Shown here piece by piece: positions 1 to 64,000 of a DNA stretch of 64,000 nucleotides (positions within the stretch are counted from its first letter, which is position 1; every line of letters begins with the position of its first letter). Below the pieces are notes generated by a model, which saw only the letters and a list, made by a program, of their open reading frames with translations, did no database searches and was not told where the DNA came from. Source of the stretch: Blattabacterium cuenoti (lineage in GTDB: Bacteria; Bacteroidota; Bacteroidia; Flavobacteriales; Blattabacteriaceae); the NCBI RefSeq assembly GCF_014251735.1, contig NZ_CP059197.1, positions 62,001 through 126,000 on the forward strand. Reading direction: 5' to 3'. Both the position numbers and the translations under genes were made by a program.

Positions 1-1
1 T

Positions 2-1438
2 TCATACATTGTATGGAGTATAAAATATAGGCCTGTCAAATGGAATGAAGTTATTGGACAAATGGATATTACAACCATTTTAAAAAATTCCATAGAAAAA
101 AATCGTTTGTCTCAAATTTTATTATTTTTGGGACCTAGAGGAGTAGGAAAAAACACCTGTGCACGAATTTTGGCTAATGAATTAAATTCTTTTTCAAATA
201 TTTTTGAAATAAGTGGATTTTTGAATCATTCAGTGGAATCTATATGTAAAACAATCCATAAAATTCGTTCATATCCAAAAAACGGAAAATATAATATTCT
301 TATTATAAATGATTTTCACTTCATCCCTCAAGATTCTTTTAATATAATTTTGAAAATTATAGAAAAACCTCCTTCACATGTATTATTGATTTTCTGTACA
401 ACAGAAAAAAATAAAATTTTTTCTATTATTTCACGTTGTCAAGTCTATGAATTTAGACATATTTCTTTAAGAGATATTTTTTTTTACTTAAAAAAAATAG
501 CGAAAAAAGAACGTATAGAAATAGATAATGAGGCTTTGTTTATTATTTCAAAAAATGGGAATGGTTCACTTAGTGAAGCGCTTAATACTTTCGAGAAACT
601 TACATTTTATGACCAAAAAAAAATTTCTAGAGAATTAGTTATGGAAAAATTAGGAATTCTGGATACTGGTTACTATTTTAAAATAATTGATTATTTATTG
701 AATCAAAAAATATCTCATGTCTTAATTTTATTAGATAAAATTTTTCAATCCGGAGTAAGTTCTATTAATTTCATAGGTGGATTAACTAAACATTTTAGAG
801 ATCTATTGTTATCGAAAAATACTGAAACTTTATTCCTTTTAAAATTAAAAAAGAAAACTATACAATTTTATATACAACAGTCCAGAAAAATATGTTCTTC
901 TTTTTTAATTAATGCTTTGAAAATTTGTCGTCAGATGGAAAAAGAATCTATAATATATAATAATTCTAGATTAACAATAGAAATATATCTGATACAATTA
1001 GCCAATTGTCTATGTACTTATCCTAAAGATTCTGATGAGAATCATGAAAAAAAAGTTCAATATTTACAAGAAAACTGGATAAATTTCATCCAAAAATTTT
1101 CTGAAAAAATTCATCCTACTTATTTAAATTCACTCAAACATGAAATACAATTTCATATTGATAAAAATCAAATACTTCTAGTCATTCCATCCCAATTAGA
1201 AACTCGTAATTTTTCTTTTATACAAACACATTTTATAAAATATTTCAGAAATAAATTTCCACATTTAGAATTAAAAATTCTAGTAAAAGAAAAAGATTTG
1301 GAAAATTTTCCAATAGAACAATACAATTCTTTATCCAGAAAGAATAAGTGTGTAGATAAATTAATAGAAAGATTAAATTTGAAAATTTTATCTTCTATTC
1401 CAACTAAATTTTACGATAAAAAAATATCCTTATCGTAA
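2..1438 (+). CDS. dnaX: DNA polymerase III clamp-loader subunit gamma/tau (DnaX), 5' partial
   Basis: This is the clamp-loader AAA+ subunit, which loads the sliding clamp at the replication fork. The reading frame is open from base 2. The 20 codons before the first ATG at 62 read as a DnaX N-terminus (KYRP at 23-34, then a VIGQ motif), so the true start lies left of the window. Counting from the ATG, the P-loop is at residues 24-31 (GPRGVGKN), the Walker B position at 81-84 (IIND), and the SRC arginine-finger motif is kept at 124-126. Three ATP-site residues differ from the family: Asn for Thr/Ser after the P-loop Lys, ND for DE in Walker B, and Ser171 where sensor 2 normally has Arg. The zinc-binding cysteine cluster of other DnaX proteins is absent. 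The C-terminal part is poorly conserved. Identity is secure; ATPase activity is doubtful. Confidence 0.93.
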   Translation, partial: SYIVWSIKYRPVKWNEVIGQMDITTILKNSIEKNRLSQILLFLGPRGVGKNTCARILANELNSFSNIFEISGFLNHSVESICKTIHKIRSYPKNGKYNILIINDFHFIPQDSFNIILKIIEKPPSHVLLIFCTTEKNKIFSIISRCQVYEFRHISLRDIFFYLKKIAKKERIEIDNEALFIISKNGNGSLSEALNTFEKLTFYDQKKISRELVMEKLGILDTGYYFKIIDYLLNQKISHVLILLDKIFQSGVSSINFIGGLTKHFRDLLLSKNTETLFLLKLKKKTIQFYIQQSRKICSSFLINALKICRQMEKESIIYNNSRLTIEIYLIQLANCLCTYPKDSDENHEKKVQYLQENWINFIQKFSEKIHPTYLNSLKHEIQFHIDKNQILLVIPSQLETRNFSFIQTHFIKYFRNKFPHLELKILVKEKDLENFPIEQYNSLSRKNKCVDKLIERLNLKILSSIPTKFYDKKISLS

Positions 1439-1491
1439 GTAAACATTGGAGGAATTATCCGTTTATTTATTTGTACAAATGAAAGAGATCA

Positions 1492-1509
1492 TTTATCTTC
1501 TTAGATAAA
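1492..1509 (+). terminator. weak hairpin between dnaX and clpC
   Basis: TTTATCT (1492-1498) pairs with AGATAAA (1503-1509) around a 4-nt loop, followed closely by a short T run. It sits 53 bases after the dnaX stop and 21 bases before clpC. It could be a weak terminator of dnaX, but the stem is nearly all A/T, so chance is a real alternative. A separate 12-bp palindrome, ATTTGTACAAAT, lies at 1469-1480. Confidence 0.25.
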
Positions 1510-1530
1510 CATTTTTAATGATTTTAATTT

Positions 1531-3669
1531 ATGATTCATAATTGGTTATCCTTTTTTACAAATGAAAAAAAATATTTCTTTTTCTTAAAAAGAAGAATTT
1601 TTTTTTCTTCTGCTTATTCAGATGAAGATATTGAAAATGATAGTTCCACATCTTATGGATCTGGTGGAAGTGGAGCGGGATCTAGTTATTATGGAGGTGC
1701 TTCAATAAGAAGTAAAACACCAGTATTAGATAATTTTGGAAGAGATCTAAATGCCATAGCTATTCAAGGAAAATTAGATCCTGTAGTGGGTAGAGACAAA
1801 GAAGTAGAAAGGGTATCTCAAATACTGAGTAGAAGAAAAAAAAATAATCCCCTTCTCATAGGAGAACCAGGAGTTGGAAAGTCTGCTATAGCTGAAGGAT
1901 TAGCATTACGTATTGTACAAAGGAAAGTATCTAGAGTTTTATATAATAAAAGAGTAGTTGTTTTAGATTTGGCTAGTCTAGTAGCCGGAACTAAATATAG
2001 GGGGCAATTTGAGGAAAGGATGAAAGCAATCATAAATGAATCCGAGAAAAATACAGATTTAATTCTTTTTATCGATGAAATTCATACTATGATTGGAGCT
2101 GGAGGGACAACAGGTTCATTAGATGCTTCTAATATATTCAAACCTGCTTTGGCTAGGGGAGATATTCAATGTATTGGAGCTACTACATTAAATGAATATA
2201 GACAATATATAGAAAAAGATGGAGCATTAGAACGTAGATTTCAAAAAATTATCGTACAACCCTCTTCGGAAGAAGAAACTATTGAAATTTTGAAAAAAAT
2301 AAAAGGAAGATATGAAAGTCATCATAATGTGATTTATACAGAAGAAGCAATAAAGGCTTGTGTTCATTTAACTGGACGATATATTGTAGATCGTTATTTT
2401 CCTGATAAAGCTATTGATGCATTAGATGAGGCAGGATCTCGTGTACACATTAAAAATATTAAAGTTCCACAAGAAATAGTCCTTCTAGAAAAAGAATTGG
2501 AAAATATTCGTGAAGAAAAATCTCAAGTAGTTAAAAGTCAAAAATATGAAGAAGCTGCACGTCTCCGTGATACGGAAAAACGTATAGAAAAACAATTAAT
2601 ACAAGCACAAAAAGTTTGGGAAGAGTCTTCTAAAGAAAATAGAGAAACAGTTTCTGAAGAAAACGTAGAAGAAGTCGTCTCCATGATGAGCGGAGTTCCG
2701 GTGAATAGAATAGCTCAAGCTGAAATGAAAAAGTTGAATAAAATGATAGATATTCTAAAAGAAAAAATAATCGGACAAGATGAAGCTGTGGAAAAAATAG
2801 TGAAAGCAGTTCAAAGAAATAGAACAGGATTAAAAGATCCTAATTGTCCTATAGGATCTTTCATTTTTTTAGGACAAACAGGTGTAGGGAAAACTTATTT
2901 AGCAAAAGTTTTTGCTAAGGAATTATTTGATTCAGAAGAATCATTAGTACGTATAGATATGAGTGAATATATGGAAAAATTTTCTGTTTCAAGATTAATA
3001 GGAGCCCCTCCTGGCTATGTCGGTTACGAAGAAGGAGGACAACTAACAGAAATTATACGTCGTAGGCCTTATTCTGTCATTTTACTAGATGAAATAGAAA
3101 AAGCACATCCTGAAGTATTTAATGTCCTATTACAAATGTTGGATTATGGATGTGTAACAGATAGTCTTGGAAGAAAAGTAAACTTTAAAAATACCGTAAT
3201 CATTTTTACCTCAAATACAGAAATACAAAAATTAAAAGAATTTGGTCAGGAGATTGGTTTTTATACTCAGGCTAGAAAATCGAATAATTATAAAAACATT
3301 TTAGAACATGCTTTGAAACGTACTTTTTCTCCAGAATTTTTAAATAGAATAGATGATATTATCCTTTTTCATTCTTTAAAACCAGAGCATATATCTAAAA
3401 TAACTCATATAGAATTAGAAAAAATAAATACTCATATATCTAATTTAGGATATCAATTAATATTGCTTCCTGAAGTAAAACATTTTATTGAAAAAAAAGG
3501 GTTTGATAAAGAATATGGAGCTCGTCCATTAAAAAGAGTTATAGAAAAATTCATAAAAAATCCTATATCGGAATGTATCATTAGTGAAACCTTAAAAAAA
3601 GGAGATCAAATTACATTGAAAATGAATGAAAAAAAAGATGGGGTACAAGTTTTTATTCAAAAATCATAG
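1531..3669 (+). CDS. clpC: ClpC-type AAA+ unfoldase lacking the N-terminal domain
   Basis: This is an Hsp100 ATPase that unfolds substrates and feeds them to ClpP. It has both AAA+ modules: Walker A1 GEPGVGKS and Walker B1 FIDEIHT, then Walker A2 GQTGVGKT and Walker B2 LLDEIEK. A UVR-type middle segment (around residues 312-345, ending AARLRD) marks ClpC rather than ClpB. An IGF tripeptide near residue 574 sits where the ClpP-docking loop belongs, so protease partnership looks retained. Normal ClpC is about 820-850 residues; this one is 712. The missing part is the N-terminal double Clp_N repeat. After 26 lysine- and aromatic-rich residues the protein enters directly the acidic, Gly/Ser-rich linker that precedes module D1. 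ATG 1531 is the only in-frame ATG before D1. dnaX ends 92 bases upstream, leaving no room for a longer gene. Confidence 0.95.
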   Translation: MIHNWLSFFTNEKKYFFFLKRRIFFSSAYSDEDIENDSSTSYGSGGSGAGSSYYGGASIRSKTPVLDNFGRDLNAIAIQGKLDPVVGRDKEVERVSQILSRRKKNNPLLIGEPGVGKSAIAEGLALRIVQRKVSRVLYNKRVVVLDLASLVAGTKYRGQFEERMKAIINESEKNTDLILFIDEIHTMIGAGGTTGSLDASNIFKPALARGDIQCIGATTLNEYRQYIEKDGALERRFQKIIVQPSSEEETIEILKKIKGRYESHHNVIYTEEAIKACVHLTGRYIVDRYFPDKAIDALDEAGSRVHIKNIKVPQEIVLLEKELENIREEKSQVVKSQKYEEAARLRDTEKRIEKQLIQAQKVWEESSKENRETVSEENVEEVVSMMSGVPVNRIAQAEMKKLNKMIDILKEKIIGQDEAVEKIVKAVQRNRTGLKDPNCPIGSFIFLGQTGVGKTYLAKVFAKELFDSEESLVRIDMSEYMEKFSVSRLIGAPPGYVGYEEGGQLTEIIRRRPYSVILLDEIEKAHPEVFNVLLQMLDYGCVTDSLGRKVNFKNTVIIFTSNTEIQKLKEFGQEIGFYTQARKSNNYKNILEHALKRTFSPEFLNRIDDIILFHSLKPEHISKITHIELEKINTHISNLGYQLILLPEVKHFIEKKGFDKEYGARPLKRVIEKFIKNPISECIISETLKKGDQITLKMNEKKDGVQVFIQKS

Positions 3670-4309
3670 AATCAAATTTCATGTTAAAAAAAAAATAAAA
3701 ATTATCACAGATATTTTAAATTTTATTTATCCTAATCCAATTAGTTCCTTATACTACACTAATGAATTTACTTTGCTTATAGCAATTATATTAACTTCAA
3801 GAAGTCAGGAAAAAAAAGTGAACCAAATAACAAAACTTTTATTTAAAAAAATTCAAAAACCTCAAGATGTTATTCAATTGTCTGTGAATGATATTCAAAA
3901 TTATATAAAATATATTGGACTTTATAACAGAAAATCCAAAAATATTTATGATTTATCCATTATTTTAATAAAAAAATATAATGGAATTATTCCAAAAAAT
4001 ATTTTCGAATTAGAATCTTTACCAGGTGTCGGACATAAAACGGCCTCTGTTTTTATGTCTCATGTATCAGAAGTCCCTGTATTTCCTATAGATACTCATA
4101 TTCATCGAATGATGTTTCGATGGAAACTAAGTAACGGAAAAAATATAAAACAAACAGAAAAAGACGCCAAACATTTTTTTTCGAAGAAAAATTGGAAAAA
4201 ATTACACCTTCAAATCATTTCTTACGGAAAAGAATATTCTCCATCTCGAGGATGGAATCCTAAAAAAGATATTATCTATCAAAAACTCGTCAACAATAAT
4301 CTAATATAA
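3626..4309 (+). CDS. nth: endonuclease III-like DNA glycosylase without Fe-S cluster
   Basis: This is a base-excision repair glycosylase/AP lyase of the HhH-GPD family. The helix-hairpin-helix LPGVGHKTA carries the catalytic Lys, and FPIDTH carries the catalytic Asp. The C-terminus, where most Nth proteins have four cysteines binding a 4Fe-4S cluster, instead reads YGKEYSPSRGW. The whole protein has no cysteine, so the cluster is absent. I recall similar cluster-free Nth proteins in Flavobacteriia, so this is probably a lineage trait. The listed ATG overlaps the end of clpC by 44 bases; ATG 3638 is an equally possible start. Family similarity begins only around residue 22. The stop codon directly abuts that of the convergent DUF3127 gene. 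Confidence 0.88.
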   Translation: MKKKMGYKFLFKNHRIKFHVKKKIKIITDILNFIYPNPISSLYYTNEFTLLIAIILTSRSQEKKVNQITKLLFKKIQKPQDVIQLSVNDIQNYIKYIGLYNRKSKNIYDLSIILIKKYNGIIPKNIFELESLPGVGHKTASVFMSHVSEVPVFPIDTHIHRMMFRWKLSNGKNIKQTEKDAKHFFSKKNWKKLHLQIISYGKEYSPSRGWNPKKDIIYQKLVNNNLI

Positions 4310-4660
4310 TTAAAAAGGTAAATCATCAAAATCATCTGAAGATGAAGATAAAGATGGAGATACAGATGTTTTATTTCCTATAGAATGCTGAATTTCTTCA
4401 ATTTTCCATCCTTGAATAGAATTAAAATATTTGATAGTTCCTTCTGGATTAGTCCATTCTCTTCCACGAATATTGATAAAAACTTTGATTTTATCCTCTG
4501 GTCTTATAGATCCTAATAAATCCACTTTATCTTGAATAAATTCTATCAATATATTTTGAGGATACGGTTCTTCCGTAGTAAGAACCATTTCTCTTTTTCT
4601 AAATCCACTATTAAACTTTTGAATATCAAATAATTTCTTAACTCTTCCTATTATTTCCAT
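4310..4660 (-). CDS. DUF3127 family protein with SSB-like acidic tail
   Basis: This is a 116-residue protein that I recognise as DUF3127, a small family typical of Bacteroidetes with no assigned function. The N-terminal 90 residues form a beta-rich region with the family signatures FRKRE, IEFIQDK and GREWTNPEG. A Ser-rich linker (about 96-107) leads to the C-terminus DDFDDLPF. That ending closely resembles the C-terminal tip of single-strand DNA-binding protein (D-D-D-I/L-P-F), which recruits repair and replication proteins. OB-fold-like architecture plus this tail suggests a DNA-binding partner-recruitment role, but this is inference. It is transcribed away from nth with the SPFH gene 6 bases upstream, so it is probably the last gene of that operon. 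Confidence 0.85.
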   Translation of the reverse strand: MEIIGRVKKLFDIQKFNSGFRKREMVLTTEEPYPQNILIEFIQDKVDLLGSIRPEDKIKVFINIRGREWTNPEGTIKYFNSIQGWKIEEIQHSIGNKTSVSPSLSSSSDDFDDLPF

Positions 4661-4666
4661 GTAATT

Positions 4667-5620
4667 TTATTTATTTTTTTTACTATTACTATTTTTATTA
4701 TCATTTTTCTTTTTTATAGATTCTCCAATCTGACTAGATATATTAAATGAAGTTATCATATTATTCAACATATCACTAGCAGCTCCTGGAGAATTAGGTA
4801 ATAAAATTAAATTAGCATTGGAACTTTCTCCCATAGATTGAAGGGTATCATAATGTTGCGTAACAACAATTAAAGCTGAGGCCTCTTGTGAATTGATTCC
4901 TACATTGTTTAATACTTCTACAGATTCTAAAATTCCTCTAGCTATTTCTCTACGCTGATCTGCTGTTCCTTTTCCTTGTAATTTTTTACTTTCGGCTTCT
5001 GCTTTAGCTTTAGCTACTATTTTAATTCTTTCAGCTTCCGCTTTATATTCAGCAGCTACTTTTTCTCTTTCAGCTGTATTAATTCGATTCATTGCTTGTT
5101 TCACCTGTTCATCGGGATCCAAATCTGTAACTAAAGCTTTAATAATAGAATATCCATAATTTAACATAGCTCCTTCTAGCTCTCCTTTTACAGCAAGAGC
5201 TATATGATCTTTTCGTTCAAAAACATCATCTAGACGCATTTTTGGAACTTCAGCTCTTACAACATCAAATATATAGGAAGTAATTTGGGAATGAGAATTA
5301 TCCAATTTATAAAAAGCTTCATATACCTTATTTTTAATCACTTGGAATTGAACGGATATTTTTACTTTCACAAAAACATTATCTTTAGTTTTTGTATCTA
5401 CTAAAATATCTAATTGTTGAATTTTCAATGTTAACTTTCCTACTACATTATCTATAAAAGGAATCTTTAAGTGTAATCCTGCTTGACGAATGCTATAAAA
5501 TTTTCCAAGTCTTTCAACAACAGCGGCTGTTTCTTGATGAACTATAAAAACAAAACTAGAAAAAAAAGAAAGGATTAAAAGAATTAATAATCCATAAAAT
5601 AGTAAACTAAAAATGCTCAT
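4667..5620 (-). CDS. SPFH/Band 7 (stomatin/QmcA-like) membrane protein
   Basis: This is an SPFH-domain protein anchored by one N-terminal membrane helix (about residues 5-27). The Band 7 domain follows (ETAAVVERLGKF at about 31-42, LDILVDTKTKDN near 70), then a charged, Ala/Glu/Lys-rich coiled-coil segment (about 190-240), a segment typical of stomatin and QmcA proteins, and a Ser/Asn/Lys-rich tail. Such proteins form oligomeric membrane scaffolds that often influence membrane proteases; the partner here is unknown. The length of 317 residues is normal. It lies 15 bases after the SufT-like gene and 6 bases before DUF3127 on the same strand, which suggests co-transcription. Confidence 0.9.
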   Translation of the reverse strand: MSIFSLLFYGLLILLILSFFSSFVFIVHQETAAVVERLGKFYSIRQAGLHLKIPFIDNVVGKLTLKIQQLDILVDTKTKDNVFVKVKISVQFQVIKNKVYEAFYKLDNSHSQITSYIFDVVRAEVPKMRLDDVFERKDHIALAVKGELEGAMLNYGYSIIKALVTDLDPDEQVKQAMNRINTAEREKVAAEYKAEAERIKIVAKAKAEAESKKLQGKGTADQRREIARGILESVEVLNNVGINSQEASALIVVTQHYDTLQSMGESSNANLILLPNSPGAASDMLNNMITSFNISSQIGESIKKKNDNKNSNSKKNK

Positions 5621-5635
5621 ATATATATATAAAAT

Positions 5636-5959
5636 TTATAACATTCCAAGTTCTAAACGAGCTTCTTCACTCATAAATTCTCTACTCCAAGGAGGATCAA
5701 ACGTTAAAACTACATCTACCTTTTTAATTCCCTCAATAGATTGAACTTTTTCTTTGACTTTTATAGGCAAACTGTCTGCAACGGGACAATTCGGTGTAGT
5801 GAGAGTCATGACTATTTTTACCTCTTCTTCATGAGATACTTGTATATCATAAATAAGACCAAGTTCATAAATATCTACCGGGATTTCTGGATCATATATA
5901 CTTTTCAATACATAAACAATACGATCCTCTAAATCTAAAGAGGAATAATCTTCTTTCAT
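5636..5959 (-). CDS. SufT-like DUF59 (MIP18) iron-sulfur assembly factor
   Basis: This is a 107-residue single-domain DUF59 protein. Family signatures are the DPEIPVDIYELGLIY segment and TTPNCPVAD with its conserved cysteine, followed by FDPPW near the C-terminus. Relatives (SufT, MIP18, and PaaD-type proteins) help deliver or mature Fe-S clusters. In Bacteroidetes they often accompany the suf genes, which are not in this window. Likely clients in the window include the ferredoxin part of ActB, dihydroxyacid dehydratase and MutY. It is 12 bases downstream of the M16 pair on the same strand. The exact role is inferred from the family. Confidence 0.88.
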   Translation of the reverse strand: MKEDYSSLDLEDRIVYVLKSIYDPEIPVDIYELGLIYDIQVSHEEEVKIVMTLTTPNCPVADSLPIKVKEKVQSIEGIKKVDVVLTFDPPWSREFMSEEARLELGML

Positions 5960-5971
5960 TTCAAATTATAT

Positions 5972-7423
5972 TCATTTTAATTTGGTTCCAAATTTATCAA
6001 AAAAACGAATAGGATAACCCAAATTTCTCAAAATGGGCAAAATATCATTAGCTTTTCCTATAATTATGACTCTCCCATTTTTTCCAGAAAAAAATTTTTT
6101 ACATGAAGAATGTACATCCGAAATAGTTACAGACTGTACACTATTCAAATAATTTTTGTAGAATCCACTTGGAAGATTATTTTTTAATTCACTTATAAAA
6201 AGATCACTAATTCTATTTGGATCTTCTAAATCTAGAATAAATAAACCACATATCTCTTTTTTCTTAATATTCAATTCTTCTAGGGTAACTTTATTGGTTG
6301 TAATTTCTAAAATTTCTTTTATAATATCTTTTATCGCTTTATCTGTTACTTCATTTCTTACCTGAGTATAAACAGAAAAATAACCTATATCTCTATCTGA
6401 TTTTAAAACAGAATATGCTCCATATGTATAAGCTTTTTTTTCTCGAAGATTTAAAAATAAACGACTTTGAGGTCCTCCTCCTAGAATCCCATTGGCTAAA
6501 ATAGAAGAGAAATAAGTCGGATCATTTTTATGAAAAAAGACAGGTCCTCCATAACAAATGGTAGATTGAGTAAGAGAAGGAATATCCACTAAATCTATTT
6601 CTATTTTTGGAGAATGATTTGATTTTTTGAAAATTTTGTTTCCTTGAGAACAAGATCCTTTTTTCCATTTAGATAAATAATGTTCACATAATTGTTTCGC
6701 TTCTTGTAAAGATATATCTCCTATAAAAGAAAGATAAGATATATTTGGAATGTAATATTTCCGATATAATTTTTTTAAATCTTTAAGAGTAATATTTTTT
6801 ATGGTATCGTAAGTTTCATATTCGCCATAAGGATGATTTTTTCCAAAATATAAAACATTTCGTACCCGTTGCAAAATGGCATTTGGATCCTTTTCTGATA
6901 AGTTAATATCTATAATCTTTTGTTTCACTATTTTTTCCAATTCTTTAGAATTATCAAAACGACTATTCATCAAAATATCACTCATGATAGCAATAGACTT
7001 CTCTAAATGTTTTTTTAAAGTAGAAACAGATATTCCTGAAAAAGAAGTATACAATGTCGTTCCTATATAATCAATTATTTCATCCAATTCTTCCTTAGAA
7101 GAATTCTTCGTTCCAGAACGAAGCATTTGTCCAAAAATTTTTTTTATTCCAGCTTTGTCTTTTTCCAAAAAAGGTTTATAGTCTAATTCTAAACCGACTC
7201 TAACTAAAGGAAGTTTATGATTCTCTACAACTAAAACTTTTAATCCATTTTTCATTTGAAAAAATTTAGGCTTTTCAATATTAATGACAGTCTTTCTTGT
7301 TAAAGACTTAGGCGGTGAACTACGATTAACTATTTGAGAAAACATATTTGTATGAAAAAAAATGTTGATGGTTATTATAAGAAGAATAATTTTTTGATTA
7401 AAAAATTTAACTAACTGGAACAT
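5972..7423 (-). CDS. M16 family peptidase, non-catalytic subunit
   Basis: This is an exported M16-type protein (483 residues) with an N-terminal hydrophobic signal segment (about 10-30). The position where M16 enzymes carry the HxxEH zinc motif instead reads KKIFGQML, so it cannot bind catalytic zinc. The second-half signature GGGPQSRLFLNLREKKAYTY is intact; in two-subunit M16B enzymes the inactive partner contributes such residues to the chamber. Its start overlaps the catalytic partner gene by 17 bases. Together they resemble mitochondrial processing peptidase-like heterodimers, probably periplasmic. Substrate unknown. Confidence 0.88.
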   Translation of the reverse strand: MFQLVKFFNQKIILLIITINIFFHTNMFSQIVNRSSPPKSLTRKTVINIEKPKFFQMKNGLKVLVVENHKLPLVRVGLELDYKPFLEKDKAGIKKIFGQMLRSGTKNSSKEELDEIIDYIGTTLYTSFSGISVSTLKKHLEKSIAIMSDILMNSRFDNSKELEKIVKQKIIDINLSEKDPNAILQRVRNVLYFGKNHPYGEYETYDTIKNITLKDLKKLYRKYYIPNISYLSFIGDISLQEAKQLCEHYLSKWKKGSCSQGNKIFKKSNHSPKIEIDLVDIPSLTQSTICYGGPVFFHKNDPTYFSSILANGILGGGPQSRLFLNLREKKAYTYGAYSVLKSDRDIGYFSVYTQVRNEVTDKAIKDIIKEILEITTNKVTLEELNIKKKEICGLFILDLEDPNRISDLFISELKNNLPSGFYKNYLNSVQSVTISDVHSSCKKFFSGKNGRVIIIGKANDILPILRNLGYPIRFFDKFGTKLK

Positions 7424-8732
7424 TATATAAACGTACTCTACTATTTTTGTTTAAATATTTATTGGCAACGATCTTGATATCTTCTACAGATATTTCACGA
7501 TATTTTTCTATATCTGTATTAATTAAATCTGCATTTTTATAGTATAAATGATAATGAGCTAAATTTGCTGCTATTCCACTCATAGAATAATTATCGAAAA
7601 GAAATTTTTTTTCAAAAAAGTTCTTGTGTTTTTCTAACTCATATTCTGTTATTACTTTTTCTTTTAAATTTTCTATTTCTTCATCTATAACTTTTGTTAA
7701 GTGGTCTAAAGTCACCCCAGGATTTATTAATCCGTATATAATGAAAATCCCATAATCCTCCATAGGATCTAAAAAAGATCCTGCATAAGCAGCTAACTGT
7801 TTTTTATTTACCACATTTTTCATTATACGTGAACTTTCTCCAGAAGAAAGGATATGATCTATAATTTTTAATACATAAGAATCTTTATCCGTTATTTTTG
7901 GAAGTCTATACGATAAAAAAACACCGGGAACTTTAGTATTTTTATCTACATATGTAGAAACAATTTCCTTTTTAATAGGATCTTCTTCTATTTTATTCAT
8001 GTGAAAATCTATTTTTCCTTTTGGAATAGGAGAAAAATATGTATCAATCAAATTTCTTGCTTCTTTCATATCAAAATCTCCTGCTACCACCAAAGTGGCA
8101 TTATTGGGGACATAATAAGTTTCATAAAATTTTTTGTAATCTACTTCTGTAGCAGAATCTAAATCTTTTTCAAAACCAATAATAGGATACTTATAAGGAT
8201 GTTTATTGAATAATAAAGAAGGAATAATTTCTGAGATAGCTTTAGCATACGGTTGATTTTCTATTTGCATTTTTTTTTCTTCTTTGACTACTTCTCTTTG
8301 GATATTGATACTTTCTTTATCTATTTTTGCGTGAAACATTCTTTCAGATTCCAACCATAAGGCTAAAGGAAGACTGTCTGATGGTAAAACTTCGTAATAA
8401 CAAGTCTCATCATGGTTAGTATAAGCATTATTTTTTCCTCCATTAGAAGCGATATATTTGAAAAATTCTCCTCTTTTAATATTTTTAGAACCTTCAAACA
8501 TCAGATGTTCAAAAAAATGAGCAAAACCGGATTTTCCTGGAGATTCATTTTTAGTTCCTACATGATATAAAACGGAAATAGATACCAAAGGATTTGTGTT
8601 ATCTTGATGTAAAATAACATGTAGTCCATTTGACAGGGTTTCTTCAAAAAATCTAATTTTAGGTGCTTGATCTGCTTTCAAAGAATTAAACATTATTATT
8701 GTTATGATGATTAAGAAAGAAAATCTATTCAT
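7407..8732 (-). CDS. M16 family zinc peptidase, catalytic subunit
   Basis: This is an exported zinc metallopeptidase (441 residues) with a short signal peptide (about 1-20). The inverted zinc motif HFFEH is present in the FAHFFEHLMFEGS segment near residue 70, and the downstream Glu ligand lies within REVVKEEKKM. Two M16 domains follow in the usual order. It is the first gene of a minus-strand run with the inactive M16 partner, SufT-like, SPFH and DUF3127 genes. A -7 box candidate sits 35 bases upstream. M16B enzymes degrade small unstructured peptides; the natural substrate here cannot be read from sequence. Confidence 0.92.
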   Translation of the reverse strand: MNRFSFLIIITIIMFNSLKADQAPKIRFFEETLSNGLHVILHQDNTNPLVSISVLYHVGTKNESPGKSGFAHFFEHLMFEGSKNIKRGEFFKYIASNGGKNNAYTNHDETCYYEVLPSDSLPLALWLESERMFHAKIDKESINIQREVVKEEKKMQIENQPYAKAISEIIPSLLFNKHPYKYPIIGFEKDLDSATEVDYKKFYETYYVPNNATLVVAGDFDMKEARNLIDTYFSPIPKGKIDFHMNKIEEDPIKKEIVSTYVDKNTKVPGVFLSYRLPKITDKDSYVLKIIDHILSSGESSRIMKNVVNKKQLAAYAGSFLDPMEDYGIFIIYGLINPGVTLDHLTKVIDEEIENLKEKVITEYELEKHKNFFEKKFLFDNYSMSGIAANLAHYHLYYKNADLINTDIEKYREISVEDIKIVANKYLNKNSRVRLYNVPVS

Positions 8733-8766
8733 CTTGCATGTTGTTTGCTATGATATGAATAAAAAA

Positions 8767-8774
8767 CAAATTTA
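8767..8774 (-). promoter_or_regulatory. candidate -7 promoter box for the M16 operon
   Basis: On the minus strand the bases read TAAATTTG, an exact match to the Bacteroidetes -7 consensus TAnnTTTG, 35 bases before the M16 start codon. No clear -33 TTTG is seen at the expected 19-base spacing, so this is only half supported. Confidence 0.4.
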
Positions 8775-8806
8775 AAAATAAATTAAAGGAATTTACGAAT
8801 TTTTTT

Positions 8807-8828
8807 TCCCAAAAAATGGGATTTTTTT
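8807..8828 (+). terminator. terminator-like hairpin upstream of actA
   Basis: TCCCA (8807-8811), a loop of five A, TGGGA (8817-8821) and then seven T form a compact intrinsic-terminator shape on the plus strand. It lies 54 bases before actA in a divergent intergenic region, where no upstream plus-strand gene needs terminating. It may act as an attenuator in the act leader if transcription starts further upstream, or simply insulate the operon. The 5-bp stem is short. Confidence 0.45.
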
Positions 8829-8882
8829 CTTTTATTCTATTATTTTGTGGAATAATTAATGTGGAGTTAAGAGTAAAACATT

Positions 8883-10211
8883 ATGAATGTATTCATCAAT
8901 ATAACTATGAAATATTTTTTGTTTTTTGTCCTTTTTTTATTTTCTTTTTTTCTAAAAATTGAAACAAAAAATATAGAAGGAAATGCAGAAAAAGGAGCAG
9001 AAATTTTTAAAAAGAATTGCACGTCTTGTCATTCTATAGATTTAGAAAAGAAAATGATAGGACCACCTCTAGCTGGTGTTACTGAAAAAAGAAGCAGAGA
9101 ATGGCTGCATAAATGGATTTTGGATAACAAATCTCTCCGAAAAAGTGGAGATAAAGACGCTATAGCTATCTACAAAGAATATGGAAATGTAGAAATGAAT
9201 TTATTTCCTCAATTATCCGAACAGGAAATAGATGATATATTATCTTTTATCAAAAATCCTGTCATTAAGAAAGAAAGTACGGCTGATGAAAAAGAGGAAA
9301 AAAATACCAGATCAGAATCTCCATTTTTAATTAAAATAATTGTTTTTGGACTTAGTATTTTATCTGCAATTTTACTTTGGATTTTATATAGAATTCAAAT
9401 TTTAACTAAATTATTACTAAACGAAGATATCCTTTATCAGAAAAAAGACAAAACAAATTTTTGGATAGATACTGCTTTATTTAAATTTTTAAGAAAAAAT
9501 AGAAAAAATTGGGCTGTTCTATCTTGTTGTATAGGATTTTCATTCATATTAGTAATATACGGAATTTGGATATTTTTAATGCAAATTGATGTCAATAAAG
9601 GGTACAAGCCAGATCAACCCATTTATTTTTCTCATAAAATACATTCTGGAATTAATGGAATAGATTGTCAATATTGTCATTCTTCAGCAAAATATAGCAA
9701 AGTATCTGGAATTCCTTCTGCAAATATTTGTATGAATTGTCATATTACTATCAATGAATATAAAGGTGATTATGTTGAAAAAGGAAAAAGTAGAGAAGTA
9801 TATAATCAGGAAATACAAAAAATATACCATTCGGTAGGTTGGAATCCAGAAAAAAGAGAATATTCTCAAAAAACAAATCCTATTCAATGGATACGAATAC
9901 ATAACATGCCTGATTTTGTTCATTTTGATCATTCTCAACATATAATAACAGGAGAAAAAATGATCAAAAAATCAAAAAAAGTAGATTTAACTTGTAATGC
10001 TTGTCATGGAGAAGTTCAAAATATGGACCAAGTAGAAATGTCTCAAAATTTTACCATGGAATGGTGCATTTCTTGTCATAGAAAAACAGAAATAGACATT
10101 AATAATCAATATTATCAAGAACATTTTTCCGATTTTATCCAAAAAAGAAAAGGAAAAAAAATAACCATAGATATGATTGGTGGAACGGAATGTGCTAAAT
10201 GTCACTATTAA
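8883..10211 (+). CDS. actA: alternative complex III subunit ActA, multiheme cytochrome c
   Basis: This is the multiheme subunit of the alternative complex III quinol oxidoreductase. Six CxxCH heme sites are visible. One is in an N-terminal monoheme cytochrome c domain (CTSCH, 46-50). Five are in the ActA core: CQYCH 262-266, CMNCH 283-287, CNACH 371-375, CISCH 395-399 and CAKCH 437-441. Two membrane helices (about 157-178 and 216-238) separate the two parts. The heme domains should face the periplasm. ATG 8907 begins a cleaner signal peptide (MKYFLFFVLFLF) and may be the real start; the listed start adds eight residues. It is the first gene of a tight six-gene operon. Confidence 0.93.
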   Translation: MNVFINITMKYFLFFVLFLFSFFLKIETKNIEGNAEKGAEIFKKNCTSCHSIDLEKKMIGPPLAGVTEKRSREWLHKWILDNKSLRKSGDKDAIAIYKEYGNVEMNLFPQLSEQEIDDILSFIKNPVIKKESTADEKEEKNTRSESPFLIKIIVFGLSILSAILLWILYRIQILTKLLLNEDILYQKKDKTNFWIDTALFKFLRKNRKNWAVLSCCIGFSFILVIYGIWIFLMQIDVNKGYKPDQPIYFSHKIHSGINGIDCQYCHSSAKYSKVSGIPSANICMNCHITINEYKGDYVEKGKSREVYNQEIQKIYHSVGWNPEKREYSQKTNPIQWIRIHNMPDFVHFDHSQHIITGEKMIKKSKKVDLTCNACHGEVQNMDQVEMSQNFTMEWCISCHRKTEIDINNQYYQEHFSDFIQKRKGKKITIDMIGGTECAKCHY

Positions 10212-10251
10212 ATGACTTAGTTCGTCATTTATTTTTCTTAATAAATTATTT

Positions 10252-13203
10252 ATGATGAAATCAAATAAAAAAGAAAACGCTATTTCTAAAATGGATATTC
10301 CAATTAAAAAATTTTTAAAAAATAGAACCTCTAGACGTGATTTTTTGAAATGGGTAGGTTTTAGTACAGCTTCTGTTACTTTAGCTGCATGTAAAGGTCC
10401 AGTAATAAAATCCATTCCTTATGTTGTAAAACCAGAGGTGATTACTCCAGGCCTACCGACCTATTACGCATCTACCATGATAGATTCTTTCGATATTGGA
10501 AGTGTATTAGTTAAAACTAGAGAAGGGCGTCCCATAAAAATAGAACCTAATATAACCTCGAATTATTTCAATACCACATCAGCTAGAATTCAATCCTCTT
10601 TATTATCTCTTTATGATGAAGAAAGATTAAAAAACCCTTTTATTAATGGAAATAAAAGTTCTTGGAATCAAATAGATAATTATGTTATTTCTCATTTAGA
10701 AAAAATATCCAAATTAAAAAAAGATATTGTAATACTTTCGTCTTCTTATCCAAGTTTTTCTACAAAAAAATTAATACAAGATTTTACAAGAACATATCCA
10801 ACCACAAAATGGATCACTTATGATGCGATTTCTTATTCAAAAGCTTTAGATGCTGCTGCAGAAATATTTGGATTCCGAGCTTTTCCACTTTTTGATTTAT
10901 CAAAAACGGAATTAATAGTATCTTTCGATGCGGATTTTTTAGGAGATTGGTGTCCAGAAAATATGAGTCATTCCTATGCTAAGAATAAAAATCCAGAAAA
11001 ATCTATGATACAACATATTCAGATAGAAACTAATATGAGTCTATCTGGAGCAAATGCAGATATTCGTATTTCAAAAAAGCCATCAGATATAGAAAAAATG
11101 TTGTTTGAAGTTTACCAAACAATAGTTCTTAAAAAAGAAACTAATAGTGAAATTGTAAAAAAAATAACTGACTTAATTCAAAAAAAAGGATCAAAAAGTG
11201 TAGTTTTTGCAGATGGAAGTAAAGAAGCATATATTTTTTCTTTTTTGATAAACAAAAAAATTCATAGTCAAGCTTTACAAAAAAATAAATTTATTTTATC
11301 AAAAGAAAGTGATGATGAAAAACTAAAGAATTTTATAGAAGATTTAGAAAAAGAAAAAGTTGGAGCTTTATTAATTCATAACACTAATCCAGTCTATAGT
11401 CTTCCTTCCTCTATTTCTCAGAAAATAAAAAAATTATTAAGAATAATACCAATGACTATCTCTTTTTCAATGAAAAAAGATGAAACTAATGAATTAATGG
11501 ATGTATTAGCTCCTATTCCTCATTGGCTAGAAAGTTGGGGAGACACCCATCCTGTTACAGGGATTTACACTCTCATTCAACCTACTATTCAGTGTATATT
11601 TAATACAAGACAATTTCAAGAGTCTTTAATGATTTGGGGAAGAAAACCAGAAAAAAATTATTACGAATACTTAAAAAACATTTGGGAAAAAGAAATTATT
11701 CCAAAATCCAATGTTTCTTCTTTTCAGGAAGCTTTGTTTCACGGAGTAGTGGAAGTGGAAAAAGAAGAAAATATTATCCATAAAAAAAATATTTTATCTA
11801 ATAATTATGATAAACAAGAATATTATATAGATGAAAAAAATAGATTAGATAAAAATTTTGAACTTCGATTATACACGAAAACAAGTATAGGAGACGGCCA
11901 TCAACATGACAATCCATGGCTTCAAGAACTTCCGGATCCTATTACTCGTACTACTTGGGAAAACTATTTAACTATATCATATGATGATGCAAAAAAAATA
12001 GGAATAAAAAATTGGTATACAGGAACAGGAGCTATGAATGGCCATTGTGTTGATTTAATCAAAGATCATAAAACATTGATTAAAAATATACCTGTTTATA
12101 TTCAACCTGGACAAGCAATAGGTTCTATAGGTTTATCTTTTGGATATGGACAAAAAATAGGAAAATTTACTCAAATGATCAAAGGAAAAAATGCTTATGT
12201 TCTTTATGAAAATTTTCATTTGATACAAAAAAATATACAGATAAAAAAAGTAAATAAAATATATAAATTTGCTTGTGTACAATTACAAAATACAACTGTA
12301 GGAAGAAACTTAGTCAAAGAAACGGATTTAGAAACTTTTTTAAAACATCCTAAAGAAATTTGGAATGAAGAAGAAAAAGTTTTTACTCACAAAGGAATGC
12401 TCCCACCAGAAAATATTTCTATTTGGAATGATCCTGTTGTAAAAGAAAAAGATAAAAGAGGCCATCATTTTCATCTATCTATAGATTTGAATGCTTGTAT
12501 TGGATGTGGAGCTTGTATTATTGCATGTCATTCGGAAAATAATGTTCCTATTGTGGGAAAAGAAGAGATTAGAAAATCTAGAGATATGCATTGGTTACGT
12601 GTGGATAGATATTATTCCGGAAAAGAAAACTCTGAGGATGAATTTTTTATTAAAAATCCAAGGGTTTCTTTTCAACCTATAATGTGTCAACATTGTGATA
12701 ATGCTCCTTGTGAGACGGTCTGTCCGGTTGGAGCAACATCTCATGGAGAACAAGGTCAAAATATGATGGCATATAATCGTTGTGTAGGAACACGTTATTG
12801 TGCAAATAATTGTCCTTATAAAGTAAGACGTTTTAATTGGTTTAATTATGCCAATAACCAAAATTTTGATTTTCACATGAATAACGATCTAGGGAAAATG
12901 GTTCTTAACCCAGATGTTGTTGTTAGAAGCAGAGGGGTTATGGAAAAATGCTCTTTATGCATACAAAGAACACAATCTGTTATAGGAGTAGCAAAAAAAG
13001 AAAATAGAAAGATCAAAGATGAAGAATTTGAAACAGCTTGCAGTATTTCTTGTCCTACAAAAGCAATTACTTTTGGAGATGTAAATGACAAAAATAGTCA
13101 TATTTTAGAAAAAATTCAAGATCAAAGGAATTATAAACTCCTGGAATTTCTCGGAATACGTCCAAATGTATCTTATCAATTAAAGATAAGAAATCTGAAA
13201 TAG
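10252..13203 (+). CDS. actB: alternative complex III subunit ActB, molybdopterin-like plus Fe-S subunit
   Basis: This is the large electron-transfer subunit (983 residues). The N-terminus has a Tat-type motif RRDFLK (28-33) and a possible lipobox LAAC (44-47). Residues of about 60-700 form the ActB1 part, related to molybdopterin oxidoreductases. Residues of about 735-960 form the ferredoxin-like ActB2 part, with cysteine clusters starting CIGCGACIIAC at 749, then CQHCDNAPCETVC, CVGTRYCANNC, CSLC and CSISC. That arrangement fits four Fe-S clusters of the kind seen in ActB and related iron-sulfur subunits. Electrons would pass from ActC-bound quinol through these clusters to the ActA and ActE hemes. 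It starts 40 bases after actA. Confidence 0.94.
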   Translation: MMKSNKKENAISKMDIPIKKFLKNRTSRRDFLKWVGFSTASVTLAACKGPVIKSIPYVVKPEVITPGLPTYYASTMIDSFDIGSVLVKTREGRPIKIEPNITSNYFNTTSARIQSSLLSLYDEERLKNPFINGNKSSWNQIDNYVISHLEKISKLKKDIVILSSSYPSFSTKKLIQDFTRTYPTTKWITYDAISYSKALDAAAEIFGFRAFPLFDLSKTELIVSFDADFLGDWCPENMSHSYAKNKNPEKSMIQHIQIETNMSLSGANADIRISKKPSDIEKMLFEVYQTIVLKKETNSEIVKKITDLIQKKGSKSVVFADGSKEAYIFSFLINKKIHSQALQKNKFILSKESDDEKLKNFIEDLEKEKVGALLIHNTNPVYSLPSSISQKIKKLLRIIPMTISFSMKKDETNELMDVLAPIPHWLESWGDTHPVTGIYTLIQPTIQCIFNTRQFQESLMIWGRKPEKNYYEYLKNIWEKEIIPKSNVSSFQEALFHGVVEVEKEENIIHKKNILSNNYDKQEYYIDEKNRLDKNFELRLYTKTSIGDGHQHDNPWLQELPDPITRTTWENYLTISYDDAKKIGIKNWYTGTGAMNGHCVDLIKDHKTLIKNIPVYIQPGQAIGSIGLSFGYGQKIGKFTQMIKGKNAYVLYENFHLIQKNIQIKKVNKIYKFACVQLQNTTVGRNLVKETDLETFLKHPKEIWNEEEKVFTHKGMLPPENISIWNDPVVKEKDKRGHHFHLSIDLNACIGCGACIIACHSENNVPIVGKEEIRKSRDMHWLRVDRYYSGKENSEDEFFIKNPRVSFQPIMCQHCDNAPCETVCPVGATSHGEQGQNMMAYNRCVGTRYCANNCPYKVRRFNWFNYANNQNFDFHMNNDLGKMVLNPDVVVRSRGVMEKCSLCIQRTQSVIGVAKKENRKIKDEEFETACSISCPTKAITFGDVNDKNSHILEKIQDQRNYKLLEFLGIRPNVSYQLKIRNLK

Positions 13204-13214
13204 AATGGATTATT

Positions 13215-14606
13215 ATGTTAAAGCTAAATAAAAACCATGAAACCTCTATAAGAGAACCATTGATTATAGGAGATAAAACATTTCAAAATATCACCGAAGA
13301 CATTTTGAGACCTATAAAAAATAAAGCTGGAAAGCAATGGTGGATCTCTTTATTAATCTCAATTATGGCTTTCTTTTGGGGTTTAGGATGCATATTTTAT
13401 ACTATAGGTACGGGTATAGGAGTATGGGGTTTGAATAGAACTATAAATTGGGCTTGGGATATTACTAATTTTGTTTGGTGGGTTGGAATTGGTCATGCGG
13501 GAACTTTGATTTCTGCTGTTCTATTATTATTTCGTCAAAAATGGCGTTTATCTATCAACCGATCAGCTGAAGCTATGACTATTTTTGCGGTTATTCAAGC
13601 TGGTTTATTTCCTATCATACACATGGGAAGACCATGGAATGCTCATTGGGTTTTACCTATTCCAAATCAATTTGGTTCTTTGTGGCCTAATTTTAATTCT
13701 CCACTATTATGGGACGTATTTGCTATTAGTACTTATTTTTCCGTTTCTACTGTTTTTTGGTTTATGGGATTGATTCCAGATTTTGCTATGATCAGAGATA
13801 GAGTCACAGATCCTATACAGAAAAAAATATATAGCATTCTTAGTTTTGGATGGGGAGGAACATCCAAAGATTGGCAAAGATTTGAAGAAATTTCTTTGTT
13901 GCTAGCTGGACTATGCACTCCATTAGTTTTTTCAGTACATACTATTGTTTCATTTGATTTTTCTACTTCGGTGATTAAGGGTTGGCATAGCACTATATTC
14001 CCTCCTTATTTTGTAGCTGGAGCCATATTTTCAGGTTTTGCAATGGTACAAACTCTATTAGGAGTAGCTAGAAAAGTCCTTTCATTAGAAAGTTATATAA
14101 CTAGAAATCATATTGAATATATGAATATGATCATTTTGTTAACAGGAGGAATAGTGTTATTAGCTTATATATCCGAATTTATTCTTGCATGGTATTCTAG
14201 CAGTCCTTTTGAAGAGTTCACTTATTTTTCTGTAAAGGCTGCAACAGGACCATTTTGGTGGGCTTTTTGGGCTTTAATTATTTGTAATGTATTAATTCCA
14301 CAATTTTTATGGATAAGATTTGTAAGAAGAAGTTTTTTTTGGTCTTATATAATAGCAATTTTCATTAATATTGGAATGTGGTTCGAAAGGTTTGATATTA
14401 TCGTTTTAAATCTAAGTCATGATTATTTACCTTCTTCTTGGACTGGGTTTATGCCTTCATTTGTAGATGTAGGAATATTTATAGGAACTATTGGCTTTTT
14501 TTTCGTTCTTTATTTATTATACATACGTGTATTTCCAGTTATATCACAGGCAGAACTAAAAACAATATTGAAATGTTCTAAAAAAAATGTTACAAAAGAT
14601 GATTAA
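13215..14606 (+). CDS. actC: alternative complex III subunit ActC, NrfD-like quinol-binding membrane protein
   Basis: This is a polytopic NrfD/PsrC-family membrane protein (463 residues, roughly ten hydrophobic segments). Typical features include WVGIGHAGTLISA, the FPIIHMGRPW segment and an Asp/His-containing loop around DFSTSV. It provides a quinol oxidation site next to the Fe-S clusters of ActB. It begins 11 bases after actB and its last eight bases overlap the preferred start of actD. Confidence 0.94.
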   Translation: MLKLNKNHETSIREPLIIGDKTFQNITEDILRPIKNKAGKQWWISLLISIMAFFWGLGCIFYTIGTGIGVWGLNRTINWAWDITNFVWWVGIGHAGTLISAVLLLFRQKWRLSINRSAEAMTIFAVIQAGLFPIIHMGRPWNAHWVLPIPNQFGSLWPNFNSPLLWDVFAISTYFSVSTVFWFMGLIPDFAMIRDRVTDPIQKKIYSILSFGWGGTSKDWQRFEEISLLLAGLCTPLVFSVHTIVSFDFSTSVIKGWHSTIFPPYFVAGAIFSGFAMVQTLLGVARKVLSLESYITRNHIEYMNMIILLTGGIVLLAYISEFILAWYSSSPFEEFTYFSVKAATGPFWWAFWALIICNVLIPQFLWIRFVRRSFFWSYIIAIFINIGMWFERFDIIVLNLSHDYLPSSWTGFMPSFVDVGIFIGTIGFFFVLYLLYIRVFPVISQAELKTILKCSKKNVTKDD

Positions 14607-15135
14607 ATCCGTATTTAATATTCAGGCATTATATGATCATGAAGATTTAATGATAAACCATTTAAAAATTCTTCGGAAAAAGAACATAAATATACATGAA
14701 GTATATTCCCCTTTTCCCATTCATAATTTGAATAAATTACTTGAATTAAAAAAAACAAATTTGTCTTTTTTGTCTTTTATATATGGATTTATAGGATTTT
14801 TTACGGCTAGTATACTTACTTGGTATACCATGATTTATGATTGGCCACAAAATATTGGAGGAAAACCTTCTTATTCTTGGATTCACAATCTTCCTTCTTT
14901 TATTCCTGTAATATTTGAATTGTCTATTTTTTTTTCTGCACATTTTATGTGCATCACTTATCTTTTTCAATGTAAATTATTTCCAGGATCTACTCCAAAA
15001 AATCCGGATCCTAGAACTACTGATAACATGTTTCTAATAGAAATTCATACAGAAAAAAATGCTGAAGAATTACGGAATTTTTTAAAAGAAAATGGAGCTA
15101 TGGAAGTGAATATAACTAAAATAGTTCAAACATGA
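14599..15135 (+). CDS. actD: alternative complex III subunit ActD
   Basis: This is a DUF3341 membrane subunit of about 178 residues. After a soluble N-terminal domain containing the family signature YSPFPIH, two hydrophobic helices follow (LSFLSFIYGFIGFFTASIL and SFIPVIFELSIFFSAHFMCI), and then a small soluble C-terminal domain. The ATG at 14599 gives MIKSVFNIQALYDHEDLM, which matches how ActD usually starts; an upstream ATG at 14587 would add four residues. The start overlaps the actC stop in ATGATTAA. It is thought to be a structural subunit of the complex with no cofactor. Confidence 0.9.
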   Translation: MIKSVFNIQALYDHEDLMINHLKILRKKNINIHEVYSPFPIHNLNKLLELKKTNLSFLSFIYGFIGFFTASILTWYTMIYDWPQNIGGKPSYSWIHNLPSFIPVIFELSIFFSAHFMCITYLFQCKLFPGSTPKNPDPRTTDNMFLIEIHTEKNAEELRNFLKENGAMEVNITKIVQT

Positions 15136-15749
15136 GAAATAAATATCTTTATGTTCTTTTCCTTTTTATTTTTATGACACTAAATTCTTGTTGGTTTGAT
15201 AAATCAAAACCTAATAGAGTATATATGCCGGATATGTACTACTCAGATGCATACGAACCTTATTCAGATCCATATCCTAATTATAAAAAAACTCTTAAAA
15301 AGATTCGCATTCCTCTTTTTATAAAAGGAAAAACTTCGTCTCTTTTACCTGTAAAAGGAACTATTCCAAGAAATTCTTATGGATTTAATTTTTACAAACT
15401 TGATGATACCCAAGAAGGATATAATCTGTCTAAAAAAATATTGAAATCTCCTTTACAAAAGAGTAATAAAAATAAAGAGGAATTAAATAAAATTATAGAA
15501 GATGGAAAAAATATCTATAAAATTAACTGTTCTATATGTCATGGAGAAAATGGAGATGGACAAGGTTTTTTAGTAAAAAAAGAAAAAATATTAGGAATTC
15601 CCAGTTATAAAGATAGAGATATTACTATTGGAAGCATTTATCATGTAATTACTTATGGAAAAAATAACATGAGTTCATACGCATCTCAATTAAATGAGAT
15701 AGATAGATGGAAGGTGGCAGAATATGTAATGATTTTAAAGAATAAATAG
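15132..15749 (+). CDS. actE: alternative complex III subunit ActE, monoheme cytochrome c lipoprotein
   Basis: This is a 205-residue exported protein with a lipoprotein-type signal (hydrophobic stretch ending LNSC) and one heme site, CSICH, near residue 134 followed by GENGDGQG. A methionine suitable as axial ligand lies in NNMSSYASQL. It is probably anchored by lipid at the periplasmic face and passes electrons from the complex to a terminal oxidase. It overlaps actD by four bases (ATGA). Confidence 0.93.
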   Translation: MRNKYLYVLFLFIFMTLNSCWFDKSKPNRVYMPDMYYSDAYEPYSDPYPNYKKTLKKIRIPLFIKGKTSSLLPVKGTIPRNSYGFNFYKLDDTQEGYNLSKKILKSPLQKSNKNKEELNKIIEDGKNIYKINCSICHGENGDGQGFLVKKEKILGIPSYKDRDITIGSIYHVITYGKNNMSSYASQLNEIDRWKVAEYVMILKNK

Positions 15750-15766
15750 TTCAAAAAAGATAAAAA

Positions 15767-17053
15767 ATGTATCAATTTTCTCAAAAAAAGAAAAAAATTA
15801 TTATTTCTATAATGATCATAGGTTTTTTTATTCTTCTTTTTGATCAAATTACTTTTTCAAATAAAAATTTTTTTCCCAAAAAAAAAGAACTTTTCTTAGA
15901 AAAGAAATCCATGGAAAATAAAAAAAATACTTTACAAAAATCCGAAAAAAGAGAAAATAAACCTTGGATAGGATTATATATGTCCCTATTTTATTTTACC
16001 AGCATTTCTCTAGGATCTTTATTTTTTTTAGGGATACAATATGTATCAAAATCAGGATGGTCCATTATCATCCATCCTATCATGGAAGAAGTTTCTTCTT
16101 TTCTTCCATATGGAGGAGTGATGATTCTAATAATATTATTATTAAATGCTATGGATTGTATTCATATATTTCATTGGATGGATCCTTTTTTATATGATCC
16201 GACCTCTTTAAAATATGATAAAGTCATTGCAAGTAAAAAGTTATTTTTAAACATTCCCTTTTTCTTAATCAGAAGTTTTATTTATATAATTGGCTGGTGT
16301 TTTTTTTATTTTAAAATAAAAAAAACATCTTCTATTTTAGATAAAACATGTTCTTTAACAGATTATAAAAAATTAAATTTTTTATCTATCATATTTATAA
16401 TATTTTTTTCTATCACATCTATTTTTATGGGATGGGACTGGATTATGTCCTTGAATCCTCATTGGTTTAGTACTTTATTTAGTTGGTACGTTTTGAGCAC
16501 TTATATAGTAACAGGAATAAGCACCATTACTATAATTGCTATTTATCTAAAAAAGAAAGGATGTTTACCTTTATTTAATGAAAATCACTTACATGATTTA
16601 AGCAAATATCTTTTTTCCACTAGTTTACTGTGGACTTATTTGTGGTTTTCACAGTTTATTCTTTATTGGTACGGAAACATACCGGAAGAAATTTATTTTT
16701 TTATAAAAAGAGAAGAAATCTACGGATCCATTCATTTTTGGATGCTCATTTCAAATTTTTTGATTCCTTTTTTAGGTTTGATGAGTAGCAGAAGTAAAAA
16801 AAATCCAAGAATTGTCTTTACAATTGCTAGTATATTACTTTTTGGACATTATATAGATATATACAATTTAATAGCTCCAGATGTAAATGGAATCTTTGAT
16901 CAAAAATTTGGATTATCTGAAATTGGATCTTTACTATTGATAGGTTCCATTTTTAGCTATGTTTTATTTAGCAATTTAAACAAAAAACAACTCCATTCTA
17001 TTGGAAATCCTTTTTTTCAAGAAAGTAAAAAATATAAATATCCTTATATGTAA
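15767..17053 (+). CDS. actF: alternative complex III subunit ActF, NrfD-like membrane protein
   Basis: This is a polytopic membrane protein (428 residues) related to ActC. Its GWDWIMSLNPHWFSTLFSWY segment near residue 225 is a strong ActF signature. It forms the second membrane half of the complex. In many Bacteroidetes cytochrome oxidase genes follow actF, but here the next gene is hemD on the opposite strand, so the oxidase must be encoded outside this window. Confidence 0.93.
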   Translation: MYQFSQKKKKIIISIMIIGFFILLFDQITFSNKNFFPKKKELFLEKKSMENKKNTLQKSEKRENKPWIGLYMSLFYFTSISLGSLFFLGIQYVSKSGWSIIIHPIMEEVSSFLPYGGVMILIILLLNAMDCIHIFHWMDPFLYDPTSLKYDKVIASKKLFLNIPFFLIRSFIYIIGWCFFYFKIKKTSSILDKTCSLTDYKKLNFLSIIFIIFFSITSIFMGWDWIMSLNPHWFSTLFSWYVLSTYIVTGISTITIIAIYLKKKGCLPLFNENHLHDLSKYLFSTSLLWTYLWFSQFILYWYGNIPEEIYFFIKREEIYGSIHFWMLISNFLIPFLGLMSSRSKKNPRIVFTIASILLFGHYIDIYNLIAPDVNGIFDQKFGLSEIGSLLLIGSIFSYVLFSNLNKKQLHSIGNPFFQESKKYKYPYM

Positions 17054-17075
17054 AAAATAAAATAATGGTTCTTAT

Positions 17076-17780
17076 CTATGGAAACAAATTTTTCTTATCA
17101 AAAAATTTTTTTACAAAAAGAAGAACTTCTTTCATAGAAGGGATATCTGGAATCCAGATTTCTTTGTTCAAATATCTTGAAACAAATTCTGCTGTAGTTT
17201 TTCCTATAGCAAAAAATTCCGTTTTGGAGTCATTCCGTATTCTGTTTTTTAAAAAAAACGATTTTGCTCCAGAAGGACTAAAAAATATGATTCCATGATA
17301 ACTAGACAAATTTTCTATTTTATGAGGAAGAAAAAAAGTTTGATAAACTTCATATCGATTTAAAAGAATATTTTTTTTTTGGAAAACTTTGTCATCACTA
17401 TTCTTAAGTAGATTATTTTTTCCACAAAACCAATCATAAGACTTATTTGAATTTTTTAGAATAATGTCATCTATAAGATCTTGTACATAATTCTTTCTCA
17501 AAAGAAAGGAAAAATTTCCAAAATTTTTTATAAAAAGATAGGTCTTCTCTCCAACTACATAAAATTTTTTTTTCTTCAAAAGATCTTTTCCAAAATTATA
17601 TATAAATCCTTTTATTCCATTGTAACTAGTAAAAATGAATCGATCATTTAATATGATAGGTTTTTTTTTCTGTAAAATAGAATACTTTACGGATAAAAAA
17701 TCACAAGATGTAATCAAAAAAACTTTTTTGAAAAAAAAAGAAGAAAAATTTACAGATTTAGTGATAAGAATTTTAATCAT
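17076..17780 (-). CDS. hemD: uroporphyrinogen-III synthase
   Basis: This probable HemD converts hydroxymethylbilane to uroporphyrinogen III in tetrapyrrole synthesis. HemD is poorly conserved, but the second-domain segment IIFFSPSGAKSF and the later FFAIGKTTAEF match the family, and about 234 residues is normal. ATG 17780 is preferred; it overlaps the ktrA stop by eight bases (ATGATTAA). A TTG at 17798 could extend the frame by six residues. The gene is last in the run tsaB-hemC-ktrB-ktrA-hemD and ends 22 bases from convergent actF. Confidence 0.8.
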   Translation of the reverse strand: MIKILITKSVNFSSFFFKKVFLITSCDFLSVKYSILQKKKPIILNDRFIFTSYNGIKGFIYNFGKDLLKKKKFYVVGEKTYLFIKNFGNFSFLLRKNYVQDLIDDIILKNSNKSYDWFCGKNNLLKNSDDKVFQKKNILLNRYEVYQTFFLPHKIENLSSYHGIIFFSPSGAKSFFLKNRIRNDSKTEFFAIGKTTAEFVSRYLNKEIWIPDIPSMKEVLLFVKKFFDKKNLFP

Positions 17781-18474
17781 GATTTTTTTCTTTGACAAAA
17801 TTCATTATGGATTTATTAGATCCAAAAAGGGTCAATATATCTCCTTTTTGTAGAATCGTATCTCCAGTTACCAAACCTATCACTTTTCTTGTGGATGCAT
17901 TTCCTTTTCCCTTATACGACATAGGATTTTTAATATCTCGTATGACAGTGATTAAAGAAACGGAATATTTTTGTGTTAATTTTATACTTTTGACAGACTT
18001 CCCATTAAAGGAATATGGAGAAAAAACTTCTGCGATAGAATATTTATTATCCACTCTAAAATAATCTAAAGCATAATTAAAGGATATTTGTTTAGTTAAT
18101 CGGAAAGCAGCGTCTTGTTCTGGATGTACTACATCGTTAATTCCCATAGCCTCTAATATAGTATCATGTATCTTTGATAAAGATCGACTAACTATTCTAA
18201 GATGTTTATATTTTTTTAGTATTGCCGTAGTTACTATTGATGATCCTTCGTTTTCTCCAATAGCTACAATTCCTAAATCCGCTTGTTGTATCGGCAATAC
18301 TTTATAAGCTGCTTCATTATTAGCATCCATACATACCACATTAGCTATATGATCTTTTAATAAGTCTACTTTTTCCATTTTATAGTCTACTCCAAAAACT
18401 TCATGACCATTGTCTGTTAAATTTAGAGCTAAAGATCTACCAAAATTTCCTAGACCAATAATTATAATTTTCAT
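17773..18474 (-). CDS. ktrA: potassium uptake regulatory subunit (KtrA/TrkA RCK protein)
   Basis: This is a cytosolic gating subunit of a Ktr/Trk potassium channel-transporter (233 residues). The N-terminus is a Rossmann RCK domain with GLGNFG (7-12) and an acidic residue ending the second strand (GVDY). The C-terminal RCK_C part, rich in short beta strands, follows from about 150. A single RCK unit of this length fits KtrA rather than the double-length TrkA. It is 13 bases downstream of ktrB. Confidence 0.92.
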   Translation of the reverse strand: MKIIIIGLGNFGRSLALNLTDNGHEVFGVDYKMEKVDLLKDHIANVVCMDANNEAAYKVLPIQQADLGIVAIGENEGSSIVTTAILKKYKHLRIVSRSLSKIHDTILEAMGINDVVHPEQDAAFRLTKQISFNYALDYFRVDNKYSIAEVFSPYSFNGKSVKSIKLTQKYSVSLITVIRDIKNPMSYKGKGNASTRKVIGLVTGDTILQKGDILTLFGSNKSIMNFVKEKNHD

Positions 18475-18487
18475 ATATCATTCATTA

Positions 18488-20236
18488 TTAATTTATGAGA
18501 ATATTTCCTTGAGTAAATCGATAATAATAATGACTATTGATTCTATTTTTTAATAATCCTACCATAATATTAAAAACTCCAATTCTTCCTAGCAACATTA
18601 AAATGATTAACACTAACTTACTTCCATTAGATAAATTAGAAGTAATTCCTAAAGATAATCCTACTGTTGAAAAAGCGGAAAAAACTTCAAAAGAAATGGA
18701 CAAAATATCTTTTTTTGGATCTAAAAAAAGAATAATCAAAATACTTATATATATTACAATTAAAGATAATATGATTATAGCAAAAGAACGTCTAACAGTT
18801 TCTGAAGAGATTTCTTTTCTCTGAATTTCTAATCGATTCTTTCCTATAGATAAAGAAATAACATTCATTAATGCTAATGCAAAAGTACTTGTCTTAATCC
18901 CTCCACCTGTAGAAGCGGGAGATGCCCCAATCCACATCAAAAAAATAGTAAATAATATAGTAATAGGAGTCCATTTATTTAGGTTCAATACCTGAAATCC
19001 TGCCGTTCTAGATGTTGCAGAAGAAAAAAATGAAGCTACCCATTTTCCAGTAAAAGAAGGATGTTCTATAAGAGAGAAATGCAATTCACTGAAATAATAA
19101 AAAATGGTTCCAAAAAAAAGTAAAATAAAGGTTGTGAATACAACAATTTTTGTATTCAAAGTAACAATATGAGCAGGATATCTAAAATATTCCTCTTTAA
19201 AAACTCTATAAAAATATTTTTTAAATGTTATCCATATATATGTAAAAAAGTTAAATAAAATATTAAAACCTATTCCCCCCAATATTAATAAACAGGCAAT
19301 AATAAATTGTAATAGATAATTAAATCTGACAGATTCAGAATAAAGACCTTTACTAAGAGTAGAAAATCCGCTATTGCAAAAAGCGGATATAGAATGGAAA
19401 ATAGAAAAAAACAAACGACTATCAGTCTCTATGAAATTTCTATTAATAGAAAAATAAATTAACAAAGTTCCTATTGCTTCTACTATTAAAGTAAACATAA
19501 CAACTTTTACAGCTAAACTAAGAACATTATTAGTAGTTTTTGTATTCAAAAAATTGCTAATGTATATTCCTTCTCGAAAAGAAAAACCATCCCTAAAAAA
19601 ATAACTAAAAAAAGAAGTGATAGTTAAAATTCCTAAACCTCCCAGTTCTACTAACGTTAGAATAATCACTTTTCCAAAATATGTAAAATCTTTTGCGGTA
19701 TCTAATACGACTAGACCGGTCACACAAACGGCACTAGTAGAAGTAAACAATGCATCTATAAATGATATTTTTTTAACTGTAGAAGTCGGAAGCATAAGTA
19801 ATACTGATCCTAAAAAAGATAGAAACACAAAACTAGTAATAAAAATAAAAGCAGGATTATGTATTTTTACATATATTATTCGCATCAAATAGGTAATACG
19901 AATTAATATGTATAGAGTCAAACAAATTAACAAGGTTATTTGTATATCTGTTGTTTTATCAGTTTTGGAAAAAACTAATTGTCCAACAGAAAAAATAAAA
20001 GAAGTCATTAAAATAAAAAAAGATAATAAAATCATGGATTTATATCCCTTGTAAAGGCTCCTTTCGAACAAAAAACAAAAATGAAAAATACTAAGTATAA
20101 ATACTATTCCCATGAGGGTGCCTATATTTAAAACAGGATTGATAGATGTTTTCCACCCTAAAGAAATAATTATATAGAAAAATGTTATTGGAGTTATAAA
20201 TGGTAATATATTTCGGAATATAATTTGGATCATCAC
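18488..20236 (-). CDS. ktrB: TrkH/KtrB family potassium uptake membrane subunit
   Basis: This is an ion-conducting subunit with repeated membrane-pore-membrane units. Pore-loop segments include TSTSAVCVTGL, SISAFCNSGFS, SATSRTAGF and SAFSTVGLSLG, each carrying the selectivity-filter glycine. The protein is 582 residues, longer than KtrB of Firmicutes. The extra N-terminal 120 residues hold several hydrophobic helices, as in other Bacteroidetes homologues. Its ATG immediately follows the hemC stop codon, so the two must share a transcript. Confidence 0.94.
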   Translation of the reverse strand: MMIQIIFRNILPFITPITFFYIIISLGWKTSINPVLNIGTLMGIVFILSIFHFCFLFERSLYKGYKSMILLSFFILMTSFIFSVGQLVFSKTDKTTDIQITLLICLTLYILIRITYLMRIIYVKIHNPAFIFITSFVFLSFLGSVLLMLPTSTVKKISFIDALFTSTSAVCVTGLVVLDTAKDFTYFGKVIILTLVELGGLGILTITSFFSYFFRDGFSFREGIYISNFLNTKTTNNVLSLAVKVVMFTLIVEAIGTLLIYFSINRNFIETDSRLFFSIFHSISAFCNSGFSTLSKGLYSESVRFNYLLQFIIACLLILGGIGFNILFNFFTYIWITFKKYFYRVFKEEYFRYPAHIVTLNTKIVVFTTFILLFFGTIFYYFSELHFSLIEHPSFTGKWVASFFSSATSRTAGFQVLNLNKWTPITILFTIFLMWIGASPASTGGGIKTSTFALALMNVISLSIGKNRLEIQRKEISSETVRRSFAIIILSLIVIYISILIILFLDPKKDILSISFEVFSAFSTVGLSLGITSNLSNGSKLVLIILMLLGRIGVFNIMVGLLKNRINSHYYYRFTQGNILIN

Positions 20237-21172
20237 TTATTTCGAAATATTTTTTTTTCTCATATTCTCCAATATCTCCTTTCCTCCTTTCTCTAATATT
20301 TCCTTTGCACACTGATATCCGATAATATTATAATTAGTTCCTATTTTTGTTTTTATGATTTTTTGCATGCCATCTAAACTGAATAATATTCCAGTAAAAT
20401 AAATAATTTTATTTTTAATAATTGCATGGGCCCCAATGGGTGTGATACATCCACCTCCTAAAGTTTTCAAAAATTGACGTTCTATACTTGCTGATAATCT
20501 AGTATTCCTATCATCTAATTTTTTAGTTAAATTCTGAATCCATTCATTATCTTTACGTGTAGAAACAACAATAATTCCTTGTCCAGGAGAAGGGATCATC
20601 CAATCTAAAACTTTAAAATTAAAACCTTCTAAATCATTTAATATTCCCAAACGTTCCAATCCTACCTTAGCAAAAATAGCTCCTTTCCAAGAATTATCAT
20701 ATAATTTTTTTAATCTAGTATTTATATTACCTCTTAAATCAACAATAGTGTGATGTGGATAACGATTTTTCCAAAAAGCAACTCTTCTAAGACTTCCAGT
20801 AGCTATAATAGCTTTTATTTTAGGATTAAATAAAAAATTACTGGATCCTTTATATACTAATAAATCGGAAAAACTTCCACGCTTCAAATAAGCAGAAAGA
20901 GTTATTTGTTCTGATAGATTAGTAGGAACATCTTTTAAAGAATGCACAGCCATATCAATTTTTCCAGAAATAAGAACATTAGTTAATTTTCTAGTGAAAA
21001 CACCTACTTTTTTAAATTTATCAATAGGAATATTTTGAATTAAATCTCCTTCAGATTTTATAAAAAACAAATGAGAACAATAACCTAGTCTATGAAGGAT
21101 TTTCTGAACTTCTATTGCTTGAGAAATAGCTAATGGACTATCTCTTGTTCCTATTCTAATAATTCTATTCAA
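20237..21172 (-). CDS. hemC: hydroxymethylbilane synthase (porphobilinogen deaminase)
   Basis: The enzyme joins four porphobilinogen units into hydroxymethylbilane. Signatures are RIGTRDSPLA at the N-terminus, HSLKDVPT, RGNINTRL, and LGGGCITPIGAHA, whose Cys holds the dipyrromethane cofactor. There is no ATG at the N-terminus. A TTG at 21172, 11 bases after the tsaB stop, gives a family-like start (NRIIRIGTRD); another TTG at 21196 would overlap tsaB. It is separated from hemD by the two potassium transport genes. Confidence 0.93.
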   Translation of the reverse strand: MNRIIRIGTRDSPLAISQAIEVQKILHRLGYCSHLFFIKSEGDLIQNIPIDKFKKVGVFTRKLTNVLISGKIDMAVHSLKDVPTNLSEQITLSAYLKRGSFSDLLVYKGSSNFLFNPKIKAIIATGSLRRVAFWKNRYPHHTIVDLRGNINTRLKKLYDNSWKGAIFAKVGLERLGILNDLEGFNFKVLDWMIPSPGQGIIVVSTRKDNEWIQNLTKKLDDRNTRLSASIERQFLKTLGGGCITPIGAHAIIKNKIIYFTGILFSLDGMQKIIKTKIGTNYNIIGYQCAKEILEKGGKEILENMRKKNISK

Positions 21173-21183
21173 AAAACTCTTTA

Positions 21184-21825
21184 TTATAAATAACAAGGAA
21201 TAAATTGTTCAATGTTATTGAATTCTTTATGACAAAACTTCATGTATGAAAGAGAAGACATATCCATTGCAGATGGATAAATAGGAGAAATAAAACGAAA
21301 ATTATTCGCAAATAACTTATCTTCTTTTGTCAAATTTATATTTCCAAATAAATATGCTTTTTTATCCTCTGTTATAGATTGAAAAAAATCACCACAAAAT
21401 TTTTTTATCGAAATAGGACATAATCTTTTTCTATGTCTATTAAATAAAGTAGTATAAAAAAAATCGGATTTTGCATGTATCATGGGAATTAAAAATCCAT
21501 CTTGGACATCTATTTTTTGACTCAAAATAGTTAATGAATCTAACGATAATAATGGAATGCCTAAAGCATAACATAGACCTTTAGCAGCGGATACTCCTAT
21601 TCTTAAGGAAGTGTAGGAGCCTGGACCTTTGCTTACACAAATGGATTGTAAATCATTTATATTAATTTTGGAAATTTTTATAGCATATTGTATAAATGTA
21701 TGTAATTTTTCCGAATGAAGATGTTTATCCGTATGTTCTTCTATAGAAATTAAGCATATGCCGTTTTTGGCTATGCTAACTGAGCAATTTTTTGTGGAAG
21801 TTTCCAAATTTAGGATCAAAGTCAT
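21184..21825 (-). CDS. tsaB: tRNA threonylcarbamoyladenosine biosynthesis protein TsaB
   Basis: This is a 213-residue ASKHA-fold protein of the TsaB/YeaZ family, needed with TsaC, TsaD and TsaE to make t6A at position 37 of ANN-decoding tRNAs. It has ILNLETSTKNCSV at the N-terminus and the GPGSYTSLRIG motif near residue 68, with the conserved AKGL following. It is the first gene of the minus-strand tsaB-hemC-ktrB-ktrA-hemD run and is divergent from nadE across 50 bases. Confidence 0.93.
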   Translation of the reverse strand: MTLILNLETSTKNCSVSIAKNGICLISIEEHTDKHLHSEKLHTFIQYAIKISKININDLQSICVSKGPGSYTSLRIGVSAAKGLCYALGIPLLSLDSLTILSQKIDVQDGFLIPMIHAKSDFFYTTLFNRHRKRLCPISIKKFCGDFFQSITEDKKAYLFGNINLTKEDKLFANNFRFISPIYPSAMDMSSLSYMKFCHKEFNNIEQFIPCYL

Positions 21826-21875
21826 TTTTATTTATTATTTTTTTTCACAATCAAAATATCTAAAATCTATTTAAA

Positions 21876-22703
21876 ATGATAAATAATGCAAAAAAAATAG
21901 TTCATCATATTGTGCAGTGGTTAAAAACATACATAAAAAAAACTCAATCAAATGGTTTTGTTATTGGAATATCCGGAGGAATAGATTCTGCTGTTACCTC
22001 CATGTTAGTAGCTATGACTAAGTCTCCCACTTTAACATTAGAAATGCCTATTTTAGAAAAAAATCCAAATCTGCTATCTGAACAACATGTAATTTTTTTA
22101 AAATCTAGATTTTTAAATGTTCATCATATAAAAAAAGACCTATCTTCTTTATTCACTTCTTTTATTCACACTATGGATGATAATATTACAGAAAAAAAAA
22201 ATAGACCTTTAGCATTAGCCAATGCAAAGTCTCGTATCCGTATGTTAACTCTATATTATTACGCCAATATAGAGAATTATCTAGTGGTAGGAACTGGAAA
22301 TAAAGTAGAAGATTTTGGAGTTGGATTTTTTACAAAATATGGGGATGGAGGTGTAGATATACATCCTATCGCAGATTTAACTAAAAGTGAAATTCGTTTA
22401 CTTGCTAAAGAATTAAATATTATTGATGGAATACAAAAAGCTGAACCTACAGATGGATTATGGGAAGATCAAAGGTCAGATGAAGATCAGTTAGAAGCTA
22501 CTTATGAAGAATTAGAATGGGCGATGAAAATTACAGAAAAAGTAGAAAAAAAGAAAAAAAATTTTCATGATACATTTAAAGGAAGAGAATATGATGTTTT
22601 GAAAACATATCAATATTTACACAAAAAAAACGAACATAAAATTAGGCCTATTCCTATCTGTGAAATTCCTGATATTTTAAGAAATGGAAAAATCGTTTGC
22701 TAA
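21876..22703 (+). CDS. nadE: NAD synthetase, ammonia-dependent
   Basis: This converts nicotinic acid adenine dinucleotide to NAD using ATP and ammonia. The PP-loop SGGIDS is at about residues 33-38, followed by LANAKSRIRM, GTGNKVEDFGVGFFTKYGDGG, and the C-terminal EPTDGLWEDQRSDE segment. At 275 residues it has no glutaminase domain, so it is the NH3-dependent form. It stands alone, 88 bases before folE. Confidence 0.95.
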   Translation: MINNAKKIVHHIVQWLKTYIKKTQSNGFVIGISGGIDSAVTSMLVAMTKSPTLTLEMPILEKNPNLLSEQHVIFLKSRFLNVHHIKKDLSSLFTSFIHTMDDNITEKKNRPLALANAKSRIRMLTLYYYANIENYLVVGTGNKVEDFGVGFFTKYGDGGVDIHPIADLTKSEIRLLAKELNIIDGIQKAEPTDGLWEDQRSDEDQLEATYEELEWAMKITEKVEKKKKNFHDTFKGREYDVLKTYQYLHKKNEHKIRPIPICEIPDILRNGKIVC

Positions 22704-22760
22704 AATTTAGATAAAAATGTGAAATAAAAAGATAAACATATCAATACAAAAACCTTTTCG

Positions 22761-22768
22761 TACCTTTG
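22761..22768 (+). promoter_or_regulatory. candidate -7 promoter box for folE
   Basis: TACCTTTG matches TAnnTTTG exactly, 23 bases before the folE ATG. No convincing -33 TTTG is seen at about 19 bases upstream. The position in the 88-base gap is right for a promoter. Confidence 0.45.
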
Positions 22769-22791
22769 TTTTTCATGGATTAAGTTAAATT

Positions 22792-23466
22792 ATGATGGGA
22801 GATAAAAAAATTTTAGAAAAAGATAATAAGGATACTAATTCTTATTTTTTAGAAAATCATGGAACCCCACTACGTGATGATGCATTTCTTATAAGTGATG
22901 AAAAAAAAATTGATAAAATAGAAAAACATTTTTTTCACATTATGGAAATTTTAGGTTTGGATATGAATGATGATAGTTTACGCAGTACACCTAAACGTGT
23001 GGCAAAAATGTTTATAAAAGAAATATTTAGCGGTTTAAATCCAAAAAATCATCCTCATTTATCCACATTTGAAAATAAATATAAATATAATCAGATGTTG
23101 ATAGAAAAAAACATAATAGTTTATTCTACTTGTGAACATCATTTTCTACCTATTGTTGGAAAAGCACATGTTGGCTACATTTCTCATGGAAAAGTTGTGG
23201 GGCTTTCTAAAATTAATAGAATCGTAAATTTTTACGCAAAAAGACCACAAGTTCAAGAACGTCTAACTATGCAAATTGTGAAATCTTTACAAAAGATACT
23301 AAACACAAAAGATGTGGCTTGTGTTATAGACGCAAAACATTTATGTGTAAATTCTCGTGGAATTCGAGATATAGACACCAGAACCATTACTACTGAATTG
23401 GTAGGAGCATTTAAAAAAGATTCGGAAATTCGAAGAGAATTTTTTCATTATATTGGAATATCCTAA
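22792..23466 (+). CDS. folE: GTP cyclohydrolase I
   Basis: The first enzyme of tetrahydrofolate synthesis converts GTP to dihydroneopterin triphosphate. Zinc ligands are seen in STCEHHFLP (Cys and His) and in HLCVNSRGI (second Cys). The substrate-site segments LSKINRIV and RPQVQERLT are intact. The 224-residue length is normal. ATG 22792 is followed at once by a second ATG. It is three bases upstream of cysS, so the two are co-transcribed. Confidence 0.96.
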   Translation: MMGDKKILEKDNKDTNSYFLENHGTPLRDDAFLISDEKKIDKIEKHFFHIMEILGLDMNDDSLRSTPKRVAKMFIKEIFSGLNPKNHPHLSTFENKYKYNQMLIEKNIIVYSTCEHHFLPIVGKAHVGYISHGKVVGLSKINRIVNFYAKRPQVQERLTMQIVKSLQKILNTKDVACVIDAKHLCVNSRGIRDIDTRTITTELVGAFKKDSEIRREFFHYIGIS

Positions 23467-23469
23467 TTT

Positions 23470-24915
23470 ATGAATATAGAAAATTATACTCGTTATATAC
23501 GAGATCATATACAAATATATAATTCTTTCACCGGAAAAAAAGAATTATTTCAACCTATTCATAAGGAATATATAGGAATTTATGTTTGTGGTCCCACGGT
23601 TTATAATCATCTTCATTTAGGAAACTGTCGTACTTTTATATTATTCGATTTAGTTTTTCGTTATTTTAAACATTTAGGTTATAAAGTACGTTATATCAGA
23701 AATATTACCGATGTAGGACATTTAGAAAATGATAGTGATGATGGAGAAGATAAAATTCATCAAAGATCTATTTTTGAAGGGCTTGAACCTATGGAAATTG
23801 TTCAAAAATACACTTTGTCTTTTCATTATATATTAAACATTTTCAATACTTTACCTCCAAGTATTGAACCAACAGCTACTGGTCATATAATCGAACAAAT
23901 TGATATGATTCAAAAATTAATTCAAAAAAATCTAGCTTATGAGAATAATGGATCTGTTTATTTTGACGTAAAAAAATATAGCCAATTATATTCTTATGGG
24001 ATATTGAGTCATAATAAAATTGATCAACTTATTAATAATGAATCTAATTTTTTAGGTGAAAAACGTCATTTTCAAGACTTTTCTCTTTGGAAAAGAGCTA
24101 AATACAGTCATATTATGAACTGGAACTCTCCATGGGGAAAAGGAGTTCCAGGTTGGCATATAGAATGTACCACTATGAGTACAAAATATTTAGGAGAAGT
24201 TTTTGATATTCATGGTGGAGGTATAGATCTTAAATTTCCCCATCATGAATGTGAGTTAGCACAAGCAATAGGAGTTTATAATAAGAATCACCTTGCACAT
24301 TATTGGATGCATACGAACATGCTCACTTTAAATGGCAAAAAAATGAGTAAATCCACAGAAAATTACTTATCCATAAAAGATTTAATATCTAAATATCATC
24401 CAATAGTCATTCGATTCTTTATATTACAATCTCATTATCGTAGCCTTTTAAACTTTTCTCAAAAAGGACTTATAGATGCAGAGAAAGGATATCATCGTTT
24501 AATGAATGCAATAGAAAAATTGGAATTTATTTCTATAAGTGATGAAAAAAATATATCAAAATTTGATGTTAATCAATGGATCAAAAATTGTTATGAAGCT
24601 ATTAATGATGATTTTAACACCCCTTTATTAATCTCTCATCTATTCAAAGTTGCCAACATTTTGAATCATATATATATAGCGGATTCATATTTATTAAAAA
24701 AATATATGAAACATTTTTTTTTTGATATACTTGGTCTTCAAAAGATAGAAAAAAATCCCTTTGAAAAAACATCTCAAAAATTAAAAATTCTCACTGAGAT
24801 ATTAATAAAAATTCGGACAGAAGCAAGAAAAAAAAGGAATTGGACTATTTCAGATCTAATTCGCAAAGAACTATCTCGCATAGGGATTTCATTACATGAT
24901 GACAAATTTGTTTAA
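23470..24915 (+). CDS. cysS: cysteinyl-tRNA synthetase
   Basis: This is a class I synthetase of 481 residues. The HIGH-equivalent motif is HLGN in YNHLHLGNCRTF. KMSKS appears exactly in GKKMSKSTEN. Zinc ligands lie in CGPTVY, WHIECTTMS and FPHHECELAQA. The C-terminal DALR-like region is complete. Its TAA stop lies inside a TTAA shared with the convergent trans-sulfuration gene (24912-24915). Confidence 0.97.
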   Translation: MNIENYTRYIRDHIQIYNSFTGKKELFQPIHKEYIGIYVCGPTVYNHLHLGNCRTFILFDLVFRYFKHLGYKVRYIRNITDVGHLENDSDDGEDKIHQRSIFEGLEPMEIVQKYTLSFHYILNIFNTLPPSIEPTATGHIIEQIDMIQKLIQKNLAYENNGSVYFDVKKYSQLYSYGILSHNKIDQLINNESNFLGEKRHFQDFSLWKRAKYSHIMNWNSPWGKGVPGWHIECTTMSTKYLGEVFDIHGGGIDLKFPHHECELAQAIGVYNKNHLAHYWMHTNMLTLNGKKMSKSTENYLSIKDLISKYHPIVIRFFILQSHYRSLLNFSQKGLIDAEKGYHRLMNAIEKLEFISISDEKNISKFDVNQWIKNCYEAINDDFNTPLLISHLFKVANILNHIYIADSYLLKKYMKHFFFDILGLQKIEKNPFEKTSQKLKILTEILIKIRTEARKKRNWTISDLIRKELSRIGISLHDDKFV

Positions 24916-26066
24916 TATTTTAAAGCTTGATCTATATCTTCCATAAGATCTTCTCCATTCTCTATTCCAAAAGATAAACGTATAAGAGAATCTTGAATTC
25001 CTGCGTTTCTTCTCACCTCTAAAGGAGTAGATTTATGTGTCATAGTTGCCGGATGACAAATTAAACTTTTTGTTCCTCCTAAACTTTCTGCTAGTTTAAA
25101 TAATTTAGTAGAGATTACAACTTTTTTTGCCGCTTCTATAGTATCATCTTTAAGACTAAAGGATACTATTCCTCCGAAATATAGTTGTTGTTTTACTGCT
25201 ATTATATGATTTTTATGTTTGGATAATCCAGGATAATAAACCTTATCAATACAGGTATTTTTATCTTGTGATAAAAAAGAAGCTATCTTAAATGCATTGT
25301 CAGATTGTTTCTTGATACGTAGATACAAAGTTTGGCACCCTCTTATAGTTAACCAACAATCAATAGGAGATAAAATACCTCCAGTAGCATTCTGAATGTA
25401 TTTTAATTGTTCATATAAATCTGCATTTTTCACGGTAATTAGTCCAGCTAATACATCTGAATGTCCTGCTAGATATTTTGTAGCACTGTGAATAACGATA
25501 TCTGCTCCTAAACTGAGAGGATTTTGAAGAGCTGGAGTAGCGAAAGTATTGTCTACAACAATTAAAATATTTGGGTTTACTTTTTTAGAATTTTCACTAA
25601 TATATTTAATATCAGATATTTTTAAAGTAGGATTCGTAGGAGACTCTAACCAAACCATCTTAGTTTTAGGAGTCAGGATAGAAATAACATTTTCTGCATA
25701 AGTTGTATCCACAAAATGGGTGTGAATTCCTAATTTCTTATACAAATTTAATAAACGAAAAGTTCCCCCATAAATATCATCCACAGCAACTATTTCATCT
25801 CCAAACTCTAATAACTTTAAAACAGCATCCACAGATGCCAATCCAGAAGAAAAAGCCAAACTCGCATAGCCTTTTTCTAAATCTGTAATTAATTTTTCCA
25901 ATATTTTTCTTGTAGGATTATTGGTTCTTGTATAATCAAAACCTTTGTGAACTCCAGGAGATTCTTGAACATAAGTAGAAGTCTGATATATTGGAGTAGA
26001 AATGGCCCCTGTTAGAGGATCTGATAAAATGTTTTGAATTAATTTTGTTTCTTCCTTCATTGCCAT
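24912..26066 (-). CDS. trans-sulfuration PLP enzyme (cystathionine gamma-lyase/gamma-synthase type)
   Basis: This is a Cys/Met metabolism PLP enzyme of about 384 residues. The PLP lysine is in IHSATKYLAGHSDV. Other family segments are STPIYQTSTY, YTRTNNPTR, AFSSGLASVDAV, VDNTFATPALQ, and near the C-terminus ESLGGTKSLICHPATMTH. Sequence alone does not separate gamma-lyase (cystathionine to cysteine) from gamma-synthase (homoserine ester plus cysteine). The frame can begin at GTG 26081, but ATG 26066 or 26060 fit the upstream promoter better. Confidence 0.9.
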   Translation of the reverse strand: MAMKEETKLIQNILSDPLTGAISTPIYQTSTYVQESPGVHKGFDYTRTNNPTRKILEKLITDLEKGYASLAFSSGLASVDAVLKLLEFGDEIVAVDDIYGGTFRLLNLYKKLGIHTHFVDTTYAENVISILTPKTKMVWLESPTNPTLKISDIKYISENSKKVNPNILIVVDNTFATPALQNPLSLGADIVIHSATKYLAGHSDVLAGLITVKNADLYEQLKYIQNATGGILSPIDCWLTIRGCQTLYLRIKKQSDNAFKIASFLSQDKNTCIDKVYYPGLSKHKNHIIAVKQQLYFGGIVSFSLKDDTIEAAKKVVISTKLFKLAESLGGTKSLICHPATMTHKSTPLEVRRNAGIQDSLIRLSFGIENGEDLMEDIDQALKY

Positions 26067-26092
26067 TATTGTATTTTGCACAAATTTATATA

Positions 26093-26123
26093 CAAATGTA
26101 CTCTTTCAATTCAAAAATTCAAA
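26093..26123 (-). promoter_or_regulatory. Bacteroidetes-type promoter of the trans-sulfuration gene
   Basis: On the minus strand TTTG (26123-26120) is followed after exactly 19 bases by TACATTTG (26100-26093). That matches the Bacteroidetes promoter pattern TTTG-N19-TAnnTTTG in both halves. Transcription would start near 26086, about 20 bases before ATG 26066. It is the best promoter match I found in the window. Confidence 0.65.
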
Positions 26124-26174
26124 AAATGGAAATATAAGTGTTGGAAATTCTTTTAGAGAATATTTCCATTTTTT
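26121..26174. repeat. 15-bp perfect inverted repeat with an alternative inner hairpin
   Basis: AAAAAATGGAAATAT (26121-26135) is perfectly complementary to 26160-26174 across 24 bases. A second copy of TGGAAAT at 26142-26148 can instead pair with the same right arm (ATTTCCA, 26162-26168), as part of GGAAATTCT pairing with AGAAT and TTTCC around a two-base bulge. The structures are mutually exclusive. The left arm overlaps the -33 box of the minus-strand promoter, and the right arm is 14 bases from the atp -7 box. It may be an operator. Confidence 0.6.
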
Positions 26175-26187
26175 ATGGAAAAAAATC

Positions 26188-26195
26188 TAAATTTG
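26188..26195 (+). promoter_or_regulatory. candidate -7 promoter box of the ATP synthase operon
   Basis: TAAATTTG matches TAnnTTTG exactly, 17 bases before the atpB ATG. The expected -33 TTTG is not obvious; that region is the right arm of the inverted repeat. Confidence 0.45.
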
Positions 26196-26212
26196 TTTCC
26201 TACTTTTTTTGA

Positions 26213-27271
26213 ATGACTTTAGCTTTAAAAAAATTAGGATTATATTGCTTTTTGATTTTTCTTTTTGTTACAAATCTTTTTGCTAATGAAAATGAAAATA
26301 AAAAAAATATAGATGTAGCTAATACTATTATTGAACATGTAAGTGATTCTCACGAGTGGCATATTATAGGAAATCATGAAAGGGGAATCATATTTTCTTT
26401 GCCCGTATTTTTGTGGAATCATGGTAATGGATGGGAATTTTTTTTATCCTCTCAGTTTTCTCATGGAAAAGTGGTAAAAGGAAAATATGGAAATTATAAA
26501 ATGTTTCAAGAAAAAATATATAAAACCAATTCTGTTGGAAATTTATATATAGATGCCAGAGGGAATCCGACAAATGATAGACCTTGGGATTTTTCTATTA
26601 CAAAAAATGTAGTGTCTATTGGAATATCATTTTTGATATTATGCTACATCTTTAGGCGAATGAGATATAGCTATAAAAATCATCAAACGAAATGGAATTT
26701 CGGTATCTTTTTAGAATTTTTAATCTTGTTTATTCGCAATGAAATAGTTATTCCAAATATTGGAAAAGAAAAATATAAAACATATTTTCCTTTTTTATTG
26801 ACTGTGTTTTTTTTCATATTGGTTAATAATTTAATAGGTCTTTTACCAGGATTCCCAAATGTTACAGGAAATATAAGTGTTACATTGGTTTTAGCAGTAA
26901 TTACTTTTATCATAATCAATATTAAGGCCAATAAAAATTATTGGAAACATATTTTTTGGATGCCAAATGTTCCCATAGGAATAAAATTTTTGTTAGCACC
27001 TATAGAATTTATAGGTATTTTCATTCGCCCATTAACTTTATGTATTCGTTTATTTGCTAATATCACTGCTGGACACATAATTATTTTAAGTTTTATTTGT
27101 CTTATTTTTATTTTTAAAAATTTTTTTATTGCTAGTTTTTCCATTATTTTCGGTTTTTTTATTTTATTGTTGGAAATTATGGTGGCTTTTTTGCAAGCCT
27201 TTATTTTTACAAATTTATCTGCTTTACTTATAGGAATGTCCGTAAAGGATTATGAACATAAAACGTATTAA
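26213..27271 (+). CDS. atpB: ATP synthase Fo subunit a
   Basis: This is the membrane stator subunit that forms the proton half-channels. The C-terminal half is the classic subunit a, with the essential Arg in RPLTLCIRLFANITAGH and the later LEIMVAFLQAFIFTNLSA segment. Before it, the protein carries a signal-peptide-like N-terminus (MTLALKKLGLYCFLIFLF) and about 110 extra residues likely outside the membrane, giving 352 residues against about 270 in E. coli. Long N-termini of this kind are known to me from other Bacteroidetes. It is first in the atp operon; no atpI precedes it. Confidence 0.95.
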   Translation: MTLALKKLGLYCFLIFLFVTNLFANENENKKNIDVANTIIEHVSDSHEWHIIGNHERGIIFSLPVFLWNHGNGWEFFLSSQFSHGKVVKGKYGNYKMFQEKIYKTNSVGNLYIDARGNPTNDRPWDFSITKNVVSIGISFLILCYIFRRMRYSYKNHQTKWNFGIFLEFLILFIRNEIVIPNIGKEKYKTYFPFLLTVFFFILVNNLIGLLPGFPNVTGNISVTLVLAVITFIIINIKANKNYWKHIFWMPNVPIGIKFLLAPIEFIGIFIRPLTLCIRLFANITAGHIIILSFICLIFIFKNFFIASFSIIFGFFILLLEIMVAFLQAFIFTNLSALLIGMSVKDYEHKTY

Positions 27272-27286
27272 AATAATATTATAATT

Positions 27287-27514
27287 ATGGATATAGATTT
27301 AACTTATTCAGGTTTGGCAGCTTTAGGTGCTGGAATTGCGGTAATAGGAGCGGGTTTAGGAATTGGTAAAATTGGGAGTTCTGCAATGGATGCTATTGCT
27401 AGACAGCCTGAAGCTTCAGGAAAAATACAAAACGCCATGATTGTTGCTGCAGCTCTTATTGAAGGTGCGGCTTTGTTTGGAATAGTAACCGCTTTATTAG
27501 CTGTGTTTAAATAA
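27287..27514 (+). CDS. atpE: ATP synthase Fo subunit c
   Basis: This is a 75-residue hairpin of two membrane helices that makes the rotor ring. The Gly-rich first helix is GAGIAVIGAGLGIGKIG, the polar loop is ARQPEA, and the second helix holds the ion-binding Glu in ALIEGAALFG. No Ser/Thr follows that Glu and the first helix lacks the sodium-type Gln, so proton coupling is likely. Confidence 0.97.
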   Translation: MDIDLTYSGLAALGAGIAVIGAGLGIGKIGSSAMDAIARQPEASGKIQNAMIVAAALIEGAALFGIVTALLAVFK

Positions 27515-27523
27515 ATTTTAGTA

Positions 27524-28018
27524 ATGGATCTGGTTACTCCTTCTGTTGGTTTAATTGTTTGGCAGACAATAATATTTTTGATATTGATTTCTTTTCTTTC
27601 CAAATATGCGTGGAAACCAATTATGAAATTTATTGATCAAAGAGAAGAAAAAATTAGAATTTCTATAGAAAATGCTGATCTCGTTCAAAAAGAATTGAAA
27701 ATGGTAGAAAATAAAAAAAATCAAATTTTGAAAGAAACTCGCATAAAAAAAGATAGAATTTTGGAAGAGGCAATTCAAATTAGAGAAAAAATCAAACATA
27801 AAGCTATAGAAGAAGGTGTTTTGGAGAAAAAAAAGCTTATAGAAGAGACAAAAAAAATTCTACGATTAGAGAGAAAAATGGCTATACAGGAATTAAAAGA
27901 TCAAATAGGTGATATTTCCATAATAATTGCCGAAAAAATATTAAAGAAAGAGTTGGATCCAAATCAAAAAACGAATAAACAAGAAAAATTTATCAAAGAA
28001 TTAGTAAACAAGTTGTAA
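27524..28018 (+). CDS. atpF: ATP synthase Fo subunit b
   Basis: This is a peripheral-stalk subunit of 164 residues. One N-terminal membrane helix (about 10-28, VWQTIIFLILISFLSKYAW) is followed by a long charged coiled coil with KxxxRxxIxxxL periodicity. It lies nine bases after atpE and ten before atpH. There is one b gene only, so the stalk is expected to hold a homodimer. Confidence 0.95.
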   Translation: MDLVTPSVGLIVWQTIIFLILISFLSKYAWKPIMKFIDQREEKIRISIENADLVQKELKMVENKKNQILKETRIKKDRILEEAIQIREKIKHKAIEEGVLEKKKLIEETKKILRLERKMAIQELKDQIGDISIIIAEKILKKELDPNQKTNKQEKFIKELVNKL

Positions 28019-28028
28019 AGTTGTAAAA

Positions 28029-28586
28029 ATGTTTTTGAAAAAAAAAGTGACCAGACATTATGCTGAAGTTCTTTTTGAGCATTCGATGAATAACGATAAA
28101 AGGGATTATACTTATCATAAAATAAAAAAAATATCCTTCCTATTATCTAAAAGTATTGAGTTGAATAATGTTTTTTGTACCTCTTTGTTAAGTTCTGTAA
28201 GAAAGATACAAATTTTAGAAAAAATTTTCTATTCTTTCGATCCTTTTATTTTTCATTTTATAAAAATTTTAACAATACGAAAAAGAGAACATCTTTCCAA
28301 AAATATTTTTTTGGAATATCAAAAAATTTATCAGGAAAAAAGAGGATTGTTGAAATGCATCCTAATTTCTGCTTTTCCTTTAAAGATGGATCTTCAAAAG
28401 ATTATTATGAATAAAATCATTTCTTTAGAATCAGAAATAAATCACAAAAAATATCAGATTATTAATAAAATAGATGAATCCATTCTTGGAGGTTTTTTGC
28501 TGCGTATAGGATACAAAGAATGGGATTTTAGTGTGAAGGGACAGTTATTTAGTATTCGAAAAAAATTATTGAAAAATTCAGTTTAA
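28029..28586 (+). CDS. atpH: ATP synthase F1 subunit delta
   Basis: This is the delta/OSCP subunit, 185 residues, linking the b stalk to the alpha subunits. Conservation is low, but the N-terminal [11 protein letters not shown] and the C-terminal [14 protein letters not shown] are family signatures. Order between atpF and atpA confirms it. Confidence 0.93.
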
Positions 28587-28599
28587 AGCATTTATTTTC

Positions 28600-30180
28600 A
28601 TGTCCGATTTAAAATATTCTGAAATATCATCGATTCTTAAAAAAGAACTATCTGATTTTCAATATGAATCAAAATTATCTGAATCCGGAGTTATTGTTCA
28701 AGTAGGAGATGGGGTGGCTAGATCTGTTGGATTGAATTCTGTATTTTCTGGAGAAATAGTGGAATTTCATGCCGGAATCAAAGGAATTGTATTGAATTTG
28801 GAAGAAGATCATGTAAGCATAGTATTAGTAAATTCATCAAAAGATGTTAAAGAAGGAGATATTGTAAAGCGTACAGGTAAGGTTCTTTCTATACCAGTTG
28901 GAGAGGGAATGCTTGGTCGCGTAGTAGATGCATTAGGAAATCCGATTGATGGAAAAGGTCCTATAGGAGGTAAATTATTTGATATGCCATTGGAAAGAAA
29001 AGCCCCAGGTGTTATTTATAGAGAACCTGTAAAAGAGCCTCTTCAAACAGGAATTAAATTTATAGATGCTATGATTCCTATAGGAAGAGGACAAAGAGAA
29101 TTAATCATTGGAGATAGGCAAACAGGAAAGACCACTATAGCCATTGATACTATCCTCAATCAGAAAGAATGGTATGATATAGATAAACCAGTTTATTGTA
29201 TTTATGTAGCTATAAGTCAAAAAGGATCTACAATAGCCAGAATTACGAAAACTCTAGAGGAAAAAGGAGCCATGCCCTATACAGTTGTAGTCGCAGCAAA
29301 TGCTGCTGATCCAGCAGCTATACAAGTTTTTGCTCCGTTTTCTGGTACAGCTATTGGAGAATACTTTCGTGATACAGGTCGTTCTTCTTTGGTGATTTAT
29401 GATGATTTATCCAAACAAGCTGTTTCTTATAGAGAAGTATCTTTGTTATTACGACGTCCTCCTGGTAGGGAAGCATATCCAGGAGATGTTTTTTATTTGC
29501 ATTCCAGATTATTAGAACGTGCAGCTAAAATAATAACAGATACAAAAATCGCTCAAGAGATGAACGATATTCCAAAATCTATCAGAGAATATATAAAAGG
29601 TGGAGGTTCTTTAACCGCACTTCCTATTATTGAAACACAATCTGGAGATGTTTCTTCTTATATTCCTACCAATGTCATTTCTATAACAGATGGACAAATT
29701 TTTTTAGAAAAAGATATATTCCATTCTGGAATACGTCCTGCAATTAATGAAAGTATTTCTGTTTCCCGGGTCGGAGGTTCTGCTCAAATTCAATCTATGA
29801 GAAAAATATCTGGCACTTTGAAATTAGACCAAGCTCAATTTCGAGAATTGGAATCTTTTTCTAAATTTGGTTCTGAATTAGATCCTGCAACTATGAAGAT
29901 CATAGATAAGGGAAGAAGAAACATAGAAATATTAAAACAACCTCCTCATTCTCCATATAATATAGCCGATCAAATTGCTATTATTTATGCTGGAACTAAA
30001 AATCTTTTAAAAAAAGTACCTATTGAAAAAATTTCCTCTTTTGAAAAGGAATATCTTTTTTATTTAAATGAAAATCATCAAGAATTATTAAAAGATTTGA
30101 AAAAAGGAATTTTCAACAAAGAATTAGCTGAAATACTGGAAAGAGTAGCCATGGAAATAAGTGAAAAATATTATTCTTAA
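28600..30180 (+). CDS. atpA: ATP synthase F1 subunit alpha
   Basis: This is a non-catalytic nucleotide-binding subunit, 526 residues. The P-loop is GDRQTGKT, followed by the conserved [13 protein letters not shown]-type segment and [19 protein letters not shown], which places the catalytic-interface residues. Arg of SVSRVGG is the arginine finger reaching into beta. It is among the most conserved proteins of the window. It follows atpH by 13 bases. Confidence 0.98.
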
Positions 30181-30191
30181 GAATACTTTTT

Positions 30192-31082
30192 ATGTCTAAT
30201 CCAAAAGAGATAAAAAAAAGAATTTTATCTATAGATTCCGTTATAAAAACCACGGAAGCTATGAAAATGATTTCTATTGTAAAATTGCGAAAATCCAAAG
30301 AATTGCTTTTACATATAAAAAAATATTCCGAATCTATAGAGCAATTATTTCAACATTTTATGTTCTCATTCCATGAGAAATTAGAAAATATTCAGGATAA
30401 CAAATATTTTTTTTCTTCAGGAAAAAATAAATTGTTTATAGTCATCACTTCTAATCGTGGATTATGTGGAGCATTTAATTCCTTAATTTTTGATAAAATT
30501 CATAGATATATTCAAGAAAACAGTTATTTGAAAAATGATTGTATTTTTTTTTCTATCGGAAAAAAAGGATTTGACTTTTTATCGAGAAAATATAATATGT
30601 ATGAAAATAAGAAAAAAATACCAAATAATTTTACTTATGAATATAAAGATGTAATCATTTTGATAAAAAAATTAATTAAAGATTTTTTATCCAAAAAATT
30701 TAATTCAATATATCTAATTTACAACAAATTAAAAACTTCACTATTTCAAGAAATAATTATAGAACAATTTCTTCCAATTATTTTTCATGAAAATGAATCA
30801 TCAAAAAAATCATCTAATTATTCTATTTTAGAACCATCTAAAGAAGAAATTTTGGATTATATTATTCCTAAATTTCTTAGCGCAAAACTATTTAAAAGTT
30901 TATTAGAATCATCTACTTCAGAACATACTGCACGTATGATGTCTATGCATAAAGCTACAGAAAGCGCCTCTGACATTAAAAAGAATCTTATGTTGAATTA
31001 TAATAAAGAAAGACAAACTTCCATTACTAAGGAAATACTTGAAATTATTAGTGGATTAGAAGCTTTAAGTGAAACTAATTAA
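30192..31082 (+). CDS. atpG: ATP synthase F1 subunit gamma
   Basis: This is the central rotor shaft, 296 residues. The N-terminal helix carries KRILSIDSVIKTTEAMKMIS, the middle has ITSNRGLCGAFNS, and the C-terminal helix has EHTARMMSMHKATESA and the ending ITKEILEIISGLEAL. The operon stops here: beta and epsilon (atpD, atpC) are not nearby and must lie elsewhere. Confidence 0.97.
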   Translation: MSNPKEIKKRILSIDSVIKTTEAMKMISIVKLRKSKELLLHIKKYSESIEQLFQHFMFSFHEKLENIQDNKYFFSSGKNKLFIVITSNRGLCGAFNSLIFDKIHRYIQENSYLKNDCIFFSIGKKGFDFLSRKYNMYENKKKIPNNFTYEYKDVIILIKKLIKDFLSKKFNSIYLIYNKLKTSLFQEIIIEQFLPIIFHENESSKKSSNYSILEPSKEEILDYIIPKFLSAKLFKSLLESSTSEHTARMMSMHKATESASDIKKNLMLNYNKERQTSITKEILEIISGLEALSETN

Positions 31083-31110
31083 AGTTTTTTTTATTCGACA
31101 TAAAAAAATT

Positions 31111-32100
31111 ATGAAAACAATGTTAACAGGAATTCAAAGTACAGGAACTCCTCATTTAGGAAATATTTTGGGAGTGATAATCCCATCTATAAATATGGCT
31201 AATAATTCCAAATACTCCTCGTTCATATTTATTGCAGATTTACATTCACTGATACAAATGAAAGATATAGAGACGATTCGTCATAATACTTATCAAATAG
31301 CGGCAGCATGGTTAGCTTTTGGTTTAAATACAGAAAAAAGCATATTTTATAGACAATCGGATGTTTCCGAAGTGACTGAATTAGCTTGGTATTTTAATTG
31401 CTTTTTCCCTTATCAAAGACTTACGTTAGCTCATTCTTTCAAAAAAGAAATAAATCGAAAAGGTAAAATTAATGTAGGTTTGTTTACATATCCTATGTTA
31501 ATGGCTGCTGATATATTGCTTTACAATGCAGAAGTCATTCCAGTAGGAAAAGATCAGTTACAACATATAGAGATCGCACGCAACATAGCCAGTCGTTTCA
31601 ATAAAAAAATAGGTCAACAACTATTTGTTTTGCCTAAAGCTTTCATGTCAATAAAAACTGGATTAGTTCCTGGTACAGATGGAAAAAAAATGAGTAAATC
31701 CCAAAAAAATTGGATTAATATTTTTTCTTCAGATGAAATTCTGAAAAAACAAATTATGAGCATTCATACGGATAATAAATCTTTAAAAGAAAAAAAAAAT
31801 CCGGATAAAGATTGTATAATGGCTTTGTACAGATTGTTAGCTCCACTTGATAGAGTAGAAGAAATGGAAAAAAGATATATAAAAGGAGGATATGGATATT
31901 TAGAGGCTAAAAAAGAATTGTATGAGTGTATTCTAAAAAGATTTTCATCTGAAAGAAAAAAATTTTCTTCTCTTGTAAAGGATCAATCTTTATTAGATCG
32001 TATTTTTCATTTAGGAGCTAAAAAAGCAAGACATATAGCTTATGAAAGATTAAATAAGATTCGAAAAACTTTCAAATTTAATTCTTTATCTAAGATTTGA
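31111..32100 (+). CDS. trpS: tryptophanyl-tRNA synthetase
   Basis: This is a class I synthetase of about 329 residues. The N-terminal motif is TGTPHLGN (HIGH equivalent), and GKKMSKSQKN gives KMSKS. IADLHSLIQ and YPMLMAADILLY are typical TrpS segments. The frame can extend to 31069, overlapping atpG, but ATG 31111 gives MKTMLTGIQSTG, as in relatives. It probably reads through from the atp operon. Confidence 0.95.
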   Translation: MKTMLTGIQSTGTPHLGNILGVIIPSINMANNSKYSSFIFIADLHSLIQMKDIETIRHNTYQIAAAWLAFGLNTEKSIFYRQSDVSEVTELAWYFNCFFPYQRLTLAHSFKKEINRKGKINVGLFTYPMLMAADILLYNAEVIPVGKDQLQHIEIARNIASRFNKKIGQQLFVLPKAFMSIKTGLVPGTDGKKMSKSQKNWINIFSSDEILKKQIMSIHTDNKSLKEKKNPDKDCIMALYRLLAPLDRVEEMEKRYIKGGYGYLEAKKELYECILKRFSSERKKFSSLVKDQSLLDRIFHLGAKKARHIAYERLNKIRKTFKFNSLSKI

Positions 32101-32101
32101 C

Positions 32102-32122
32102 ATTGTGTCATTATGACACAAT
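32102..32122. promoter_or_regulatory. 21-bp palindrome upstream of grpE
   Basis: ATTGTGTCAT (32102-32111), one central T, then ATGACACAAT (32113-32122) form a perfect palindrome. It begins one base after the trpS stop and has no T tract behind it, so it resembles an operator more than a terminator. The gap to grpE (86 bases) also holds a TATAAAT-like sequence around 32169-32176 as a possible promoter. Confidence 0.5.
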
Positions 32123-32186
32123 TATAAAACATGGCAAATCTTTTGCTTCTAGAGCATAGAATTGCTTTATAAATATTTTTTAGTTT

Positions 32187-32738
32187 ATGAATATCAATCA
32201 AAAAAATACTGATTCTCAGGATGAAAATAAATCTATAGATTTATCTGAGATGGAAAACTCTTGTCAAGAAAAAACAGAAGATCCATTAAAAAAAGTGGAA
32301 ATTTTTAAAGAAAAATTGAAAAAAGAAAAAGATAAATTTTTACGTATTTTTGCAGAATTTGAAAATTATAAAAAACGTATTCAGAAAGAAAGATTTGATC
32401 TTTTTAGGTCTGCTCATCAGCAAATTATTATAGATTTAATCCCTATTTTAGATGATTTTGAAAGAGGACTTAAAGAACTGAAAAAATCAAAAGACGAAAT
32501 TCTCATTCAAGGAGTATCTTTAATACAGGAAAAACTCATAAAGATTTTAAAAGAAAAAGGATTGAAGAAAATAAAAATCAAAAAAGGAGATGATTTTAAT
32601 ACTGATTTCCATGAAGCCATTACACAGATCCCAACTACGACAGAAGAGTTAAAAGGAAAGATTATAGAAATTATAGAAGCTGGATATATTCTACAGGAAA
32701 GAGTCATACGACATGCCAAAGTTATTACTGGAAAATAA
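32187..32738 (+). CDS. grpE: nucleotide exchange factor GrpE
   Basis: This is the exchange factor of the DnaK chaperone, 183 residues. An acidic N-terminal stretch and long coiled coil (about 30-90, with RIFAEFENYKKRIQKER) precede the beta domain, which has FNTDFHEAITQIPT and the ending GYILQERVIRHAKVITGK. It lies 15 bases before dnaJ; dnaK is not in the window. Confidence 0.96.
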   Translation: MNINQKNTDSQDENKSIDLSEMENSCQEKTEDPLKKVEIFKEKLKKEKDKFLRIFAEFENYKKRIQKERFDLFRSAHQQIIIDLIPILDDFERGLKELKKSKDEILIQGVSLIQEKLIKILKEKGLKKIKIKKGDDFNTDFHEAITQIPTTTEELKGKIIEIIEAGYILQERVIRHAKVITGK

Positions 32739-32753
32739 TTAACTTTTATCTTC

Positions 32754-33872
32754 ATGGTGAAAAAAGATTATTACGAAGTATTAGGTGTTTCTAGAAATGC
32801 TTCTTCAGAAGAAATTAAAAAAGCTTATCGAAAATTAGCAATTAAATATCATCCAGATAAAAATCCGGATAATAAAAAGAAAGCAGAAGAAAAATTCAAA
32901 GAGGCTGCTGAAGCTTATGAAGTATTAAGCAATCCGGAAAAAAGACAACGTTATGACAAATTTGGACATGCCGGTGTTAAAGGAAGTAGTTCTGGATCAG
33001 GAATGAATATGGAAGATATTTTTGCAAATTTTGGAGATATTTTTGCGGATGCATTTGGAGAAGGATTTTCTAGTTTTGGATTTGGAAAATCAACACGAAA
33101 TAGAACTATTAAAGGGAGCGATCTGAGAATAAGAGTCAAACTGACCTTAGAGGAAATAGCTAATGGAATAGAAAAAAAGGTAAAAGTTAAAAGATTGAAA
33201 GTAGCTAGTGGAGTTCAATTTAAAAATTGTACTTCTTGCAATGGAACGGGGCAAATAACCCGTATAGCTAATACCATTTTAGGGAGAATGCAAACAACTT
33301 CTCAATGTTCCATATGCTCTGGAACTGGAAAAAGTATAGATAATATCCCTTCTGGTGCTAATAAACATGGATTGATTAAAGAAGAAGAATTAGTCAATAT
33401 ACAAATACCTGCAGGGCTAACAGAAGCTGTTCAACTTAAAGTTTCTGGAAAGGGAAATGAAGCTCCATTTAACGGAATTCCGGGAGATTTGATTGTATTA
33501 ATTGAAGAAATTCCTCATCCGAAATTAAAAAGAGAAGGTTGTAATCTTCATTATGATTTATATATTTCATTTCCAGACGCAATATTAGGAGCTTCAAAAG
33601 AAGTTCCTACCATTAATGGAAAAGCCCGTATTAAAATAGATCCAGGAACACAATCAGGAAAAACTCTTAGATTAAAAAATAAGGGCTTACCTAATATTGA
33701 AGGATATGGATATGGAAGTCTTTTTATTCATGTTAATGTTTGGACTCCAAAAAAAATCAATGAAGAACAGAGAAAATTCTTTGAAAAAATGAGAAAAAAT
33801 GAAAATTTTCTCCCTCATCCTGGAAATTCAGAAAAATCTTTTTTTGATCGCGTTCGAGAAATGTTTTCTTAA
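32754..33872 (+). CDS. dnaJ: DnaJ (Hsp40) co-chaperone with reduced zinc region
   Basis: This is the DnaK co-chaperone, 372 residues. The J domain (residues 3-68) has YHPDKN with the essential HPD. A Gly/Phe-rich region follows (about 75-110). Only two of the usual four CxxCxGxG motifs are present (CTSCNGTG and CSICSGTG), so one zinc site instead of two is expected. The C-terminal substrate domains are complete ([24 protein letters not shown]). I believe this half zinc finger is common in Flavobacteriia but cannot check it here. Confidence 0.95.
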
Positions 33873-33924
33873 ATTATGTTTTTTTGCAATTCCTATATCA
33901 TCCTTTTTTTATCATCTTTTTATT

Positions 33925-35115
33925 ATGATGCAAAAACAAAGAGTAGTAGTAGGACTTTCAGGAGGAGTTGATTCTAGTGTTGCCGCATTACTTCTTAAAA
34001 AACAAGGTTATGAAGTTATCGGATTATTTATGCATAACTGGGATGATTTTAATGAAACTCATCAATGTAGTTGGAAAGAAGATAGTATTGATGCGTTGTT
34101 AGTAGCTAAAGATTTAAATATTCCTTTTCAAGTAATAGAAATGAAAAAAGAATACGAGGAATCTATTATTAATTACATGTTTGACGGATATAGATCTGGA
34201 AAAACTCCTAATCCAGACATCTTGTGTAATCGAGAAATCAAATTCAATGTTTTTTTGAAAAAAGCTATTGATTTAGGAGCAGATTTTATTGCTACAGGTC
34301 ATTACGTTAATAAAAAACAAATTATAAAAAATAATAAAATCATATATCGTCTTCTTGTTGGAAAAGATTCTAATAAAGATCAATCCTATTTTTTATGTCA
34401 GTTAACACAATATCAATTGGAAAAATCTCTATTTCCATTAGGTTCATTAACTAAAAATCAAGTTCGAAAAATAGCGGAAAAAAATGGATTATGTAATGCA
34501 TATAAAAAAGATTCTCAAGGATTGTGTTTTGTGGGAAAGATTCAATTATCCAAATTTCTTCAAAAAAAGATCTTTCCAAAAAAAGGAGAAATCGTTATGA
34601 TTGATTCAAACGCTTTAATGTATCATCCAAAAAAAAAATCCTTTTTATCAAAGGAAGAAGAATTGTTTTTTTTATCCAAGAGAAAAAAATATCAGAAATC
34701 AGATGGAAAAGTTATTGGATATCATCATGGAGCTCAATTTTTTACAAAAGGACAACGAAAAGGTATTTCTGTAGGAGGACATAAGAAAGCTCTTTTTGTT
34801 ATTGAAACAGATATCAAAGAAAATATCGTTTATACAGGTATGGGAAAAAACCATCCAGGTTTATATAAAAAATCCTTATTTATTCATGAAAAAGACATTC
34901 ATTGGATTCGAGAGGATCTAGCTCTATTAAATGGAGAAAAAATAGAGGTTCTTTGTAGAATTCGTTACAGACAACCTTTGCAAAAAGCCTTGTTATATAA
35001 AATCAAAAACGGAATGTTTATAGAATTTGAAATCCTACAATGTGCTATTACCGAAGGACAATTCGCGGTATGGTATTTAGATGAGGAGTTAATAGGATCA
35101 GGCGTTATTTCATAA
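33925..35115 (+). CDS. mnmA: tRNA-specific 2-thiouridylase MnmA
   Basis: The enzyme adds sulfur to U34 of tRNA Lys, Glu and Gln. The PP-loop is GLSGGVDSS near the N-terminus. The catalytic cysteines are in NPDILCNREIKF and in GLCFVG. ATGHY and KDQSYFLCQL segments are conserved. ATG 33925 (doubled at 33928) is preferred; the open frame extends back to 33799 but that would overlap dnaJ. With mnmG at 57.6-59.5 kb, both branches of U34 modification are represented. Confidence 0.95.
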   Translation: MMQKQRVVVGLSGGVDSSVAALLLKKQGYEVIGLFMHNWDDFNETHQCSWKEDSIDALLVAKDLNIPFQVIEMKKEYEESIINYMFDGYRSGKTPNPDILCNREIKFNVFLKKAIDLGADFIATGHYVNKKQIIKNNKIIYRLLVGKDSNKDQSYFLCQLTQYQLEKSLFPLGSLTKNQVRKIAEKNGLCNAYKKDSQGLCFVGKIQLSKFLQKKIFPKKGEIVMIDSNALMYHPKKKSFLSKEEELFFLSKRKKYQKSDGKVIGYHHGAQFFTKGQRKGISVGGHKKALFVIETDIKENIVYTGMGKNHPGLYKKSLFIHEKDIHWIREDLALLNGEKIEVLCRIRYRQPLQKALLYKIKNGMFIEFEILQCAITEGQFAVWYLDEELIGSGVIS

Positions 35116-35153
35116 ATTATTATAATATTTATCGGGATATATTTATTTTGTTA

Positions 35154-35184
35154 AATATTGAATCTATTTTTTGATATCAATATT
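35154..35184 (+). terminator. weak AT-rich inverted repeat after mnmA
   Basis: AATATTGA (35154-35161) pairs with TCAATATT (35177-35184) across 15 bases, followed by ATATTTTT at 35188-35195. It could end the atp-to-mnmA transcript, but the stem has a single G-C-type pair, so support is low. Confidence 0.3.
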
Positions 35185-35352
35185 GTAATATTTTTAAAAA
35201 AAATATGTTTTTTTTTATTAAAAAATAAAATACTTTACACAAACGAATTCTCAATTATAAACTTTATAATATTTTCATTAATAAATAGGAAAATTAATAA
35301 TATTATAAAATGAAATACACAAAAAACACTTTTATATAATCTATTTTTTTCA

Positions 35353-35360
35353 TATTTTTG
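35353..35360 (+). promoter_or_regulatory. candidate -7 promoter box of the ilv operon
   Basis: TATTTTTG matches TAnnTTTG. A near-match to the -33 element (TTTA, 35331-35334) lies 18 bases upstream. Transcription from here would give a leader of roughly 105 bases before the ilvD ATG, long enough to contain the hairpin at 35425-35456. Confidence 0.4.
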
Positions 35361-35424
35361 CATATTATATAATTTTTGATATGCATAAGTAAATTTTCTT
35401 AAAGGAAAAGTATTTTTTTTAAAT

Positions 35425-35456
35425 CCCTACTTGATAATTGATTCAGTAGGGCTTTT
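35425..35456 (+). promoter_or_regulatory. attenuator-like hairpin before ilvD
   Basis: CCCTACT (35425-35431) pairs perfectly with AGTAGGG (35445-35451) over a 13-base loop, followed by CTTTTT. The stem is unusually G/C-rich for this DNA and ends 23 bases before the ilvD start, inside the likely leader. The position, directly before a branched-chain amino acid operon, suggests transcription attenuation. I see no leader peptide rich in Ile, Val or Leu codons; the only nearby ATG frame is M-H-K-stop. Confidence 0.6.
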
Positions 35457-35474
35457 TGATTTATAAAACATCTC

Positions 35475-37163
35475 ATGAAAAAAAGAATTAATAATTTTAG
35501 CAGAAAAATTACGGAAGAACCTAATTTACCAGCTTCACACGCTATGCTTTATGCCACTGGGTTGAGAGAAACGGACTTTTGTAAAGCTCAAATAGGAATA
35601 GTCAGTAACTGGTATGAAGGAAATCCTTGCAATATGCATTTGAATCAACTAGGAAAAAAAATAAAATCTTCGATCATAAATGATGAAAATTTAATAGGAT
35701 TTCAATTTACTACTATAGGAGTGAGTGATGGAATTACTATGGGGACTTATGGAATGAGGTATTCGCTTCCTTCCAGAGAATTAATAGCAGATAGTATAGA
35801 AACAGTGGTAGATTCACATCATTATGATGGAGTCATCGCTATACCTGGATGTGATAAAAATATGCCAGGAGTTATGATTGCTTTACTCAGATTAAATAGA
35901 CCTTCTATTATCGTCTATGGAGGGAGCATCTCTTCAGGTTATTATAATGGAAAAAAATTAGACATTGTTTCTTCTTTCGAGGCTTTAGGTAAAAAAAATA
36001 CTTGTAAAATATCCGAAAAAGAATATAAAAATATTGTAAAACACTCCTGTCCAGGACCTGGAGCTTGCGGAGGCATGTACACAGCTAACACCATGGCTTC
36101 CGCTTTGGAAGCTATGGGAATGACGTTACCTTATTCTTCTTCATCTCCATCCACAAGTGAAAATAAAAAAATAGAGTGTGAAGAAGTTTCGATTTTTATT
36201 AAAAAACTTCTAGAAAAAAACATAAAGCCTAAAGATATTGTCACAAAAACTTCTATAGAAAATGGAGTGAAACTAGCTATGTGTTTAGGTGGATCTACTA
36301 ATTTAGTTTTACACTTTTTAGCTATTGCGAAATCCGCAAATATAAATTTTACTTTAAAGGACTTTCAAAAAATTAGTAATCAAGTCCCTCTCCTTGGAAA
36401 TCTAAAACCAAGTGGAGTTTTTTTAATGGAGGATATCCATATGTATATTGGAGGAATGCCCGTTATTATAAAATACTTATTAAATGAAGGAATTTTATCT
36501 GGAGATTGTATAACAGTAACGGGGAAAACTCTATCTGAAAATATGAAAAATGTCCCGAATATAACTTTTAATCAAAAAATTATTTATCCCTTAAACAACC
36601 CCATCAAGAAAGATGGACATATACGAATTTTATATGGAAATCTTTCTCCAGAAGGAGCCATAGCAAAAATTACTGGTAAGGAAGGAATAATTTTTAGGGG
36701 AAAAGCGAATGTTTTTGATTCAGAAGAAGAGGCGAATCAAGCTATTTTAAATCATCAAATTTATCATGGAGATGTTGTGGTCATTAGATATGTAGGTCCA
36801 ATAGGAGGTCCAGGAATGCCTGAAATGCTTAAACCAACGTCTTATATTATGGGTTCTGGATTAGGAAAAAATGTAGCTCTTATTACGGATGGAAGATTTT
36901 CTGGCGGATCACATGGATTTGTAGTTGGACATATTACTCCAGAAGCACAATCTGGAGGACCAATAGCTTTGATTAAAAATGGAGATTTCATTAAAATAGA
37001 TGCAGAAAATAATACTATAACTCTTGAAGTAGAAGAAGAGGAAATAAAAAGAAGAAAGAAAGTTTGGACCCCACCTGTATTAAAAGTGAAAAGAGGGTAT
37101 CTATATAAATATATAAAAACCGTTTCTCCAGCTTCTGAAGGTTGTATGACAGATCAATTTTAA
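35475..37163 (+). CDS. ilvD: dihydroxy-acid dehydratase
   Basis: This catalyses the dehydration step of isoleucine and valine synthesis. It is a Fe-S dehydratase of 562 residues with ligand cysteines in GNPCNMHLNQLG, GCDKNMPG and CPGPGACGGMYTANTM. The C-terminal barrel has GPIGGPGMPEM and DGRFSGGSHGFVVGH. It is the first gene of ilvD-B-N-C-A, six bases before ilvB. Confidence 0.97.
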   Translation: MKKRINNFSRKITEEPNLPASHAMLYATGLRETDFCKAQIGIVSNWYEGNPCNMHLNQLGKKIKSSIINDENLIGFQFTTIGVSDGITMGTYGMRYSLPSRELIADSIETVVDSHHYDGVIAIPGCDKNMPGVMIALLRLNRPSIIVYGGSISSGYYNGKKLDIVSSFEALGKKNTCKISEKEYKNIVKHSCPGPGACGGMYTANTMASALEAMGMTLPYSSSSPSTSENKKIECEEVSIFIKKLLEKNIKPKDIVTKTSIENGVKLAMCLGGSTNLVLHFLAIAKSANINFTLKDFQKISNQVPLLGNLKPSGVFLMEDIHMYIGGMPVIIKYLLNEGILSGDCITVTGKTLSENMKNVPNITFNQKIIYPLNNPIKKDGHIRILYGNLSPEGAIAKITGKEGIIFRGKANVFDSEEEANQAILNHQIYHGDVVVIRYVGPIGGPGMPEMLKPTSYIMGSGLGKNVALITDGRFSGGSHGFVVGHITPEAQSGGPIALIKNGDFIKIDAENNTITLEVEEEEIKRRKKVWTPPVLKVKRGYLYKYIKTVSPASEGCMTDQF

Positions 37164-37169
37164 TTGTGT

Positions 37170-38864
37170 ATGGAAAAAAAGTTATTCTCTGGTTCAGAAA
37201 TAGTAATAAAAACTCTTTTACATGAAGAAGTAGAATATATTTTTGGATATCCAGGTGGAGCTATTATGCCTATATATGATTCTCTACACGATTATTTAAA
37301 TATGGTTTCTCATATCTTAATGCGTCATGAACAAGGGGCTATTCATGCCGCACAAGGTTATGCTAGAGCTACTGGAAAAATAGGTGTATGTTTTACGACA
37401 TCCGGTCCTGGAGCTACCAATTTAATTACTGGATTAGCAGATGCTTTAATAGATAGTACTCCTATTGTGTGTATTACTGGACAAGTATCTTCTCATCTTT
37501 TAGGTACTGACGCTTTTCAAGAAACAAATATTATAGATATATCTATTCCTGTAACCAAGTGGAATATTCAAGTGTTGAGAGCGCAAGATATTTGTGAATC
37601 TATTCAGAAAGGGTTTTTTATCGCCAAAAAAGGGAGACCAGGACCCGTATTAATAGATATCACCAAAGATGCTCAATTTCAAAGAACGGAATTTATTTAT
37701 AATCGTTGTAAATATGTTAAAAATTTTCATCCATATCCTTGTATCAAAGAAGAAAAAATAAGAGAAGCCGCTGATTTAATCAATTCGGCTAAAAAACCTT
37801 TAATACTTGTAGGACAAGGAGTAATTTTAGCTCATGCAGAAAATGAATTTAAAAAATTTATCGAAAAAACTGGAATTCCAGTTGCTAGTACCCTTTTAGG
37901 ATTAGGAAGTTTAGAAAGTCATCATCGTCTATATGTGGGAATGCTAGGAATGCATGGAAATTATGCCCCTAATATTCTAACCAATCAGTGTGATATTCTC
38001 ATTGCTATAGGCATGCGTTTTGATGATCGTGTTACAGGAGATGTAAAAAAATATGCAAAACAAGCTAAAATTATCCATTTAGAAATAGATTCTTCTGAAG
38101 TTAACAAAAATATATTATGCCATATCCCTATTTTGGGAGATTGTAAAATTTCCTTAAATAAATTAACTTCTTATGTCAAAGAATCTACTCATGAAAAATG
38201 GATAGGAGAATTCTATCAATTAAGAAAAAAAGAAGAAATATCCGTCATAAAAAAAGATCTTTATCCAATGAAAGAGGGAATGACCATGGGAGAAGTGATT
38301 AAGTGGATAAACCAATATAAACAAAAAAATGCCATACTAGTCACAGACGTAGGACAACATCAAATGGTAGCTTCTAGATATTTTGATTTTACCTATAAAA
38401 AAAGTCAGATAACTTCTGGAGGTCTAGGGACCATGGGGTTTGCTTTACCTGCTTCTATAGGAGCAAAACTAGGTGCAAAAGAAAGACAAGTCATTTGTAT
38501 TGTAGGAGATGGAGGGATTCAAATGACTATACAAGAAATGGGAACTATTTTACAGAATAACATTCCTATAAAAATTATATTACTAAATAATAATTTTTTG
38601 GGAATGGTTCGTCAATGGCAACAACTTTTTTTTGATAAACGTTATTCTTGTACAGAATTAGTTAATCCAAATTTTATCAAATTAGCCCAGGCTTACAATA
38701 TTGAAGCACAAAGGGTCAATAAAAGAGATGAATTAGAAATGGCTGTTAAAAAAACATTAGGGAAAGAGAATGCTTTTTTGTTAGAAATAGTAGTAGAACA
38801 AGAGGATAATGTTTTTCCTATGATTCCTGCAGGAGCTGCTGTAGATGAAATTCGTTTAACATAA
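37170..38864 (+). CDS. ilvB: acetolactate synthase large subunit
   Basis: This is a ThDP-dependent enzyme making acetolactate and acetohydroxybutyrate. The catalytic Glu is in RHEQGAIHAAQGYARATG. The ThDP-Mg site is GDGGIQMT with NNNFLGMVRQWQ downstream. Three domains are complete at about 564 residues. ATG 37170 is preferred over TTG 37164, which lies immediately after the ilvD stop. Confidence 0.97.
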   Translation: MEKKLFSGSEIVIKTLLHEEVEYIFGYPGGAIMPIYDSLHDYLNMVSHILMRHEQGAIHAAQGYARATGKIGVCFTTSGPGATNLITGLADALIDSTPIVCITGQVSSHLLGTDAFQETNIIDISIPVTKWNIQVLRAQDICESIQKGFFIAKKGRPGPVLIDITKDAQFQRTEFIYNRCKYVKNFHPYPCIKEEKIREAADLINSAKKPLILVGQGVILAHAENEFKKFIEKTGIPVASTLLGLGSLESHHRLYVGMLGMHGNYAPNILTNQCDILIAIGMRFDDRVTGDVKKYAKQAKIIHLEIDSSEVNKNILCHIPILGDCKISLNKLTSYVKESTHEKWIGEFYQLRKKEEISVIKKDLYPMKEGMTMGEVIKWINQYKQKNAILVTDVGQHQMVASRYFDFTYKKSQITSGGLGTMGFALPASIGAKLGAKERQVICIVGDGGIQMTIQEMGTILQNNIPIKIILLNNNFLGMVRQWQQLFFDKRYSCTELVNPNFIKLAQAYNIEAQRVNKRDELEMAVKKTLGKENAFLLEIVVEQEDNVFPMIPAGAAVDEIRLT

Positions 38865-38880
38865 TAATAATAAAAATACT

Positions 38881-39195
38881 ATGAAGCATCAATTCAGAAT
38901 AATAATTTTAGTGGAAAATCAAATCAGATTGTTGAGTAGAATACTTGTTCTATTGAATCGTAGAAATTTAAAAATCAGTCATATTAATGTCTCTAATAAT
39001 GAAAACGGGACCATAAATATGGATAACGTTCAATATATTATTGATTTAGAATGTCACGAGGAACAATTGATGAAATTGACAAAATTAATTGAAAAATTAA
39101 TTGGCATCATTCATGTTTACTCTTTCAAAATAAAGGAAAAAAATTCCAGAGAAAATTCCTGGAAACAAATAGATTTACCGTTAGCAACGTCTTAA
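38881..39195 (+). CDS. ilvN: acetolactate synthase small subunit, short form
   Basis: This is the regulatory subunit of acetolactate synthase, only 104 residues against about 160-180 in most bacteria. Residues 5-85 form one ACT domain; the usual C-terminal domain is missing. Aligned by eye to E. coli IlvH, effector-site Asn11 is kept (Asn13), Gly14 is replaced by Arg16, and Asn29 by Lys31. Both altered positions are known from E. coli IlvH mutants to weaken valine inhibition. The domain may still activate the large subunit, as the short E. coli IlvN does, without feedback control. The frame is open and undamaged. Confidence 0.88.
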   Translation: MKHQFRIIILVENQIRLLSRILVLLNRRNLKISHINVSNNENGTINMDNVQYIIDLECHEEQLMKLTKLIEKLIGIIHVYSFKIKEKNSRENSWKQIDLPLATS

Positions 39196-39222
39196 TTAAG
39201 AAAATTAAATTTTAAATAAATC

Positions 39223-40281
39223 ATGAAAATCAAATTTGGATCTGTAGAAGAAACGATTGTAACAAGAGAAGAGTTCCCATTATCGAAAGCTAAAGAAATA
39301 TTAAATAAAGAAACTATTTCTGTATTAGGATATGGAGTTCAAGGACCTGGTCAATCTCTAAATCTAAAGGATAATGGTTTTAGAGTCATTGTGGGACAAA
39401 GAAAAAATTCTTTATCTTGGAAAAAAGCTTTAGAAGATGGATGGATTGAAGGAAAGAATCTTTTTTCCTTAGAAGAGGCTTCTGAAAAGGGGACTATATT
39501 GATGTATTTACTCTCAGATGCTGGTCAAATTTCTTTTTGGCCTACTCTTCATAAAAATCTAACAAAAGGAAAATCTTTATATTTTTCGCATGGATTTGGA
39601 TTAACATTTTGTGAAAAAACTAAAATTCATCCTCCTAAAGATATAGATGTTTTTTTAGTAGCCCCCAAAGGCTCAGGAACAAGTTTAAGGAGACTTTTTA
39701 AACAAGGAAAAGGAATTAATTCTAGTTATGCAGTTTATCAGGATTATAGTGGCAAAAGTTTAAAAAAAGCTATTTCTATAGGTATAGGAATTGGATCTGG
39801 ATATTTATTTGAAACAACTTTTCAAAAAGAAGTCTATTCTGATTTAGTAGGAGAAAGAGGAACTTTAATGGGAGCCATACAAGGAATTTTTGCCGCTCAA
39901 TATCAGATTTTAAGAGAAAAAGGGCATTCTCCTTCGGAATCTTTCAACGAAACAGTAGAAGAATTAACTCAAAGTCTTATGCCATTAGTATCAGAAAATG
40001 GAATGGATTGGATGTATGCTAATTGCTCTACCACTGCACAAAGAGGAGCTTTAGATTGGTGGAGAAAATTTAGAGATGCGACTTTACCTGTATTTAAAAG
40101 TTTATATCAAGAAGTTTCTTCAGGAAATGAGGCCAAAAGAATTATAGAGGTAAATAGCCATCCAGACTACAGATTGAAATTAGAAAAAGAATTAGCTTCT
40201 CTTCGAGAAAGTGAATTATGGGAAGTCGGAAAGACGATTCGTGATCTCAGACCAGAAGAAAACAAGTGTCATAATAAATAA
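39223..40281 (+). CDS. ilvC: ketol-acid reductoisomerase
   Basis: This is an NADPH-dependent isomeroreductase acting after acetolactate synthase. The Rossmann motif is GYGVQGPGQSLNLKDNGF, followed by VGQRKNS, whose Arg/Lys/Ser suit NADPH phosphate binding. Metal ligands fall in the knotted C-terminal domain (SDLVGERGTLMGAIQG and the Glu-rich NETVEELTQSL region). The length of 352 residues matches the class I form. Confidence 0.96.
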   Translation: MKIKFGSVEETIVTREEFPLSKAKEILNKETISVLGYGVQGPGQSLNLKDNGFRVIVGQRKNSLSWKKALEDGWIEGKNLFSLEEASEKGTILMYLLSDAGQISFWPTLHKNLTKGKSLYFSHGFGLTFCEKTKIHPPKDIDVFLVAPKGSGTSLRRLFKQGKGINSSYAVYQDYSGKSLKKAISIGIGIGSGYLFETTFQKEVYSDLVGERGTLMGAIQGIFAAQYQILREKGHSPSESFNETVEELTQSLMPLVSENGMDWMYANCSTTAQRGALDWWRKFRDATLPVFKSLYQEVSSGNEAKRIIEVNSHPDYRLKLEKELASLRESELWEVGKTIRDLRPEENKCHNK

Positions 40282-40304
40282 TAGTGAATTAATTAATTCA
40301 CTAT
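40281..40304. repeat. 24-base perfect palindrome between ilvC and ilvA
   Basis: Bases 40281-40304 are a perfect palindrome made of ATAGTGAATT, a central AATT and AATTCACTAT. As RNA it could fold into a 10-bp stem with a 4-base loop. It starts on the last base of the ilvC stop codon. An alternating AT stretch rather than a T tract follows, so a terminator is doubtful; an operator or a processing stem is possible. Confidence 0.5.
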
Positions 40305-40358
40305 ATATATATTATTAACTACATAAAAGAAACAAAAAATTATTTTATTTTTAAAATA

Positions 40359-41621
40359 TTGAAAAATAAATTCTATTTTCCTTCTTATGAAGAAGTTGTT
40401 AAGGCTAAAAACCTATTAAAAGATATTATTTATGAAACTCCATTGCAGAGAAATTCTCTTTTGTCCGAAAAATATCAAGCTAATATTTTTTTAAAAAGAG
40501 AAGATTTGCAGATTATACGTTCTTATAAAATTAGAGGAGCATATAATAAAATAAAAAGTTTATCCCATCTAGAACTAAAAAAGGGAATTGTTTGTGCTAG
40601 TGCAGGAAATCATGCACAAGGCGTAGCTTATTCTTGCAATATATTACAATTACCAGGAAAAATTTATATGCCTAGTACTACTCCTAAACAAAAAGTAGAA
40701 AGAGTCAAAATGTTTGGAAAAGAAAATGTGGAAATTGTTCTTATTGGAGATACTTTCGATGCGGTTAGTTATGAAGCAATGAGAGATTGCAAAAAGAATA
40801 AGAAGATATTCATTCATCCTTTTGATGATATTAAAATCATTGAAGGTCAAGCAACTGTAGGTGTAGAAATTTTAAAACAATCTAATTCTAACTCCATTGA
40901 TTACGTTTTTATTCCTATTGGAGGAGGAGGTTTGGCTTCAGGTGTAGGAAGTATTTTTAAACAATTTAGTCCAAAAACTAAAATCATAGGAGTAGAACCT
41001 CTGGGCGCTCCATCTATGAGTCATTCTTTAAAAAAAGGAAAAGTAATAGAATTAAAAACCATTGATAGATTTATTGATGGTGCTTCAGTGAAAAAAGTAG
41101 GGGAATTAAACTTTTACATATGTAATCAAGTTTTATCTGAAATAAAGACAGTCCCGGAAGGGAAGGTTTGCACTACTATTTTAGATTTGTATAATTTGGA
41201 AGCTATTGTAGCGGAACCAGCTGGAGCACTTTCAATATCTGCATTAGATTTTTATTCCAAAAAAATAAAAGGAAAGACTATCGTTTGTATATTAAGTGGT
41301 GGAAATAACGATATCACTAGAACAGAAGAAATAAGAGAAAGATCCCTATTATATGAAGAAAAGAAACATTATTTTATTGTAAAATTCCCACAAAGAGCTG
41401 GAGCATTAAAAGAATTTGTTAATAATATTTTGGGTCCAAAAGATGATATTGCTTATTTCGAATACTCGAAAAAAAATTCTAAAGAAGAAGGACCAGCTAT
41501 AATAGGAATAGAATTAGCAGATAAGAATGAGTTTTCTGGATTACTAGGAAGAATGAAAAAGTACAGAGTTCATTTTCAGTATTTAAATAAAGATCCAGAT
41601 TTATTTCGTGTTCTTATATAA
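40359..41621 (+). CDS. ilvA: threonine ammonia-lyase (threonine dehydratase)
   Basis: This PLP enzyme makes 2-oxobutanoate from threonine, the committed step to isoleucine. The PLP lysine is in RSYKIRGAYNK, the phosphate-binding loop in GGGGLASGVG, and SAGNHAQG is conserved. Residues of about 335-420 form a C-terminal ACT-like regulatory domain. At 420 residues it is the single-regulatory-domain type. The only plausible start is TTG 40359; the next in-frame ATG is about 100 codons later. The tRNA-Leu gene ends 21 bases downstream on the other strand. Confidence 0.95.
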   Translation: MKNKFYFPSYEEVVKAKNLLKDIIYETPLQRNSLLSEKYQANIFLKREDLQIIRSYKIRGAYNKIKSLSHLELKKGIVCASAGNHAQGVAYSCNILQLPGKIYMPSTTPKQKVERVKMFGKENVEIVLIGDTFDAVSYEAMRDCKKNKKIFIHPFDDIKIIEGQATVGVEILKQSNSNSIDYVFIPIGGGGLASGVGSIFKQFSPKTKIIGVEPLGAPSMSHSLKKGKVIELKTIDRFIDGASVKKVGELNFYICNQVLSEIKTVPEGKVCTTILDLYNLEAIVAEPAGALSISALDFYSKKIKGKTIVCILSGGNNDITRTEEIRERSLLYEEKKHYFIVKFPQRAGALKEFVNNILGPKDDIAYFEYSKKNSKEEGPAIIGIELADKNEFSGLLGRMKKYRVHFQYLNKDPDLFRVLI

Positions 41622-41641
41622 GAAGATACGAAATAAATTCG

Positions 41642-41726
41642 TACCCACGACTGGATTTGAACCAGCACATCCTAATCGGATACCACCCCCTCAAGGTGAC
41701 GTGTCTACCAATTCCACCACGTGGGC
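41642..41726 (-). tRNA. tRNA-Leu (GAG)
   Basis: This is an 85-base class II tRNA. The acceptor arm is GCCCACG with CGTGGGT, one G-U pair closing. The anticodon stem TCACC/GGTGG encloses loop TTGAGGG, giving anticodon GAG for CUC and CUU. A long variable arm (ATCC/GGAT) and T arm (GCTGG-TTCAAAT-CCAGT) are clear. CCA is not encoded. Its 5' end is six bases after the stop codon of the same-strand SDR gene, so it may be processed from that mRNA. Confidence 0.95.
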
Positions 41727-41732
41727 TTTGAT

Positions 41733-42428
41733 TTAATTTTTAGAAGAAATAGGGATTGTTTTTCCATTAAAAAATGTGTTTCCTTCTATAGAGAAGGAAT
41801 AAATATATTGTGCCATTTTTTTAGAAGAAATAGAAGAATCATACAAACAAGGAAAAGCCTCTTTTAACATTTTAGATTGTACTGCTCCCAATGCTAAACA
41901 ATTTACACTAGGTCCATTTTTTTCTTCTTTAAATTCTTCAGCTATAACTTCTGTTAGATTAGATAAGGCTGCTTTAGAAGAACTATATATAGATAATCCA
42001 GGAAATTTTTTAGTATTTGTAATTCCTCCCATGCTCCCAATATTTACAATATGACTTTTTTTTCCCATATAAGGTTTTACTAATTGTATCATTTTTATAG
42101 GAACAAAAATATTGACTTCATAAGAATAATATATATCTTGATCTTTTAATTTATCGAAATTCTTTTTTACTAAGAAACCGGCATTATTAATAAGTATATC
42201 TACGAACATCCACTCAAATAAAATTTTTTCAATTTTTTTATAGGATGATTTTTGAGTTAAGTCCATTTCTAATGGAATACAAATTCCAAATGGACGATTT
42301 TTTAATTTTAATAGTTTACTTACATCTCTGGATATAGCTAAGACATGATGCCCCATGTTTAAGAATTCTTTTGCGATTTCATATCCTATTCCATTTCCGC
42401 TACCTGTAATTATTACTTTTTTTTTCAT
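41733..42428 (-). CDS. short-chain dehydrogenase/reductase
   Basis: This is a 231-residue SDR oxidoreductase. The cofactor motif is TGSGNGIG (8-15), NNAG follows the fourth strand, and the catalytic set is Ser in NIGSMGG with YSSSK. Sequence does not identify the substrate. RD at the end of the second strand (ISRD) leans towards NADP(H). It is divergent from dapB across 79 bases and followed by tRNA-Leu(GAG). Confidence 0.9.
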   Translation of the reverse strand: MKKKVIITGSGNGIGYEIAKEFLNMGHHVLAISRDVSKLLKLKNRPFGICIPLEMDLTQKSSYKKIEKILFEWMFVDILINNAGFLVKKNFDKLKDQDIYYSYEVNIFVPIKMIQLVKPYMGKKSHIVNIGSMGGITNTKKFPGLSIYSSSKAALSNLTEVIAEEFKEEKNGPSVNCLALGAVQSKMLKEAFPCLYDSSISSKKMAQYIYSFSIEGNTFFNGKTIPISSKN

Positions 42429-42446
42429 CTTTGCATAAAGATAATT

Positions 42447-42454
42447 TATTTTTG
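42447..42454 (+). promoter_or_regulatory. candidate -7 promoter box of dapB-lepB
   Basis: TATTTTTG matches TAnnTTTG, 53 bases before dapB in the divergent gap. A TTTG at 42430-42433 lies only 13 bases upstream, closer than the usual spacing, so support is partial. Confidence 0.35.
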
Positions 42455-42507
42455 CTTAATAAAGTTGATTTATATTATATACATACATCAATTTAAAAAA
42501 AAAGAAT

Positions 42508-43212
42508 ATGAATATAGCAATAATAGGATATGGTAAAATGGGAAAATCTGTAGAAAAAATAGCGAAAATTAGAAATCATCAAATTTCATTTCTCTCTAAC
42601 GAAAGTCCTAACTCCATGTCATTGAAAAATACGGATGTGGCTATAGAATTTACTCAGCCAGACTCTGCTTTTAATAATATAAAAATATGTTTGGAAAATA
42701 ATATACCTATAGTATGTGGAACTACGGGGTGGCTAGAAAAATTTCCTCTTGTTAAGGATCTTTGTAAAAAAAAGAACGGGGCTTTTTTATATTCTTCTAA
42801 TTTCAGTATAGGGATGAATATATTTTTTGTGATCAATCATCAACTATCCAAATTTTTATCTACATACGCCACAGATTATGAAGTAAAAATTGAGGAAATT
42901 CACCATAAAGAAAAAATAGATAAACCTAGTGGAACTGCTATTTCTTTAGCAAAAGATATTATTAATAATAAAATGAAAACAGCATGGATTTTAGATAAAA
43001 AAGACACAAAAGATCAAATATTAATCATTTCCAAAAGATTGGAAAAAATTACAGGAACACATACAGTCACATATAAATCTATAATAGAAGATATAGAAAT
43101 ACAACACAAAGCTCATAGCAGAGATGGATTTGCATTAGGAGCTATTATAGCTGCAGAATGGATTAAAAATAAAAAAGGATTTTTTTCTATGAAGGATGTA
43201 TTAAAAATATAG
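42508..43212 (+). CDS. dapB: 4-hydroxy-tetrahydrodipicolinate reductase
   Basis: This is an NAD(P)H-dependent step in lysine and diaminopimelate synthesis. The Rossmann motif GYGKMG is at 7-12, then GTTGW, and the catalytic His-His-Lys region EEIHHKEKIDKPSGTA. The protein has 234 residues, shorter than the 270 of E. coli but usual for Bacteroidetes as far as I recall. It starts the pair dapB-lepB with an 8-base gap. Confidence 0.95.
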   Translation: MNIAIIGYGKMGKSVEKIAKIRNHQISFLSNESPNSMSLKNTDVAIEFTQPDSAFNNIKICLENNIPIVCGTTGWLEKFPLVKDLCKKKNGAFLYSSNFSIGMNIFFVINHQLSKFLSTYATDYEVKIEEIHHKEKIDKPSGTAISLAKDIINNKMKTAWILDKKDTKDQILIISKRLEKITGTHTVTYKSIIEDIEIQHKAHSRDGFALGAIIAAEWIKNKKGFFSMKDVLKI

Positions 43213-43220
43213 ATATTATC

Positions 43221-44726
43221 ATGTATCAATATCTTTTTTTTAGTGTAATTTTTTTGTTTGTTGAACACATTATTCATGTTTTAGGAACATGGAGACTTTT
43301 GAAAAAAATGGGAATTAGTTATCATCAACAAATGATTCCTATATACAATATTTTTTTTCTTATAAAAATTTTTCATAGACCTATTTGGTGGATTTCTCTT
43401 TTATTTGTTCCATTAACAAGTATTTTTTTACTTATAACTCTATGGATCGATTTACTTCGTATTTTCGGAAATGGAACTAAAAAAGATATTTTATTATTTT
43501 TTGTATCTATAGGAGGATATATCTATTATATAAATTACTTTAAAAAACTGAAAACAGTCAAAATAATCTACAAAGAAAAAGAAAATACAGGATCAAATAT
43601 CCTATTTGCTATGATTCTTTCTTTTATTACACACACTTATATAGTTCAACCATTTGCCATTCCCACTTCATCTATGGAAGGATCTTTACTAGTAGGTGAT
43701 TTCATATTGGTCAGTAAAATTCATTATGGATTACGAATGCCTATAACTCCAATATCTATGCCTTTTACACATAACACGATAGGTAGATGTAAATCTTATA
43801 TTTCTTTTTTTCAATGGCCTTATTTCCGTTTATCTCCTATACAATCTATAAAAAGGAATGATATTGTAGTTTTTAATTTTCCTAAAGATTTAAATCATCA
43901 AGTGATAGATAGAAAAGAAAACTATATCAAACGTTGTGTAGGTTTACCGGGAGATATAATTTCTATTAAAAATGGAATTTTATTTGTAAATAAAAAACAA
44001 GAAGAAGCATCTCCATATCAGATAAATAAACAACAAGTTTATCTGATTAAAACAAAAAATATTCCATTAAATATAGAATTTATTAAAGAAAATATGGATA
44101 TCGAAGATGTGGATATAATAGGAGAAAAAAATGACGAATATTTTTATCAAATTATGTTAACTGAAAAGAAAGCCATACAGATCAGAAATTTATTTGAAAA
44201 TATAGTTTATATCAAAAAATACCTCTTTCCAAGATCTTTTTCGGAAGATTCTATATTTCCCAGTCATTTTGGTTGGAACAGAGATTTTTTTGGTCCGTTG
44301 TATATTCCTAAGAAAGGAGATATTATTAAATTAAATTCAAAAAATATTCATATTTATTATGATATTATTGTATATGAAGGGAATAAAATAATAAAAGAAC
44401 GTTCATGCTTCGTCATCAATAATAAGAAAAATAATTATTATCAAGTGCAAAGAAACTATTACTTCATGATGGGAGATAATAGACATAATTCTTCCGATTC
44501 TCGTTATTGGGGGTTCGTTCCGGAAGATCATATAGTAGGAAAACCCATATTCATATGGATGAGTATAGATTGGGATAGAAAAAATCCTTTAAATTTTCTC
44601 AATTGGAAATTTCGTTGGGATCGTATTATGACTACAGTAGATGGAAAAAACTCCTATTTATCCTTTTTTTTTATATTTTTATTTATATATTTTTCTTATT
44701 TCCTATTTTTAAAAAATCCTGGATGA
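43221..44726 (+). CDS. lepB: signal peptidase I
   Basis: This is a membrane-bound serine peptidase that removes signal peptides. The nucleophile Ser is in PTSSMEGSLLVGD, the general-base Lys in NYIKRCVGLPGD, and GDNRHNSSDSRYWGFVP is the conserved box near the C-terminus. It has 501 residues with N-terminal hydrophobic segments, a large insertion between the Lys region and the GDN box, and a final membrane segment. This long layout is the Bacteroidetes form. Exported products in the window such as the M16 pair and ActA would be substrates. Confidence 0.95.
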   Translation: MYQYLFFSVIFLFVEHIIHVLGTWRLLKKMGISYHQQMIPIYNIFFLIKIFHRPIWWISLLFVPLTSIFLLITLWIDLLRIFGNGTKKDILLFFVSIGGYIYYINYFKKLKTVKIIYKEKENTGSNILFAMILSFITHTYIVQPFAIPTSSMEGSLLVGDFILVSKIHYGLRMPITPISMPFTHNTIGRCKSYISFFQWPYFRLSPIQSIKRNDIVVFNFPKDLNHQVIDRKENYIKRCVGLPGDIISIKNGILFVNKKQEEASPYQINKQQVYLIKTKNIPLNIEFIKENMDIEDVDIIGEKNDEYFYQIMLTEKKAIQIRNLFENIVYIKKYLFPRSFSEDSIFPSHFGWNRDFFGPLYIPKKGDIIKLNSKNIHIYYDIIVYEGNKIIKERSCFVINNKKNNYYQVQRNYYFMMGDNRHNSSDSRYWGFVPEDHIVGKPIFIWMSIDWDRKNPLNFLNWKFRWDRIMTTVDGKNSYLSFFFIFLFIYFSYFLFLKNPG

Positions 44727-44730
44727 GTTA

Positions 44731-45432
44731 TTAAAAGCGATTTTCTTTTTTTAGAAAAAAATTTCCTATAAAATAACCAGATAATATTCCTCCGATGTGA
44801 GCAAAATGTGCTACTCCAGGCGCCAAATTAAAAATAGCCGAAACAAAACTTCCAAAAATAAAAATCATAAGAGCTTTTCGTACAGCAATTGGAAAAGGAA
44901 ATGGTAAAATAAATATTTTATGTTCTGGAAAATATCTAGCAAAAGCTCCTAGTATTCCACTTACAGCTCCAGAAGCTCCCATCATTGGAGAATACATAGA
45001 ACTGTAAAGATTTATACGTTGTTCTTGATTTAAATAATCAAATGTTCTTTTTGCTTGGGAAAAATCCAACGAATGAACGAAATAATAAAGAATACTAGTA
45101 TTGAATACTAATTGTAATAATGCAGCTAGAATACCTGATAAAAAATAGGTGATCAAAAATTTTTTAATTCCTAACAAAGTTTCCATTTGTCCTCCAAACA
45201 TGAATAAGGCTAACATGTTGAAAACAATATGTAGAAAAAGACGTTTGGAATGTACAAACATATGAGTTAAAATCTGATATAATTCAAATCTATTATCCAA
45301 AGGATGATATAAAGAAAGAATATTTTCTATTTTATATTGTGAAAAAACAAAAGTAGCTGTATATACAAGTATATTAATACTAATTAAGTGTTTTACAGCA
45401 TCTGAATTAAAATTTGATATATAAAAATTCAC
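44731..45432 (-). CDS. rhomboid family intramembrane serine protease
   Basis: This is a polytopic protease of 233 residues. The catalytic Ser lies in GASGAVSGILGAFARYFP and the catalytic His in FAHIGGILSGYFIG. HIVFNMLALFMFG holds the conserved His-Asn of the second helix. Substrates are unknown. It overlaps the end of mutL by four bases and its stop lies four bases from the convergent lepB stop. Confidence 0.93.
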   Translation of the reverse strand: MNFYISNFNSDAVKHLISINILVYTATFVFSQYKIENILSLYHPLDNRFELYQILTHMFVHSKRLFLHIVFNMLALFMFGGQMETLLGIKKFLITYFLSGILAALLQLVFNTSILYYFVHSLDFSQAKRTFDYLNQEQRINLYSSMYSPMMGASGAVSGILGAFARYFPEHKIFILPFPFPIAVRKALMIFIFGSFVSAIFNLAPGVAHFAHIGGILSGYFIGNFFLKKENRF

Positions 45433-47198
45433 TTACAAAATTGTTTTTTTAAAAAATTGTTATTTAATACAAAAAATACAGGATCTCCTGCATACGTAAA
45501 ACTTGTATTTTTACAAGAAAAAAAATCTCTAATTAAACATTCCATTTTATCAGAATGTAATTTTGTACCGTATTTTATAGCAGCAGATTTAGCTATAGAT
45601 TTAATAAGTATTTTTTTGTTATTTTTTTCTCCTTTAGCAAAATTATATGTTAAAATATTGTGAAAAATTTCAACCAGTATATTTTGATGTACCTTTTCCG
45701 GTATAGAATATAAGTAGGCAGATTGTTTCCAAAAATATAAATGAAATCCCATTTCAATTAAGTCATCTTTAATGTTGTTTAATGAGTTTAATTCATGCTT
45801 TAATAGTTTCACTTCAATTGGAAAAAGAAACTGTTGGCTTATTAATTTTTTTTTTCTTTTTTGAAAAAAAAATTCAAATAATATATTTTGATGAGCTCTA
45901 TGTTGATCTACCAATATGATATCTCCTTCACTCCATGGAAAAATTATATATTTTCCATTTATCTGAAAAGTTTTTATATTTTTTTCATTAGAAACATAGC
46001 TAGATAATTTTTTTGTAAAATGAATATCGATAAAAAAATCTGATTTTTTCATTTTTTGGAACAAATTATCTAATTGGATTACTTGTTCTTTATAAGAAAG
46101 TTCTTCAAAAAAAGAATTATAATGATTCATCAAAAAAAACGATTCTTTAGAGGAATCACAAGAAAATAAAAAATCTGAATGATTTAAATCATCCTTTTCT
46201 ATCTTATATTGACAACATAAAACATTTTTTATTTCCTGTTGAATCAGATTTCCAACTATATCTTCTTCCTCCAATTTTGCTTCTTTTTTTGTAGGATGAA
46301 TATTCCAATTTACTAAATTTGGATCTATATGAATAAAAATAAAATAGGAAACTGTTTTTAAATTTTTTAAAATTCCATCATAAGCGGAAATAATTTTTCT
46401 ATGTAAGAAAGTATTTGTGATGCAACGTTGGTTGACAAATATAAATTGATCTCCTTTTTGTTGTACATAAGCATCTGGTTTACTAACAAAACCTTCTATA
46501 ATGATTCTACTTTCTTTTTCTTTGATTATAATGGGTATTAATATTTTATTTTTTTTACTAAAAATTTCTTTTATTCTATCCTTTAAAGAAGCCTTTTTAA
46601 AATAAAAAAGAATTTTATCATTATGATAAAAACGATAGACAATATCTCTATGTGCTAAAACTATTTTATAAAATTCATTAATAATATGTTGAAATTCTAT
46701 TCGGGAAGATTTTAAAAATCGTCTCCTAGCAGGAATTTTATAGAAAATGTTTTTTACCGATATTCTAGTCCCTTGAAGCATGTTTATGGGAATTTGTTTT
46801 TTTATTTTTCCTTCTTCTATAAACAGGTGAAATCCCATAACATTTTCTTTATTCTTAGTTTGTATTTCTAGTTGAGAGATGAAAGCAATGGAAGCTAATG
46901 CTTCCCCACGAAATCCTTTCGTTCTAATTCTAAAAAGGTCATCATTGGTTTTTATTTTAGAAGTAGCATATCGTTGAAAACTCATTCTAGCATCATGAAA
47001 ACTCATTCCATCTCCGTTGTCTATTAATTGAATTAAAGTTTTTCCTGAATCTCTTATAAATACATCAATCATTTTTGCTTTTGCATCTATTGAATTTTCC
47101 ATAAGTTCTTTTAATACAGAAGAAGGACGTTGTATGACTTCACCCGCAGCAATTTGATTGATCACTTTTTTAGGTAAGAATTGAATAGAATTATTCAT
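45429..47198 (-). CDS. mutL: DNA mismatch repair protein MutL
   Basis: This is a GHKL ATPase linking mismatch recognition to repair. N-terminal motifs NQIAAGEVIQRP, ELMENSIDA, DNGDGM and TKGFRGEALASI are intact. In the C-terminal domain the endonuclease motif DQHAxxExxxxE reads DQHRAHQNILFE, lacking the middle Glu. The later metal-binding segment is also altered, so strand nicking activity is unlikely. I recall this as a Bacteroidetes trait. mutS is not in the window. It shares one base with the ribH stop (TAATG). Confidence 0.95.
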   Translation of the reverse strand: MNNSIQFLPKKVINQIAAGEVIQRPSSVLKELMENSIDAKAKMIDVFIRDSGKTLIQLIDNGDGMSFHDARMSFQRYATSKIKTNDDLFRIRTKGFRGEALASIAFISQLEIQTKNKENVMGFHLFIEEGKIKKQIPINMLQGTRISVKNIFYKIPARRRFLKSSRIEFQHIINEFYKIVLAHRDIVYRFYHNDKILFYFKKASLKDRIKEIFSKKNKILIPIIIKEKESRIIIEGFVSKPDAYVQQKGDQFIFVNQRCITNTFLHRKIISAYDGILKNLKTVSYFIFIHIDPNLVNWNIHPTKKEAKLEEEDIVGNLIQQEIKNVLCCQYKIEKDDLNHSDFLFSCDSSKESFFLMNHYNSFFEELSYKEQVIQLDNLFQKMKKSDFFIDIHFTKKLSSYVSNEKNIKTFQINGKYIIFPWSEGDIILVDQHRAHQNILFEFFFQKRKKKLISQQFLFPIEVKLLKHELNSLNNIKDDLIEMGFHLYFWKQSAYLYSIPEKVHQNILVEIFHNILTYNFAKGEKNNKKILIKSIAKSAAIKYGTKLHSDKMECLIRDFFSCKNTSFTYAGDPVFFVLNNNFLKKQFCK

Positions 47199-47674
47199 TA
47201 TTTAATAGATTTCCGAAAAATTGCCATAGATAAAGCTGTTTTAGCGCATTCTATGCCTTTATTTCCTTCTTTTCCACCGGATCTATCCAACGATTGCTGT
47301 TTATTTTTGTCAGTAAGAACACAAAATATAACTGGAACATCATATTGAATATTGATATCCTTTATCCCTTGTGAAACAGCTTGAGAAAGATACTCAAAAT
47401 GATAAGTTTCTCCTTGTATAAGTGATCCTATGACAATAATAGAATCAAAATTATAACAAATGGCTATTTTTTTAGCTGAATAAATGAGTTCATAACTTCC
47501 TGGAACTTTCCAAGTTTTAATTCTTTCTTTTAAAATTCCTGATTGAATTAAAGTTTCATATGCTCCTTTATATAGTTTATCGGTAATATCATTATTCCAT
47601 TGGGCCACTATAATAGCAAATTTTAGATCTTTGTTTTTTGATTTATCTATTTGATATACAGGAGTTTTTTTCAT
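47198..47674 (-). CDS. ribH: 6,7-dimethyl-8-ribityllumazine synthase
   Basis: This is the penultimate riboflavin synthesis enzyme. It has FAIIVAQWNN at the N-terminus, KVPGSYEL, IGSLIQGETYHFEY with the catalytic His, and SGGKEGNKGIECA near the C-terminus. ATG 47674 gives about 158 residues and an 7-base gap after the TPR gene; ATG 47698 would add eight residues and overlap it. Confidence 0.95.
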   Translation of the reverse strand: MKKTPVYQIDKSKNKDLKFAIIVAQWNNDITDKLYKGAYETLIQSGILKERIKTWKVPGSYELIYSAKKIAICYNFDSIIVIGSLIQGETYHFEYLSQAVSQGIKDINIQYDVPVIFCVLTDKNKQQSLDRSGGKEGNKGIECAKTALSMAIFRKSIK

Positions 47675-47681
47675 GTAAAAT

Positions 47682-48323
47682 TTACAATTTATTTTCAATA
47701 AACATGAGATATTTTTCTACGTTTTTTTTATGCATAAAAAGAGGATATTTATTTTCAATTTTTTTCAAAAAAAATTTAGAACTTTTGTATTTTTTCATAG
47801 AAAAAGTTAATAATGCTGCTTTGTAATAATAAAGAGGCGTAGTAATTTCATTTTCTCTTATATTAGCTGCTATAACGTAATTTTTTAAAGCCTCATTTTT
47901 ATTTTTAATCTGTGTAAAAGCATCTCCTATCACTCCATATTTTATAGAGGATAAAAATTCATCTTTTGCAGAAAAATTTCTCATCATTTTTATAGATTCT
48001 TTATAGTTTCCTAATTTATAAAAGCAAATTCCAGCATAAAATTTAGAAATATTACCTGCTTTAGTAAAAGGATATTTAGTCACAATTCCATAAAATCCTA
48101 GATAAGGAATTTTTAATTTTTTTTTATTTAAAGCTTTATCTATGGCACCCTGAGAAAGATATTTTTGTGCATAGTTTAATTCTTCCAAGGCTTTCTCCTC
48201 GGATGGATATAAAACAAATTTTTTATAAAAGAAATAGCCTCCTGCTGTTATAACAATTATACTCCAAAAAAGAACCACAATTTTTTTTTTTTTTAAAAAA
48301 GTACAAAAACTAAAATTAATCAT
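47682..48323 (-). CDS. membrane-anchored tetratricopeptide-like protein
   Basis: This is a 213-residue protein with an N-terminal membrane helix (about 16-34) and helical repeats resembling TPR units (YAGICFYKLGNYKESIKMM near 95-113, and another around 165-200). It resembles YfgM-like periplasmic proteins. In Flavobacteriia a similar gene commonly precedes ribH and mutL. Codons 10-15 contain a run of 14 A on the coding strand (48281-48294), the longest homopolymer I saw in a gene here. Confidence 0.82.
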   Translation of the reverse strand: MINFSFCTFLKKKKIVVLFWSIIVITAGGYFFYKKFVLYPSEEKALEELNYAQKYLSQGAIDKALNKKKLKIPYLGFYGIVTKYPFTKAGNISKFYAGICFYKLGNYKESIKMMRNFSAKDEFLSSIKYGVIGDAFTQIKNKNEALKNYVIAANIRENEITTPLYYYKAALLTFSMKKYKSSKFFLKKIENKYPLFMHKKNVEKYLMFIENKL

Positions 48324-48384
48324 ATTACAGGGTTTTTTTTCATAAGGAAATTGACTAAATCTAAAATATACATAATAAAATCAT

Positions 48385-49695
48385 TTAGTTTTTTTTTCGT
48401 ATTACTTCTATACTCTTTATTCTTTTATGATCTATGCTTCTTATAATGAAAGAATAGTTCAAAAAATTAATTTTTTGTTTCCGTTTTGGAAATTCTTTAT
48501 TGATTTCCATAAGAAAACCTCCCAAAGTATCTGCATCTCCTTTTTTTTTTTCGAAAAAAACTTCCTCTTTTATTCCCATAATACGATAAAAATTGATCAG
48601 GGAAGTTTTTCCATCAAATAAATAATTATTCTGATTTAATTTTGAATAAGAGATATCTTCTTCATCAAATTCATCTACAATATCTCCTACTATCTCTTCA
48701 ATAACATCTTCAAGAGTAATCAATCCACAGGTCCCCCCGTATTCATCTACAACAATAGCTAAATGAATCTTTCTATTTTTAAAATCACTTAAAAGATCAT
48801 CTATTTTTTTATTTTCTGGAACAAAAAAAGGAGGATGAATCAGTTTAGTCCATTCAAATTCTTTTTCATGAATGAATGGAAGAAGATCTTTAGCAAAAAG
48901 CACTCCTTCTATATCATCAATACTGTCTTTATAAATAGGAATCCTAGAATATCCCTGATAACAAACTAATTCTAAAACGTGAGAAAAAAGAGTATTACTG
49001 TTTAAAGCAAACATATCTATTCTAGGAGTCATGATTTGATGTATTTCCGTATTTCCAAAATTCACAATTCTTTGCAAAAAGAGACATTCTTTAACATTTT
49101 TTTGATTAGAAGATGCAATTTTTAAAGCTTTTGAAAGTTGATCTACAGATATTCTATTCTTTTTCTTTCTTATCTTTTTTTCTATAAGTTTAGAAATTAT
49201 AATCATGATTTTACTAACAGGATATAGTATGTTTCCAAGAAAAATCAATGTTTTTGACATGAAAAGAGCAAAACGAAAATTATTTTTTCGAGCATATATT
49301 TTTGGGATGATTTCTCCAAATAAAAGCAAAATAAAAGTTAAAAAAACCACTTCTAAAATAAAATTCATAGGAATAGAAAAACTTTTTTGCATAGATTCTG
49401 TTATTAAATATGAACTTAATATCACAATCCCCATATTAGCAAAGTTGTTGGAAATCAATATTGTAGCTAAAAGTTTTTTTCTATCTTTAAGAACATTTAA
49501 CACTCGATCTCCTCTAGATGGATTTTTTTTTCTTTCTCTATCAATAGTTTTTTTTTCAAGACAAAAAAAAGCAGTTTCGGATCCAGATATAAGTGCAGAA
49601 AATAATAGTAAGATTATTATTAACACGAAATAAAAAAATATTTGAAAATATAGAGTACTTTCTAAAAAAATGCTCGTCGAAGATTCTTTTTCCAA
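48385..49695 (-). CDS. gldE: GldE-like CNNM/CorC family membrane protein
   Basis: This is a protein of 436 residues with an N-terminal DUF21 membrane domain (about 20-190, with SGSETAFFCLEKK), a CBS pair (about 205-325, with VPENKKIDDLLSDF and VVDEYGGTCGLITLEDVIEEIVGDI), and a CorC/HlyC C-terminal domain. Relatives are ion-transport-linked proteins. Placement next to mutY matches the flavobacterial gldE locus, where it is named for gliding motility. An immobile endosymbiont presumably uses it for something else, perhaps divalent cation homeostasis. Confidence 0.85.
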   Translation of the reverse strand: MEKESSTSIFLESTLYFQIFFYFVLIIILLLFSALISGSETAFFCLEKKTIDRERKKNPSRGDRVLNVLKDRKKLLATILISNNFANMGIVILSSYLITESMQKSFSIPMNFILEVVFLTFILLLFGEIIPKIYARKNNFRFALFMSKTLIFLGNILYPVSKIMIIISKLIEKKIRKKKNRISVDQLSKALKIASSNQKNVKECLFLQRIVNFGNTEIHQIMTPRIDMFALNSNTLFSHVLELVCYQGYSRIPIYKDSIDDIEGVLFAKDLLPFIHEKEFEWTKLIHPPFFVPENKKIDDLLSDFKNRKIHLAIVVDEYGGTCGLITLEDVIEEIVGDIVDEFDEEDISYSKLNQNNYLFDGKTSLINFYRIMGIKEEVFFEKKKGDADTLGGFLMEINKEFPKRKQKINFLNYSFIIRSIDHKRIKSIEVIRKKN

Positions 49696-49764
49696 GAGAT
49701 TTAATTTTGATAATAACTTTTAGAAAAAAAAATATAATACTGATTCAATCAAAGATAAAAAAAA

Positions 49765-50823
49765 CTAAATCATTTTTTCATGTTTTAAAAACAAGGTAAT
49801 GGGACGAGGAAAAGGGTATTCAACAATTTTTTCGTGTGGAATGAAAAAAAAATTATCGAAATATTTTTCTTTTTGAATATTTTGTATGATTCTACAATTT
49901 AAAAATTGAATGGATAAAGTTTGATGAGTTAACTTATGTATTATTTGATAAATAATAGAATCAGAAATTATCCTAAATTTTGTCCAAATCTTATCTTTTA
50001 TTTCGCTAATGGAAAGATTTTTTTCTGATTCTATTAACGGAAAATCATACAAACCTTTCCATATATCTTTGTTATTTCTTTTCTGAATACAGAGATGGTT
50101 GTTTTTTTTATCCCATATAAAAACATAATAAAAAAATCTATGTGTAATAGGTTTTTTTATTATGTTTTTAACAGGAAGATCATATACAGTTCCATTTTTA
50201 AATGAAAAACAAGAATATTTTACTGGACAGGAGAAACATTTAGCTTTCCTTGGAGTGCATAAAGTAGAACCTAAATCCATAATAGCTTGATTGAAAATGC
50301 CTGGATCGTTATGATCCATTATTTTTAAAATGAAAAATCTAAATATATTTTTGGCTCCAAAAGATGTGATATTGTGGTAAATTCCTAGATATCTAGAAAA
50401 TACTCTATAAGCATTTCCATCCAGAGCAGGAATGACTTCATCGAAACATATAGAGGCTACAGCTGCTCCTGTATATGGACCTATCCCTTTATATTTGATT
50501 AATTCTTTATATGTTTTTGGAAAAAATCCACTTGGGTTTTTTTTTACTAATTGTTTAGCAAACAAATGTAAATAGCGAGCTCTAGCATAATAACCTAACC
50601 CTTCCCATTTTTTCAACACTTCTTGTTCTTCTGCATGAGCTAGTTTTTCTATATCTGGAAATTTTTTGACAAAATCCAAATAATATTTTATAGTTTTTGA
50701 TACTTTTGTTTTTTGCAACATAAATTCCGAAACTAATATATAATATGGATTTTTAGTCTCTCTCCAAGGAAGTTTTCGATGATTATTTTTATACCAGTTA
50801 ATTATTTTTTTAGAAAAATTCAT
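49765..50823 (-). CDS. mutY: adenine DNA glycosylase MutY
   Basis: This removes adenine opposite 8-oxoguanine. The HhH motif is KGIGPYTGAAVASI, the catalytic Asp lies in ALDGNAYRV, and the 4Fe-4S ligands are intact as C-x6-C-x2-C-x5-C (CTPRKAKCFSCPVKYSC). The C-terminal NUDIX-like domain that reads 8-oxoguanine follows. It has 352 residues. It contrasts with nth in this window, which has no cluster. It is divergent from the HU gene by 84 bases. Confidence 0.95.
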   Translation of the reverse strand: MNFSKKIINWYKNNHRKLPWRETKNPYYILVSEFMLQKTKVSKTIKYYLDFVKKFPDIEKLAHAEEQEVLKKWEGLGYYARARYLHLFAKQLVKKNPSGFFPKTYKELIKYKGIGPYTGAAVASICFDEVIPALDGNAYRVFSRYLGIYHNITSFGAKNIFRFFILKIMDHNDPGIFNQAIMDLGSTLCTPRKAKCFSCPVKYSCFSFKNGTVYDLPVKNIIKKPITHRFFYYVFIWDKKNNHLCIQKRNNKDIWKGLYDFPLIESEKNLSISEIKDKIWTKFRIISDSIIYQIIHKLTHQTLSIQFLNCRIIQNIQKEKYFDNFFFIPHEKIVEYPFPRPITLFLKHEKMI

Positions 50824-50907
50824 ATCTATTTAATTTTAGAGCAATTTTATAAAAAATTGGTATATTTAGGAAACCGAATTTTGTTATTCGATATATAATG
50901 ATTAAAC

Positions 50908-51201
50908 ATGACAAAAGCAGATATAATAACAGAAATCATATCCGAAACGGGATCTGAGAGAATAGATACGCAAAAGGTGATAGAAACGTTTATGAAAAAA
51001 ATAAAACAAAGCCTAACATCTGGAGAAAATGTTTATTTACGAGGATTTGGATCCTTTATTATTAAATATAGAGCGAAAAAACTTGGACGTCATATATCCA
51101 AAGATATGTCTATTGTCATTCCAGCGCATAATATACCAGCATTTAAACCTGCAAAAGCATTTACTGAGTTAGTCAAAAAAAACGTTCCTATTAAAAAATA
51201 A
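50908..51201 (+). CDS. HU/IHF family DNA-binding protein
   Basis: This is a 97-residue nucleoid protein. The body MTKADIITEIISETG, the GENVYLRGFGSF hairpin and the beta-arm region ending IPAFKPAKAFTELV are characteristic of HU/IHF. Sequence does not tell whether it works as homodimer HU or as one of two IHF-like subunits. The C-terminal NVPIKK is basic. It starts the run HU, small basic protein, rng. Confidence 0.95.
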   Translation: MTKADIITEIISETGSERIDTQKVIETFMKKIKQSLTSGENVYLRGFGSFIIKYRAKKLGRHISKDMSIVIPAHNIPAFKPAKAFTELVKKNVPIKK

Positions 51202-51231
51202 TATGTCGGTGATACACAACGATTTAAAATT

Positions 51232-51324
51232 ATGCCCAACGGAAAAAAAAGAAAAAGACGTAAAATTGCTACCCATAAAAGAAAAAAAAGAAATAGGAAA
51301 AATAGACATAAGAAAAAAAAATAA
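51232..51324 (+). CDS. 30-residue highly basic protein, probably ribosomal
   Basis: This is a short frame from ATG 51232 to TAA at 51322-51324. It starts MPNGKKRKRRKIATHKRKKR and continues NRKNRHKKKK; about two thirds of the residues are Lys or Arg. I recall near-identical small proteins between HU and rng in other Flavobacteriia, and it may be bL38, the extra ribosomal protein described for Bacteroidetes. That assignment is from memory and unverified. Preservation of the reading frame in such A-rich DNA, and of the GKKRKR and ATHKRKK pattern, argues that it is real. Confidence 0.75.
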   Translation: MPNGKKRKRRKIATHKRKKRNRKNRHKKKK

Positions 51325-51385
51325 AAATTTTTATCAAAAGTTCATCTTTTATAATTTTTAAAACTTTTTTTCCTTGTTTTTGTGT

Positions 51386-52915
51386 ATGAATAAAGAATTA
51401 GTTATAAATGCAGAAGAACAAGAAGTAAAAATAGCCCTTTTAGAAGAAGGGAAGTTGTTAGAACTTCATCGAGAAGTTTTTAATAAAAAGTTCTCTGTAG
51501 GGGATATATATTTAGGTCTAGTAAAAAAGATTTCATATGGATTAAATGCAGCGATTATTGATATAGGATATTCCAAAGGAGCTTTTTTGCATTATAATGA
51601 TCTTGGATTTCAAGTAGAAAAAATGTTAAATCTGATAACTCAAAAAAAAAATTCTTTTTTTCTCAAAAAAGGGAATATGAGTTCTATAGAAAAAATTTTA
51701 TATCCTGGACAAAAAATTTTGGTTCAAATTTCGAAAGAACCCATTTCCAACAAAGGACCAAAATTAACTGCGAAGTTATGTATTCCTGGAAGGAATTTAG
51801 TATTAATTCCTTTTTTAGAAAAAATTTCTATTTCAAAGAAAATTAAAAACACAAAAGAAAAAAATCGATTAATTTCTTGTATAAAGAAAATACAACCAAA
51901 AGAATTTGGAATTATCATTCGAACGGCGGCTTATTCCAAAAAAGAACAAGTTTTGAAAAAAGAACTATTCTTTTTAATAAAAAAATGGGAAAATATATTA
52001 AATAATATAATCAAATTACCTCCAGTTAGGGTTTTAAGCGAAAGTAGTAAAACTTCTTGTTTATTACGAGATACTTTCAATGATGATTTTAAATCTATTT
52101 ATTGTAATAATAGGTTTCTTTGCGAGGAAATTCATTCTTATTTATCTTTAATTGCCCCAGAAAAAACAAGCATTATTAAACATTATAGAGGAAATATTCC
52201 CATATTTGAAAAATATGGGATTGAAAAACAGATACAAACTTCTTTGGGAAAAAATGTTCCTCTTGCAAATGGGGCTTATCTTGTTATTGAACATACTGAA
52301 GCTTTACATGTGATAGATGTAAATAGTGGAATGATTAATCACATTAAAAAAAATTGTACAGAATCAGAAAGAATAGATACTATATTAAAAGTTAATCTGT
52401 TAGCTGCAACAGAAATAGCGAGACAACTGAGATTAAGGGACATGGGAGGAATAATTGTAGTAGATTTTATAGATATGTCTGAGCCATATCAAAGAAAAAA
52501 ATTATATGAACATTTGAAAGAACAAATGAAAAATGATAGAGCTAAACACCAAATTTTACCTCCAAATGAATTTGGTTTAGTTCAATTTACTCGTCATAGA
52601 GTAAGACCTGAATTAAAAGCTAATCATCATGATAAAAAATATCAAGAATCTCCTATAGTTTATATTCATCATCTAGAATTTATATTAGAAACTCTTGTAA
52701 AAGATAAATTTCATAAAGGAATACAATTACATATACATACTTTTGTGGCTGCTTATCTGAAAAAAGGATTTCCTTCTATTCAACATAAATGGCTGTTTAA
52801 ATATAAAAAATGGATTAAAATTATCCCTAGAGATTCTTTTAAGTATACAGAATATCAAATTTTCAATAAAAATCAAGAAGTAGTTTCTTCTTCCTTTTCC
52901 TTTAAAAGAAATTAA
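51386..52915 (+). CDS. rng: ribonuclease G (RNase E/G family)
   Basis: This is a single-strand-specific endoribonuclease for rRNA and mRNA processing, about 509 residues. The N-terminal S1-like domain contains VGDIYLGLVKKI and AAIIDIGYSKGAFLH. The catalytic core has HVIDVNSG and IIVVDFIDM with the two metal-binding Asp, and NEFGLVQFTRHRVRPEL. ATG 51386 is preferred over TTG 51374. It is followed 26 bases later by tRNA-Leu(UAG). Confidence 0.95.
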   Translation: MNKELVINAEEQEVKIALLEEGKLLELHREVFNKKFSVGDIYLGLVKKISYGLNAAIIDIGYSKGAFLHYNDLGFQVEKMLNLITQKKNSFFLKKGNMSSIEKILYPGQKILVQISKEPISNKGPKLTAKLCIPGRNLVLIPFLEKISISKKIKNTKEKNRLISCIKKIQPKEFGIIIRTAAYSKKEQVLKKELFFLIKKWENILNNIIKLPPVRVLSESSKTSCLLRDTFNDDFKSIYCNNRFLCEEIHSYLSLIAPEKTSIIKHYRGNIPIFEKYGIEKQIQTSLGKNVPLANGAYLVIEHTEALHVIDVNSGMINHIKKNCTESERIDTILKVNLLAATEIARQLRLRDMGGIIVVDFIDMSEPYQRKKLYEHLKEQMKNDRAKHQILPPNEFGLVQFTRHRVRPELKANHHDKKYQESPIVYIHHLEFILETLVKDKFHKGIQLHIHTFVAAYLKKGFPSIQHKWLFKYKKWIKIIPRDSFKYTEYQIFNKNQEVVSSSFSFKRN

Positions 52916-52941
52916 TTTATTAAATTAATTATGTTATGTAT

Positions 52942-53024
52942 GTGGGCGTGGTGGAATTGGTAGACACGTCAGACTTAGGATCTGATGCCTATCAGGCATA
53001 AGGGTTCGAATCCCTTCGCCCGCA
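52942..53024 (+). tRNA. tRNA-Leu (UAG)
   Basis: This is an 83-base class II tRNA. The acceptor GTGGGCG pairs with CGCCCGC, and the anticodon loop CTTAGGA between TCAGA and TCTGA gives UAG, able to read the CUN box. A variable arm (GCCT/AGGC) and T arm (AAGGG-TTCGAAT-CCCTT) are clear. CCA is not encoded. It lies 26 bases after rng with little room for its own promoter. Confidence 0.96.
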
Positions 53025-53104
53025 CAACAACACAATACATAGTTTTGTCGTATAGTATGAGTAGGTGTGGTGTTATTTTTCGATCATAAAATAAATAAAT
53101 TATA

Positions 53105-54058
53105 TTATGATATAATCATTTCATCAAATGAAATAAGGGTATGAAATCCTTTTTTTGAAAAATATTTTCTCATTCCATCTCTATAACTGATTAAAACAAA
53201 ATCTCCTCCCCATGCTCCTAAACTTTTAACCAAACCTAAATAATCTGGAAAATATGTTTCTTTTATAGGAGGTAGATCTAATATCTCGGACATGACCTTT
53301 TCGTGTTTAAACAAAAGTTCTTCAAATTCTTTTAAAGTTTTACAAAAAGGAATTTTTTTAGTGATAGAAGATATGACATCCATACTTTTACCAAAAATAT
53401 TTTTTTTTTTTCGAAAAAATCGGATACTTTCACAAGTATTCTGTTTCTTATTTAAATGTAAAAAAAAAAGTTTTTCTTTAAATGGGAGATTAAAATCTAT
53501 AGGAATAACATGAGGTACTTGATTTTTTAATTTTCTAAAAATTATAGGTTTCGAATGAAATCCACAAGCAATATCATATCCACTTCCTGGAAAATTTTTT
53601 TCTAACAATAAATGAGGTTTTACTCTGGACCATTTTGCTATATTACTGATCAAAGTAGAACTACTTCCTAACCCCCAATTTCTAGGAAATTCTAATTTCG
53701 TTTTTACATATATTCCAAATGTATTGGAAAGAAAATTTTTTTGAATCTCTCTAGATTTTAGAAGTAAATTTCTTAATCGAAAAGCCGTTTTTTTTTCTGT
53801 TTCATAACAGATATCTAAAGAAGGAAGTTGAAAGATCCCCTCGAACCAAAGTTTATCTTTTTCATCAAAACTCTTCCAATGTAATAGTTCAGAACATGGA
53901 TAGGTAGTAGGTTTATTTTTATAAAATATGGTAAATGATTGTCCTTTAATTGTAGGTAAAGCTAATCCAAAAGCTCCATGTAAAATCAAATACTCTCCTG
54001 TTAATAACAATTTTCCATGACTATAATAATAAAAAAAATGTAAATCTTGTAATTTCAT
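53105..54058 (-). CDS. GYDIA-type GHMP kinase
   Basis: This is a 317-residue GHMP-superfamily kinase. The ATP-binding motif is RNWGLGSSSTLI, the third motif GAWGGDFVLIS, and GSGYDIACG carries the GYDIA signature used to name a Bacteroidetes subfamily. The N-terminal HGKLLLTGEYLILHGAFGLALP is also typical. Substrate is unknown; mevalonate-kinase-like activity is possible. In flavobacteria I recall it beside an HMG-CoA reductase gene; here its neighbour is fabD, which it overlaps by four bases. Confidence 0.88.
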   Translation of the reverse strand: MKLQDLHFFYYYSHGKLLLTGEYLILHGAFGLALPTIKGQSFTIFYKNKPTTYPCSELLHWKSFDEKDKLWFEGIFQLPSLDICYETEKKTAFRLRNLLLKSREIQKNFLSNTFGIYVKTKLEFPRNWGLGSSSTLISNIAKWSRVKPHLLLEKNFPGSGYDIACGFHSKPIIFRKLKNQVPHVIPIDFNLPFKEKLFFLHLNKKQNTCESIRFFRKKKNIFGKSMDVISSITKKIPFCKTLKEFEELLFKHEKVMSEILDLPPIKETYFPDYLGLVKSLGAWGGDFVLISYRDGMRKYFSKKGFHTLISFDEMIIS

Positions 54059-54933
54059 ATTTTTGATGAAAAATTATTCTTTTTTATAATTTTCTTTATA
54101 ATCCCTTGTAAAACTTTTCCTGGTCCTACTTCAGTAAATGAAATAGCCCCTTTTTGTATCATATTTTCTACTGATTGTTTCCATTTAACAGGAGAAGTCA
54201 ATTGTTCGATAAGATTTTTTTTTATTTCATCAGAATTACTTACTGATTTAGCGGTGACATTTTGATATATTGGACATTTAGAATCTTTAAAGGTAATTTT
54301 TTCTATAAATATTTTTAATTTTTTTTTAGCTGGTTCCATAATAGGAGAATGAAAAGCTCCATGAACGGGAAGTTTTAAAATTTTTTTAGCACCAATTTGT
54401 TCTAAAGAATGACAAACTCTTTTCAGAGCATTTTTTTCTCCGGAAATTACTAATTGTCCAGGACTATTATAATTAGCTGGAACAATAATTCCAGGATCTT
54501 TTTTGCAAACATTCTCTATGATTTCATCTTCTAATCCAAATACAACTGCCATTCCTCCATATATAGATTCACATATTTTTTGCATCATACTAGCTCTTTT
54601 TTCTACTAATTTTAACCCATCCTCAAAAGAAAATACTTCAATAGCAGCTAAAGCAGAAAATTCTCCAAGAGAATGTCCAGCTACCATATCCGGATTAAAA
54701 TGATTTAATATTTTTGCTTGGATTACTGAATATATATAAATAGCTAATTGTGTATACTTAGTTTTTTTTATAACTTCCATCGTAGAACAATCGAACATGA
54801 TATTTGTCATTTTAAATCCCAAAACGTCATCGGATAATTGAAACAATTTTTTTGCTAAACTAGAAGTTTTGTATAAATCTTTTCCCATGCCCAAAAATTG
54901 GGATCCTTGACCTGGAAATATATAAGCCTTCAT
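54055..54933 (-). CDS. fabD: malonyl-CoA:ACP transacylase
   Basis: This loads malonyl groups on acyl carrier protein for fatty acid synthesis. It has FPGQGSQFLGMG, the nucleophile in GHSLGEFSAL, and the catalytic His in VHGAFHSPIM. The 292-residue length is normal. It is the first gene of a two-gene run with the GHMP kinase, 43 bases from divergent tatD. Confidence 0.96.
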   Translation of the reverse strand: MKAYIFPGQGSQFLGMGKDLYKTSSLAKKLFQLSDDVLGFKMTNIMFDCSTMEVIKKTKYTQLAIYIYSVIQAKILNHFNPDMVAGHSLGEFSALAAIEVFSFEDGLKLVEKRASMMQKICESIYGGMAVVFGLEDEIIENVCKKDPGIIVPANYNSPGQLVISGEKNALKRVCHSLEQIGAKKILKLPVHGAFHSPIMEPAKKKLKIFIEKITFKDSKCPIYQNVTAKSVSNSDEIKKNLIEQLTSPVKWKQSVENMIQKGAISFTEVGPGKVLQGIIKKIIKKNNFSSKI

Positions 54934-54976
54934 ATTCCTAATAAATTTTTAATTTGAACAAAATCAATAATTTTTT

Positions 54977-55741
54977 ATGAAAATAACAGATACTCATACT
55001 CATTTATACATGAAACAATTTGATCTCGATAGAGATTTAGTCATAAAAAAAGCGATATATAATGGAATAAATAGGTTCTTGATTCCTTCTATAGATAGCT
55101 CCACGATTCCTAGCATATTAAAATTAGAAAAAAAATATCCAAAAAAATGTTTTCCCATGATCGGATTGCATCCTAATAAGGTACATCCAGAAAATGTAGA
55201 AAAAGAATTAAATGATATAAAAAAATGGTTAGATTTGCACTCTTTCATTTCTTTAGGAGAAATTGGAATGGATTTTCATTTAGAAAAAAAATTTATAATG
55301 GAACAAGAATATGCTTTCCAAACTCAAATACAATGGGCGAAAAGAAAAAATTTACCCATAGTTATTCATTGCAGAAAAGCATTTGATCAAGTTTTTGATA
55401 TTTTAGAAAAATATTCTGCTACAAAAGGAATTTTTCATTGTTTTTCCGGAACTTTAGAACAAGCAAAAAAAATTATTGATTTTGGATTCAAACTAGGCAT
55501 TGGAGGAATTATTACTTTTAAAAAAAATGATCTCTGTAACTTTTTACATAAAATTAGTTTAAATAATATCGTATTAGAAACAGATTCTCCATATTTATCT
55601 CCCGATCCATTTAGAGGAAAAAGAAATGAACCCATTTATCTAAAAATTATTTTAAAAAAACTTTCTCAAGTTTATTCTACTTCAGAAAAAAAAATAGCTG
55701 ACATTATTAATATGAATGTACAAGAACTTTTTTTTAATTAA
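54977..55741 (+). CDS. tatD: TatD family metal-dependent hydrolase (DNase)
   Basis: This is a TIM-barrel hydrolase of 254 residues. Metal ligands appear in [26 protein letters not shown] and ETDSPYL. Relatives cut DNA from the 3' end and act in repair. The stop codon sits in a TTAA shared with fumC. Confidence 0.93.
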
Positions 55742-57123
55742 ACCATTTTATCCGGTTTTACTAATTTATCAAATTCCTCTACGGTTAAATATCCTAACCT
55801 AATAGCTTCTTCTTTTAAAGTAGTATTATTCACATATGCACATTTTGCAATTTGTGCGGATTTTTCGTATCCTATGCTGGTGTTAAGTGCAGTTACTAAC
55901 ATTAGAGATCTCTCTAGTAGTTCTTGAATCCTTGCATGATTTGGAGTAATTCCTTGAACACAAAGATTAGAAAAAGAAATGCTAGCATCTGACAATAGCT
56001 GTGCAGACTGTAAAAAATTATAAGCCATTAATGGTTTAGAAACATTTAATTCATAATTTCCTGATGCACCTGCTATTGAAATAGCCATATCATTCCCTAT
56101 TATTTGTGTGCAAACCATCATAAGAGCTTCACATTGTGTAGGGTTGATTTTTCCAGGCATGATAGAAGATCCAGGTTCATTTTCAGGAAGGATAATTTCT
56201 CCTATTCCACAACGAGGTCCAGAAGCTAAAAAACGGATATCGTTTGATATTTTCATTAAAGAAACCGCTATTTGTTTTAGAGAAGCATGAGATTCTACTA
56301 TGGCATCATGAGAGGCTATAGATTCGAATTTGTTATTTGCAACTTTAAATGTAAGTCCAGTATATTTGCATATATAGTCAACGACTTTAAAATCATATCC
56401 TTTAGGTGAATTTAATCCAGTTCCTACAGCCGTTCCACCAATAGCTAACTCGGAAAGATGATCTAAAGTTTTTTTGATAGAATTTAAACCGTGATTTATT
56501 TGAGAAACATAACCGGAAAATTCTTGTCCTAAAGTTATGGGTACAGCATCCATAAGATGAGTTCTTCCTATTTTAACCACATTTTTGAATGAATGGCTTT
56601 TTTTTTCTAATGTATTACGTAATTTTTCCAGAGAAGGAATGGTTTTTTCTACCAATTTCTTATAAGAAGCAATGTGCATGGCGGTAGAATAAGTATCATT
56701 AGATGATTGAGACTTATTGACATCATCATTAGGATGTATAAAAGACTTTCCTTTTCCAAGAACCCCACCCATTAAAACTTTAGATCTATTAGATATTACT
56801 TCATTTATATTCATATTAGAATGCGTACCAGATCCGGTTTGCCATATAACTAAAGGAAATTGATCATCTAATTTTCCTTCTAGGATTTCTTCACAAACCA
56901 AAGAGATAAAGTCTTTTTTCTTTTTGGATAAAATACCTAATTCAAAATTGGCATGTGCCGCAGCTTTTTTTAAAATAGCAAAAGCGTAAATAATTTCTAT
57001 AGGCATAGATCCTTCCAATCCGATTTTAAAGTTATTTCTTGATCTTTCAGTTTGTGCTCCCCAATACTTATCCACAGGAACTTGAACTGCACCCAAGGTA
57101 TCTGTTTCTGTTCTAAAAATCAT
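55738..57123 (-). CDS. fumC: fumarate hydratase class II
   Basis: This interconverts fumarate and malate in the TCA cycle. It has 461 residues from ATG 57123 ([11 protein letters not shown]), which matches the family start; an upstream frame to 57195 adds 24 non-conserved residues. Signature [11 protein letters not shown] and the active-site segments GSGTHSNMN and [10 protein letters not shown] are intact. There are no Fe-S ligands, as expected of class II. Confidence 0.96.
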
Positions 57124-57207
57124 TTTCCTATTTTTTTTTACGAAATTAATAAACTTTATATAAAAAAAATTCGAATTTTTATTAAATTTTATCAAATTTA
57201 ATCATGT

Positions 57208-57354
57208 ATGATAATTAAATTTATAGGATTTTTACTCTTTCTATTCATAGCCATATCTGGATTTTGGTGTATTATTTTTTTATCTTTTTTTAGTATATAC
57301 TGGATGATCAGTATAGGAATTAACACTATAAAAGAAATTGGAAAACGAAAATAA
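57208..57354 (+). CDS. possible 48-residue membrane protein
   Basis: An open frame from ATG 57208 to TAA 57352-57354 encodes MIIKFIGFLLFLF followed by further hydrophobic residues and the polar tail KEIGKRK. It fills most of the gap between fumC and the FtsB/DivIC gene and ends ten bases before it. A/T-rich DNA easily makes hydrophobic frames by chance, so this is tentative. A basic C-terminal tail after a long hydrophobic stretch is consistent with an integral membrane miniprotein. Confidence 0.4.
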   Translation: MIIKFIGFLLFLFIAISGFWCIIFLSFFSIYWMISIGINTIKEIGKRK

Positions 57355-57364
57355 AAAATTTGTT

Positions 57365-57646
57365 ATGAAACAAAAGATATTTAAGAGTAAATATTTTTGG
57401 ATTAGTCTATTTTTTTTTATATGGATGTTTTTTTTTGATACAAATTCTTTAGTATTACATTGGAAATTTCAAAAAAATATAAATAAAATGATCTCAGATA
57501 GAGATTCTTTGAAAAGAAAAATTTTTTTGGAAGGGAATTATTTAAAAAAATTAAATACAGATCCTAAATATCTGGAAAGATTAGCTAGAGAAAAATTCTA
57601 TATGAAAAAAGAGGATGAGGATTTATTTGTCATAAAAAAAAATTAA
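57365..57646 (+). CDS. FtsB/DivIC-type septum formation initiator
   Basis: This is a 93-residue bitopic protein with an N-terminal cytoplasmic Lys stretch, one membrane helix (about 12-30), a short coiled coil ([15 protein letters not shown]), and the conserved ending [21 protein letters not shown]. It belongs to the FtsB/DivIC family of the division complex. ATG 57365 is preferred; TTG 57338 would extend it. The stop codon shares TTAA with mnmG. Confidence 0.88.
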
Positions 57647-59520
57647 CGTCCCATATACATTAGCAAAATACTTAAATCGGATGGGGAAACCCCACTAATT
57701 CTTGATGCTTGTGCCAACGACTCTGGACGATGATAAGTTAATTTTTCTCTAGCCTCTAGAGAGATTGATGGGATTTTCTCATAATCAAAGTTTTCGGGAA
57801 TTCTAAGATTTTCAAGTTTTAACAATTTTTTTGCATTTTCTTTTTCTCTGTCAAGATATCCTCTATATTTAATCCGAATAGATACTTGCTCCAATATTTC
57901 TTGATAAAAATTATTTTTTTCTATTTTGTTTTTTAATAATGGAATAGAAATAAGATCATGGATCTCAATTTCAGAACGGGATAGAATAATATCTATTTTT
58001 TTTTCATGAGATATGATTGGAGATTTTTTTTCAATCAAAATAGGATTGATAATTTCTGGTTTTAAATTCTGTTTTTGAAAAAAAGAAAGACATTTTTCTA
58101 CCTTAGATTTTTTCTTATCTACTGCTTTCATTTTTTCTTCTGAAATGAGCCCAATTTTATAACCCATATGGGTTAATCTTTCGTCTGCATTATCTTGACG
58201 TAATAACATTCTATACTCAGCTCTTGAAGTAAACATTCTATAGGGTTCTTCTGTTCCTTTTGTTATCAAATCATCTATTAAAACCCCTATATAAGCTTGA
58301 CTTCTTTTAAGGATAAAAGGTTTCTTTTGATGAATCTTCAAATGAGCATTAATTCCTGCAATTAAACCTTGCGCCGCCGCTTCTTCATATCCTGTTGTTC
58401 CATTAATTTGTCCAGCAAAAAAAAGATTGCTAATCAACTTACTTTCTAAAGTAAGTTTTAATTGTATAGGAGGAAAATAATCATACTCAATGGCATATCC
58501 AGGTCTTAACATTTTTGCTTTTTCAAATCCTGAAATGTTTCTCAAAGCTTGATATTGTATTTTTTCTGGTAAAGAAGTGGAAAATCCATTTATATAGACT
58601 TCTACAGTATTCCAACCTTCTGGTTCTACAAATATGTGATGTTCTTCTTTATCTGGAAATCTATAAATCTTTTCTTCAATAGAAGGACAATATCGAGGAC
58701 TTACGCCTTGAATAGATCCTGTAAAAATTGGAGAAAATTTTAAATTTTGACGAATCAAATCATGAACTTTTTTATTGGTACATGTAATGTGACATTTACG
58801 TTGTTTTCTTAATTTGATAGTATTTGAAAAAGAGAATTTCTTAGGATTTAAATCTCCTTCCTGAGATCTCATTTTCTGATAGTTTAAAGAGCGTCCATCT
58901 ACTCTTGGAGATGTCCCGGTTTTCATCCTTCCATATCTAAATCCTAAACTTGTAGTTAATTGCTCCGTGATCCCTTTAACTTCTTGTTCCGCTATTCTTC
59001 CACCACTAATTATCTTTTTACCAATATGAATTTTTCCATTTAAAAATGTTCCATTTGTGAGTATAACCGATTTTCCTTTAATTTTTATTCCAAAAGAAGT
59101 TACAACCCCTTTTACTTTTTCCTTTTTTATAATTAAAGAAGTAACTGTATCTTGATATAAATCTAATTTTGTATTTTTTTCTAAAAAAAATCTCCAATTA
59201 TTAGAAAATAATTTTCTATCACATTGAGCTCTCGGACTCCACATAGCAGGTCCCTTAGATTTATTTAGCATTCTAAATTGTATCATACTATAATCTGTAA
59301 TTATTCCGGAATAACCTCCTAAAGCATCTATTTCTCTTATAATCTGTCCTTTAGCTATTCCTCCTATAGCAGGATTGCAAGACATTTGACCGATGGTTTG
59401 TAAATTTGTAGTGATTAGCAAAGTTTTGGATCCCATATTAGCAGAAGCATATGCCGCTTCTGCTCCTGCATGACCACCTCCAACTACAATAACATCATAA
59501 GTATCTGAAAATAAAAACAT
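57643..59520 (-). CDS. mnmG: tRNA uridine-5-carboxymethylaminomethyl modification enzyme MnmG
   Basis: This is an FAD-dependent enzyme that, with MnmE, modifies U34. The FAD motif is [12 protein letters not shown], and [12 protein letters not shown] and [14 protein letters not shown] are family signatures. [16 protein letters not shown] and the C-terminal [27 protein letters not shown] region are complete. The length of 625 residues is normal. It lies nine bases after ybeY. Confidence 0.97.
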
Positions 59521-59529
59521 GATTTTTTT

Positions 59530-59949
59530 TCAAAATTGAAATAAAATTAAATAAAACTCCTCTTTTTTCTTCATTAGTTTTTCATTTATTCGATCATCAT
59601 ATCCCAAAAAATGCAATAAAGCATGTATCATAACTCTTTTTAACTCAACTTGAAAAAGTTGATTCCATTGTTTAGAATTCTCTAAAACACGATCTATGCT
59701 AATAAAAACATCTCCGGATATATTATTAGGATGATTAGTAGAAGAGTAAGCAAAAGCGATGACATCTGTATAAAAATCTTTTTGTAGATATTTTTGATTT
59801 ATATTTAAAAGGTAATGATCATTACAAAAAATGTAATTAATATTACCAACTCCTTTTCCTTCATTTCTTAATATAAGATAGATTGTTTGAATAAAAAGAG
59901 ATCTATTTGTAATAGAGAAGTTAGAAATTTCGTAAAAAAAATTAATCAT
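59530..59949 (-). CDS. ybeY: endoribonuclease YbeY
   Basis: This is an rRNA maturation and quality-control RNase, about 139 residues from ATG 59949; a longer frame to 60033 would overlap the pssA start. The metal motif is HALLHFLGYDD. The first two His ligands are kept and the third position, His in E. coli, is Asp. As far as I recall the third ligand is also not His in many Bacteroidetes. DVFISIDRV precedes the motif, as in relatives. It pairs with mnmG. Confidence 0.92.
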   Translation of the reverse strand: MINFFYEISNFSITNRSLFIQTIYLILRNEGKGVGNINYIFCNDHYLLNINQKYLQKDFYTDVIAFAYSSTNHPNNISGDVFISIDRVLENSKQWNQLFQVELKRVMIHALLHFLGYDDRINEKLMKKKEEFYLILFQF

Positions 59950-59963
59950 AAAAAAATTTTTTT

Positions 59964-59971
59964 TATTTTTG
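59964..59971 (+). promoter_or_regulatory. candidate -7 promoter box for pssA
   Basis: TATTTTTG matches TAnnTTTG, 34 bases before the pssA ATG. No -33 element is evident in the preceding A and T runs. Confidence 0.3.
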
Positions 59972-60005
59972 CGACCACAAAATGATAGAGTTTGTATTAT
60001 ATTAA

Positions 60006-60707
60006 ATGAAAAAAATAAGAAATGTAATTCCAAATATCTTTACTTTATTAAATCTACTTTTTGGATGCATTTCTATAACTTTTTTACAATCAAAATGTTT
60101 TGAATGTTCTGCTATTTGCACCATATTTTCATTGACTTTTGATTTTCTAGATGGATTTATTTCTAGACTCATGAAAAATGAAAGTCAATTAGGTAAAGAA
60201 TTAGACTCTTTAGCAGATATGATATCTTTCGGTTTAGTTCCATCAATTATCGTTTTTATTCGATTGAAAAATATAGAAGAAATCCAAAAAATTCCATTCA
60301 TTGAATGGTCTGCTTTTCTGATTGCCATATTTTCTGCATGGCGTTTAGCGGAATTTAATATCCATAACAATTATCGAAAAAATTGTGGATTAACTACTCC
60401 AGTAAATGCTTTGTTTTTCACTTCTTTATCTATTATAAAAAGTAAAAATATGGATTTTTTTGTATTATCTCCTATAAAAATACTTTTTATGATTTTATTT
60501 TCTTGCTATTTACTCATATCTAAAATAACAATGCTACCCTTGGTTTTTCAAGGTTTTTCTTGGAAAAAAAATAAAATACGTTATTTATTTTTATTGATTA
60601 GTATATTTCTTTTATTAATTTTACGCTTAGTAGCGTTACCATGTATTATCATTTTTTACATTATAACTTCAATTTATTTTCATAGATTTAGAAAAAAATC
60701 ACATTAA
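60006..60707 (+). CDS. pssA: CDP-diacylglycerol-serine O-phosphatidyltransferase
   Basis: This is an integral membrane enzyme that makes phosphatidylserine, the precursor of phosphatidylethanolamine. The CDP-alcohol motif reads DFLDGFISR then GKELDSLADMISFG, with the expected Asp residues and Ser in place of Ala. IPNIFTLLNLLFG opens the protein, as in the family. It has 233 residues with about six or more membrane helices. It lies three bases before the exonuclease gene. Confidence 0.94.
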   Translation: MKKIRNVIPNIFTLLNLLFGCISITFLQSKCFECSAICTIFSLTFDFLDGFISRLMKNESQLGKELDSLADMISFGLVPSIIVFIRLKNIEEIQKIPFIEWSAFLIAIFSAWRLAEFNIHNNYRKNCGLTTPVNALFFTSLSIIKSKNMDFFVLSPIKILFMILFSCYLLISKITMLPLVFQGFSWKKNKIRYLFLLISIFLLLILRLVALPCIIIFYIITSIYFHRFRKKSH

Positions 60708-60710
60708 CAC

Positions 60711-61478
60711 ATGAAATTACGACTTTATCGTCCTATTTGCTTCTTCGATATAGAAGCTACAGGAGTCAATATTGGAAAAGATAGAATCATAGAAATATCT
60801 ATATTGAAAATATTTCCAAATGGAAATCAGGAAGATAAAACATGGATTATTTTTCCGGAAAGACCTATTCCTCCACAATCTACAGCTATTCATGGAATTA
60901 AAGATGAAGATGTAGCAGGAAAATTACCATTTAGAGATGTAGCCATTCATATTTTTAGAATGATTGAAAATACTGACTTAGCGGGATATAATTCTAATAG
61001 ATTTGATATCCCTATTTTAGTGGAAGAAATGTTACGCGCTGGGATCCCTTTCGATATCAAGAAACATAAAACAATAGATGTACAAGTTATCTTTCATAAA
61101 ATGGAACCTAGAACTCTTTCCGCGGCTTATAAATATTATTGTAAAAAAAATCTTATAAAAGCTCATAGTTCCAAAGCCGATACATTTGCTACATACGAAA
61201 TATTACTGGCACAATTAGAAAAATATCAAGATCTAAAACAAGATGTAAAAAGTTTAAATCAGTTCTCCCACCAAAAAAATTTAGCAGATCTTGCTGGTTT
61301 TGTAAAAATAGATGAAGAAGGAAACGAAATATTTAATTTTGGAAAGTACAAAGGAGAAAAAGTTCATGAAATTTTCGAAAAAGATCCAAATTATTATGGT
61401 TGGATACAGAATTCCGATTTTCCATTATATACAAAAAAAATATTGACAGGTGTGAAATTACGGAAATTTAATAAATAA
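60711..61478 (+). CDS. DEDDh 3'-5' exonuclease (DnaQ-like)
   Basis: This is an exonuclease of 255 residues. Exo I is FFDIEATG (DxE), exo II has AGYNSNRFDIPIL, and exo III ends HSSKADTFATYEI. A C-terminal segment (about 205-240: FNFGKYKGEKV, YYGWIQNSDFP) resembles the small domain found at the end of some exodeoxyribonucleases. It may be the proofreading epsilon subunit or a separate repair nuclease; sequence alone does not decide. Its stop abuts that of htpG. Confidence 0.88.
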   Translation: MKLRLYRPICFFDIEATGVNIGKDRIIEISILKIFPNGNQEDKTWIIFPERPIPPQSTAIHGIKDEDVAGKLPFRDVAIHIFRMIENTDLAGYNSNRFDIPILVEEMLRAGIPFDIKKHKTIDVQVIFHKMEPRTLSAAYKYYCKKNLIKAHSSKADTFATYEILLAQLEKYQDLKQDVKSLNQFSHQKNLADLAGFVKIDEEGNEIFNFGKYKGEKVHEIFEKDPNYYGWIQNSDFPLYTKKILTGVKLRKFNK

Positions 61479-63317
61479 TTATTTAGCAAGATCTTCCAAT
61501 TTTTTTGAAATAAAAAGAGTTAGATTTTTCCCATGCAACAAATTTTTGGATAAAAGAGTTAAATTTAAGGCTTCTTGAATGAGGGTTCTTCTCTTCTCTT
61601 CTTTTGGTTCCTTTAATATTTTTTTCATTAAAAGATGATTCGTGTTAACAATTATTTGATAAAATTTATCTTGATCATTTTTTCCAATTTCTTTTCCTAG
61701 AGTATTCATTTCTTTCATTCTTCGTAAAAATTCTGGGATGATGATTAAAAAAGGAGAATCATCCTTTGACAAATTTTCTAATTGTACGGAAAATTTATAT
61801 TCTTTTATTAAATGAGTGTTGATAAGATTTTTTAAATCTTCTTTCTCTTTTTCCGAAAGTTCGGAAGAATACTTTTTCTCTTTGTGAATCAATTTATCAA
61901 TATGATTTGAATCTATGCGAACAAAAGAAATATCTGGAGAATCCATTTCTAGTTTTTGGATCAAATGGACTGTAAGTGGACTATCCAAAACTAAAACTTC
62001 ATAAGATCTATCTTCCGCATCTTTAATATAACTATATTGTCTTTCTTTATCTGAAGTATAGAGAATAATAATTTTTCCATCTTTGTTCTTTTGATAGTTT
62101 TTTATTTTTTCTTTGAATTCTTCCAAAGTAAAAAATATTCCATTTATAGTAGAAAAAATAAAGAACTTTTTAGCTTTTTCAAAAAAATTTTTTGTACTAA
62201 TCATTCCATATTCTACGATAATTTTGATATATTCCCACTTATTTTGGAAATCTTTTCTATCTTTTCTAAACATAGAATCTAGTTTATCCGATACTTTTCT
62301 TGTAATATATTTTGATATATTTTTTACAGATGTATCTGATTGTAAATGAGAACGTGATACATTAAGAGGAATGTCTGGAGAATCAATCACGCCTTTTAAT
62401 AAACTGAGAAAATCTGGGACTACTCCCTCTAAGTTATCCGTAATATAAACTTGATTTTGGTATAGATGTATTCTGTCTCTTTGAAAATCAATTTTATTTT
62501 CTATTTTTGGAAAAAATAAAATTCCTGTTAAACGAAAAGGATGATCAATATTTAAATGAATCCAAAATAAAGCATTTTCTAATTGATTTGGATATAATTC
62601 ATGATAGAAATCCAGATAATCTTTATCCCTTAAAACGGTAGGATTTTTTTTCCAAGCGGGAGTAGTATTATTAATGGGGGTTTCTTTCTCTTTTTCCGTT
62701 GAATAAAGAGAAATAACTACAGGCATAAATTTACAATATTTATAAAGCAATTTTAAAATACGATCGTATTCTAAAAATTCTCTGCTTTCTTCATTAATAA
62801 AAAGAACTATTTCCGTTCCTCTATCTCTTTTTTCTATTTCCTTCATACTAAATGTTGGAGTCCCTTCGCAAGACCAAAAGATAGAAGGAGTATCTTTTTT
62901 ATAAGATTTCGTGTAAATAAACACCTTACTAGCTACCATAAAAGAAGAATAAAAACCTAATCCAAAATGTCCAATAATAGAAGATCTAGAATTTTTATCT
63001 TGATATTTTTGAATGAATTCTTCCGCACCAGAAAAAGCTATTTGATTGATATATTTTTCTACTTCTTCTTTTGTCATTCCAATTCCATTATCAATGATAT
63101 GAATAGTTTTATTTTTTTTATCAATTTTTACTTTTATTTTTAAATCATCAATAATTTCTTCTATTTTTCCCAATTTTGCTATAGTTTTTAATTTAAGAAT
63201 AGCATCCGTTGCATTGGATACTAATTCTCTTAAAAAAACTTCTTGATCTGAATAAAGAAATCTTTTAATAATAGGAAAAATATTATCTGAAGTAACACTA
63301 ATTTTATCTTTTTCCAT
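61479..63317 (-). CDS. htpG: HtpG (Hsp90) chaperone
   Basis: This is an ATP-dependent chaperone of 612 residues. The N-terminal GHKL site has ELVSNATDAILK, DNGIGM and IGHFGLGFYSSFM. The middle domain has NVSRSHLQSD with the catalytic-loop Arg, and the C-terminal dimer domain is shorter and less conserved. An inverted repeat lies just upstream of the start. Confidence 0.96.
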   Translation of the reverse strand: MEKDKISVTSDNIFPIIKRFLYSDQEVFLRELVSNATDAILKLKTIAKLGKIEEIIDDLKIKVKIDKKNKTIHIIDNGIGMTKEEVEKYINQIAFSGAEEFIQKYQDKNSRSSIIGHFGLGFYSSFMVASKVFIYTKSYKKDTPSIFWSCEGTPTFSMKEIEKRDRGTEIVLFINEESREFLEYDRILKLLYKYCKFMPVVISLYSTEKEKETPINNTTPAWKKNPTVLRDKDYLDFYHELYPNQLENALFWIHLNIDHPFRLTGILFFPKIENKIDFQRDRIHLYQNQVYITDNLEGVVPDFLSLLKGVIDSPDIPLNVSRSHLQSDTSVKNISKYITRKVSDKLDSMFRKDRKDFQNKWEYIKIIVEYGMISTKNFFEKAKKFFIFSTINGIFFTLEEFKEKIKNYQKNKDGKIIILYTSDKERQYSYIKDAEDRSYEVLVLDSPLTVHLIQKLEMDSPDISFVRIDSNHIDKLIHKEKKYSSELSEKEKEDLKNLINTHLIKEYKFSVQLENLSKDDSPFLIIIPEFLRRMKEMNTLGKEIGKNDQDKFYQIIVNTNHLLMKKILKEPKEEKRRTLIQEALNLTLLSKNLLHGKNLTLFISKKLEDLAK

Positions 63318-63331
63318 AATAAAAATACGAT

Positions 63332-63355
63332 GTGTTTGTATTATGATGCAAACAC
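63332..63355. promoter_or_regulatory. inverted repeat upstream of htpG
   Basis: GTGTTTG (63332-63338) pairs perfectly with CAAACAC (63349-63355) across ten bases, 14 bases before the htpG ATG on the minus strand. It could be an operator or a leader hairpin. It is not the CIRCE sequence. Confidence 0.4.
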
Positions 63356-63411
63356 TAAAGAGGAATCACAAAGATTATACCATTTTCGATGTAAACGACA
63401 TTATGTCAGTC

Positions 63412-64000
63412 CTACATTTGCATTTGTGGAATAAAAAAAGAATCAATAAACTTTTTTCCATCAAATTCTTTTAAATCTTGTATTTTTTCTCCTATTCCAA
63501 TATATTTAATAGGAACTCGAAACTGATCCATGATCCCTATAACCACCCCGCCTTTAGCTGTTCCTTCTAGTTTTGTTAAGATGATGGAAGAAACTTTTAC
63601 AAAAGTAAGAAATTGTTTTACTTGTTCAAAAGCATTTTGTCCTGTAGAAGCATCCAATACAAGCATAATTTCATGGGGAGCTTTAGGTATAACTTTTTTC
63701 ATCACTCGACTTATTTTAGCAAGTTCTTCCATAAGACCAACGCGATTTTGCAATCTTCCAGCTGTATCAATCAACACAACGTCTATTTTTCTAGATTTAG
63801 CAGATTGTAAAGTATCGTATGCAACAGACGCTGGATCCGCATACATATGTTGTTTGATTAGTGGAACATTAACTGTATTTGACCATATTTCAAGTTGATT
63901 TATAGCTGCTGCACGAAATGTATCCGCAGCACCTATAATTAAATTAAATCCTTTTTTTTTTAGAAAAAAAGCCAATTTACCAATTGTAGTAGTCTTTCCA
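63412..64000 (-). CDS. ftsY: signal recognition particle receptor FtsY, 5' partial
   Basis: This is an SRP-family GTPase, the membrane receptor for SRP. The frame runs to the right edge: the last bases on the minus strand encode GKTTTIGKLAFFLKKKG, part of the P-loop. Further motifs are AADTFRAAAINQL, DTAGRLQNR, LDASTGQNA and TKLEGTAKGG, with a normal C-terminus. The N-terminal and first part of the G domain lie outside the window. It precedes htpG on the same strand. Confidence 0.95.
   Translation of the reverse strand, partial: GKTTTIGKLAFFLKKKGFNLIIGAADTFRAAAINQLEIWSNTVNVPLIKQHMYADPASVAYDTLQSAKSRKIDVVLIDTAGRLQNRVGLMEELAKISRVMKKVIPKAPHEIMLVLDASTGQNAFEQVKQFLTFVKVSSIILTKLEGTAKGGVVIGIMDQFRVPIKYIGIGEKIQDLKEFDGKKFIDSFFIPQMQM

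Follow-up and report, generated by a model that had tools for sequence, protein, structure and literature searches.

The window analysed, a stretch of 64,000 nucleotides from Blattabacterium cuenoti, opens with dnaX, the gene for the DNA polymerase III gamma/tau subunit (positions 2..1438, + strand). Its frame shows no break from the window start to the stop codon at 1436-1438, as a first-pass annotation of this DNA had described, and its 5' end lies about 14 bases outside the window (the full frame was read in locus L115). The predicted product is laid out as an AAA+ domain, lid, domain III, linker and C-terminal domain. Besides the open reading frame and the purifying selection described below, the assignment to the dnaX family is based on the Pfam domains DNA_pol3_delta2, AAA, DNA_pol3_gamma3 and DNAX_ATPase_lid, on a TIGR02397 score of 262.6 bits (cut-off 250) and on PDB sequence matches, the best of which are E. 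coli gamma/tau (tau, E 9e-31). The window genome is a single contig of 642,499 bp, in which the local gene order is sucC-like, dnaX, clpC and nth-like, the two outer names being given by sequence appearance. The next gene, clpC (1531..3669, + strand), served as internal control and synteny anchor. A second, active dnaX copy in the window genome was considered and rejected, as the remaining matches are short and look like ATPases of the RuvB and Clp types; a scan of the collection with the window's DnaX matched just three distant Bacteroidetes loci. The 3' part of the gene (1028..1435, + strand) encodes the linker and a C-terminal domain modelled as alpha/beta with moderate confidence and a low-confidence tail. 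The domain is retained across the genus and conserved in most of it, and gave no Pfam match to the tau C-terminal domain family. The linker contains a run of eight A (1047..1054, + strand).

The ATP site of the window's DnaX departs from the canonical form at three places named in the first-pass annotation, all of which we confirmed in the window sequence. The Walker A motif GPRGVGKNT (131..157, + strand) retains its Lys at 149-151, and the Mg-liganding Thr is replaced by Asn (AAC, 152-154) at the end of GPRGVGKN (131-154). The Walker B motif reads IIND (302..313, + strand), with Asn (308-310) and Asp (311-313), codons AAT GAT, in place of the Asp-Glu pair. The sensor-2 region GSLSEAL (563-583) carries Ser (AGT; 572..574, + strand) at the position of E. 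coli R215. The catalytic signature of GK[T/S], DE and a sensor-2 Arg is therefore missing from this protein. A further change was read from the sequence at 245..247 (+ strand), where Cys occupies the position equivalent to E. coli gamma Arg105, a residue invariant in E. coli and in the 22 free-living relatives compared below. The sensor-1 Thr (E. coli T157; 401..403, + strand) is present, and so is the SRC arginine-finger motif (431..439, + strand), as the first-pass annotation had noted. In the adjacent clpC the Walker motifs are canonical (A: GEPGVGKS, GQTGVGKT; B: FIDEIH, LLDEIE), and the ATP-site change is thus specific to DnaX. Compared with E. coli DnaX (PDB 1jr3, 3glf, 8gj0), the window's protein shares the fold, the domain order, the P-loop backbone with its Lys and the SRC motif, whereas the Walker A Thr, the Walker B Asp-Glu and the sensor-2 Arg are all replaced and the zinc-module cysteines are missing; the latter are missing too in many free-living relatives of the same order.

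We compared 49 genomes of the genus, 46 of which gave an alignable DnaX, with 22 free-living relatives of the same order, using E. coli numbering. This alignment, proposed in the first-pass annotation as a check, showed the changes to be genus-wide. Position T52 is Asn in 41, Ser in four and His in one of the 46 proteins; D126 is kept in 1/46 and E127 in 7/46, and the sensor-2 R215 in none, whereas all 22 free-living relatives are canonical (GKT, DE, R). K51 is kept in all 46. The sensor-1 Thr is present in about half of the genus, and the finger R169 is kept in 27 proteins and lost in 19. Among 73 columns invariant in the free-living relatives and E. coli, G45, G48, G50, K51 and A55 are conserved throughout the genus, while T52, D126, R215 and R105 have been replaced in all or nearly all of its members, Arg105 without exception. 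This pattern indicates that the phosphate-binding loop of the genus DnaX is maintained despite the loss of the predicted Mg ligands and of the sensor. Because the changes recur across the genus and every free-living relative is canonical, they cannot be put down to chance or sequencing error; an assembly artefact was likewise dismissed for changes common to 46 genomes. Exchange of the Walker A Ser/Thr for Asn, as in Ras S17N, weakens the binding of Mg and of the triphosphate, which offers an analogy for DnaX. The comparison strongly supports the reduced ATP hydrolysis that the first-pass annotation had suggested, and as far as sequences can tell the ATPase activity has probably been lost. With the P-loop intact and the Mg ligands and sensor-2 Arg lost, DnaX may bind nucleotide but would hardly hydrolyse it.

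The predicted structures are consistent with retention of the AAA+ fold. We modelled the window's DnaX and that of a genome without dnaN (G017) with AlphaFold2, reaching mean pLDDT values of 79 and 76, with pLDDT of about 90 over most of residues 10-340 in the former. The AAA+ fold with lid and the oligomerisation domain III is present in the predicted model. As both models match E. coli gamma/tau best (E 1.6e-21 in Foldseek for the window's protein), the fold appears to be retained, which tells nothing about catalysis.

E. coli delta' and yeast Rfc5 are AAA+ subunits of the clamp-loader fold that do not hydrolyse ATP. The DnaX of the genus resembles them in fold, in a potential structural role and in its predicted lack of hydrolysis, but theirs adjoin active ATPase subunits in one pentamer, and none was found here. 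Neither holA (delta) nor holB (delta') was detected in any of the 49 genomes with curated or custom profiles, so that, unlike E. coli DnaX, the protein stands without recognisable delta or delta' partners. The curated HolA model, which recovers holA at 219-270 bits in 15 of 16 order relatives, matched nothing in the genus but dnaX and some short, weak stretches, and a profile built from seven HolA proteins of order relatives gave no credible match in the 49 genomes. The HolB model and a profile from ten relatives retrieved nothing beyond dnaX, ATPases of the Clp/RuvB type and a single marginal stretch. None of these weak matches was accepted as a diverged delta or delta' gene, for each turned out to be dnaX itself, ClpC or a short, marginal stretch. 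Such searches cannot prove that a strongly diverged homologue is missing, though the same means do find DnaX. The delta and delta' genes of a clamp-loader complex were thus not recognised in any of the genomes, and hence there appears to be no other clamp-loader subunit to take over hydrolysis. This contradicts the earlier proposal that hydrolysis had moved to another subunit. The loss of catalytic residues with SRC kept in the window genome would suit a DnaX that lends structure or an arginine finger to a working loader in which hydrolysis occurs elsewhere. We regard this reading as highly improbable, given a second clamp-loader gene in 0/49 genomes, the finger lost in 19 of 46 proteins and the loss of the clamp-binding motif from DnaE.

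That motif, QxxLF/QxxMF, occurs at one shared place in DnaE of eight of nine free-living relatives (the ninth has PPDLFG) and was found in 0/19 genus genomes checked, the window genome included; apart from this, the DnaE frame is long and uninterrupted in each of the 28 genomes searched. A DnaE1 without a recognisable clamp-binding motif has been described in five Bacteroidetes sequences, and the authors asked how such enzymes achieve processivity, leaving this as an open question (PMC3919608). The case is alike in that the sole replicative polymerase has lost the motif, but the passage in question names no species and draws no link to the clamp loader. The clamp gene itself, dnaN, was found in 41 of 49 genomes, among them the window genome. 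With a genus-made DnaN profile it was absent from G063, G010, G029, G026, G017, G020, G021 and G009, and its frames were broken in G064, G018 and G002. Poor sensitivity was rejected as the cause of the absences, since the synteny also shows them: in five dnaN-less genomes read, a tRNA and pheT (names by appearance) adjoin directly, dnaN being cleanly missing. A sliding clamp together with a polymerase carrying the motif to bind it was not found (dnaN lost in 8/49 genomes, the DnaE motif in 19/19). The eight dnaN-less genomes group together in a FastTree tree of trimmed DnaE, in which some deep nodes are weakly supported. In published work, dnaN is reported as a pseudogene from one Blattabacterium (PMC6039017), and the authors of the genome paper of 2009 did not find it in strain Bge (PMC2768785).

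In many lineages dnaN is under purifying selection, and some clamp function may therefore persist. DnaX could then handle the clamp independently of ATP or in an ADP-locked state, for example by passively holding or opening DnaN, which would have partners other than DnaE. In favour of this are the intact dnaN of many genomes and the distribution of the finger Arg, found in 27 of 40 aligned DnaX proteins from genomes with dnaN and in 0/6 from genomes without it, which hints at a link, although the pattern could reflect one clade, given the grouping of the dnaN-less genomes. The same counts do not support the suggestion of the first-pass annotation that the protein was kept for its arginine finger. 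Passive clamp handling seems quite unlikely to us, as delta, the known clamp opener, is missing everywhere, DnaE has no clamp motif, one genome (G022) has dnaN without dnaX and five have dnaX without dnaN. Moreover, where the nearest solved clamp (8dt6) has a C-terminal Met-Pro, the genus has Met-Ser: that clamp reads LSMPVI at the place where the genus DnaN ends in a LIMS-type sequence (L172, alignment), the Pro near the binding pocket being replaced in 15/15 aligned sequences.

The dnaX gene was found as a single long open reading frame in 42 of 49 genomes, most of the encoded proteins being 31-60% identical to the window's. It is split in four genomes into pieces of about 370 and 135 aa (397 and 117 aa in one of them), broken to a remnant in G021 and deleted in G020 and G022, where clpC comes straight after sucC and the gap between the two frames is about 770 and 205 bases, respectively. 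Five of the eight dnaN-less genomes keep a single dnaX frame of 462-499 aa. In most close pairs dN/dS is 0.21-0.45 for dnaX against 0.07-0.17 for clpC, and neutral simulations had a median dN/dS of 0.99-1.20 and were stop-free in 0/300 cases, which shows dnaX to be under purifying selection. The two dnaN-less pairs gave 0.47 and 0.78, the latter (bootstrap 0.60-1.03) not clearly different from 1. Relaxation specific to dnaX after loss of dnaN was suggested by these raw values and vanished once they were scaled by dnaE, which also evolves faster in dnaN-less pairs: dN(dnaX)/dN(dnaE) was 2.29 in dnaN-less and 2.09 in dnaN-positive pairs, both from few, non-independent pairs. As the ratio is similar with and without the clamp, we see no evidence that losing the clamp relaxed the constraint on dnaX. 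The alternative that dnaX is simply dying in a shrinking genome, its residue changes being steps to a pseudogene without important function, has some appeal with the gene lost or broken in three genomes and split in four, evolving about twice as fast as dnaE, and with dnaN and the partner genes lost too. We nevertheless consider it unlikely, because one long frame persists in 42 of 49 genomes despite the sequence divergence, dN/dS is well under 1 in nearly all pairs and the P-loop is invariant.

We therefore favour, with moderate confidence, the reading that the ancestor of the genus lost the ATP-driven loading of the clamp and retained DnaX as a protein that no longer hydrolyses ATP, most likely a tau-like replisome scaffold. 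In such a course of events, the ancestor would have lost delta and delta', its DnaE the clamp-binding motif, and its DnaX two Mg-liganding residues (Walker A Thr to Asn, Walker B Asp to Asn or other residues) together with the sensor-2 Arg. This would have left a lone DnaX with the AAA+ fold and a phosphate-binding P-loop with all Gly and the Lys intact, in which nucleotide binding is perhaps retained and hydrolysis hardly occurs. Selection would then keep DnaX for a clamp-independent, non-catalytic role, presumably as a tau-like oligomer keeping the polymerase, and possibly also the helicase, in place at the fork, a role dispensable in some lineages, where the gene was lost. The deletion of dnaX in two genomes, its breakage in one and its splitting in four more indeed indicate that its function is not indispensable. 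Of the roles proposed for the protein in the first-pass annotation, retention for structure is the most plausible, but the structure in question is unlikely to be that of a classical clamp loader, since the partners, the clamp-binding motif of the polymerase and sometimes the clamp itself are gone. A scaffold role is suggested by the roles of DnaX other than clamp loading elsewhere and by the retention of its C-terminal domain. The proposal is weakened by the poor conservation of this domain, where the polymerase contact would be expected, in dnaN-less genomes: identity is about 0.59 among dnaN-positive genomes, and the domain is most diverged in the dnaN-less ones, with a cross identity of 0.29. 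As a tentative extension, DNA polymerase III might replicate the 0.5-0.64 Mb chromosome without a loaded sliding clamp, a nucleotide-locked DnaX having been recruited as the fixed organiser of a clamp-free replisome.

Loss of clamp-loader genes is already known from reduced insect endosymbionts: dnaN, holA, holB and dnaX are absent from Carsonella (PMC2175510), holA, holB and dnaX from Evansia (PMC4122945), and dnaX from Uzinura and Sulcia (PMC3971599; the column order of the table was inferred). These symbionts are alike in having lost clamp-loader genes, and sometimes the clamp, while keeping dnaE. There the genes are simply missing, whereas in the genus studied here, with its larger genomes (0.51-0.64 Mb), an altered dnaX under selection outlasts its partners and even the clamp. 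In the literature consulted we found no account of the altered DnaX ATP site, of the genus-wide absence of delta and delta' or of dnaX without dnaN, although an earlier report of any of these in the study of Blattabacterium gene loss by Kinjo 2021 is possible. The genus adds an unusually readable series of stages to the known erosion of endosymbiont replisomes: among the 49 genomes the partners and the DnaE motif are gone and the DnaX ATP site is altered everywhere examined, the clamp is gone in one group and DnaX in a few. This natural series bears on which replisome parts are needed, on the order of their loss and on the roles of DnaX beyond clamp loading, as well as on the processivity of a DnaE1 without clamp-binding motif, as raised in the part of PMC3919608 considered above. 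Clamp loading, the process concerned, is commonly regarded as an almost universal requirement for replicating chromosomes.

Several further observations were made at dnaX and its neighbour. In G021, the remnant (L132, 2509-3273) is an open frame of 255 aa that covers the lid, domain III and C-terminal domain, the ATPase part being gone. In G026 (L131) no clpC separates dnaX from the next gene, and in G028 clpC lies in two frames. A second Clp ATPase, at G060:C1:62118-63400, is broken by many stops and looks like a pseudogene. In the DnaX linker of the two closest relatives of the window (G066 and G071; L135 and L136), a PIQKKDSEEF-like unit of about ten residues is repeated in tandem several times; this insertion is missing in the window. 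In G023, G003 and G061 (L118, L119, L121) a longer A run, at the place homologous to the A8 run of the window, breaks the frame into a gamma-like short open reading frame and a separate C-terminal one, an arrangement reminiscent of the tau and gamma forms made by slippage in other bacteria.
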